A stretch of DNA of 40,272 bases, taken from positions 1 to 40,272 of the forward strand of contig JACQEY010000056.1 of assembly GCA_016200355.1 (NCBI GenBank), written 5' to 3'. The position numbers and the translations under genes were made by a program. The notes beneath the pieces are model-generated. The model did no database searches, was not told where the DNA came from, and saw only the letters and a list, made by a program, of their open reading frames with translations. The stretch comes from Nitrospirota bacterium. Lineage in GTDB: Bacteria; Nitrospirota; Nitrospiria; Nitrospirales; Nitrospiraceae. This document shows positions 1 through 40,272 of the stretch, in pieces. Positions within the stretch are counted from its first letter, which is position 1. The number at the start of each line of letters is the position of its first letter.

Positions 1-2
1 AG

Positions 3-1313
3 CAGGCACTCCGCGAGGAAGGCTGTGAGGTGACCGCCGTCACTCACGGGACGGCAGGCATCGAAGCCCTGCAGGCCACATCGTTCGAATGCGTCATTAC
101 CGATCTCCGTATGCCGGGCCTCGACGGTCGAGCTGTCTTGAAGTGGGTCCGCGAGCATCAACCGGACGTGGACGTCCTCATGCTGACCGGCCATGGCGAC
201 GTCAAAGACGCGGTCGAGGCGATCAAGCAGGGGGCCTGGGATTTTCTGGTCAAGGATACGCCCTTCGATGCCGCAGCGGTCAAAGCCGCATTGGCCAGAC
301 TCACCACCGTGCGTGCCCTCCGCAAAGAGAACCTGGCGGCCCGGCATGGAGGCTTCACACGCGATGTCATCATCGAAGGACCAAGCCAGGCTTGGCAAAA
401 ACTCAAGGCCCAGATCGCGCAGGTCGCCCCCTCCAATGCGCCGGTCCTCATTCAGGGAGAAACCGGTTCGGGCAAAGAAATTGCGGCGCGGCTGCTCCAT
501 GACCTCAGCCGGCGAGCCAGCGGACCGTTTCTCGCCGTGAACTGCGGAGCCGTGAGCCGCGAACTGTTGGAGAGCGAACTCTTCGGCCACGAAAAAGGCG
601 CCTTTACCGGCGCAACCGCCTTTACCGGCGCAACCGTCGCGAAACCTGGACTCATCGCCGCCGCCGAAGGGGGCACGCTCTTCCTGGATGAACTGGGCGA
701 GATGTCGGGTCCGATGCAGGTGAGTCTGTTGCGCTTTCTGGATCGAGGCGAGTACCGCCCCGTCGGCAGCACGCGCACGTTCCAGGCGAACGTCCGCGTT
801 GTCGGAGCCACAAACCAGGACATCCAAGAACTCGTGCACCAAGGCCGCTTCCGGGACGACCTGCTCTACCGCATCAACACCATCACCCTGCGCGTACCCC
901 CGCTCCACGAACGGAAAGAAGACCTTCCGAAACTTGCAGAACACATCCTCTCGACCCTGCGCATCTCCGGTATCACGAAACGAACCATCTCACCTGAGGC
1001 CCTGCAGGCACTTTCCACCCACAATTGGCCCGGCAACGTGCGTGAACTGCGAAACATTCTTGAGGGAATTGTGCTGATGAGCAATCGAACTGGCCCGATC
1101 GGTCCAGAAGAGGTCCTCGCGCAGTTGCCGAAAACCCGAAGCTCTTCTCAGCCGGGAGATCAGACGCATCTCTCCCTGGAAGAGATCGAACGGCTGCATA
1201 TCGAGCGCGTCCTCTCCGCCAGCGGCGGTAACAAAACCCAGGCCGCAAAAACGCTCGACATCGATTATAAAACGCTCCTCACCAAACTGAAGAAATACGG
1301 ACTCGCCTCCTAA
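3..1313 (+). CDS. sigma54-dependent response regulator, NtrC family (5' end outside window)
   Basis: Receiver residues (CVITDLRMPGLDG, LTGHGD), AAA+ Walker A GETGSGKE, GAFTGA, GGTLFLDELGEM, Fis-type HTH at C-terminus; frame open upstream of the first ATG. Confidence 0.95.
   Translation, partial: QALREEGCEVTAVTHGTAGIEALQATSFECVITDLRMPGLDGRAVLKWVREHQPDVDVLMLTGHGDVKDAVEAIKQGAWDFLVKDTPFDAAAVKAALARLTTVRALRKENLAARHGGFTRDVIIEGPSQAWQKLKAQIAQVAPSNAPVLIQGETGSGKEIAARLLHDLSRRASGPFLAVNCGAVSRELLESELFGHEKGAFTGATAFTGATVAKPGLIAAAEGGTLFLDELGEMSGPMQVSLLRFLDRGEYRPVGSTRTFQANVRVVGATNQDIQELVHQGRFRDDLLYRINTITLRVPPLHERKEDLPKLAEHILSTLRISGITKRTISPEALQALSTHNWPGNVRELRNILEGIVLMSNRTGPIGPEEVLAQLPKTRSSSQPGDQTHLSLEEIERLHIERVLSASGGNKTQAAKTLDIDYKTLLTKLKKYGLAS
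600..635 (+). repeat. exact 18-bp tandem duplication (GCCTTTACCGGCGCAACC x2) within the GAFTGA loop
   Basis: 600-617 and 618-635 are identical; protein reads GAFTGATAFTGATVAKPG. Confidence 0.97.
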
Positions 1314-1337
1314 TCGGGCCAGCCTCGTGAAACGTGA

Positions 1338-1417
1338 GGCCCAGCTGGTTGTTCTTGTTTGTTTGGTTTATCTCGTTTGTTGGTTGAACCAGACTAACCA
1401 GATGAACCAGATAGGCC
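1338..1417. terminator. intergenic hairpin built of GTTTGTTTGG/AACCAGA-type words (S1)
   Basis: GGCCCAGCTGGTT (1339-1350 region) pairs with AACCAGATAGGCC (1405-1417); interior arms are degenerate tandem repeats; just after the stop at 1313. Confidence 0.6.
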
Positions 1418-1547
1418 ACTAACGACGAGGACCGGACCCGGTGGGGAGCTGGCGGAATCTCTCTTTTCCGATACTATTATTTTCCCACACTTCACCTGAT
1501 CTCTTCTTGACGTTTAAGCTCATTTTCCCAAGCTCGTGCGTATCTCC

Positions 1548-1655
1548 TCCAGGAGGGGGGCCTGAATCGGTCTCCCACTGCGCGCGTCCAACGAGGGGAG
1601 TCCGCGACCGCGCGTTGCGCGAGCAAAGGAGACTGATCAGGCTGCCCTCCCTCTT
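1548..1655. repeat. mosaic palindromic repeat P1
   Basis: AGGAGGGGGGCCTGAATCGGTCTCC (1551-1575) is inverted-complementary to GGAGACTGATCAGGCTGCCCTCCCT (1628-1652); core CACTGCGCGCGTCCAACGAGG...CGCGCGTTGCGCGAGCA. Confidence 0.85.
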
Positions 1656-1827
1656 CCCTCTGGAATTTCTCCCTTTCACTCTGGAATTTCTCCCCAATCC
1701 CCACTCCCTCTCACAATCATTAATCCCATTACATTTTTAGCCTAACTTACTGTCTTTCCTGACTATTCAATCATTCTTCTCTTCATCTTCGAGCCCGGCA
1801 CATTCCCTGCTGATATCCCCCTGTATA

Positions 1828-2472
1828 ATGGTGATGCATCCCTCCATCCTCTTGATCGAAGACAGCCCCGGCGAGTGCGAACTCTTTCGCCTCGCGCTGG
1901 CCCAAACCGGTCTCGATGTCGTCCTCTATACCCAGCACGATGCAGATGCCGCGCTGCATTTCCTGAATGACCGTTATCACCAATCGTCCATCCAAGCTTG
2001 CTCCTATCCTCTCCAGGAGGGGGGCCTGAATCGGTCTCCCACTGCGCGAACTATTTCACCCGCCCAACCCTCGGCAGACATCTCACCCACCCATCCCCCG
2101 GCTGCTCGGCAGCCGTTTACCCGAGACGCGCCTTTTCCCGAGGGGGCACATTCTGATCGTGCGTCCTCTGCGAGCACAGGAGACCGATCAGGCCTACCCT
2201 CCCTCATCCTGCTCGATCTCAAGCTCGGCAGACGGAATGGTTGCGACTTTTTGATTCGGCTCCGGGCCGATGCCCGTTTAGCCGCGATCCCCGTCGTCGT
2301 CTTCACCACGTCGGACGACCAGACAGACCTGGCGAGCTGCTATGCCAACGGAGCGAACGGCTATGTTGTAAAGCCCGGCACGTTTGAGCAATTAGTTCAA
2401 TGTGCTAGCGATATTGGCCGATATTGGATAGATAGAAACGTGACACCTTATCCGATCGGACTCCGATGCTGA
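1828..2472 (+). CDS. single-domain response regulator receiver protein carrying an in-frame palindromic repeat insertion
   Basis: N-terminal ILLIEDSPGECELFRLAL, then LILLDLKLGRRNG, VVVFTTSDD and ANGYVVKP; Pro/Ser-rich non-receiver segment between. Confidence 0.85.
   Translation: MVMHPSILLIEDSPGECELFRLALAQTGLDVVLYTQHDADAALHFLNDRYHQSSIQACSYPLQEGGLNRSPTARTISPAQPSADISPTHPPAARQPFTRDAPFPEGAHSDRASSASTGDRSGLPSLILLDLKLGRRNGCDFLIRLRADARLAAIPVVVFTTSDDQTDLASCYANGANGYVVKPGTFEQLVQCASDIGRYWIDRNVTPYPIGLRC
2013..2206. repeat. mosaic palindromic repeat P2, inside the receiver CDS
   Basis: Left arm AGGAGGGGGGCCTGAATCGGTCTCC (2015-2039) identical to P1; right arm GGAGACCGATCAGGCCTACCCTCCCT (2179-2204). Confidence 0.88.
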
Positions 2473-5400
2473 CCCGTGCTTCGCTCAAAAACCCCTACGC
2501 CGTCTTTGCGATATGCATGATCGTGCTCGTGCTTGGAGCCGTGTCTTATCAGAAGATGCGGGTGGACATTTTTCCCGAGATCAAGATTCCGACGATTCTC
2601 GTGACGACGTTCTACCGCGGCCTGAGCCCCAGCGAGATGGAAGGGGCGATTACGCTCAAGATGGAACAGCGGTTTGTCGAAGCAAGCTACGTCGAGCATA
2701 TCGAATCGCAATCGCTCGCCGGGATGAGCTACATCAAGGTCTTCTTTCAACCGGAGTACAGCATCGATTCGGCCCAGTCCGAGCTGACCAGCCTGGCCTA
2801 CAGCATCATTCGCCTGCTCCCACCGGGCGTCTATCCCCCATCCATCTATAAGTTCGGCGTGTCGAGTCTGCCGGTCGGGCTCCTCTCCGTGAGCAGCGAA
2901 TCCCTTGGGGCCAAAGAGATTCGCGACCTGGCCTACTTCACCGTGCGCCAGCAGATTGCCACTATTCCCGGCATTTCGTTCGGTCCCCCGCTGGGCGGAA
3001 AAGTCCGGCAGATTACCGTATTCATGGATCCGCAACGGATGCTGGCACGCAGCATCTCCCCCTCAGAGGTCGTCAAAGCTCTTAACTCCCAGAGTGCCAT
3101 CATCCCGGCTGGCAACATGAAGATCGGCGATCTGGACTACTATGTCTACTCGAATAGTCTGATCGACGCAATCGATACGATCAACGACATCCCCATCAAG
3201 GTCGTGAACGGCACACCGATCTTCATACGCGACATCGGCACGGCGGCGGACAGCGCCGCCATTCAAACCTCGATCGTGCGGGTAAACGGTCGCGAGGCCA
3301 CATATATCCCCATCACGCGACAGGAAGGGGCGAACACGCTGGAAGTAACCGACGGGATTCGTGCCAAGCTGCCGAAGCTGACAGAGATTCCCGCCGGCAC
3401 AACAGTGAAGTTCATCTACGACCAATCGCTCTACATCAGACAAGCCATCGCGAATTTGCAGAAGGAAGGATTACTGGGCGCTGGATTGGCCGGGCTGATG
3501 ATCTTTCTGTTCCTCCGGAGCATCAAGGCTGCACTCGTCGTCGGGTTAGCGATTCCCCTCTCGCTTACTGTCGCCCTCGTCGCGCTCTATTTGACCGGCC
3601 AGAGCGTGAATATCATGACGCTCGGCGGGTTGGCGCTTGTGATCGGCACATTGCTGGACAACAACATCGTGGTACAGGAAAACCTGCATCGCCATTTGGA
3701 GATGGGCAAAGACGGCCGCACGGCTGCGGAAGATAGCGCGACCGAGCTAACGCTGCCGATTCTGGTCGCCACGATCTGCATCCTGATCGTGTACCTCCCC
3801 ATCATGTTCTTCACCGGCATCATCAAATATCTCTTCGTGCCACTCGCCTTGACCGTGGCCTTTGCCATGCTCGCCTCCTATGCCGTCTCGATGTCTGTGA
3901 CACCGGCGCTCCTTGCCCGCTTTTACCAAACGGGCCATGGGGAGAAAGTCACGGACGATAGCTCTGCCTCCATCGGCTGGTTCCGCTATGTCCTGGCGCT
4001 CTATATCCCGCTGTTGCGGACAAGCCTGCGCCTCAAGTCGGTCGTGATCGGCATGGCTCTCCTTGCGCTCGTCGGCACCGGCGTGCTCCTAGTCCCCCGC
4101 CTGCATACGGAGTTCTTCCCACGGATCGATGCGGGCAATTTCACCATGAACATCACGGCGCCGGAAGGGTCGCGGATCGAAAAGACGACGGCGATTGTGG
4201 CAAAGATTGAAACGCTAGTGCAGGAAACCATTCCGAAAGATGACCTTGAAGAGGTCATCTCGAACACCGGGCTCTATTTCGGGGATGCAGCCCGCTTCGC
4301 GCCGAACACCGGCAACCACACGGCCTTTGTGCTCGTGAACCTCGTAACGGGACACAAGGGACGCACGGACGAGTATATCGCCAAGTTACGAACCAAGTTG
4401 CGTGACGATTTGCCCGGCGTCGAGGTGGCGTTTCAGACCGGGGGCATCATCAGCGATGTACTGAACTTCGGCCTGCGTACACCGATCGACATCCAGGTGA
4501 AAGGGCCTACGCTCGCCGTCATTCGATCGGTGGCGGAAGAGATTCAACAGAAAGTCGCGCGCGTGCCCAACACCGTGGATGTGCGCATCAAGCAAGGCAA
4601 GAGCTACCCGGAACTGCACATCGACGTGGATCGCACAAAGGCCGCCTACTATGGCATTGCACAGGATCGCGTGATCGTGGACGTGATCACCGGCATCAGC
4701 TCCAACATTGCGCTCAGCCCCAACTATTGGCTCGACCCAAAGACCGGCAACGGCTATTACTTGCTGGCGCAGTATCCGGAACAATCGTTGACCACTACCG
4801 AAGACTTGCTCAACATTCCCATCATCGGCGCCCGCACACCGTTGCTGCCGACTTCTTCGCTCACCACGACAGGCGCGAGCGGCTCGACCATGGCGCTCCA
4901 GAACACGCCCTTCGCCGGACGCCAGATGGAGATGTCCAGCGGCTTCTACGCGTCCGGGGACGAGCGGCGGGGGCCGCCCGCGCTTCTCCGGGATGTCGCT
5001 GCCTTATCGTTCAAGACCGGCCCGGATTCCGTGGACCACTACGATCTATCGCGGTTGATCGACGTGCTGATCACACCAGTCGGCAACGACCTGGGGCACG
5101 TCGCGAAGGACATTGAAACAGTCCTGGCAACCATCCAACTCCCGAAGGACGTCACTTTGGAGCTACGTGGCGAGGTCGCCAACATGCGATCGGCCATCGG
5201 CAGTTTCGCACTCGCGCTGCCCCTGGCCGTCCTGTTGATCTATCTCGTAATGGTGGGGCTGTTCCGGTCCTTGATCGATCCCCTCATCATCCTGATCGCT
5301 GTTCCGCTGGGATGGATCGGCACGGTGCTGTTGCTGCACCTGACCAACACATCGGTCAACGTGGAATCCATGATCGGCACCCTGATGATGATGGGCATCG

Positions 5401-5729
5401 TGGTCTCCAACAGCATTCTACTGGTGGACTATGCGAATCGCATGGTGCAGGCAGGGGCCACGGCGGAGCAGGCTGTATTCCAAGCCGCCACCAACCGCAT
5501 TCGCCCGATTCTAATGACGTCCCTCGCGACGATTCTCGGATTGCTTCCGCTGGCGCTGGGATTCGGCGAGGGCAACGAAACGATGGTCCCCTTAGCGCGC
5601 GCCGCCGTCGGCGGCCTGGCAATCTCCACCGTCATGACCCTCCTTGTAGTACCGGTGATGCATGCGATGGTACTCGGAAGACGAGCTTCCCACGTGGATC
5701 AGTCGACTGCTGCTGCAGAGGAGATGTAA
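2466..5729 (+). CDS. RND efflux transporter permease (AcrB/HAE family)
   Basis: 1087 aa, AcrB-type architecture (FFPEIKIPTILVTTFYRGLSPSEME, LGGLALVIGTLLDNNIVVQEN, MMGIVVSNSILLVDYAN). Confidence 0.95.
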   Translation: MLTRASLKNPYAVFAICMIVLVLGAVSYQKMRVDIFPEIKIPTILVTTFYRGLSPSEMEGAITLKMEQRFVEASYVEHIESQSLAGMSYIKVFFQPEYSIDSAQSELTSLAYSIIRLLPPGVYPPSIYKFGVSSLPVGLLSVSSESLGAKEIRDLAYFTVRQQIATIPGISFGPPLGGKVRQITVFMDPQRMLARSISPSEVVKALNSQSAIIPAGNMKIGDLDYYVYSNSLIDAIDTINDIPIKVVNGTPIFIRDIGTAADSAAIQTSIVRVNGREATYIPITRQEGANTLEVTDGIRAKLPKLTEIPAGTTVKFIYDQSLYIRQAIANLQKEGLLGAGLAGLMIFLFLRSIKAALVVGLAIPLSLTVALVALYLTGQSVNIMTLGGLALVIGTLLDNNIVVQENLHRHLEMGKDGRTAAEDSATELTLPILVATICILIVYLPIMFFTGIIKYLFVPLALTVAFAMLASYAVSMSVTPALLARFYQTGHGEKVTDDSSASIGWFRYVLALYIPLLRTSLRLKSVVIGMALLALVGTGVLLVPRLHTEFFPRIDAGNFTMNITAPEGSRIEKTTAIVAKIETLVQETIPKDDLEEVISNTGLYFGDAARFAPNTGNHTAFVLVNLVTGHKGRTDEYIAKLRTKLRDDLPGVEVAFQTGGIISDVLNFGLRTPIDIQVKGPTLAVIRSVAEEIQQKVARVPNTVDVRIKQGKSYPELHIDVDRTKAAYYGIAQDRVIVDVITGISSNIALSPNYWLDPKTGNGYYLLAQYPEQSLTTTEDLLNIPIIGARTPLLPTSSLTTTGASGSTMALQNTPFAGRQMEMSSGFYASGDERRGPPALLRDVAALSFKTGPDSVDHYDLSRLIDVLITPVGNDLGHVAKDIETVLATIQLPKDVTLELRGEVANMRSAIGSFALALPLAVLLIYLVMVGLFRSLIDPLIILIAVPLGWIGTVLLLHLTNTSVNVESMIGTLMMMGIVVSNSILLVDYANRMVQAGATAEQAVFQAATNRIRPILMTSLATILGLLPLALGFGEGNETMVPLARAAVGGLAISTVMTLLVVPVMHAMVLGRRASHVDQSTAAAEEM

Positions 5730-5733
5730 CCAG

Positions 5734-6960
5734 ATGTTCAGACCGTCGATGTCCGCCCTATTCGTTCTACTGCTCGCCATGGCTGCCTGCCAGCAGGAGC
5801 CGACATCACAACAGGCCAAACCGACGGCAGCGCCATCGTCCGGCAACGATGAGACCTATGCGCCGGCTGCTACGGACAGCCAGCCAGTGGATGTGCAGGT
5901 CACGAAACCGACGAGGCGCGAGTTGATCTACCAGGTCACGCTTCCGGCAAACATCTCGCCGCTCTATCAAACGACGCTCTACGCGAAGGTGTCCGGCTAT
6001 TTGAAGTGGATCGGTCCGGACAAAGGCGATGCAGTCAAGAAGGATCAGGTTCTGGCGATCATCGATGCACCGGAAGTGGAAGAGCAATACCATCAAGCCC
6101 TGTCCGACTACCACATCAAGAAGCTGACGTTCGATCGGTTGGCCAAAGTCTGGAAGGAATCACCGGACGTCATCGCCAAACAGGATGTCGATGTGGCAGA
6201 GGCAGCCTCGCAGAGCGCCAAACATCTGGTCGAGCAGCGGGCCGCGCTTCGCGAGTACACGAAAGTCCGGGCGCCCTATGCCGGGATCATCACGGCACGT
6301 TTTGCCGATCCTGGCGCGCTGATCCAGATCGCGACGGCTTCTTCGGCCGGAGCCATTCCGCTCTTTACGATCATGGATCTCGATACCGTGCGCGTCTACG
6401 CGAATGTCCCGCAGGACGATTCGCCCTGGGTGATACCGGGTAAGACTAAGGCATCCGTGGATGTCAAGGGACTCGAAGGACGAACGTTCACCGGTACGGT
6501 CACGCGTTCAACCTTGGCGCTCGATCCTTCGACGCGCAGTCTGCTCGTTGAGATCGACCTCCCGAATCCCGATCATGCGCTGCGCCCAGGAACCTTTGTG
6601 GAACTGTCTCTTGGACTGCGCGAAATTCCCGACGCCTTGGTTCTCCCGCCGCAAGCCGTCAACAGCGGGCCGAAAGGGAAGTCCGTGTTCATCATCGAGG
6701 GCGGACGCGCGAAGTCGACACCGGTACAAACAGGAATCAGCGACGGCCGCTGGATGGAAATCACGTCGGGATTGTCGGGCGACGAAGATGTCGTGGTGGT
6801 CGGCAAGGGCAAACTGCTGGAAGGCTCCCCCATCACTCCGGCGCCGTTCAATCTTCCGGAAGGGAAACCCTCCGTCCAAAAATTTGAACGACGGTCGCCA
6901 GCGTCCACTGCCCCGGCAGTATCGACCACAGAAACAGCAATCCCCAAGAGCCGCAAGTAG
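5734..6960 (+). CDS. RND efflux periplasmic adaptor (membrane fusion protein, lipoprotein)
   Basis: Lipobox-like AMAAC; YAKVSGYLKWIGPDKGDAVKKDQVLAIIDAPE and LRPGTFVELSL motifs; follows the permease. Confidence 0.93.
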   Translation: MFRPSMSALFVLLLAMAACQQEPTSQQAKPTAAPSSGNDETYAPAATDSQPVDVQVTKPTRRELIYQVTLPANISPLYQTTLYAKVSGYLKWIGPDKGDAVKKDQVLAIIDAPEVEEQYHQALSDYHIKKLTFDRLAKVWKESPDVIAKQDVDVAEAASQSAKHLVEQRAALREYTKVRAPYAGIITARFADPGALIQIATASSAGAIPLFTIMDLDTVRVYANVPQDDSPWVIPGKTKASVDVKGLEGRTFTGTVTRSTLALDPSTRSLLVEIDLPNPDHALRPGTFVELSLGLREIPDALVLPPQAVNSGPKGKSVFIIEGGRAKSTPVQTGISDGRWMEITSGLSGDEDVVVVGKGKLLEGSPITPAPFNLPEGKPSVQKFERRSPASTAPAVSTTETAIPKSRK

Positions 6961-6997
6961 CGCAAGAGCACCTGCAATACGACCATAAGGAGGCGTC

Positions 6998-8368
6998 ATG
7001 CATCACACAATCACTCGAAACCTGATCGCCATCACAATCCTCGCCTCTCTCGGCGGAGCGGTTGGTGCATCGGCACAGCCGCCGACGCGCTCATCCGAGT
7101 CGCCGCCTCACGGGAGTTTCCTCGGCTTGCAGAACGCCGTCGAAGTGGCGCTGCAGAATCATCCGGCTGTCCAAGAAAGCAACGCCAACTTGAAAGCTTC
7201 CGAGGCGAGAACTCAGCAGACACGCTCGCTCTATTACCCCCAGGTCTCTGCGAACGCCGACACCACCGCCGGGGCGGGGCGTCCCAACCCGCGCTTCCTC
7301 GTCGGCGGCGCTTTGCTTCAGCAGAACCAAAGCATCTTTGCCGCAGGCGTGGTCGCCAACCAGCGCATTTATGATTTCGGGGTGACGAGCAACCTGGTCG
7401 AATCATCGCAACTGGCCGAACGAGCGCAGGGACAGGATGTGAATGCCAGGCGCGCCCTCGTGATCCTGAACGTTCAACGCACCTACTTAAACAGCCTCAA
7501 ACGGCGCAAGCTTGTGCAGATTGCGGAGGAAACCGTTCGCGAACGAGGGCTGATCGCCGGACAAATCGAGGCGCTCTACCGCCAGCAACTCAAATCCAAG
7601 CTGGATTGGAACCTCGTCCGCGTTGAGCTCGTCAACGCGGAGTCCTTCCTGGTCCGAAGCCGCAACGATCTGAAGTCCAGTTATGCGGACATCAACCGGG
7701 CCATGGGGGTAGCGGGGCAAGACGAATACGTGTTGGAAGACCTTGCCATCGACGTCAAGCCGACCCGTCCGTTGGACTCGCTGATCAGCGACAGCTTGTC
7801 CCATCCGGAACTCCAACGTCTGAAGGAACAAACGGCTTCGGCGGAAGCAAAGTTGCGGGCCATGAAGCAACAGTATCTCCCGACAATCTCGGGTATCGCG
7901 AGCGGGGGAACATTCGAACCGTTCGATGCCAGGCAGAATCAGCAGACTGGAGGCTGGTGGACGGCGGGAGCCTTAGTGTCGATGCCGCTCTTCACCGGTT
8001 TTTTGATCGAGAACCAAATCCATGAGGCGAGGGCACAGAAAAACGCCTCGGATGCGGCCACCCTGAACGTCGAGCAGGCTCTCACGCAACAGGTGACCAA
8101 TTCCTATCTGGATACAGTCACCTTCGTGCAGCAGATCAAGTTGGCAGAGGAACAGGTCAAAACGGCGCAAGAATCCTTGCAACTAGCGAAACAACGCTAC
8201 AAGCTCGGCCTTGGCACGGTGGTGGAAGTGACGCAGTCGGAGGTCGCAGTCACAATGGCACAAACCAGGCTGGCCGAAGCGCAATACGATTACAAAATTG
8301 CAGAAGTGACGCTCGCCTATTCAGCGGGAGCACGAAACCAGATGGAGATCGATTCACCGTTACGATAG
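6998..8368 (+). CDS. TolC family outer membrane efflux protein
   Basis: Signal peptide and two OEP repeats (ALQNHPAVQESNANLKASEARTQQ, AKQRYKLGLGTVVEVTQSEVAVTMAQTRLAEAQYDY). Confidence 0.93.
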   Translation: MHHTITRNLIAITILASLGGAVGASAQPPTRSSESPPHGSFLGLQNAVEVALQNHPAVQESNANLKASEARTQQTRSLYYPQVSANADTTAGAGRPNPRFLVGGALLQQNQSIFAAGVVANQRIYDFGVTSNLVESSQLAERAQGQDVNARRALVILNVQRTYLNSLKRRKLVQIAEETVRERGLIAGQIEALYRQQLKSKLDWNLVRVELVNAESFLVRSRNDLKSSYADINRAMGVAGQDEYVLEDLAIDVKPTRPLDSLISDSLSHPELQRLKEQTASAEAKLRAMKQQYLPTISGIASGGTFEPFDARQNQQTGGWWTAGALVSMPLFTGFLIENQIHEARAQKNASDAATLNVEQALTQQVTNSYLDTVTFVQQIKLAEEQVKTAQESLQLAKQRYKLGLGTVVEVTQSEVAVTMAQTRLAEAQYDYKIAEVTLAYSAGARNQMEIDSPLR

Positions 8369-8419
8369 AAGCCTATCCACATTGTCTTCGTGACGAGGCG
8401 ACGGAGGTATGGCCAGATG

Positions 8420-9120
8420 CAAGACCTCATTCTCTACCTCTACTACGAGACGACTTCTTTGAAGCCGTCGGTGAGCAGCAACCACCAGCCGAGGAGGGGG
8501 GGGCCGATACTGAAACTCCTCCTCCTCGTCTTGGGTCGTAGCTCGGAGATCCACATAGCTCCGCAGCACTTCGACCATAAATTCGAGCCAGTCGGATTCC
8601 TCCAGGCAAGACAGGATCTGTCCAGAAGCCTAGGCGCGGCCCATCCTCTGCTCGTGCTTCAACCAAGCACCATACTCCACCAGCCCTCTCGCTCCATGAA
8701 TTGCATCCCCAAACACTTATCGTAGACGCGCAGCAGGGTCTGGCTGTGCGAACCGTCGAGATACAGGATCTCTCCACAGAGCTTCTCTTCATGGATCGAG
8801 CTCGACACAATGCGCTGCATGCGCTCAACCCATGTCATACGCTCACCGGCTTTACTGACTTGCCGGATCGTTGAGAGCAACACGCAGCTGGTCCGATCGT
8901 CTAACCTGCAATCGGATCGAGGCGAGTCAAGTGACCATCTTGCTTCACAATCCATTGAGGGACCGTATGGACATTCCCTGACGACCAGGCGGCCTATGTT
9001 GTGCCTGGCATGACATTCTCTTGCATCCGCATACTCCCATGTTGAGAACAACAGCCACGACTTCTTCAACTTCCCATTGTAAATAGAGAGGGATGTTGCA
9101 CGTGAACTCGCGTCGCTCAC
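8420..9120 (-). pseudogene. decayed phage/plasmid replication initiation factor (Rep_trans-like)
   Basis: Minus ORF 8659-9120 contains LYLDGSHSQTLLRVYDKCLGMQ; another frame continues GLVEYGAWLKHEQRMGRA*ASGQILSCLEESDWLEFMVEVLRSYVDLRATTQDEEEEF, implying a frameshift plus a stop. Confidence 0.5.
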
Positions 9121-9270
9121 CAGACCAAGACAGGGCTACACGAACAGGGAACTCACCCTTGCTTCCCTAGCCACAGGGAATAATCCATCCCCGAAGCCTT
9201 CCCCATCCTTCCCAGCCACGCTGGCGGTCTTGCTCACTGAACCCACCGGCAGGGAAGCAGGGCGATCGTC

Positions 9271-10284
9271 TCAAAACCGATAGCTGCCTCCGAGGGAATA
9301 GATCGTATCGTGGAAATCTCGTGTCACCACCGTCGAGGCTCCCTGAGTTTGTTGGAAGGACGCCAAGAGGCTCGACGCAGCGGTGAGGCGATAGCGTAAC
9401 TCGGCCATACCCTGGTGGATATTATCATGCCGGTTGAGATGCGTGTCCCCGAGTAGATCACTGGTAAAGTCTTTGCGCCGGTAGATATAACCCAGATGCA
9501 GGGAGAGCGACTCGATCAGCGTGATGTCCGTTCCGGCCGAGACTGCGTGCAATCGGTACGAGACATCGTCATTGAATTGGATATTGCCGCGGCCATCGGC
9601 CAAGCCCCGCTCATAGATGTACCCAAGCAACATCGCCATGCGCGGATTGACGACGTACTGCACCTGTGAACCGAGGGTCCAGAACTTCGTATCGCGTTCC
9701 GCGAACGCATCGTTATACGAACGGAGGCCATAGCGCCCAATGAGCGTCAGCGTCCACGATTCGTTCACTCGATGCTCAAGCTCCGTACGCCACGTCTGCG
9801 AGGAGACGCGCTCCTCTTGGATCAGTTTGTTCCCGGTACGATGCTCGAAATTAGGGCCCAGGAACTGGTCAGGCACATTCCGGTACCGGATGAGGAGCGA
9901 CGTGTCAGGGGAGAGCCCCTGCTTGAATTGTAGCCGGTAGTCGCCGAAGTTGAAGATCGAATTATTGGTATAGATGAACCCCTGTGCTTTGACGGAGAGC
10001 TCGTTGGGCCCGAGTGTCGACGAAGAGGAGCGGATCACTTCGAGCGAGGGATCCCAGATGACATCGGATAGCTGACTCGGGAGTGCGGTCGGTTGGCTCG
10101 GGTCTTCACTGAATTTCAGGCGGCGGGCCGCAGAAAAATTGGTCACATTATTGGTGTACGAAACCTTGCTCTCGGCAATGGCGGACCACTCCGCCATCAC
10201 GCTGCGCGGGAGACAAAGCAGGACCAAGAGGCCAAGGGAGAACAGGAGACTGATGGGAAGGGGGCATCGGGCCATGAAGACCAC
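9271..10284 (-). CDS. outer membrane beta-barrel protein (start may be 10275)
   Basis: Signal peptide ending near VMA; alternating aromatic/polar strands; C-terminal LGGSYRF. Confidence 0.7.
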   Translation of the reverse strand: MVFMARCPLPISLLFSLGLLVLLCLPRSVMAEWSAIAESKVSYTNNVTNFSAARRLKFSEDPSQPTALPSQLSDVIWDPSLEVIRSSSSTLGPNELSVKAQGFIYTNNSIFNFGDYRLQFKQGLSPDTSLLIRYRNVPDQFLGPNFEHRTGNKLIQEERVSSQTWRTELEHRVNESWTLTLIGRYGLRSYNDAFAERDTKFWTLGSQVQYVVNPRMAMLLGYIYERGLADGRGNIQFNDDVSYRLHAVSAGTDITLIESLSLHLGYIYRRKDFTSDLLGDTHLNRHDNIHQGMAELRYRLTAASSLLASFQQTQGASTVVTRDFHDTIYSLGGSYRF

Positions 10285-10544
10285 TTACGGTTGACCGAAG
10301 GAGCGCACGTATCGCAACACCTGCCAGGCTTCTTTTTCTGTCGGTACGAGTGGAATAAAGGACGCCACCGCAACAGTTAATACTCTGTAAGCCCTCATTT
10401 AATTTGTAAAGCAAGAAGCCCAGACGGAGAATCAGGGTGCTAAGAAACTATTGCTTAACGGCGTCATGCGAGTTGCGCGGCACTTCTCCATTTCGCGACG
10501 AACCGTCATGAATAATGCGGACTAAAGACAAGCCGCGCGGCTTG

Positions 10545-12965
10545 CTATTTCTTCTGCTTGGCGCGAGCCAGAGCCAACGCCATAGCCATCGTGCCGGATG
10601 GCTGCGGCTGGCGCTCCGGAGCATGCCGGGGTACCGGCGGACGCCGAGTACGCGACTCGCGTGCGACTCCCGCAGAAACCTCGGTGGGCGCGCGGCTTGA
10701 GGCAGAAGCACTGACTGGCGCATCGTCGAGGCGCATGGTCAGAGAAATGCGCTGGCGCTTCACATCGACATCTAACACCTTCACCTTCACAATCTGACCA
10801 GCCTTAACAACCTCATGGGGGTTCTTGATGAATTTATTGGCTAGTGCTGATACATGGACAAGACCGTCCTGATGCACGCCGACATCGACGAAGGCGCCGA
10901 ACGCCGCGACGTTCGTCACCACGCCTTCGAGGATCATGCCTGGTTGCAGGTCGGTCAGAGACTCAATGCCCTCTTGGAATCTGGCCGTCTTGAATTCCGG
11001 ACGTGGATCGCGGCCAGGTTTTCCCAACTCAGTCAGGATGTCGCGCACCGTCGGCACACCGAACTTTTCATCGGTAAAATCGGCGGGAGATAATCCCTTT
11101 AATACCGCTGGCTGGCCCATGACATCCACGATACCTTTGCTGATCCGCGCGAGAATGCGCTCGACCACCGGATAGGCTTCCGGATGGACCGAAGAGCGAT
11201 CCAGCAGATTATCGCCGTTATTGATGCGCAGAAACCCTGCGGCCTGCTCGAAGGTCTTGTCGCCCAGGCGCGGCACCTTGCGTATCGTGGTGCGATTCGG
11301 AAATGGGCCATTCGCATCACGGTACTCGACGATGTTTTTCGCCAACGCCTTGTTCAAACCCGACACCCGTTCAAGTAATGGAGCAGAAGCTGTGTTGACG
11401 TCCACGCCCACGGCATTGACGCAGTCTTCGACGGTCGCATCGAGCGAGCGCGCCAGCGCCCGTTGATTCACATCGTGCTGATATTGGCCGACGCCGATCG
11501 CCTTGGGATCGATCTTCACCAGCTCCGCCAGCGGGTCTTGCAGACGCCGGGCGATGGAGACGGCGCCGCGCAGACTGACATCTAGATCGGGAAACTCAGC
11601 AGCGGCGAAGGCCGACGCTGAATAGACCGAGGCGCCGGCTTCACTGACCACGATCTTGGCCACTTTCTGTTCCGGCTTCTGAACCACGACTAATTTGATC
11701 ACCTCGATAGCCAGCTTGTCTGCCTCACGGCTGCCGGTACCGTTACCGATCGAGATAAGTTCGACGCCATGCTGCACGATCAACCTGGCCAACGTCGCCA
11801 ACGATCCCTGCCAATCATTGCGCGGCTGGAGCGGATAAACGGTCGCGGTCTCCAGCAATTTGCCGGTCGCATCGACCACCGCCACCTTGCAGCCCGTGCG
11901 GATGCCGGGGTCGAGGCCAAGCACGGCCTTCGGGCCTGCAGGCGCCGCCAGCAACAGCTCGTGCAGATTGCGGCCGAAAATTTTGATCGCCTCGCCTTCC
12001 GCTGCTTCGCGCAACTGTACCAGCAGTTCCGTCGTGAGATGCAAGTGCACCTTGCCGCGCCAGGTCCAATCGCAGACGCCCATCAGCCACTGGTCCGCTC
12101 GGCGGCCACGGTCTTCGATGCCGACATGCGCCGCGATCATCGCACTGCAGGGATGCGGCACGGCAGCTTCGAGTGCCTCGCCAAGGCTCAATCCAATCTT
12201 CAACACACCTAGCGTGCGGCCACGAAACAGCGCCAGCGCACGATGCGAAGGAATAGTGCGAATGGTTTCAGCATAGGCGTAGTAATCCCGAAACTTTTCC
12301 TCCTCAGCCGTTTCCTTGCCTTTCATCACGGTGGACGTGACGACGCACTGGTCCCACAGGCGGGTACGCAATTTGGCGAGCAACTCGGCGGTTTCAGCAA
12401 AACGCTCGACCAGTATGTCTCGGACGCCCTCGAGCGCGGATGTTGCGTCTGGCACGTTGATGGCCTCAACGCCATCGGCAGCAGGCTTCACGTTCAAATA
12501 CTTCACGGCTTCCTGCTCGGGGTCGAGCGTCGGATCGGCGAAGAGGGCATCGGCCAGCGGCTCCAACCCAGCCTCACGCGCGATCTGCGCTCGCGTGCGA
12601 CGCTTGGGTTTGTAGGGCAAATAGAGGTCTTCAAGCGTTTGCTTGGTCGCGGCAGCGTCGATGCTCCCGCGCAGGACGTCGGTCAATTTTCCCTGTTCTT
12701 CAATCGAAGCCAGAATCGCCGTACGGCGCAGCTCCAGCTCACGCAGATAGAGCAACCGCTCTTCCAACGTGCGCAGGTGCGTATCGTCCAGGTTGCCGGT
12801 GGCCTCCTTGCGATAACGTGCAATAAACGGCACGGTCGATCCTTCGTCGAGCAGGGTGACCGCGGCCTTAACCTGATCGGGTCCCACGCCGAGTTCCTTG
12901 GCGATGAGGGGAATAATCTTCAGCTGGGCCTCGTCTGAAACTAACTGGGTCATTGGAGAAACCAT
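10545..12965 (-). CDS. tex: Tex-like S1 RNA-binding transcription accessory protein
   Basis: [55 protein letters not shown], and C-terminal S1 domain. Confidence 0.95.
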
Positions 12966-13223
12966 CTGTGTTCGTTACCGATCTTTTCGAAAGCGGCACC
13001 TGCCGAACGTCAGCCACTCGGAGTCACGCGCGCTTTCTTTTTGTTAAGGTGCTGTGAAAATATTGGTCTGTGGAATTAGATCATTCAATCCGAGCAGTAG
13101 GGAACTGACGGCAAGTGTACTGCAAAAACCCCCGCGTATCCACCCCATCTATTTCACAAACCACTGTCCTTCGGCTAGATCTCAGCCTAAGACTCCGCTA
13201 CACTTCTCTAAGAGGAGAGACCG

Positions 13224-14120
13224 ATGCGCGAGGAACGGACGACAAACTACTACACACTGCTCGAACTCTTGCCCACGGCAACGGAAGCTGACATCAAAAA
13301 ATCCTGGCATGAACAAATCCAAGTCTGGCATCCGGACCGCTTCAACCATTCACCGACGTTGCACCGAAAAGCGGAAACCCGGACACAACTGATCAACCAA
13401 GCCTATCAAACCCTCAGCGACCCCATCGCACGCGCACGCTACGATGCCACGACCGAACACTCGACCTCCCGCAGGCAGCCGCCACGGCCTTCTCCTGCAT
13501 CAGGTCCACCGTCTGAATCCTACGCCTCCACCCCGCCCCGCGCGCAACAGACTGCACGGTCTCGTCAGGGCCCGCGAGGGCCCCAATCGCTCATGATGCT
13601 TTCGCGGCAAGGCCAACCCAAAACCATGGTGCCGGCCATTACGATGCTCGTCGACAGCCATGAGCATCTCCCCTACAAGTTTGAACATCTTGTCCGCATC
13701 GCCGGAACCATTCGGCAGACGCTTCCGGCAGGTGACTATGCCATTGCAGAAGCGCCAGAAATTTTCTGTGTCGAACGTCGCCGCGTGGAAGAGTTCAACA
13801 CGATCTTCTCGAATCCCTCCGACAACCGATCGCCCTTTCTCCAAGAACTCGAACCGCTCCTGGACTACCCACATCGGTTTCTCGTCATCGAAGGAACGCT
13901 TCAGTCCACCAAAGGCGGCGGGCGGCTCGGCGAATATCACAAGAACGGCATGATGGATTTCTTGGATGCACTGACAGCACGATTTGGAATTACGATCATC
14001 TACTCGGATAGCCGGGAAGAAGCGGAAGAACGAGTCGCCAATCTCGCCGCCCTACACTACGCCTACCACTTTGCCGAGCAACAGGGACTCGGTCGCTGCC
14101 TCGCGGAGGACGATTTGTAG
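13224..14120 (+). CDS. J-domain / ERCC4-type nuclease fusion protein
   Basis: N-term YYTLLELLPTATEADIKKSWHEQIQVWHPDRFN...AYQTLSDPIARARYD; C-term ITMLVDSHE...LPAGDYAI...FCVERRRVEEF...LEPLLDYPHRFLVIEG. Confidence 0.8.
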   Translation: MREERTTNYYTLLELLPTATEADIKKSWHEQIQVWHPDRFNHSPTLHRKAETRTQLINQAYQTLSDPIARARYDATTEHSTSRRQPPRPSPASGPPSESYASTPPRAQQTARSRQGPRGPQSLMMLSRQGQPKTMVPAITMLVDSHEHLPYKFEHLVRIAGTIRQTLPAGDYAIAEAPEIFCVERRRVEEFNTIFSNPSDNRSPFLQELEPLLDYPHRFLVIEGTLQSTKGGGRLGEYHKNGMMDFLDALTARFGITIIYSDSREEAEERVANLAALHYAYHFAEQQGLGRCLAEDDL

Positions 14121-14223
14121 AGCTGATGGCTCTGATGGAAAGCCGTATTTCGTGAAACGTGAGGCGTAAAACGTGAAAGTTTTCTAGCATTCAGCGTGAG
14201 GCAAACAGTGCTACCCCGTCCGT

Positions 14224-14688
14224 TCAAGTCCTCGTTCCAAATCCGAGCTGCCGCCAGGCTTCGTAGATCACCACGGCCACTGTGTTGGAGAGATTGAGGC
14301 TTCGGTTACCTGGGACCATGGGGACACGGATTCGTTGCTGCTCGGCAACCGCCTCCAAAATTTCAGCCGGCAACCCACGGCTTTCCGGACCAAACACAAA
14401 GACATCGCCGGCAGCATAATCAACCAAATCGTACCGCTGAATGCCTTTAGTGGAAACGGCAAAAAAGCGGCGATCTTTCACGCTGGCAGCGCAATCAGCC
14501 CAGCTTTCGTAAACCGTGATCGTGGCGAATTCGTGATAGTCCAGTCCTGCTCGCAGTAATTGCTTATCCTCCAGAGAGAAGCCGAGCGGCTTCACGAGAT
14601 GCAGCCTGGCTCCCGTGTTGGCGCAGAGACGGATGATATTGCCAGTGTTCGGGGGAATTTCCGGTTGATAGAGGATGACGTCAAACAT
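14224..14688 (-). CDS. trmL: tRNA (cytidine(34)-2'-O)-methyltransferase (SPOUT)
   Basis: MFDVILYQPEIPPNTGNIIRLCANTGARLHLVKPLGF and FVFGPESRGLP, RSLNLSNTVAVVIYEAWRQ. Confidence 0.95.
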   Translation of the reverse strand: MFDVILYQPEIPPNTGNIIRLCANTGARLHLVKPLGFSLEDKQLLRAGLDYHEFATITVYESWADCAASVKDRRFFAVSTKGIQRYDLVDYAAGDVFVFGPESRGLPAEILEAVAEQQRIRVPMVPGNRSLNLSNTVAVVIYEAWRQLGFGTRT

Positions 14689-14772
14689 GAGGAGGGGAAG
14701 TGTAGCACGGAAAAGTTGATTTCCCCGATGCAGATTGATGAACGGGAAAGGTGAACGACGCGGACTGGGCGC

Positions 14773-15192
14773 CTAACTCTCCTGATTGAGCGATGCCGGC
14801 AACTCGCTTCTATTCGAACGGGCTTTCAAAAATTCAATGAGTTCAATTCGTAGCGTGCGATTCAGACGTTGCCGTGCCTCAAGCGGCAGGCGAAGAAACT
14901 CCACCCCGAACTGACAACCCTGGACCCATTTGATCGTGCCGAGGTCAATGGACAGCGCCGGCATCTGATTGGGAAGCAGGACACTCACGCGCACATCGCT
15001 GCCGCAGAGAACCTCTCGATCGCACATGACGGAGCATCCCATCAGCGACAGGTTGGTCAGGACTCCTTCGCCGACAAATGGCGCCCCACCGAAGATGACA
15101 GGATAGAAAAGCGGGAACCGATGATAGGTTCGAGAATAACGAAGTGGCGCCATCACAGCCTCCGTGACATCGGATTGTACCGAAGGAGGCAC
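14773..15192 (-). CDS. PilZ domain protein
   Basis: Short protein with a PilZ-like LTNLSLMGCSVMCDREVLCGSDVRVSVLLP segment. Confidence 0.7.
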   Translation of the reverse strand: MPPSVQSDVTEAVMAPLRYSRTYHRFPLFYPVIFGGAPFVGEGVLTNLSLMGCSVMCDREVLCGSDVRVSVLLPNQMPALSIDLGTIKWVQGCQFGVEFLRLPLEARQRLNRTLRIELIEFLKARSNRSELPASLNQES

Positions 15193-15324
15193 TGTGCGCG
15201 GTATCCTACATTAGGAGGGGGAGCCTGATACAGCTTGCCCTAAATAGTAATTCTCTTTTGGAGAGCCATGTCATATCCTACACTGACTCAGTAAGAAAGA
15301 CAGCGTGTCATTAGAGGAGGATAC

Positions 15325-16383
15325 ATGGCGAGCCAAGAGAGGCAAGCCGATAACATAAGGGTATTGGTCGTTTGCGCCTCGATCCTCTGGTCCTTCGTAC
15401 CGGTGAACCCCCCTGGCCTCACACAGGCTGCTATTGGAACGGATGAACCGCCGACATTTGTGGCGTGGCCTGAAAAGGGCTTGGGACTTTCGATCGATTT
15501 AGCCGGTTTCAAAAAAGACATCGACCAGGTCAAACCGGACGGTCGCCGCTATCTCACGGCCTCACATCCCAAGACGGGACTCAACGTGGCTATCACCCTT
15601 GAGAAAGTGCCGACCCAGGTTTCAGCACAAGGATGCAGGGAACAGCTCCAACTGATACGGAAAGGCCCGCTAGTCGCCCATGGGCAAGACATCAAACTCA
15701 ACGCCGCCGGTGAAATACTGACTCTTGAATATACCCTGCGCAAGTTCCGGGGAGTCCGGCTGGACCAGAAACATATGTATGCCTGCATGGCACAAGACAA
15801 TGTCTACGCCGACATCCAACTTTCGAAGATGCACTACACCGCAGCCGATGCTCCGCTCTTTCAATCGATTCTCGAAACCGCCCGTTTGCAGCCAGAACCC
15901 TCAAGGATCATACAGCCCCAGCCACCAGCACCACCCAACAGCAGGGAATTACTCGATATAGGAAACGCGCTCTACCGGCAGAAGAACTACGCCCAAGCCA
16001 TTCCGCCCTATCAGAAAGCGTTCGAGCTTGAAAAAGCAGAGCCTCAACTCGACCGGAATCTTTGGCACGTCCTGATCGACAATTTAGGCATGGCCTATGG
16101 AATGACCGGCCGTCTCAAGGAGGCAAAAGCTACGTTTCAACAAGGAATACAAGCCGACCCCACCTACCCGATGTTTCACTACAATCTGGCCTGCACGTTT
16201 GCTGAAATGAACGACCTCGATCATACGATGCAGTCCCTCACGATAGCGTTTCGCCATCGCAAGAATCAGAATCCTGGCGACAAGGGAATGCCCGATCCAC
16301 GCCAGAACTCATCCTTTCAGCGCTTCATGAAGAATGAGACCTTCCGTAACCTGGTAAACAGCCTGGCCGCGACAAAGAGCTAA
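15325..16383 (+). CDS. secreted TPR-repeat protein
   Basis: LLDIGNALYRQKNYAQAIPPYQKAFELE...NLGMAYGMTGRLKEAKATFQQGIQADPTYPMFHYNLACTFAEM. Confidence 0.75.
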   Translation: MASQERQADNIRVLVVCASILWSFVPVNPPGLTQAAIGTDEPPTFVAWPEKGLGLSIDLAGFKKDIDQVKPDGRRYLTASHPKTGLNVAITLEKVPTQVSAQGCREQLQLIRKGPLVAHGQDIKLNAAGEILTLEYTLRKFRGVRLDQKHMYACMAQDNVYADIQLSKMHYTAADAPLFQSILETARLQPEPSRIIQPQPPAPPNSRELLDIGNALYRQKNYAQAIPPYQKAFELEKAEPQLDRNLWHVLIDNLGMAYGMTGRLKEAKATFQQGIQADPTYPMFHYNLACTFAEMNDLDHTMQSLTIAFRHRKNQNPGDKGMPDPRQNSSFQRFMKNETFRNLVNSLAATKS

Positions 16384-16430
16384 CCCACAGTATTCATGAC
16401 GGTTCGCGGCGAAATCGTTCTGCCTCTTCT

Positions 16431-16690
16431 CTACTTCGAGTCGGTCACGATACGATACTCCGTAACGTGACCATCTGAGCTAAACCTCAAGATCAGCCAC
16501 TCTGAATCGATGCGAAACAACCCTCTTTCCGGGCCCACCGGTACACAGCATCCCAATCGTTCCAGTAATTGGTCTTATCGCCTGCCCCAAGAAGCTCGGT
16601 CACGCGATCCTTCGACAGTCCAACAAGCGGAACCGTGGTAGTGAGATTATTGACCATAGGCGGTGGGCGACTGGCGAGGCTGAGTGTCAA
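16431..16690 (-). pseudogene. frameshifted small conserved protein gene
   Basis: GLSKDRVTELLGAGDKTNYWNDWDAVYR in one frame, GPERGLFRIDSEWLILRFSSDGHVTEYRIVTDSK* in another; a 1-nt loss near CGGTGGGCCC accounts for it; N-terminus read from a repeat. Confidence 0.55.
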
Positions 16691-16720
16691 CAGATTGGAA
16701 CCATTCCTGATGCCTTTAAG
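16657..16720 (+). repeat. C-family repeat copy 1
   Basis: AGGCGGTGGGCGACTGGCGAGGCTGAG...GAACCATTCCTGATGCCTTT. Confidence 0.6.
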
Positions 16721-16765
16721 TCTTGCCCCTCGCTCTCCCTCTGTGCCTGAACGTGAACTACGGAG

Positions 16766-17143
16766 GTGTACCCAGGCACGAGTCGGCAGTACAATGTGGC
16801 TATGTATAAGATGGGTGTCTTTCTCGCTATTGTGGGAGTCTCGTGGGCAAGTATGCTGCTCGCCGCTGAGAAGCCATCATCTCAAATACCGGGCTTTAAC
16901 GAGCGCTTAAACCAAGCGCTGGGGTCCGAGGGTGGTGTGCAAGTGTACAAGGATCCCGCGGGGAATGTGGGAACCATTCTCGATCCACCGGGTGGCGAGC
17001 GTCGCGTCACGGTGCAGCCGCCGCAGAGTCCGTCGATGAACCTCGGCCCTCCCCTGCAGCTCCAGAGCCCTCCATCCCAACTACCTCAGGCCGTCCCTCC
17101 GGCTCACCCGTCCCCTCCAGATTTTCCGCAGAAAGCTCGTTAG
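16766..17143 (+). CDS. small hypothetical secreted protein, proline-rich C-terminus
   Basis: Signal peptide-like MGVFLAIVGVSWASMLLAAEKP (start may be 16802); open to 17143. Confidence 0.45.
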   Translation: MYPGTSRQYNVAMYKMGVFLAIVGVSWASMLLAAEKPSSQIPGFNERLNQALGSEGGVQVYKDPAGNVGTILDPPGGERRVTVQPPQSPSMNLGPPLQLQSPPSQLPQAVPPAHPSPPDFPQKAR

Positions 17144-17270
17144 CCCACTTCATTCATGTCGGTTCGTCGGTCGGCCTGATCATCCTGATTTTTCCAATCA
17201 TGGCGCTGATCGCCTTCGCGAGCAGTTGCCCCACTCTCTCACTGGTATGACTCTCTGGGCTTGACCACAG

Positions 17271-18356
17271 CTATGCCTTCTCGAGCTTGCCATAGCGCCG
17301 CTCGACTTCATGCCGATCGCAGGACCAGAGCGCATGCGTTTTATAGTGTTCAAATTGCCCCTCTGTCGCATGACCGAAGACCCGTCGCCGAAGCTGCGCC
17401 ATTTCCTCCTGCGTCATGGGGACGAACCGCCGGACGATGGCCAGATTCTGACGTAACACCTCTCGTGAATCGATGCCGCTCACGAGCGTGGACACAGGCA
17501 AGGACAGCACGTATCGCATCGCTTCTTCGGCTGTCAGAATACCTTGCTGAATCGGTTTCCCGTTCCCACAGAGAGATTTCATGGCGAGGGGTGCGATCCC
17601 ACGCCTGAGAAGTTCCGGAAGAACCTGCCGTTCAAAACTGTTGTAGGCTGCGTCAAAGACATTCAGTGGAAGTTGGCAGGTATCGAACGGAAAGTCGTAC
17701 TTGAGCACGTTCAAATGCACGGCCGGATTCGTGTGGCCGGTAAATCCGATGAATCGTACTTTCCCTTGCTGCTTCGCTTCGGCCAGCGCCTCAACCGCTC
17801 CACCCTCTTGGAAGATACGTTCAGGATCATCGTCGCAGCCGACTTCATGAATTTGCCATAGATTCAGGTAGTCGGTACCCAATCGACGCAACGACTGTTC
17901 CAAATGCAACATGCCGATCTTTTTTCCACGGCCGTGGGTACACATCTTCGTCATCAAAAAGACCTCGTGACGATGCCCTTTCAATGCCTTCCCCATCACC
18001 GCTTCACTCCGATTGTCGTGATAGTCCCATGAGTTGTCGAAAAACGTAAGTCCGGCGTCGATGGCCTCCTGTATGATTCGACTGCCTTCTTCATCGCTCG
18101 TTTTCAGAAAGTGCCAGCCGCCGAGCCCTAAAATCGGGACCGTGACACCAGTGCGCCCCAGCTGACGACGGGGTAGCCCCTGTCCCTCCAACCTACTTGG
18201 TGGCCTTTCTACATCTGTCATCGCCCGTGCCAGGCTAGAGATCCCCGCCAGCATAACCGCCGATCCCAGCAAACCGATTCGTTTGCATACCTCGCGCCGA
18301 CCAATCATCGGTTCAGTGTTGTGTTCGCCTCGATCCTCATGTAGCGACATGCTCAT
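17271..18356 (-). CDS. aldo/keto reductase with Tat-like leader
   Basis: IGRREVCKRIGLLGSAVMLAG leader; AKR motifs LTFFDNSWDYHDNRSEAVMGKAL, LQIHEVGCDDDPERIFQ, VRFIGFTGH. Confidence 0.9.
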   Translation of the reverse strand: MSMSLHEDRGEHNTEPMIGRREVCKRIGLLGSAVMLAGISSLARAMTDVERPPSRLEGQGLPRRQLGRTGVTVPILGLGGWHFLKTSDEEGSRIIQEAIDAGLTFFDNSWDYHDNRSEAVMGKALKGHRHEVFLMTKMCTHGRGKKIGMLHLEQSLRRLGTDYLNLWQIHEVGCDDDPERIFQEGGAVEALAEAKQQGKVRFIGFTGHTNPAVHLNVLKYDFPFDTCQLPLNVFDAAYNSFERQVLPELLRRGIAPLAMKSLCGNGKPIQQGILTAEEAMRYVLSLPVSTLVSGIDSREVLRQNLAIVRRFVPMTQEEMAQLRRRVFGHATEGQFEHYKTHALWSCDRHEVERRYGKLEKA

Positions 18357-18599
18357 GACTCCACGCGTTAATCTTATAGTCCGAGTGGCACACAGACGAG
18401 CCTCTATTTGCCCCTCTCTCTAGCCAACATTGTTCACCCTCGAAAAAGATTCGTCAAGGCCGGTATGACCGAATCTTGAGGATGAGATCAACGGGTTTCC
18501 AGTCACCATACTCGTCCAACACCTAGTACGTGAAAATAGAAATGGCTAGGAGGCCATCTCGGCACTATGGAGGCAGGCGGAAAGCGAAGATTACGTCAC

Positions 18600-19022
18600 C
18601 TATGGCAGGTCCTCAACCCACAACACTCGCCTGCCATATGAGCCTCCCGTGAGCGAAGAATAAAATTTATGGTCCACCGTGACCATGACGCCATCAATGG
18701 CTTTGGCCACAGCAAGATAGAGGCAGTCGTAGACACTTTGTTGTGTATCCAACGCAAGTTGGTAGGCAGCGGCAAAGAGTCGCTCATCCGCATGACGCTG
18801 GAGCGGGAGATGCTTCAACTCCTTCAAGATCATATCGCCTTCGGCCCGAGTGAGTTCCCCTTGCCGAATCTTTTTGGCAAGGACGTTGCCGAGTTCCAGC
18901 GTGATCAATGCGGGAACATGGAGCCGATAGTGTGAATACCGCATCCGAAGGGCGTCCTCGGAGTGGATTTCAGGAATGAACCACTTGATTGCCACGCTGG
19001 CATCGACCACATAGCGACTCAC
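18600..19022 (-). CDS. VapC-type PIN domain toxin (GTG start)
   Basis: VVDASVAIKWF, LPLQRHADERLFAAAYQLAL, QSVYDCLYLAVA: PIN acidic motifs. Confidence 0.88.
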   Translation of the reverse strand: MSRYVVDASVAIKWFIPEIHSEDALRMRYSHYRLHVPALITLELGNVLAKKIRQGELTRAEGDMILKELKHLPLQRHADERLFAAAYQLALDTQQSVYDCLYLAVAKAIDGVMVTVDHKFYSSLTGGSYGRRVLWVEDLP

Positions 19023-19251
19023 CGGTCACGATCCTTACGGATGAGGTCAGCGCTGTTGCTGAACTTCCTGCCCGATCGCTTCAATCTCAACCGAAGTGAA
19101 TCAATCCGTTTCCATGCACGCTCATAGTCCGGCACGGCATCTTCCAAAATCGCCTTAACCTCAGATTGCAGCGACCTTCTATGCTCCTTCGCTCGCTTCT
19201 TCAGACGACAACCACCTTGTCATTCAGCTGCCGTACGAGCACTTGCGCCAT
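19019..19251 (-). pseudogene. FitA/VapB-like antitoxin with 1-nt frameshift
   Basis: ATG at 19251: MAQVLVRQLNDKVVVV*; next frame LKKRAKEHRRSLQSEVKAILEDAVPDYERAWKRIDSLRLRLKRSGRKFSNSADLIRKDRDR* overlapping the PIN start. Confidence 0.7.
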
Positions 19252-19463
19252 AGTTCCCTCCTTCTTATCTCTCGACTGCCATCATGATATCAGAATGATA
19301 GCAGTCGGCTACCAACCGGTCGATGATGTCGCACTCGCAAGAAGAATCACGTGACCAGCAACGTCCTGACGACGTCCTGTTCCGAATCATACGCTATCAG
19401 CTATATGTCATAAGCTTTTCAATGCTCTGGCACGTTAGGCGGCTGGTAGGATGGTTCGCTCCT

Positions 19464-19494
19464 GAAAGGTGAAATGTGAAGCGTGAAACGTTTC
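19464..19494. repeat. GTGAAACG-word short tandem repeat ending in palindrome GAAACGTTTC
   Basis: gaaaggtgaaatgtgaagcgtgaaacgtttc. Confidence 0.5.
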
Positions 19495-19518
19495 GGGTGT
19501 TCAGTGAGAGACAAACAG

Positions 19519-19585
19519 GATGCGGGAGGCGGCCGGCAGAGCTTCGGCGGATGATCAGGCCGAAATAGTTCCAGACATCTTTCCG
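19519..19585 (+). repeat. C-family repeat copy 2
   Basis: GGATGCGGGAGGCGGCCGGCAGAGC...ATCAGGCCGAAATAGTTCCAGACATCTTTCC. Confidence 0.6.
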
Positions 19586-19959
19586 TTCAACTTTGCAATC
19601 CACGCACCAAGACCTGCGGCCATTATCAAGGGAATTGCGAAGATACCAAATGCAACCATCCCAAGCGGCCACAGATTGCCAAATCCTTGAGAAGCGAACA
19701 TCCAGACAGCTTGCCCTAGAATCTGGATAATTCCCCATCTCCACGATCGCTTCGGCTCAATAAATCCTAGGGCGCCAGCAACAAGACAGAGCGCAGGAAT
19801 ACCGAGGGTGAGATACAACTCAGAATCCCATGCCTCTGTCTGGCCGGAGAAAGAGGAAATAAGAATCCATGCCAGAATTCCAGAAACACACGCAGCTCCA
19901 TAAAGCCAGAACTCCTTCTTCATGACGGAAACCCTACGCTCAGAGTGCCAGTGCGTCAA
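19555..19959 (-). CDS. small integral membrane protein, unknown function
   Basis: Several predicted TM segments; likely start at MKKEFWLYG (19923); 3' end lies inside a C-family repeat. Confidence 0.55.
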   Translation of the reverse strand: MTHWHSERRVSVMKKEFWLYGAACVSGILAWILISSFSGQTEAWDSELYLTLGIPALCLVAGALGFIEPKRSWRWGIIQILGQAVWMFASQGFGNLWPLGMVAFGIFAIPLIMAAGLGAWIAKLNGKMSGTISA

Positions 19960-19984
19960 GAATTAGCACAGGAATGTGACGGCG

Positions 19985-20045
19985 AGAGACGAACCCGGAT
20001 GCGGTGGCGAGGCTGAGCCTTTAGGTCTGGTAATTCCCTGTTCGA
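19985..20045 (+). repeat. C-family repeat copy 3
   Basis: GAGACGAACCCGGATGCGGTGGCGAGGCTGAG...GGTCTGGTAATTCCCTG. Confidence 0.55.
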
Positions 20046-20546
20046 TCAAATGGCCGAGTCATGTCGTGGGAGATGCGCCCGTGAACGCAAAGTATGCCGT
20101 TTCAATTGGCTGATGAGATAGAACACAATGACCAGATTCACCAGCAGCACGCCGACCCGAAGCATCGACACCTGTTCAATAACCTCGTAGAGTTCGAACG
20201 GAAGCAGCAGGCTCGTTGACACCACCGTCAGATACGCGGCCCAGGTGAACTCCAGCCACAGCCCAACGCCCTCCACCAACAGCATCGCCGCATAGCCCAG
20301 ACTGACAAGCCCCGCCAGCAACACACTATGTGGTTGCAGCGCATCCACTTTCAGAACCAGAGCATGGATGAGGCGCGAGTCGGCATTCAGATGAAGGGCC
20401 TCGATCAAAAGCGAGAACAGAGTGGCAATCTCAGCATGCACCAATTTGAGGAGGCCCAACCCGAGGAAGAGTAACAGCAGACCCTTCACCACCTTGAACA
20501 CCGCAATCACGGCCAGGCCGGTATGGTGGGAGCGCGTCGTCATCAA
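20046..20546 (-). CDS. DUF2127-like membrane protein
   Basis: HHTGLAVIAVFKVVKGLLLLFLGLGLLKLV..., GYAAMLLVEGVGLWLEFTWAAYLTVVSTSLLLPFELYEV. Confidence 0.75.
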   Translation of the reverse strand: MMTTRSHHTGLAVIAVFKVVKGLLLLFLGLGLLKLVHAEIATLFSLLIEALHLNADSRLIHALVLKVDALQPHSVLLAGLVSLGYAAMLLVEGVGLWLEFTWAAYLTVVSTSLLLPFELYEVIEQVSMLRVGVLLVNLVIVFYLISQLKRHTLRSRAHLPRHDSAI

Positions 20547-20576
20547 TTGGAGAGACTATCACAAACAACGAGAATC

Positions 20577-20650
20577 GGACGCGGTGGACGTCTGGCAGGA
20601 TTGAGGTGGCGTTAAGCCAAGAATAGTTCTCGACACCTTTTTCCTCCTTC
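20577..20650 (+). repeat. C-family repeat copy 4
   Basis: GGACGCGGTGGACGTCTGGCAGGATTGAGGTGGC...AAGAATAGTTCTCGACACCTTTTTCC. Confidence 0.6.
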
Positions 20651-20655
20651 GTCAC

Positions 20656-21462
20656 TTAGTGGGTCCATATCTTTACGGGAGTCGTTTCGAAAGGATAGAC
20701 ATGAATCATCCATCCACCAGCTTGCGGAACGAATCGTCCGCCTGCTTGCTGACACTCTGACTCCGTGGCAATCGTCCCCTTGCCCCCAAATTGTTTCCGG
20801 GTCATGCGGCGTCTACTGCCATCCGGCTGGAAGCAGATATTCACGTGGGCATGCCACTGCGCGACGCTCAACGGAATGCGCTCGTCCAACTGGTCTTCGC
20901 TCATGTCTCTCGGCGCGGTGTACATCGCCCCCTCAAGTTCATAGCCCTCCCCGGATTTCCGATACAGGAGTGCGGTTGGTTCGGCCGGGTCAAAGCGAAC
21001 CTTGGCCAGGAATCGCTGTTGCTTGTTGGCGAAATGATAATGTCGTGGCTTTCGTTCGGGATGCATCGGCACATAACCGTCGTCTATGGCGACTCGATAG
21101 TCCTTGTACTTGTCCAGGGCCTGCCGCAGGGCCTGGACGATGTGATCGGCCCGCCGGGCATCGTCTGCGTTCGCAGTCCGTAATCCCGTCCATCTCATAT
21201 GGGGGCCAAGATGTTTTTTATGAGGGGTCATCATGTCGACCGCGCCATCGGCATGATCATGCTGATCCATCGACGCGTCCTCTCCCTGTGCCGGCTCACT
21301 CCCCTGAGCCGGGAGCCCACCACCCATGAGAGCGACCACACTCACTGACAACGCCAGCACACAGCCCAGAACAAATCTGCGACAGCGCGTTGAATATCGA
21401 ACAGCTTGGTCAGTCATCGTGGCACTCATGGTCATAAGAATTGCCCTCTCGGCATGGCGCAT
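20656..21462 (-). CDS. hypothetical secreted/anchored protein, His/Asp-rich N-terminal region
   Basis: 268 aa ORF with hydrophobic leader; QHDHADGAVDMMTPHKKH; start uncertain. Confidence 0.6.
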   Translation of the reverse strand: MRHAERAILMTMSATMTDQAVRYSTRCRRFVLGCVLALSVSVVALMGGGLPAQGSEPAQGEDASMDQHDHADGAVDMMTPHKKHLGPHMRWTGLRTANADDARRADHIVQALRQALDKYKDYRVAIDDGYVPMHPERKPRHYHFANKQQRFLAKVRFDPAEPTALLYRKSGEGYELEGAMYTAPRDMSEDQLDERIPLSVAQWHAHVNICFQPDGSRRRMTRKQFGGKGTIATESECQQAGGRFVPQAGGWMIHVYPFETTPVKIWTH

Positions 21463-21474
21463 CCCACCTCCGGT

Positions 21475-22401
21475 TTAATCGCATACCTTAAACTTCGACT
21501 GCTGACAGCGCCGCGTCATCTCCTGCGCCTTCACAATCTGCGCGGCCGTCATCTGTGAGGCCGCAAGGTCTCGATTCTTCTCCGCTTCCCTTCCATCAAC
21601 GCCGCCCAACGCCTCAGAGGCAACGCTGTACCACATATACGCGCGAGCGACGTCCTGTGGGACACCCCGCCCCTTGGCATACATCAAACCTAGATTGCTC
21701 TGTGCATTGGCTTGCCCCTGCTCGGCGGCCAGACGAATCCACTTGAACGCTTCCAGATCGTTCTGCGGCACAGCATGCCCCGCGTAATACATGACGCCCA
21801 GATTGCTTTGTGCATGTGCATGTCCCTGGTCAGCCGCCAGACGATACCACTTTGCGGCTTCCTGAGCGTCCTGTGGGATGCCCTGTCCCTTGCCATACAT
21901 CAGTCCCAAATTGAACTGCGCCGATGCGTAGCCCTGTTCCGCCGCTTTGCGGTACCAATAGACGGCTTCTCGAACGTCTTGCGGGACACCCTGTCCCTTG
22001 GCATACATCACACCCAGATTGAACTGCACTGAGGCGTCTCCCTGCTTCGCCGCAAGCCGAAACCATTTCTCGGCTTCCTGAGCGTTCTGCGGGACACCCT
22101 GCCCATTGAAATACAGCATACCCAGATTGAACTGCGCCGACGCGTGTCCCTGTTCTGCCGCCTTTCGATACCACTGCACGGCTTCCGTATCGAACTGAGG
22201 AACGCCCTGCCCCCTCTCATACATCACACCCAAATTGAACTGCGCTCTGGCGTTGCCCTGGTCAGCGAGGGGACGTAAGAGCCGCGCCGCTTTTGTATAG
22301 TCGCCACGATTATACGTCGATTCCGCATCCTCAATGGCATCCGCTACCGCGACTGTCGCACAGGCCACTACCAAGAAGACTGCAAAGAGAAACCGCCGCA
22401 T
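21475..22401 (-). CDS. Sel1-like repeat protein
   Basis: Seven or so 36-aa SLR units (GNARAQFNLGVMYERGQGVPQ...EAVQWYRKAAEQG). Confidence 0.95.
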   Translation of the reverse strand: MRRFLFAVFLVVACATVAVADAIEDAESTYNRGDYTKAARLLRPLADQGNARAQFNLGVMYERGQGVPQFDTEAVQWYRKAAEQGHASAQFNLGMLYFNGQGVPQNAQEAEKWFRLAAKQGDASVQFNLGVMYAKGQGVPQDVREAVYWYRKAAEQGYASAQFNLGLMYGKGQGIPQDAQEAAKWYRLAADQGHAHAQSNLGVMYYAGHAVPQNDLEAFKWIRLAAEQGQANAQSNLGLMYAKGRGVPQDVARAYMWYSVASEALGGVDGREAEKNRDLAASQMTAAQIVKAQEMTRRCQQSKFKVCD

Positions 22402-22537
22402 CGCTCACCTATTTTTCCACTGAGAGACAAGAATCGATCAAAGGCGCTTCCTAGCTAAACGCTGGTTCCTGATAGCTTCAGTCCCGAGACGAACAATGCA
22501 ATGCGAGCCGGCATACGGCTGGCCTGCACCCTCCTTC

Positions 22538-23071
22538 CTACCGTCGGCTCCCACCTTTGACGCGACGAGGGCGAAATGAGGAACTGACTGTCCAGCGGTT
22601 TCGCTTCCAGAGTAAGAGCGCAAGCGCGAGGGTCAACGCGGTTCGAGCCGGAAGCGTCGGTTCAAATGTCATTTCAAACCCCTCTTCGATCCTGCTGTTC
22701 TGAACCTCATTGCCTACACTGTCAGAATCGGGGAGGATCGTTGGAACAGGGCTCGTCTCGGCTTCGACGTAGCGGAGGCAGACATAGATTCGCTTTCCCG
22801 AAGGTGGCAGCGCACAGATAATCACGTCACGTACACAGATCTCGTTACCGGTGGGATCGATCGCAAGACCAGGACTGAGCACCACCCGCTGGCTGCTCCC
22901 TTCCTTCCCGACAGCCACGGACAAACCTGACACAATCCCATCACCAAAGACGAGCTGATTTCTCAGCCGCTGTTTTTCCAAGAAGTAGTTGTGCTCCGCC
23001 GTAAGATCGTCGACGCTCAATATCTTCCCAAAGAAATAGCGAGGCCGAGAAAATACCATTCGACGAACCAT
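22538..23071 (-). CDS. conserved hypothetical protein; 3' end may be degraded
   Basis: SRPRYFFGKILSVDDLTAEHNYFLEKQRLRNQLVFGDGIVSGLSVAVG; low-complexity C-terminus. Confidence 0.6.
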   Translation of the reverse strand: MVRRMVFSRPRYFFGKILSVDDLTAEHNYFLEKQRLRNQLVFGDGIVSGLSVAVGKEGSSQRVVLSPGLAIDPTGNEICVRDVIICALPPSGKRIYVCLRYVEAETSPVPTILPDSDSVGNEVQNSRIEEGFEMTFEPTLPARTALTLALALLLWKRNRWTVSSSFRPRRVKGGSRR

Positions 23072-23198
23072 ACAATATCTTCTTATTATGTGAACGGAGA
23101 AATAGTGACAGGCTACTTTGCGGAAAGCAGTGTGTCAACGGATGGATTGGTAACATGCATGCATTTCAGAAAGCAGGCAGGATCGGCTCGAACACGAC

Positions 23199-23270
23199 TC
23201 AGACGCGGTGGGCGGCTGGCAAGGCTGGGTGGCTGTTCAGACCGTAATGGTTCCTGACACCTTCCTTCCC
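23199..23270 (+). repeat. C-family repeat copy 5
   Basis: CAGACGCGGTGGGCGGCTGGCAAGGCTGGGTGGCTGTTCAGACCGTAATGGTTCCTGACACCTTCC. Confidence 0.65.
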
Positions 23271-23285
23271 CTCCTATTCGATTCT

Positions 23286-23330
23286 CGGACGCGGTGGGCA
23301 GCCGGCTGATCATTCAAAAAAAGATTCCAG
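23286..23330 (+). repeat. C-family partial copy 6
   Basis: CGGACGCGGTGGGCAGCCGGCTGATCATTC. Confidence 0.5.
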
Positions 23331-23407
23331 CCCCCTTTGTTTCGCTCCCGAGTTTCAAATGTCAACGCAACGAAAAGACTGTGGAATCACGTGCAATTCA
23401 GGATGAA

Positions 23408-23475
23408 CGGACGCGATGGACGGCTGGCTTGGCTGAGGCGCTATTCAGAGCGGAATGGTTCCGCATATCTTTCAT
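23408..23475 (+). repeat. C-family repeat copy 7
   Basis: CGGACGCGATGGACGGCTGGCTTGGCTGAGGCGCTATTCAGAGCGGAATGGTTCCGCATATCTTTC. Confidence 0.65.
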
Positions 23476-23545
23476 CTTCACCTGCCCTTGACCATTCTGG
23501 CAGCAAGGCGCAATATTTGGAACCGTTTATTCATCCCCTTAAACG

Positions 23546-24271
23546 ATGGCGCACAAGCACATGACTGAGTTTTACAAGAAACCCACGGATGCAGTAGCAG
23601 TTTTCCGTCAACTTGGGACGAAGCTAAACAGGAATTGTGATCTGGCCCTAGGCACAGAACAAGACCAGCTTCAGAAAGTGGAAGTCAAGGCGCGTGCGTT
23701 CGCTGAAACTGGGCGCATCCTTTCTGGGCTTAATAATTTGACAGCGACACAACACGAATGCACATGCATATTTGATGAAATTTTCGGGGATATCATATGT
23801 TCACTATATTTCGCAGCCTCCGCTCTCGACAAACCTGCCCAAATACTTCTTCGTCGCGTTCTCGAGTTAGGGGTAGCCGCTGTCTACTTGTGGGACCTTC
23901 CACATAAATACTGGGGATGGAAATGCCATGATGAGGACCTCTCATTTAAGGAAATGCTCGGCCATCTTACATCTGATTCGTATCGGACCTATCTTGCGAA
24001 ACTAAATCCGAATTTCACGGACACTCAAATTCTGGATGCAGAACTAGCAAAGACCATATATCGGGATTTGAGCGATATCACTCACGGTAAGTTGGGAACC
24101 TTCGAGTCGGTATCTCCTGATCGCTATAACTTTACTACTGAGGATTGGCAGAAGCATCTGAACTTAGCTAATTCAGTCGAGGATATCCTCCTCAAACTCT
24201 GGAGTAACCGCTTCAAAGAAGTTACAGCTCAGCTACCAATTTCCATGCCTCAACTTTCTCGACTAGCCTAG
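23546..24271 (+). CDS. hypothetical alpha-helical protein, candidate HEPN-like (RDLSDITHGK, R-x6-H)
   Basis: 241 aa; helical character; single R-x6-H motif; 10 nt upstream of the ATPase gene. Confidence 0.7.
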   Translation: MAHKHMTEFYKKPTDAVAVFRQLGTKLNRNCDLALGTEQDQLQKVEVKARAFAETGRILSGLNNLTATQHECTCIFDEIFGDIICSLYFAASALDKPAQILLRRVLELGVAAVYLWDLPHKYWGWKCHDEDLSFKEMLGHLTSDSYRTYLAKLNPNFTDTQILDAELAKTIYRDLSDITHGKLGTFESVSPDRYNFTTEDWQKHLNLANSVEDILLKLWSNRFKEVTAQLPISMPQLSRLA

Positions 24272-24281
24272 GATTTGAATT

Positions 24282-26021
24282 ATGCCCAAAGGCGACCAAG
24301 CTCTCGATCTCCTACAAGCCGCTCGCTGCGAGGATTTGGTTTACTCACAGATAAAGGAACTCTCGGTCTTAGGACCATTCGAAGAAAACATTATTTCAAC
24401 CTTGAAGCAGAGTGGCGCACATTTGCTCGAGGGCGCCCGCGGAGTAGGGAAGTCTATGCTACTTCGCTTGGCTGAAATAGAAATGGATACAGAATTTCAG
24501 AAAATCCGCAAGCTAGCCGTTTACGTAAACTTCAAGACCAGCACTTTGCTGGAAGGCGTAAAGGCAGGCGAGCGTGACGGGTTTCAGGTTTGGGTGAATG
24601 CGAAAATCCTGCAAGCGTTACATGAGAAACTTGTCTTGCTCGATTTGATCGGTCAAGGACAGGAAGCAGATCCGTACCACAAAGTTTTCGGAATTACTTC
24701 GGTTGAAAAAACCAAATCCTTCCTGCAAGAGAAAATCCATCAGCTGCAAAAACTTGCTTTTTCCAAGGACACGGAAGGGGTCCTCAAAGAACTTGGGAGT
24801 GAGTTCTTAGATCGCGTTCTAGACACTGGATTCTTAGTAGAAATCGTCAATGATGTTATCGAACAGTTCAACCTAGAAAAAGTTATTTTTCTCTTCGACG
24901 AAGCAGCGCACACATTTATTCCATCTCAGCAAGAGATTTTCTTTGAAATTTTCAAGCTTCTGCACGGAGGCAAAATCGCTGCCAAGGCTGCGGTTTATCC
25001 ATCAGTTACCTCCTATGGAAGAAATTTTGAAGTTGGGCACGATGCAATCGTTCTCTCAATGGATAGGTTTGAGCCGGGAACTCATGGGAGAGCAGCGAAC
25101 CGACAGCTTTTCAGAAGTATTATTGACAAAAGGATTCCACCGGACAGCTCGCTACGAAAGAAAATATTTTCAAAGGGCGAACTGTTAGATCTCTGCATCG
25201 ACCTCTCGACAGGAAATCCTCGCGCCTTCCTTCATCTCCTTAATCGTGCACTCGATAGTGGGTTTTCAGAAAGAGCAGTAACACTTGCGTCCCAAGATTT
25301 CGTTGACAAAGAACTTCTTCCTTATCACTCTAACTTGGCGAAACGGCTTCCGAAGTATGCGCCCCATGTTCGAATTGGCCTCGAGCTACTTCGAGGTTAC
25401 CTCATACCAGAAATCCGCGCAAAAAATCATCGCCAAACAAAAAGTGGATATCAGTCTGCCTTCTTTACCGTACAAAGAGATATCTCTCCAAATCTCAAGC
25501 TGGCTCTCGACATAATGTGTTACTCAGGAGTGTTGGTAAATAAGGGAACAGTGAAAATCGCTGAACGGCAAACAGGTTTACGCTACATGATTAATCTCGC
25601 CCTCCTCGCAACAGAGAAAGCATTTTCAAGCCCCAAATTAAGTGATGCATTTGGCGCGATAAGTCTTACTGACTACAGGGAGTTTTCGTCGGGTGACCCA
25701 CAGATAGAAACCTATCACAGAGCACTAAAGGACGCTCAAGACCAATGCTCAGAATGCTCTGCACCATTGGGGCCAAATGTGAAATTCTGTGGCGAGTGCG
25801 GAGCCAAAGTTCAGACCACAAAGATTATTGGGGGGCTACTCGAAGAGTCCGTAACGGAACTATCAATAAGCGACAAGCTAAAGAAGCGAATTCAGCCACA
25901 CTTTGCACTCGTTGGGAACGTCGTTCAGGCAACCCGAGAAGAAGTGATGTGCGTTCCATATATTAAAGAGGTGCGATCCCGCATCATAAAGAATGCTGCC
26001 GATGAATTCATATCAGGCTAG
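24282..26021 (+). CDS. P-loop ATPase (ORC/STAND-like) with C-terminal zinc ribbon
   Basis: Walker A EGARGVGKSMLLR, Walker B KVIFLFDEAAHTF, GNPRAFLHLLNRAL, zinc ribbon CSECSAPLGPNVKFCGECGAK. Confidence 0.82.
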   Translation: MPKGDQALDLLQAARCEDLVYSQIKELSVLGPFEENIISTLKQSGAHLLEGARGVGKSMLLRLAEIEMDTEFQKIRKLAVYVNFKTSTLLEGVKAGERDGFQVWVNAKILQALHEKLVLLDLIGQGQEADPYHKVFGITSVEKTKSFLQEKIHQLQKLAFSKDTEGVLKELGSEFLDRVLDTGFLVEIVNDVIEQFNLEKVIFLFDEAAHTFIPSQQEIFFEIFKLLHGGKIAAKAAVYPSVTSYGRNFEVGHDAIVLSMDRFEPGTHGRAANRQLFRSIIDKRIPPDSSLRKKIFSKGELLDLCIDLSTGNPRAFLHLLNRALDSGFSERAVTLASQDFVDKELLPYHSNLAKRLPKYAPHVRIGLELLRGYLIPEIRAKNHRQTKSGYQSAFFTVQRDISPNLKLALDIMCYSGVLVNKGTVKIAERQTGLRYMINLALLATEKAFSSPKLSDAFGAISLTDYREFSSGDPQIETYHRALKDAQDQCSECSAPLGPNVKFCGECGAKVQTTKIIGGLLEESVTELSISDKLKKRIQPHFALVGNVVQATREEVMCVPYIKEVRSRIIKNAADEFISG

Positions 26022-26063
26022 CACGTTCTTACAAATGCTCCATCCAAGCTCACCCATATCCTT

Positions 26064-26168
26064 CCAGGAGGGTAGCCTGATTCGGTCTCCCACTGCGCGT
26101 GTCCAACGAGGGTCTTCCTAGACCGCGCGTTGCACGAGCACAGGAGACCGATCAGGCTACCCTCTCTC
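26064..26168. repeat. mosaic palindromic repeat P3
   Basis: AGGAGGGTAGCCTGATTCGGTCTCC (26066-26090) vs GGAGACCGATCAGGCTACCCTCTCT (26143-26167); core CACTGCGCGTGTCCAACGAGGG...CGCGCGTTGCACGAGCACAGG. Confidence 0.88.
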
Positions 26169-26179
26169 ATCCTCCCAGC

Positions 26180-26406
26180 AGTGACCCAAGCCCGGAGTCT
26201 GTATAATCCGGCACCGGCATCCCGATGGACAGACCGCACGACTCAACCTTGTGAAGACACTGACTTCTCGCCCCTCACAGATCCGCTGGCTCATCCTCGC
26301 CTTGCTGTTTCTCATCAGCGTCATCACCTATATCGACCGCGTCAATATCTCCGTGACCGCGCGGCAGATGATGCCGGCCTACGGGATGACCGATCAAGAG
26401 ATGGGA
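26180..26406 (+). pseudogene. promoter plus 5' fragment of the MFS gene (duplicate of 28330-28556)
   Basis: Colinear at constant 2150-nt offset, no indels, about 15 mismatches over about 225 nt by eye. Confidence 0.93.
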
Positions 26407-26470
26407 CAGGAAAAGGGGGCAGGCGAAGCTAGCCTGGTAGGTTGATTACTAGAGCTGGCTCCAATGTTGG

Positions 26471-26602
26471 CTAGCAGGCTGTTGATAAAGTCCGCCAGCG
26501 GCGTTCTCGCAGCGCTCAGAGGCTCAACGTACGGCAGCGAGTACGATTCGCCTCTTCGCTTGCTGCGGCCTTGCTGGACGGCCTTTCTGAACCGCCTGCT
26601 AG
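26471..26602. repeat. nested palindromic element (E1) at the 3' end of glnA
   Basis: CTAGCAGGCTGTTGATAAAGTCCGCCAGCGGCG...GCTGC vs GCTGCGGCCTTGCTGGACGGCCTTTCTGAACCGCCTGCTAG; inner GAGGC/GCCTC arms. Confidence 0.8.
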
Positions 26603-28038
26603 AACTGGTTCCAGAGCAGTTGGTTTGTGACTTCGTGGTGAAAGAGCACTTCCGAAGCCTTCACCCTTGTCCCGAGCTCTTTAGGCGAACGATCTGCCAC
26701 CAACTGTTTGAAGGTCGCATACTTGTTCTTGCTGTCCTCGCCAAGGATCTCGCCGATAAACTTCGACGATTTAAACAGCGCGATTGCATCGTTAATGTCA
26801 CTCGGAAGGAATCGCACAGGGTCGGGCGTCGTCTCGTCCTTTTCTAGGCGTTCCCCCTCAAAGCCGGTCCTGAGCATCGTGTACAGGACGAGGTAGGGGT
26901 TGGCATCGGGGGCGACTGAACGCAGCTCGATGCGCGCCGTCTTTTCGTTGGCCATCGGAATGCGGATCATAGAACCGCGATCGATCGCCGAGACCTTGAC
27001 CTGGTTCGGTGCTTCAAAATGCGGATCGAGACGCCGATAGGCATTCACCGACGAATTCAGCACGAGACAAATCTCGGACGCATGATTCAGGAGTTTGAGA
27101 ATGAAGTCCCACGCCACCTCGGAAAGACCATCTTTCCCTTTCGCGTCGTAGAAAATATTCTTACCGTTCTTGTTCAAGGAGAAATTGGTGTGCATGCCGG
27201 AACCATTGATTCCAACGAATGGCTTCGGAAGGAACGTAGCCGTATGCCCCATGGATCGAGCCGCTTGGCGACAGATCAGTTTGTACAGCTGCACATGGTC
27301 TGCCGCACGAACCACATCCGCATAGGAAAAGTTCATTTCGAACTGCGAAGGCGCGACCTCTGGATGATCTTTTTCGTTCTTGAAGCCCAGTGCACGCTGT
27401 GCCTCCGCCGACTTATCAATGAACTGGCGAAGCGTGTCCATCGGGAGGGAGTGATAGTACCCGCCCGATGAGATGAGCTTAAACCCGTCCTCGCCGTATC
27501 GTTGCTCGGCGTTCTGCCCATCCACGAGGAAGCCTTCTATTTCGCAGGCCGCATACGCGGTAATACCCTGCTTTTTCTTGAGATTCTCCGTATAGGACTT
27601 CAGCACGCCACGGAAGTCGCTGTGATACGGCGAACGATCAGCGTTTAACACGGAGGCGAAGAAGATCACCTTCCCTGCCCCAAGCACGTCGGCCGGAAAG
27701 TAGCGGATGGACGCCCAGTCAACTTGAAGACGCAGGTCCGACTCATGTTGCGGCGTGAACCCGCGGATGGACGACCCGTCAAATGTAAGATTCCCCAGCG
27801 ATTCCAGCAGGAACTTCTTGTCGTAATCGAGCATGTGAAGGCGGCCTTCAATATCCGAGAAACACAACGTCACGGCCTTGATGTGTTTCTCCTTTTTCAG
27901 CCACGCCGTATATTCCTGCTCCAGGTCTTTTGTGCTGGCCTTCTCGGCGCGCTGCGCCGCCTTGAGATTCATTTCTTCAAGCTCGTCATACGGGATCTCA
28001 AGGAAGGACTTTAGCTCAGCGGATTTCATCTTAGCCAT
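26599..28038 (-). CDS. glnA: glutamine synthetase
   Basis: LTFDGSSIRGF, VAPSQFEMNFSYAD, GINGSGMHTNFSL, NSSVNAYRRLDPHFEAP. Confidence 0.93.
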   Translation of the reverse strand: MAKMKSAELKSFLEIPYDELEEMNLKAAQRAEKASTKDLEQEYTAWLKKEKHIKAVTLCFSDIEGRLHMLDYDKKFLLESLGNLTFDGSSIRGFTPQHESDLRLQVDWASIRYFPADVLGAGKVIFFASVLNADRSPYHSDFRGVLKSYTENLKKKQGITAYAACEIEGFLVDGQNAEQRYGEDGFKLISSGGYYHSLPMDTLRQFIDKSAEAQRALGFKNEKDHPEVAPSQFEMNFSYADVVRAADHVQLYKLICRQAARSMGHTATFLPKPFVGINGSGMHTNFSLNKNGKNIFYDAKGKDGLSEVAWDFILKLLNHASEICLVLNSSVNAYRRLDPHFEAPNQVKVSAIDRGSMIRIPMANEKTARIELRSVAPDANPYLVLYTMLRTGFEGERLEKDETTPDPVRFLPSDINDAIALFKSSKFIGEILGEDSKNKYATFKQLVADRSPKELGTRVKASEVLFHHEVTNQLLWNQF

Positions 28039-28400
28039 GGTTCCTCTTTAATGCGCTCTTGGCGCGAAAGTATAGCCCAGGGCACACAAAACGCGTTCAA
28101 TAGCGTCTGCTTCGTGGGTTGATGATCACCCCTGATCAGAGACCCCCAGGGAAGCGGCTATCAGGTGTGAACTCAGTCTGTCATGTCTCTTGTGGGCGTG
28201 CAAGGGTTTGCGATCACGCGCATCGAGCACACACCGGAAAAGTCTAAGCATCCCGCGTCGGACGCAAAGACCGGGCGTCCCTGCAGCAAGCTACGGACTA
28301 CTTGATGCGGGAGAATAATGTGGGCTTGTAGTGACCCAAGCCGAGAGTCTGTATAATCCGGCACCGACATCCCGATGGACAGACCGCACAACTCAACCTT

Positions 28401-29675
28401 GTGAACACACTGACTTCTCGCCCCTCACGAATTCGCTGGCTCATCCTCGCCTTGCTGTTTCTCATCAGCGTCGTGACCTATATCGACCGCGTCAATATTT
28501 CCGTGACCGCGCGTCAGATGATGCCGGCCTATGGGATGACCGACCAGGAGATGGGCTGGGTCTTCTCGGCCTTCGTCGTCGGCTACGCTCTATTTCAGAT
28601 TCCTGGTGGATGGCTGGCCGATCGCTTGGGAGTCCGAGTGGTGCTCACCGTCGCACTCCTCTGGTGGTCGATCTGTACAGCCTTCACCGCCATGGTGGCT
28701 GCCACGTCGCTCGCGAGCCTCTTCGGGATTGTCGGTGCCCTGATGCTCGTGCGGTTTTCGCTGGGCGTGGGAGAAGCCGTGGCGCTGCCTGCCTTCAATC
28801 GCGCCGTCACCAACTGGTTACCGGCTGATAGGCGAGGCCTCGGCATCGGAATCGCCATCGGGGGCATTGGGTTAGGTTCCGCCATGACTCCGCCCATTGC
28901 CGCATGGGTGATGGTGAACTGGGGATGGCCGACCGTATTCTATCTCGCAAGCCTGCTCGGAATCGGGATGGCACTCCTCTGGTGGCTCCTGTCGCGCAAC
29001 CATCCGCATGAACATCCCTGGGTGAATGCCGGTGAACAAGCCCTGCTCAAGCGTGAGCCAGCCACCACTACAGCCGTGCCCTGGCGAACGTTTAGTCGGA
29101 CCCCCACCATCTGGTGGTTGGTAATCAGCTACAGTTGCCTCGGCTATGTCGCCTATGTCTATCTGTCCTGGTTCTACCTCTATCTCGTGAATGTTCGAGG
29201 ATTCGATATGCTTCGCGGCGGGTTCTATGCCTCGGCTCCATTTATAGCCATGTTGGTCTTTTGTCCCCTGGGAGGCTGGGTGACCGATCGACTTGCGACC
29301 CGCTACGGTCTCACCACCGGACGAGCTGTGGCCGGCATGACTGGCATGGTCCTGGCTGGGTGCACGATTGCGCTGGGTGGTGTCGTGGATTCTCCCTTTC
29401 TGGCGATCACCAGTCTGTCATTCGGCGCAGGCTGGCTCTATTTTGCGGTCGGCGCCTACTGGGCCTCCACGACCGATCTATCTAAAGCCCATGCCGGGAC
29501 GTTGTCAGGGCTCATGAACACCGGCGCCAATATCGGCGGGGCCATCTCACCAACTCTCACGCCATGGCTGGCCAATCAGTGGGGCTGGCCTGTCTCGTTA
29601 GGTGTGGCCGCAGCCGTAGCTATTCTGGGCGGAATCCTTTGGCTTCGCATTCAGCCCGGAGACGGGCTGAAATAA
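28401..29675 (+). CDS. MFS transporter, anion:cation symporter-like (GTG start)
   Basis: 12-TM-like; ISVVTYIDRVNISVTARQMMPAYGMTDQEMGWVFSAFVVGYALFQIPGGWLADRLGVR. Confidence 0.9.
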   Translation: MNTLTSRPSRIRWLILALLFLISVVTYIDRVNISVTARQMMPAYGMTDQEMGWVFSAFVVGYALFQIPGGWLADRLGVRVVLTVALLWWSICTAFTAMVAATSLASLFGIVGALMLVRFSLGVGEAVALPAFNRAVTNWLPADRRGLGIGIAIGGIGLGSAMTPPIAAWVMVNWGWPTVFYLASLLGIGMALLWWLLSRNHPHEHPWVNAGEQALLKREPATTTAVPWRTFSRTPTIWWLVISYSCLGYVAYVYLSWFYLYLVNVRGFDMLRGGFYASAPFIAMLVFCPLGGWVTDRLATRYGLTTGRAVAGMTGMVLAGCTIALGGVVDSPFLAITSLSFGAGWLYFAVGAYWASTTDLSKAHAGTLSGLMNTGANIGGAISPTLTPWLANQWGWPVSLGVAAAVAILGGILWLRIQPGDGLK

Positions 29676-29755
29676 TGTTGAATGATGAATGTGGAATTTT
29701 GAATGATCGGAACCGTGCTATTCTCCCCCCATAATTCAACATTCATCATTCAACA
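29676..29755. terminator. hairpin built of TTGAATGATGAATG words (S4)
   Basis: TGTTGAATGATGAATGTGGAATT (29676-29698) vs AATTCAACATTCATCATTCAACA (29733-29755), 22/23 complementary; directly after the MFS stop. Confidence 0.8.
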
Positions 29756-29813
29756 CTCAAAATTTCTGCGAGGCATCTTGCCTCGCAGGGTGTCCCCTTG
29801 CTAGTTTGATGGC

Positions 29814-30335
29814 ATGACCATGCAGTTTCAAAAAATCGACCCGCGCGTCACCATTACGACGCCGTTCGGCGAGATTAAGATTCGGTTCTACCCGGACGAT
29901 GCACCACGTCACGTCGAGAACTTCCTCAAACTCGCCAAGATTGGGTTCTATGATGGAACCACCTTCCATCGCGTCGTTCCCGGATTCATCATTCAGGGCG
30001 GCGATCCGCTGAGCAAGACGGCAGACCGTTCCCTGCACGGATCGGGCAGCCCCGGCTACTGGCTGAATCCGGAAACCAGCGATCGTCCGCATAAACGGGG
30101 CGCTGTCGCGATGGCCAAGGTGCCACGCGAGAGCAACAGCACGCGGGACCCCAACGATAACGGCTCGCAGTTCTATATCTGTGTTGCGGACAGCAGCGGC
30201 CTGGACCGAACCTACACCGTCTTCGGCGAAGTCTTCCGGGGGATGGATGTAGTGGACAAGATCGTCGCCTCCCCTCGCGACGAATTCGACAATCCGCTGA
30301 AGCCGATTTCGATGACGATGACGGTGAAAGAGTAA
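29814..30335 (+). CDS. cyclophilin-type peptidyl-prolyl cis-trans isomerase
   Basis: HVENFLKLAKIGFYDGTTFHRVVPGFIIQGGDP, GSQFYICVADSSGLDRTYTVFGEVFRGMDVVDKI. Confidence 0.95.
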   Translation: MTMQFQKIDPRVTITTPFGEIKIRFYPDDAPRHVENFLKLAKIGFYDGTTFHRVVPGFIIQGGDPLSKTADRSLHGSGSPGYWLNPETSDRPHKRGAVAMAKVPRESNSTRDPNDNGSQFYICVADSSGLDRTYTVFGEVFRGMDVVDKIVASPRDEFDNPLKPISMTMTVKE

Positions 30336-30337
30336 GC

Positions 30338-30600
30338 GTGGAGTCACAGCCGCGCTGATCCCCTACTCCCGGAACGCGCGCCCTCTGAAGGGCCTCGCTC
30401 GACGGCCGCAATGAGACCAGCACGGGTGGCATTCCACGGGAATGAGATACGAGCAAGCTTGGAAGGAGCATTATAGAAAAATGCTCGTTCGACGCGCGCA
30501 ATAGAGGATCAACCAGGCTACCCTGGGGAAAGAAGTAGAAACTGGGAGAAGCGCGCAATAGAGACTACTCAGTCACCTTACCCCAAAGAAGTGTTAGATT
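30338..30600. repeat. compound mosaic palindromic repeat cluster P4
   Basis: CTCCCGGAACGCGCGCCCTC...GAGGGCC-like core then CCAGCACGGGTGGCATTCC arm, then two further half-cores (CTCGTTCGACGCGCGCAATAGAGGATCAACCAGGCTACCC; GCGCGCAATAGAGACTACTCAGTCACCTTACCCC). Confidence 0.65.
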
Positions 30601-30689
30601 GCTCGCGTCTTTAGGATTCAAGTTTTAATTTTCTCTAGGCTGCTCAAACAGGTCATCCAACGAGGCCGCAGCGAACTATCACTTACTAA

Positions 30690-30782
30690 GGGGTGGCTGG
30701 GATGATCCCAACTGCGCGCGTCGAACGACCACCGCTTCATCGTGGGGGTTCCGCGAGCACGGGGATCGTCCCAGCTACCCCG
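30690..30782. repeat. mosaic palindromic repeat P5
   Basis: GGGGTGGCTGGGATGATCCC vs GGGGATCGTCCCAGCTACCCC; core CTGCGCGCGTCGAACGA...GTTCCGCGAGCACGG. Confidence 0.85.
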
Positions 30783-30804
30783 CTCCCTTTTTCAGCAGCC
30801 GACG

Positions 30805-31032
30805 CTAGAAGAACGCCATGCTGGCGTATGTCACGGTGGAATTATATTGGTCGGTGATCCCGCGATCGTAGCGTAAGACCTGGCCACTCTCCGCGTCGAT
30901 CAACCGCAGTAAGGAATAGATAGGTGAGAAGCCGGAGATCCGGCGTTGATCCTGTTCTTTCCTGATGTAGTTGGCGAATTCTTCCGGCTGCCGCTCCTCC
31001 ACCGGTTTCAACATTTCCAAGTCGAACTGCAT
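30805..31032 (-). CDS. small hypothetical protein
   Basis: 75 aa minus ORF at the 3' end of the minus-strand operon. Confidence 0.4.
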   Translation of the reverse strand: MQFDLEMLKPVEERQPEEFANYIRKEQDQRRISGFSPIYSLLRLIDAESGQVLRYDRGITDQYNSTVTYASMAFF

Positions 31033-31071
31033 ACAGCGATGAAAAGAGAAGTCCGTCGGAGGCGCCTTGTC

Positions 31072-32052
31072 TCAGTAGCGCATGCCCAAATGAGCCAACT
31101 CTCCCGCTGCGATCACGCAGTAGGCCCGCCCTGATTGCGTGAGGACCTCTCGAAGCCCAGTCAAGAACTGGTCGACCGATTGGCGCACGGTCGGGTCTCC
31201 CAAACTCGCTGCAGAAAAGGCACTCAAGATTGGCACGATGGTGAAGGGCTTCTTGCGCCCCACGATGTCCTGAAGAAACGGGAGTTGGAACTCTATGGCC
31301 TGTTCCGCTTGGTGACAGAGATCGTCTTCAAAGAAAGCCGGGAGCTTGGCCTTGAACTGACTCAGGATCGGTTGATCGGCGGACACGACACCGAAAGGCG
31401 TCTCAAAATCCTTATCTGTCGCGGCAAACACATAGTCCAATCCAGCAGAGGCCGTGCCAATGATGACGAACAGATCCGGCTGCTCAGAATCTTGCAGTTC
31501 TTTATAGGCCCAGGCATAGATCGGCCCTGCCTGTTTCAAGTCGTAGGTGGGGGCGACGAGGCCTTTGATCTTTTTCCCCGCATGCTCTGATGGTTTGAAG
31601 TCCGGTCCTTCTTGCGACGTAAAGAATCCATCGATCTGTTTTTTCAGCTTTACGCCATCTGCCTCGTACCCCCGCCCGGCAAAGGCTGCGCGACGCAGCG
31701 GGCTCTGCCGATAGGTCTCTCGCGCCAGCCTGCGAGCCTCCTCAGCACGTTGCCCTTCCAAGAACAACTTCTCATTCAGGTCGGAGACCAGCTGATCCAT
31801 CTTGCTGGGAACGAGGAATTCACCGAATCGTTTGAGATACAACGCTCCGATTTCCGCCAGCGAATGCTCGCCGTCGAAATGCTGGATGATGAAAAAATAG
31901 TTGAGCGGCAGCACGAGTTTTTCTTTACTCAGCCCCGTGGGGTCCCAGAGGACTATGTATTGCTCCTCACCTTCTTTAATTGGCGAGAATTGTAGATTAC
32001 GAAGAGCGGGACACTGTTTGGGATCGTTCGTGGGGCTTGTGGTAGTAGTCAT
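31072..32052 (-). CDS. Memo-like (AmmeMemoRadiSam system protein B family), probably ligand-deficient
   Basis: GLVAPTYDLKQAGPIYAWAYKEL, DFETPFGVVSADQPI, AIEFQLPFLQ, ELAHLGMRY; start MTTTTSP at 32052 preferred over the track start 32208, which reads through a hairpin. Confidence 0.75.
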   Translation of the reverse strand: MTTTTSPTNDPKQCPALRNLQFSPIKEGEEQYIVLWDPTGLSKEKLVLPLNYFFIIQHFDGEHSLAEIGALYLKRFGEFLVPSKMDQLVSDLNEKLFLEGQRAEEARRLARETYRQSPLRRAAFAGRGYEADGVKLKKQIDGFFTSQEGPDFKPSEHAGKKIKGLVAPTYDLKQAGPIYAWAYKELQDSEQPDLFVIIGTASAGLDYVFAATDKDFETPFGVVSADQPILSQFKAKLPAFFEDDLCHQAEQAIEFQLPFLQDIVGRKKPFTIVPILSAFSAASLGDPTVRQSVDQFLTGLREVLTQSGRAYCVIAAGELAHLGMRY

Positions 32053-32113
32053 GAGGCTCCTTATTGGAGCGGTCATTGTAACGAGGCGATTATGTTCGCT
32101 GCAACCAGGAACT

Positions 32114-32210
32114 GGTTTGTTTGGTTCATTTGGTTTGTCTTGTTTGTTTGGTTGAACGAAACTAACCGATGAACCAAATAAACCAGAAGAACCAGACAAA
32201 CCAAACAAAC
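32114..32210. terminator. hairpin built of TTTGGTTTGT/AACCAAACAA words (S5)
   Basis: GGTTTGTTTGGTTCATTTGGTTTGTCTTGTTTGTTTGGTT vs AACCGATGAACCAAATAAACCAGAAGAACCAGACAAACCAAACAAACC; abuts stop of the gene at 32211. Confidence 0.75.
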
Positions 32211-32966
32211 CTATTCTTCTGTTTTGGGCTGCTTGCTGCTGGACCGGCGAGCCATGACTACCAAGGTGAGGATGGTCAAACCCGCGAGCCAGAGGCTCGG
32301 CCTGCCATAGGAGGGGTCAGTGAACTCGATGAGGTCGGTCAATCGCCCGATCAAGAGCGACATGCGAGCCATCACAGTATAGCCGAAAGCCGCGCCGAAC
32401 GCGATCATCAGGAACATGATGCCGATGCGGGCCACGACCTTGCCTGGCCCAGTATGCTCGACGGAGAAAAAGAAGTAGAACAGCACCGAGCTGACGCCGA
32501 CCAGGATGATAATGGTGTTCAGGCTACTGGCTGGATTCAGGAGATTCCAGGTAAAGGTGACGCCTTCTCCGGGTACCAGCGTCAGTAGCGGACGAACCGT
32601 ATCCTCGATCTGTTTCAGGATAAAGGAGGAGATCGTTCGTGGAATAGCGAGCCCTGACCCAACCCCCACAATGAAAGCAAACGCGTAGCGCGAAATCCAG
32701 GCGGCTTTTGGGACATAGCGCGTGAGCATAAGCGTCCCAATGGCAACCGGAATCAACAGCGCCCACTCCCCGTTCTCAACGATCGGCTTCCAGATGAGCT
32801 GCACGACCACCGTGTCGTAGGTTTTGATGATGGTATAGCCGACCGACACGCCAACGTAGAGATTCTCCGCCAGCTTGAAGAGCGGATTGTCCTTATAGAG
32901 AAACGTGAAGATGAAGAGGGTCAACCCCGTCGCCACCCACCCACCGATGATAGTTTCAATCGACAT
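32211..32966 (-). CDS. conserved membrane protein of unknown function
   Basis: Multiple TM segments; start MSIETIIGGW preferred over the track start 32981. Confidence 0.65.
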   Translation of the reverse strand: MSIETIIGGWVATGLTLFIFTFLYKDNPLFKLAENLYVGVSVGYTIIKTYDTVVVQLIWKPIVENGEWALLIPVAIGTLMLTRYVPKAAWISRYAFAFIVGVGSGLAIPRTISSFILKQIEDTVRPLLTLVPGEGVTFTWNLLNPASSLNTIIILVGVSSVLFYFFFSVEHTGPGKVVARIGIMFLMIAFGAAFGYTVMARMSLLIGRLTDLIEFTDPSYGRPSLWLAGLTILTLVVMARRSSSKQPKTEE

Positions 32967-32982
32967 ATCAGTCACCGCCACA

Positions 32983-33066
32983 GGTTAAGGTCAAGGCTAA
33001 GGTTGAGAATACGTTCCAGCAAAGACCAAGTTTCATGTTTTCCTCAACCTCAGCCTTGGCCTTGGA
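32983..33066. terminator. hairpin built of AAGGYYAAGGCT words (S6)
   Basis: GGTTAAGGTCAAGGCTAAGGTTGAG vs CTCAACCTCAGCCTTGGCCTTGGA; contains the stop codon of 33050-33886. Confidence 0.75.
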
Positions 33067-33886
33067 CTCTCTGCTTGCGCGATGAGAAATAGAACAGGTT
33101 ACACATGATGACCAGCACAATAATGGCGAGATGCGTAGCCGACTGCGCATCCATGCCGGCGACGGCCTTGCCCTTCTGGTCGATAAGAATTTCATATTCT
33201 GCCGCACCCCGCAGGCCCCCGATCAGGCCATTGATCTGCCCGCTCCGCAACAACGGATAGAGCCCCGGCGCCATGACGCCCGTGCAGCCGCCGCCGAGCT
33301 CGAACTTGTATTTATCCTTACCAAAGACATACCAAGCTTCCACACCGGGATTGCCGGCGCCCAGGCTAACGGCATAGTTCACATCGCGCAGATTCGCGAC
33401 GCCTTGCAGTACTGGTAAGCCTTTCGTAGGTTTGCCGTTGTAATCGGCCGGGAACGCCCCATAGAGGTCCTGCCCCATGTTGATAATGACGGCGGTCCCA
33501 CCGGGGCTCCAGCCGAGGAACACATAATCCTTCCCGCTTTCTTTGCCCATCTCGCGGGCGACTTGCGTGACGACCTGGTCGGCCATTCCTGTGCCGGAGA
33601 CCCAGAGCGTCATCGCGATCACGCGGAGGTTCTTTCTGAAGGCATGACGCAGCAACGAAATCGATTGAGGATGCAACTCGGGCTTCGACGCCGGATCGAA
33701 GTCCAGCGAGAGCAGGAATACGGCTCCCTCTGGAAGCGACTCGATGTGGTCGTAGACCCCGCGCACCTCCGGCGAAATCTTGATCGGCAACCCGACCGGG
33801 TAGAGCAGCGGCAAGAGCGTGCAGAGGCCAATCACCAGAAAGATGATCCGCCGATCGATTTTGAGCATGCGCTCAGTGAAAGTCAT
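33050..33886 (-). CDS. conserved membrane-anchored hypothetical protein
   Basis: 278 aa, N- and C-terminal TM segments, translationally compact operon. Confidence 0.65.
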   Translation of the reverse strand: MTFTERMLKIDRRIIFLVIGLCTLLPLLYPVGLPIKISPEVRGVYDHIESLPEGAVFLLSLDFDPASKPELHPQSISLLRHAFRKNLRVIAMTLWVSGTGMADQVVTQVAREMGKESGKDYVFLGWSPGGTAVIINMGQDLYGAFPADYNGKPTKGLPVLQGVANLRDVNYAVSLGAGNPGVEAWYVFGKDKYKFELGGGCTGVMAPGLYPLLRSGQINGLIGGLRGAAEYEILIDQKGKAVAGMDAQSATHLAIIVLVIMCNLFYFSSRKQRVQGQG

Positions 33887-33896
33887 GCTGCAACCC

Positions 33897-33992
33897 GTGA
33901 GGCGTAAGGCGTGAGGCGTAAGGTGGGCGGATTATGTGGATGTCTCATAATTTGCTTTTCTCACCTTACCCCTGACGCCTTACCCCTTACGC
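33897..33992. terminator. hairpin built of GTAAGGCGTGAGGC words (S7)
   Basis: GTGAGGCGTAAGGCGTGAGGCGTAAGGTG vs CTCACCTTACCCCTGACGCCTTACCCCTTACGC; abuts stop of the gene at 33992. Confidence 0.75.
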
Positions 33993-34642
33993 TATTCCTT
34001 CCCCCCTCCCAGATACGACCGTTCCATGCCGAAGATGATCTTGATGGAGAGCGCGACCGTTCCAAGGCTGACGCCGATCAGGATCGCACGCCGCACCGAC
34101 GCATTCAGCACGTTCAAGATCCACTGAGACAGGTCGCCGCTGAGCGGGATCAGATATTCTCCGAGCGGGACGCGGCCCATCATGACAATCACCGCCGCAA
34201 TGAGCAGCACCGCCGCCTCGCGGCTCCGCGCGCGGAACGACCGATAGGCAGCTGAGGCGATAAAGAACGCCAGGATGGCGAACATCGTCCCCTGCAGCGG
34301 GACCATCATGAAGTTATAGAACCACCCGAAGGCGGTCATGGTGCCGTCGACGGCTTCCTTGCCGTTCGACCAGAGGCCGACCGCTATGGTGCCCAGCATG
34401 CTGACATAGAGGACGAAACTATAGCCCCATCCCGCTTCTTTGCGCCGGATCTTGGCGGCATGGACGTGGAATAGGCTGCTGACACCCAGCACCAGCGCGA
34501 ACCCCCCGATGATCTGGAGCCACTTCGTGACGGAGGTCAGCATCTGCTCCGAGGCCGGATGCGGCACATAGTATTGCGCCGCCATCGCCAGCCCGGCGAT
34601 GAGCGTAATCAGGAGCGGAACCTGTCGGCGTAGGAAGATCAT
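33992..34642 (-). CDS. conserved membrane protein
   Basis: MIFLRRQVPLLITLIAGLAMAAQYYVPHPASEQ... multiple TM; internal start preferred since the longer ORF overlaps the upstream gene. Confidence 0.65.
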   Translation of the reverse strand: MIFLRRQVPLLITLIAGLAMAAQYYVPHPASEQMLTSVTKWLQIIGGFALVLGVSSLFHVHAAKIRRKEAGWGYSFVLYVSMLGTIAVGLWSNGKEAVDGTMTAFGWFYNFMMVPLQGTMFAILAFFIASAAYRSFRARSREAAVLLIAAVIVMMGRVPLGEYLIPLSGDLSQWILNVLNASVRRAILIGVSLGTVALSIKIIFGMERSYLGGGKE

Positions 34643-35928
34643 TTCACATCCCTGAAAAAGTCCAGAAATAATTTCGGCCACTGCGCGTCGAGCATCACCC
34701 CGAGGGTGGCCAGTATGGTCCCGATGCCAAGCACACCGAGGATCAGCGCTTTGCCGATATCTTGTCCACGGAGCGTGCCGACCTGAACCGGTTCTCTGGA
34801 GAGATAGGCGCTGGCGGCGTAGAGCTCCTCCCCGATCAAGGTGTAGTCGCAAGTGGTGACGAAAAACGGCAGCTGGTGATCGGAGTCAGTCCCGGCGATC
34901 TGGATCGCACCGGTGCTCGCGCCCGTTTCCGTCAACAGCAAGGCCTCAGCAAAGTAATGCCCCATAAAGAAGTTCGCCGCCGGTTTTTTGCGCAACATGA
35001 TGCCGTCCACCGCTGCGGTATAGCTGAATTGATCCGACGTAATGAAGAAATTCGAATCATCTTTATAGAGATCGGGCTTGCCTGCTTCCAGATAGGCCTG
35101 TTTCGTAATTTCCTGGCAGACAGCCATGGTAATCGGATCCCGGTGCGGCACGAGTAAATCGGTTTCATAGGCGGCCGTGCGTTTGGCCACGCGCCCAAGA
35201 ATGACCGCCGCGGCAATGGTGGAGGGATCACTCATGTCGTGGGCGCCGGTCAAATAGAGGATCGGCTTGCCCAACTCCGTCGCGCGGCCTATCGCCTCGT
35301 CCACAGCATCGAGGCCGGGTATGCGCCGGAGAAAGATCTCTCGCTTTCTGGCTGTACTGATGGCGTAGAACACGATGCCGCCGAACAGGAGCGCCAGCAA
35401 GAGATTGTTCATCTGATTCCAGTTGATCCAGTTCGGTTGCGGCGTAGCCTGAACCGACGTCGCCACAGCTCGATTGTCGCCAGAGACCCTTGCTACGGTC
35501 ACAAAGTAGGCTGTCCCGTTTTTGAGATCGACTCCCCTTCCATTCTTCAGCGTGAATTGATGCTGCTCTCCGGTCGTCGGCCTCGTCCACCAGGGCCACT
35601 TAGCCTCTCGGACATAGCGTTGGTTTGAAGGGAACTCCGCCACGACTTTCATCGCAGCAGGGTCCGGCACCGTGGTTCCCTCGCTGAGCAAAACCTGATA
35701 CGTGATTGCAGCGCTATCGTCTGGAGCGGGTGACCAGAGCACGATCAGGCTGCCGCCGCCATCACTCGGTGTATCAAACGCCCGAACATCTTGAGGTGGG
35801 AGGAGTGCGGTTTGAGCAAATACTGGCAACCATGGCTGACTCAGACCAGCCACGAGCAGGAGCAACGCCGCCGCCCATGCCCGACGTCCTCGGCGTTTCA
35901 CGATTAACGTTTCACGTTTCACTCGCAC
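34639..35928 (-). CDS. FN3-like / DUF6754-like membrane protein (GTG start)
   Basis: FN3-like LPPQDVRAFDTPSDGGGSLIVLWSPAPDDSA; LYLTGAHDMSDPSTIAAAVILGRVAKRTA; C-terminal TM. Confidence 0.7.
   Translation of the reverse strand: MRVKRETLIVKRRGRRAWAAALLLLVAGLSQPWLPVFAQTALLPPQDVRAFDTPSDGGGSLIVLWSPAPDDSAAITYQVLLSEGTTVPDPAAMKVVAEFPSNQRYVREAKWPWWTRPTTGEQHQFTLKNGRGVDLKNGTAYFVTVARVSGDNRAVATSVQATPQPNWINWNQMNNLLLALLFGGIVFYAISTARKREIFLRRIPGLDAVDEAIGRATELGKPILYLTGAHDMSDPSTIAAAVILGRVAKRTAAYETDLLVPHRDPITMAVCQEITKQAYLEAGKPDLYKDDSNFFITSDQFSYTAAVDGIMLRKKPAANFFMGHYFAEALLLTETGASTGAIQIAGTDSDHQLPFFVTTCDYTLIGEELYAASAYLSREPVQVGTLRGQDIGKALILGVLGIGTILATLGVMLDAQWPKLFLDFFRDVK
35897..35924. repeat. GTGAAACGT-word tandem repeat at the 5' end of the DUF6754-like CDS
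   Basis: Reverse complement AGTGAAACGTGAAACGTTAATCGTGAAA encodes VKRETLIVK. Confidence 0.65.
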
Positions 35929-37029
35929 TAGGCTCCTTCAATCAGTTCAATGTTCGTCCGCGGAATAACGGCCTTGCTGCCGTCGGCAAAGTGGACTTCC
36001 ATCACGCGCACGTCACTCTCGGTCGGAATCTTCTGGAGCTCGGGCGGCAGACTTGCGACTTCGCCGATCTTTCCAAATAACGGGTCTCGAATGATGCGAA
36101 CCTGGTCGCCGATCCGGATGCCTTCCCGCTGCGGCACGGTTGCCGCGTGGTGATCGCCCGGTGCGCCTGCGCCTTTGGGAATGATGATTTCGGGCCGAAT
36201 GACACCGGCACGAATTTGCGTGGCGCCTGAAATAGAAGCCTGCTGCCCCACATGAGCGGAAAGAAGCGTGAATGTTTTTTCGGCCATTGGGATGGAGCCG
36301 AACCCTTCTGCCCGTGATGGCCACGCCAAGGTCGTAGCCAAGAAGTGCGCGCAAATCCTTATCATGAATGCCGCCGATAATTAAGCCCGCGACCCCCACC
36401 TCTTTCGCTCGAGCCAGCGCATCTGAAGAAACGAAGGAGCCACCCACGACGACCTTGCCTTTCATGTCCGCGGTGAGGTGACGAGGCGTCAGCGCTTCGT
36501 CCGGCGACGTCACCGCGATCACGATCTCGCCCCGGGTTTCACCGCCGATGCCGAAAATGCCCTGCACCAGACTGCAATCCGTCTCGACCACGACTCCTTG
36601 CTGCGGCATCACCTCGACAATGCGCCCGTCGACATAGCCCAACAGCTCCAGCACGCGCGGCGGCTCTCGCAACAGCACCTGCCCCGTGACGGGAGAAATG
36701 GATTCCACGATACCGGTGATCGGCGAGAGGACTTCCGTCTTCAGCCACTTGATGAGTGGTTTGTTCTCGGCCAGGATCTCGCCCTTCTGCACCGGGTCGC
36801 CGGCCTTCTTAATCAAATATTCGTGGATCTCATCCGGCGCCACGCCCAGTTGATTGGCGAGATTCAAGGGATAGACCTTCCCGGGCAATTCCGCACGAGC
36901 CACCGCCTGATTCGCACGCACGGTCTCCCCAGTTGCGACCAACACGCTGCCAGGCAGCGACAACATCCGACGGCGGCGGATCGTTGTGTGCTCTGTAACG
37001 GTTAAGCCTGGGGTATAGGAATGCGCCAT
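35928..37029 (-). pseudogene. conserved operon protein (lipoyl/KOW-like segments) split by a frameshift near 36304-36315
   Basis: Frame 1 ends real similarity at LRALLGYDLGVAITG; frame 2 resumes EGFGSIPMAEKTFTLLSAHVGQQASISG...IGDQVRIIRDPLFGKIGEV. Confidence 0.7.
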
Positions 37030-37038
37030 ATTAACAAC

Positions 37039-37130
37039 AGTGCTGAGTGCTGAGTGCTGAGTGCTGAGACACGAGAGCGAAGAAAGATTCGGAAGTTCAT
37101 CTCAGCACTCATTTCTCAGCACTCAGCACT
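37039..37130. terminator. hairpin built of AGTGCTG words (S9)
   Basis: AGTGCTGAGTGCTGAGTGCTGAGTGCTGAGA (37039-37069) vs TCTCAGCACTCATTTCTCAGCACTCAGCACT (37100-37130), about 28/31 complementary; contains the stop codon of the GlmL-like gene. Confidence 0.85.
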
Positions 37131-38962
37131 GGATACAGATCTACCGCTTGATACCATTTCATCAACGCCGCCACTCTGGACGCGTGGTCGGTCGGCAACT
37201 GCAACGGACGCCCGCGCCCGTCGAGCAAAAGTCCCACCACACCGCCTTGCACTTCTCGCGTCACCGCGACTCCCGCCCCTGCCCCGAGATTCACCTGTTT
37301 CGCCGGTTGAATTGCGATTGAAGCCTTCTGATCGGCGGCCAAGGGAACCAGCCGCAGGTCGCCGAACGAGAGTGTCCCCTTGTCCACTCTTCCATCCTGA
37401 AAAGTGATCACATAATCCGCGCACCGATCCCCGTCCTTCCCCTGTCCGATCGGCGCGACACAGGTGCCCAAGTAGACCATGCAATCGCGGACGAAGACAT
37501 CGGTCGCCGCCTTCTCATTGATTGTTGAGAGCACGCCGAGATGCGGCATCATGAAGATGCTGTCCACTGAGAGCCTCGTTACCCCGAGCGGTTCATAGGC
37601 ATCCACCATCATCAACATCGATTGCACGCGGCGCGGCGCATGGGACAGAATCCCGCCGCTCCCGACGATCAAATCGAGCTTGAGCATATCGATCAGCGTC
37701 TTGCCGGACTGCTGCTGCTCGAATACATCAGAGATCGTGCGTTCTTGTTGTATGCCCTTGAGAGCCGTCGCAAGAGACTTGTGATGGATCAAGGCGAGCC
37801 GGAGTGCCTCGCGCGCAATCGCATGTTCGATCTGCAGTTCGTCCAGTGTCTGCGGAATCGTCGTCGGCCGGATCATCTTGTTCTTGATCCGGTTGCGGAG
37901 CGTCTGTTCATCGATCGTAAAGGGCACCCAACGCATGATATTGGCGAGACCTGCTTCCGCCAGCACATTGGAAATACTGTACGACATCCCGAGGTTCGCG
38001 CTCACGGTTCGATTGAAGAGCCCCTCGAAGACCGAGAACACGTCCGTGGTCGCGCCACCGATATCCACCCCGATCAAGTTCAGGTGCTCCCGCTTGGCGA
38101 TCGTTTCCATGATGACGCCGACCGCCGCCGGCGTTGGCATGATCGGCGCACCGGCCATCTCAATCAGTTTCTTGTAGCCCGGCGCCTGCTGCATGACATG
38201 TTCGAGAAACAGGTCGTGAATCTTGTTTCGCGCCGGTGCGAGATTCTCCCGTTCCAACACCGGGCGAATGTTGTCGGTCAGCACCAGCGCGGCTTTCTCG
38301 CCCAGGATCTTCTTCACTTGCGGCTGCGCATCTTTGTTGCCCGCGTAAATTAACGGGAGCTTGTACGTCGCCCCAAACCGGGGGCGTGGCTCCGCTGCCG
38401 AAATGTACTCCGCCATCTCGACCACATGGGTCACCGCCCCCCCGTCTGTCCCGCCGGACATCAAGATCATGTCCGGCCTCATCGTCCTGATGCGCTCGAT
38501 CTTTTCATGCGGCAACCGGCCATCGTTCGACGCAAGCACGTCAATGACGATCGCGCCCGCCCCAAGCGCGGCCCGTTGCGCACTTTCCCCCGTCATGTTT
38601 TGCACGACCCCGGTCACCATCATTTGCAACCCGCCGCCCGCGCTGCTGGTAGAAATATAGATATCCACGCCTGTCTTAGGATCACCCTGAGCCGCACGAT
38701 TGGGCGTAAGAATCTTGTCCCCATCGAGAATTTTCCGGCCGGAGAGTTCTTCAATTTCCGCAATCGCGTTCAGCACCCCGCGCGTCACATCTTCGAACGG
38801 CGCTTCCACCGTTGTCGGCGCTTCACCACGATAGGTTTGCCGGTATTCGTCACCGACCTTCTCGATCAGAATGGCCTTGGTTGTGGTGCTGCCACAGTCG
38901 GTGGCGACAATGACGTTGAGGGGATGGGCGGTCTTTGCCAACTCTTGAAACGCCATCAGCAA
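37109..38962 (-). CDS. glutamate mutase L-like (GlmL/MutL family) ASKHA ATPase
   Basis: VIVATDCGSTTTKAILIEK, VIDVLASNDGRLPHEKIERIRTMRPDMILMSGGTDGG, LIGVDIGGATTDVFSVFEG, LIVGSGGILSHAPR. Confidence 0.88.
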   Translation of the reverse strand: MLMAFQELAKTAHPLNVIVATDCGSTTTKAILIEKVGDEYRQTYRGEAPTTVEAPFEDVTRGVLNAIAEIEELSGRKILDGDKILTPNRAAQGDPKTGVDIYISTSSAGGGLQMMVTGVVQNMTGESAQRAALGAGAIVIDVLASNDGRLPHEKIERIRTMRPDMILMSGGTDGGAVTHVVEMAEYISAAEPRPRFGATYKLPLIYAGNKDAQPQVKKILGEKAALVLTDNIRPVLERENLAPARNKIHDLFLEHVMQQAPGYKKLIEMAGAPIMPTPAAVGVIMETIAKREHLNLIGVDIGGATTDVFSVFEGLFNRTVSANLGMSYSISNVLAEAGLANIMRWVPFTIDEQTLRNRIKNKMIRPTTIPQTLDELQIEHAIAREALRLALIHHKSLATALKGIQQERTISDVFEQQQSGKTLIDMLKLDLIVGSGGILSHAPRRVQSMLMMVDAYEPLGVTRLSVDSIFMMPHLGVLSTINEKAATDVFVRDCMVYLGTCVAPIGQGKDGDRCADYVITFQDGRVDKGTLSFGDLRLVPLAADQKASIAIQPAKQVNLGAGAGVAVTREVQGGVVGLLLDGRGRPLQLPTDHASRVAALMKWYQAVDLYPVLSAEK

Positions 38963-38984
38963 CCCACCTGGCTAAGATCGCGTC

Positions 38985-39056
38985 GTTCGTGAAGTGTGAC
39001 GCGTGAAGCGTCCAAACTCCGGAACGAGATACGTTTCATGAACAACGTTTCACAGT
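38985..39056. repeat. hairpin-like GTGAAGCG/CGTTTCAC word repeat (S10)
   Basis: CGTTCGTGAAGTGTGACGCGTGAAGCGTCC and GATACGTTTCATGAACAACGTTTCAC, imperfectly complementary. Confidence 0.5.
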
Positions 39057-39062
39057 AGATCG

Positions 39063-39455
39063 TCATTGAGCGGAGGCTCCTGGAGGAGCCTGGGGAGAAG
39101 TTTGGGAAGCAGACTTTGTTTCAATGATGGCGATGAGACGAGAGATCGTATCGCGTCGTTCGAGCAACCGGGCCACTTGCTCGACTTCCTTCGCCTGAAA
39201 AGCCCATTCGACAATGGGGGTCAGGAAATACAGCGCCTGACTACCGAGGAAGTTCATGGGACCGAGAGATTCTAGAAAAACCGTGGCGGGAGCAGCCATA
39301 CCCCGTTTCACTACCGCACCGGCTACCCGTTCAAGCAAGGCGAGATCTTCGGTCGTGAGCACCTCGGCTCCTGATTTAGTCGAAAAGGCATGGGAAATCT
39401 CCGCGCGGACCTTGTCCCATGTTTCCGCCACTGATGGCTTGGAGAAAGAAGTCAT
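39063..39455 (-). CDS. small conserved hypothetical protein
   Basis: Start MTSFSKPSVAETWDKVRAE; upstream of the GlmL-like gene, same strand. Confidence 0.5.
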   Translation of the reverse strand: MTSFSKPSVAETWDKVRAEISHAFSTKSGAEVLTTEDLALLERVAGAVVKRGMAAPATVFLESLGPMNFLGSQALYFLTPIVEWAFQAKEVEQVARLLERRDTISRLIAIIETKSASQTSPQAPPGASAQ

Positions 39456-39530
39456 AACTGTGTGGAAAGGCGGCCAAAGTCGACTAGCGAGCGGCATTAT
39501 ATGGAGGGGTCGGAGGAGAGTCAATGAAAG

Positions 39531-39712
39531 GGGTGGAATGACACCCGTGCTGCTCCCTTGCTCCCGGAACGCGCACGATCAGAATGTGCTCGTTCGACGG
39601 GCGCAGTGGGACCAGCACAGGTGCCATTCCATGAGAGAGAACGAGCAGACTGGAGGGAGTATCTGTAGTCTCACTCGACGGGCGCAGCCAAAACCCCTCA
39701 TACCCTTCCTTG
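39531..39712. repeat. compound mosaic palindromic repeat P6
   Basis: GGAATGACACCCGTGCTG (39535-39552) vs CCAGCACAGGTGCCATTCC (39611-39630); core CTCCCGGAACGCGCACGATCAGAATGTGCTCGTTCGACGGGCGCAGTG; extra half-core ACTCGACGGGCGCAGC. Confidence 0.75.
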
Positions 39713-39728
39713 ATGGGCATGGGTGTAA

Positions 39729-40010
39729 CTAGTAGCCTCGCCCTGTACTGCCGCCGCGTCCCATTCGATCCAGAGGGAGCGCCTCGTATCGGGTCTTCAT
39801 GTCTGGAATTTCTTTCATCTGCTCAGCTGATGGCCGCTGCCCCTCCTTGAACATCCCTCCACCCTGAAAGTAGTTCGACATCATCTCGCCGATATCAACG
39901 CGAGCCTTCACAAACTTTTCGACCTCAGCCGGTTCTGCCGCAAGGCCGACACCGGAGAACAGCAGGACGCCCAACGAGATTCCGATGATGCTACGCGCCA
40001 GATTCATCAC
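39729..40010 (-). CDS. small secreted hypothetical protein
   Basis: Signal peptide MNLARSIIGISLGVLLFSGVGLAAEP; short ORF. Confidence 0.55.
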   Translation of the reverse strand: MMNLARSIIGISLGVLLFSGVGLAAEPAEVEKFVKARVDIGEMMSNYFQGGGMFKEGQRPSAEQMKEIPDMKTRYEALPLDRMGRGGSTGRGY

Positions 40011-40094
40011 TATGGACTCCTTTGAAAGGTATGGATAAGAAACTCGCTCTTCGGAACCGCGCCTATCATATCATCCCAGCCGGTCAAAATGGAT

Positions 40095-40272
40095 GGGGAG
40101 GGGGATGGAGCCTGCTGAGCTCCAGTGCTCGCGCAACGCGCGGCCCCAGAAGGCCCTCGCATGGGCTAATGGCACGTCTCGGCGTGCCAGTGGGTCGGCG
40201 GGTGAGAAGATTGCGCGCAGTTGAAGATCAATCAGCCCCCATCCTTGAAGAGGTAACGAGCGAGCTTGGAAC
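40095..40272. repeat. mosaic palindromic repeat P7 (runs off window)
   Basis: GTGCTCGCGCAACGCGCGGCCCCAGAAGGCCCTCGCATGGG core half; ends AACGAGCGAGCTTGGA as in P4. Confidence 0.6.

Follow-up and report, generated by a model that had tools for sequence, protein, structure and literature searches.

The window, a stretch of 40,272 nucleotides from a Nitrospirota bacterium, carries two adjacent genes that we regard, with a probability of about 0.6, as an undescribed two-gene phage or plasmid defence module that moves horizontally and in which an ATPase sensor would act together with a HEPN-type RNase effector. The two genes are located as follows.

23546-24271, forward strand: gene 1, ATG start, 241 aa, predicted all-helical HEPN-like protein (DUF5677-related), putative effector
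24282-26021, forward strand: gene 2, ATG start, 579 aa, ORC/Cdc6-type AAA+ ATPase, putative sensor/switch

A compact gene pair of low GC content

Both reading frames are intact and lie on the same strand with a spacing of 10 nt, as expected from the first-pass annotation, in which the pair was described as a compact two-gene unit of lower GC content than its surroundings. The GC content was 44-47% over the two genes (about 45%) versus 53-59% in most flanking windows, and the motifs quoted earlier (RDLSDITHGK, GARGVGKS, VIFLFDEA, GNPRAFLHLLNRAL and CSEC...CGEC) were all found; judged by their conservation among relatives, given below, they go beyond chance. The two genes were compared with those of the nearest relative, a Limisphaerales MAG (L007). 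Gene 2 shares 78% identity with its counterpart and gene 1 shares 43%; differences at codon positions 1, 2 and 3 amount to 0.23, 0.12 and 0.66 for gene 2 and to 0.45, 0.35 and 0.68 for gene 1. Judged by this comparison both genes are protein-coding. The genome holds a single copy of the pair, and an Rfam scan of positions 22900-26700 gave no matches, indicating that the unit has no known ncRNA component.

The two genes are consistently paired and co-evolve

Loci encoding the ATPase were collected from plasmids, GTDB species genomes and IMG/VR viral contigs. The GTDB species-genome scan contributed 80 of the 136 confirmed loci and IMG/VR contributed 24; the counts given below refer to the 110 loci listed, including the window. 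A gene 1 homologue was present immediately upstream of the ATPase in 66/110 loci and a different HEPN-like protein (about 275 aa) downstream of it in 42/110, and the remaining two loci (L043 and L073) were both cut by contig ends. Conserved pairing in other genomes had been set beforehand as one of two points on which the proposal should stand or fall, and it holds, a partner being present in 108/108 informative loci among those listed. All partners are encoded on the same strand as the ATPase and most overlap it or sit within 11 nt. The gap between gene 1 and the ATPase was between -86 and +11 nt in 63/66 loci (most commonly -4), the main outliers being L068, where the ATPase reading frame is truncated at its start, and L076. 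Pairwise identities for gene 1 correlated strongly with those for gene 2 (Mantel r = 0.79; largest value in 500 shuffles 0.15), and the two genes co-evolve. On the ATPase tree the type of partner requires a single change (SH-aLRT 100), compared with 31.8 changes expected from shuffles.

The family was found in at least 11 phyla, one archaeal MAG included. The clade of the ATPase tree to which the window belongs brings together Verrucomicrobiota, Pseudomonadota, Thermodesulfobacteriota, Bacteroidota and Bacillota, which points to horizontal transfer. Given that the nearest relative of the window ATPase (78% identical) belongs to Verrucomicrobiota and that a search of 100 host relatives did not recover the pair, horizontal transfer of the pair is evident.

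The pair lies within a small insertion

A genome of the same genus (G026) contains the corresponding empty site, which allowed the following features to be placed.

23228-26597, no strand assigned: insertion relative to the empty site of G026; flanks 22995-23227 and 26598-28326 lie about 63 bp apart in L190
26180-26405, forward strand: duplicated 5' fragment of an MFS gene at the right junction of the insertion; 93% copy of 28330-28555, single copy in L190 and L191

Since the flanks are only about 63 bp apart in G026, the cassette is contained within an insertion of about 3.4 kb. The right flank begins at the end of the glutamine synthetase gene (26598), and a second genome of the same genus (G028) carries different cargo at the equivalent place, a possible small hotspot for cargo. 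Beside the glutamine synthetase gene of G028 there is a 350-aa ORF (L191:7561-8613) ending in LYEGRSAAAHRR, in which a HEPN/ApeA-like motif was recognised by eye and for which no Pfam or NCBIfam matches were obtained.

The repeats to the left of the cassette and the MFS fragment to the right of it, both pointed out earlier, were recovered. On the left, a repeat with the core GACGCGGTGGNCGNCTGGC occurs in four copies (20574, 23198, 23284 and 23406) within 20574-23483, and the left breakpoint of the insertion falls inside one of them. On the right, the duplicated 226 bp span the start of the MFS gene, with one copy on each side of the glutamine synthetase gene. The right edge of the cassette also contains an imperfect inverted-repeat element at 26060-26165 (AGGGTAGCCTGAT...ATCAGGCTACCCT), which is classed as a dispersed MITE/REP-like repeat; related copies occur at 1554 and 2018 of the window and at 7352-7440 and 2462-2542 of L191.

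Such repeats, together with the duplicated MFS fragment, would fit the reading that the genes are chance neighbours or the remnant of a mobile element (an ORC-like replication or transposition gene) that forms no functional unit. However, the unit includes no transposase or integrase, a partner is present in 108/108 informative loci listed and purifying selection is seen at codon positions 1-2. The latter two observations contradict chance neighbourhood, and we consider the reading as a whole hardly credible.

Gene 2 encodes an ORC/Cdc6-type ATPase

Gene 2 matched the Pfam ORC-CDC6-like family PF24389 (E 4.2e-9; 36.1 bits versus a cut-off of 27), and its AF2 model (pLDDT 89.7) resembles archaeal Cdc6/Orc1 (Foldseek E 7.8e-7), ORC4, CED-4 and RdrA. 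A sequence search of gene 2 against the PDB returned no match. The profile match and the model together identify gene 2 as an ORC/Cdc6-type AAA+ ATPase in which Walker A and B are intact. The following features were assigned.

24432-24455, forward strand: Walker A GARGVGKS, residues 51-58; G51, R53, G54, G56 and K57 invariant
24882-24905, forward strand: Walker B VIFLFDEA, residues 201-208; D206 invariant, A208 nearly so
25212-25223, forward strand: GNPR, residues 311-314, putative sensor-2-like motif; G311, P313 and R314 invariant
25746-25811, forward strand: zinc ribbon, residues 489-510, with the four cysteines of CSEC/CGEC; Pfam Zn_Ribbon_1 E 1.5e-4, just under cut-off
25824-26009, forward strand: C-terminal HhH domain resembling the RNA polymerase alphaCTD, approximately residues 515-576; family profile versus PDB alphaCTD 3gfk, E 7.4e-6

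The invariant residues among 76 ATPase sequences are G51, R53, G54, G56, K57, D206, Y239, P240, G311, P313 and R314. With its motifs invariant or nearly so in these relatives and PF24389 above cut-off, the earlier description of gene 2 as an ORC/STAND-type ATPase with Walker A and Walker B motifs was borne out, and we infer that GNPR is sensor-2-like. The C-terminal zinc ribbon is real in the window protein, but it is found in just 16/66 gene-1-type ATPases versus 42/42 of the sister type among the loci listed, which makes it an accessory rather than a hallmark of the gene-1 type. The alphaCTD-like match covers the C-terminal 60 residues or so of gene 2 and is preceded by the zinc ribbon in the window protein. 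The C-terminal domain of the RNA polymerase alpha subunit is a DNA-binding HhH module.

Gene 1 is HEPN-like and related to DUF5677

When searched as a single sequence against Pfam, gene 1 gave DUF5677 alone (E 0.078), at 13.5 bits and hence under the gathering cut-off of 27.1. Matches to DUF5677 (E<0.5) were obtained for 18/48 gene 1 relatives, the best at 3.3e-5, and hhalign of the gene 1 profile against DUF5677 proteins from relatives of the host gave E 3.6e-6. Gene 1 and DUF5677 have R-x3-E, the main conserved pair of DUF5677, and Y-x3-S-x3-H in common. Profile comparison thus places gene 1 as a distant relative of DUF5677, its sole significant sequence link. The two motifs are located as follows.

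23852-23866, forward strand: R103-x3-E107 in predicted helix 95-117, at the HEPN helix-2 position; invariant in 65/65 homologues
24059-24088, forward strand: Y172-R-x2-S176-x3-H180-G, from the end of predicted helix 165-179 into the loop; Y172 and H180 65/65, S176 62/65, R173 52/65

R103, E107, Y172 and H180 are invariant across the 65 homologues, and D131 (63), G181 (63) and R222 (64) nearly so. The first-pass annotation had taken the helical character and the R-x6-H motif of gene 1 as the HEPN signature. The histidine of this motif is the invariant H180, but the arginine, R173, is R in 52/65 homologues (80%), lost in 13/65 and replaced by G in the E. coli orthologue, and has evidently been dispensable in evolution.

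The AF2 model of gene 1 (pLDDT 92.7) contains helices at 67-91, 95-117 (with R103 and E107), 165-179 (followed by H180) and 198-222, with inserted short helices at 119-153. In the published account of HEPN proteins, helix 2 carries an acidic residue, helices 2 and 3 are separated by an insert and helix 3 ends in an Rx4-6H motif, and some HEPN families do not have the motif R (PMC3710099). The predicted helix order and motif position of gene 1 agree with this layout, E107 being the acidic residue in helix 2, and to this extent the structure prediction was compatible with the proposal. Foldseek of the model against PDB and BFVD, on the other hand, gave nothing at E<0.001 (best HEPN chain 4nqf, E 0.31). 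Profiles were compared with two HEPN families, and hhalign was significant neither for DUF4145 (E 0.19) nor for the RiboL-PSP-like alternative partner (E 0.24); HEPN models were absent from the Pfam matches of the 48 relatives, and in the PDB the sequence search of gene 1 was empty and the profile search gave nothing relevant. Given that the layout fits well but the profile and fold searches were not significant, gene 1 is called HEPN-like here, and in our judgement it probably belongs to HEPN.

The partner of the sister clade has invariant E73-x-Y-x-R77 and R159-H160-x3-H164 motifs and matches RiboL-PSP-HEPN in 10/29 members (best 4.2e-4, below cut-off). That one ATPase lineage is found with either partner suggests that both do the same job, which in turn lends indirect support to gene 1 as a nuclease effector. 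Gene 1 might instead be a helical adaptor, a regulator or some other DUF5677 enzyme without nuclease activity, with gene 2 as the effector or a DNA-associated regulator. The significant relation (hhalign E 3.6e-6) to DUF5677, whose function is unknown, would be compatible with this, as would the canonical arginine that is not fixed and the HEPN structural match that is not significant. We nevertheless find this doubtful given that the invariant polar residues occupy HEPN active-site positions and that the sister clade substitutes a partner whose RHxxxH motif is of textbook form. The odds seem to us even that one ORC/Cdc6-type ATPase lineage drives two interchangeable HEPN-type RNases (DUF5677-like upstream, RiboL-PSP-HEPN-like downstream) in an unnamed, phylum-spanning defence family, DUF5677 then being a new class of HEPN-type effector.

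Mobile and defence-related surroundings

The pair was found on prophage-type contigs, on plasmids and in an E. coli integrative island. A partner was present in 24/24 IMG/VR viral contigs, the flanks of which include integrase, portal, terminase small subunit, baseplate, endolysin and CII families; gene 2 was found in no named phage genome and the IMG/VR contigs are the sole viral source. Gene 1 was not found in plasmids by tblastn, but its profile does detect it in a Planktothrix plasmid (L002, NZ_LR882954.1). On that plasmid the pair lies between a PAPS-reductase-family gene and genes for a DEAD helicase, a GHKL ATPase and a DUF2779 protein, an arrangement that is possibly a larger, PT-like defence operon. 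The genes upstream of the ATPase in Okeania (L068; 266 and 239 aa) are sized as in this plasmid.

Among 5,426 complete E. coli genomes the pair occurs in four. In TUM9757, PCP06173 and WWCOL-236 the pair comes last among the cargo of an integrative element near yagU, with a decayed integrase alongside, and in SCU-316 its reading frames are broken. The intact E. coli orthologue pair (WP_061352521.1 and WP_061352522.1) is 39%/53% identical to the window pair, and its existence makes the defence question testable in laboratory strains.

Carriage on plasmids, prophages and islands is also what would be expected of a toxin-antitoxin-like or plasmid/prophage maintenance unit, in which the ATPase would restrain the gene 1 RNase until element loss or stress freed it and defence would be secondary. 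The tight coupling of the two genes and the fast evolution of the small partner (43% versus 78% identity to L007) agree with such a role. Typical antitoxins, however, do not resemble this large ATPase, whose Walker motor is conserved and whose tails are predicted to bind nucleic acids, and many copies of the pair stand alone on chromosomes or within restriction-modification operons; we therefore hold a maintenance role to be unlikely.

Some loci lie within or adjoin restriction-modification operons. In the archaeal Methanophagales MAG (L017) the order is N6/N4-MTase, gene 1, ATPase, BsaWI nuclease and MTase, a type II operon, and in L008 an Eco57I MTase and a helicase-PLD gene lie near the pair. 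An N6-MTase adjoins the sister-type pair in seven loci (L004-L006, L074, L082, L085 and L086). These neighbours, together with the PAPS reductase near the Planktothrix pair, raise the alternative that the pair is a restriction-modification back-up which monitors DNA-modification status and kills the cell upon restriction failure. In most gene-1-type loci, the window included, the two genes form a bare cassette with no MTase, and we rate this alternative as quite improbable.

Two side observations concern the same loci. The two genes downstream in a Desulfurellaceae MAG (L043) are sized as in L017, and in L085 and L086 the sister-type pair is accompanied by another, larger ATPase (680 aa with a full PF24389 match in L085, 668 aa in L086) and a third gene, which together may constitute a further module.

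For 36 loci, the two genes to either side were compared with control genes of the same contigs, most of them at least 45 kb away, using PADLOC models at E<=1e-10. The flank set matched 277 models and the control set 35, but the models overlap heavily and many neighbours are housekeeping genes, so that these numbers show a direction rather than a measured enrichment. The neighbourhood analysis called for earlier supports co-occurrence and is no more than suggestive of defence-island enrichment around the pair.

A model for the function of the pair

The defence model builds on what was observed: the genes and their domains, their obligate pairing and co-evolution, the single replacement of the partner, the horizontal spread and the mobile and defence contexts. 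Gene 2 would use its winged-helix region, zinc ribbon and alphaCTD-like HhH tail to bind an infection cue made of nucleic acid or nucleoprotein, such as foreign DNA, and would then change state upon ATP binding or hydrolysis. Gene 1 would have a HEPN fold and act as a dimeric, metal-independent HEPN-type RNase that is silent until released or activated by gene 2, presumably through direct contact between the two proteins. Once activated it would cleave RNA and thereby halt growth or phage replication, an abortive outcome.

If the defence role is true, the pair is a compact two-gene system that PADLOC and NCBIfam lack and that extends over at least 11 phyla, with E. coli, prophages and an archaeal MAG among its carriers. 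The widespread DUF5677 family would gain a likely role as nuclease effector, and a single ATPase sensor lineage would be shown to work with two different effectors.

Comparison with known systems

The pair had not been recognised as a named system, and this assessment stands. PADLOC-DB 2.0.0 profiles gave no match at E<=5 for either window protein and in NCBIfam neither the window proteins nor those of E. coli were assigned to a family. None of the papers searched, few preprints or subscription articles among them, mentions the E. coli accessions of the pair, the Sll1717 ATPase, or DUF5677 in connection with defence.

For gene 2, the ATPase_Sll1717 family (NF047389) aligns weakly over the ATPase core (26.6 versus a cut-off of 75), and gene 2 differs from this family and PF24389 in having the zinc ribbon, the alphaCTD-like tail and, as an obligate partner, a helical protein. 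DS-41 (NCBIfam NF053860) is an anti-phage protein named in the DefensePredictor paper (PMC13092281). Gene 2 is weakly similar to it around Walker A (19.2 bits; 27 bits for the E. coli orthologue), and given the equivalog cut-off of 370 bits it is not a member of DS-41.

For gene 1, DUF5677 (PF18928) has the R-x3-E and Y-x3-S-x3-H motifs in common with a window protein that scores under the Pfam cut-off. HEPN RNases such as DUF4145 and RiboL-PSP-HEPN (PMC3710099) resemble gene 1 in the predicted bundle order, the insert between helices 2 and 3, the acidic residue in helix 2 and the H after helix 3, but gene 1 has R-x3-E instead of E-x3-[KR] and the R of Rx4-6H is not fixed.

At the level of the whole unit, PARIS consists of the AriA ATPase and the AriB TOPRIM nuclease, is found in phage-satellite and island hotspots and requires both genes for phage protection (PMC9122126). 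It is likewise a two-gene ATPase and nuclease cassette, the nuclease being predicted in our case, but its ATPase class and effector are unrelated and the window pair has no PADLOC AriA/AriB match. BREX and BREX-related DUF499 systems contain ORC/Cdc6-STAND ATPases, in part HEPN-fused, together with MTases and helicases (PMC12839542). Their core genes are absent from the unit described here, which consists of an ATPase of about 530-620 aa and one partner. An ATPase combined with a HEPN effector is a layout of a known kind, and this family and its DUF5677 effector appear to be previously undescribed members of it.
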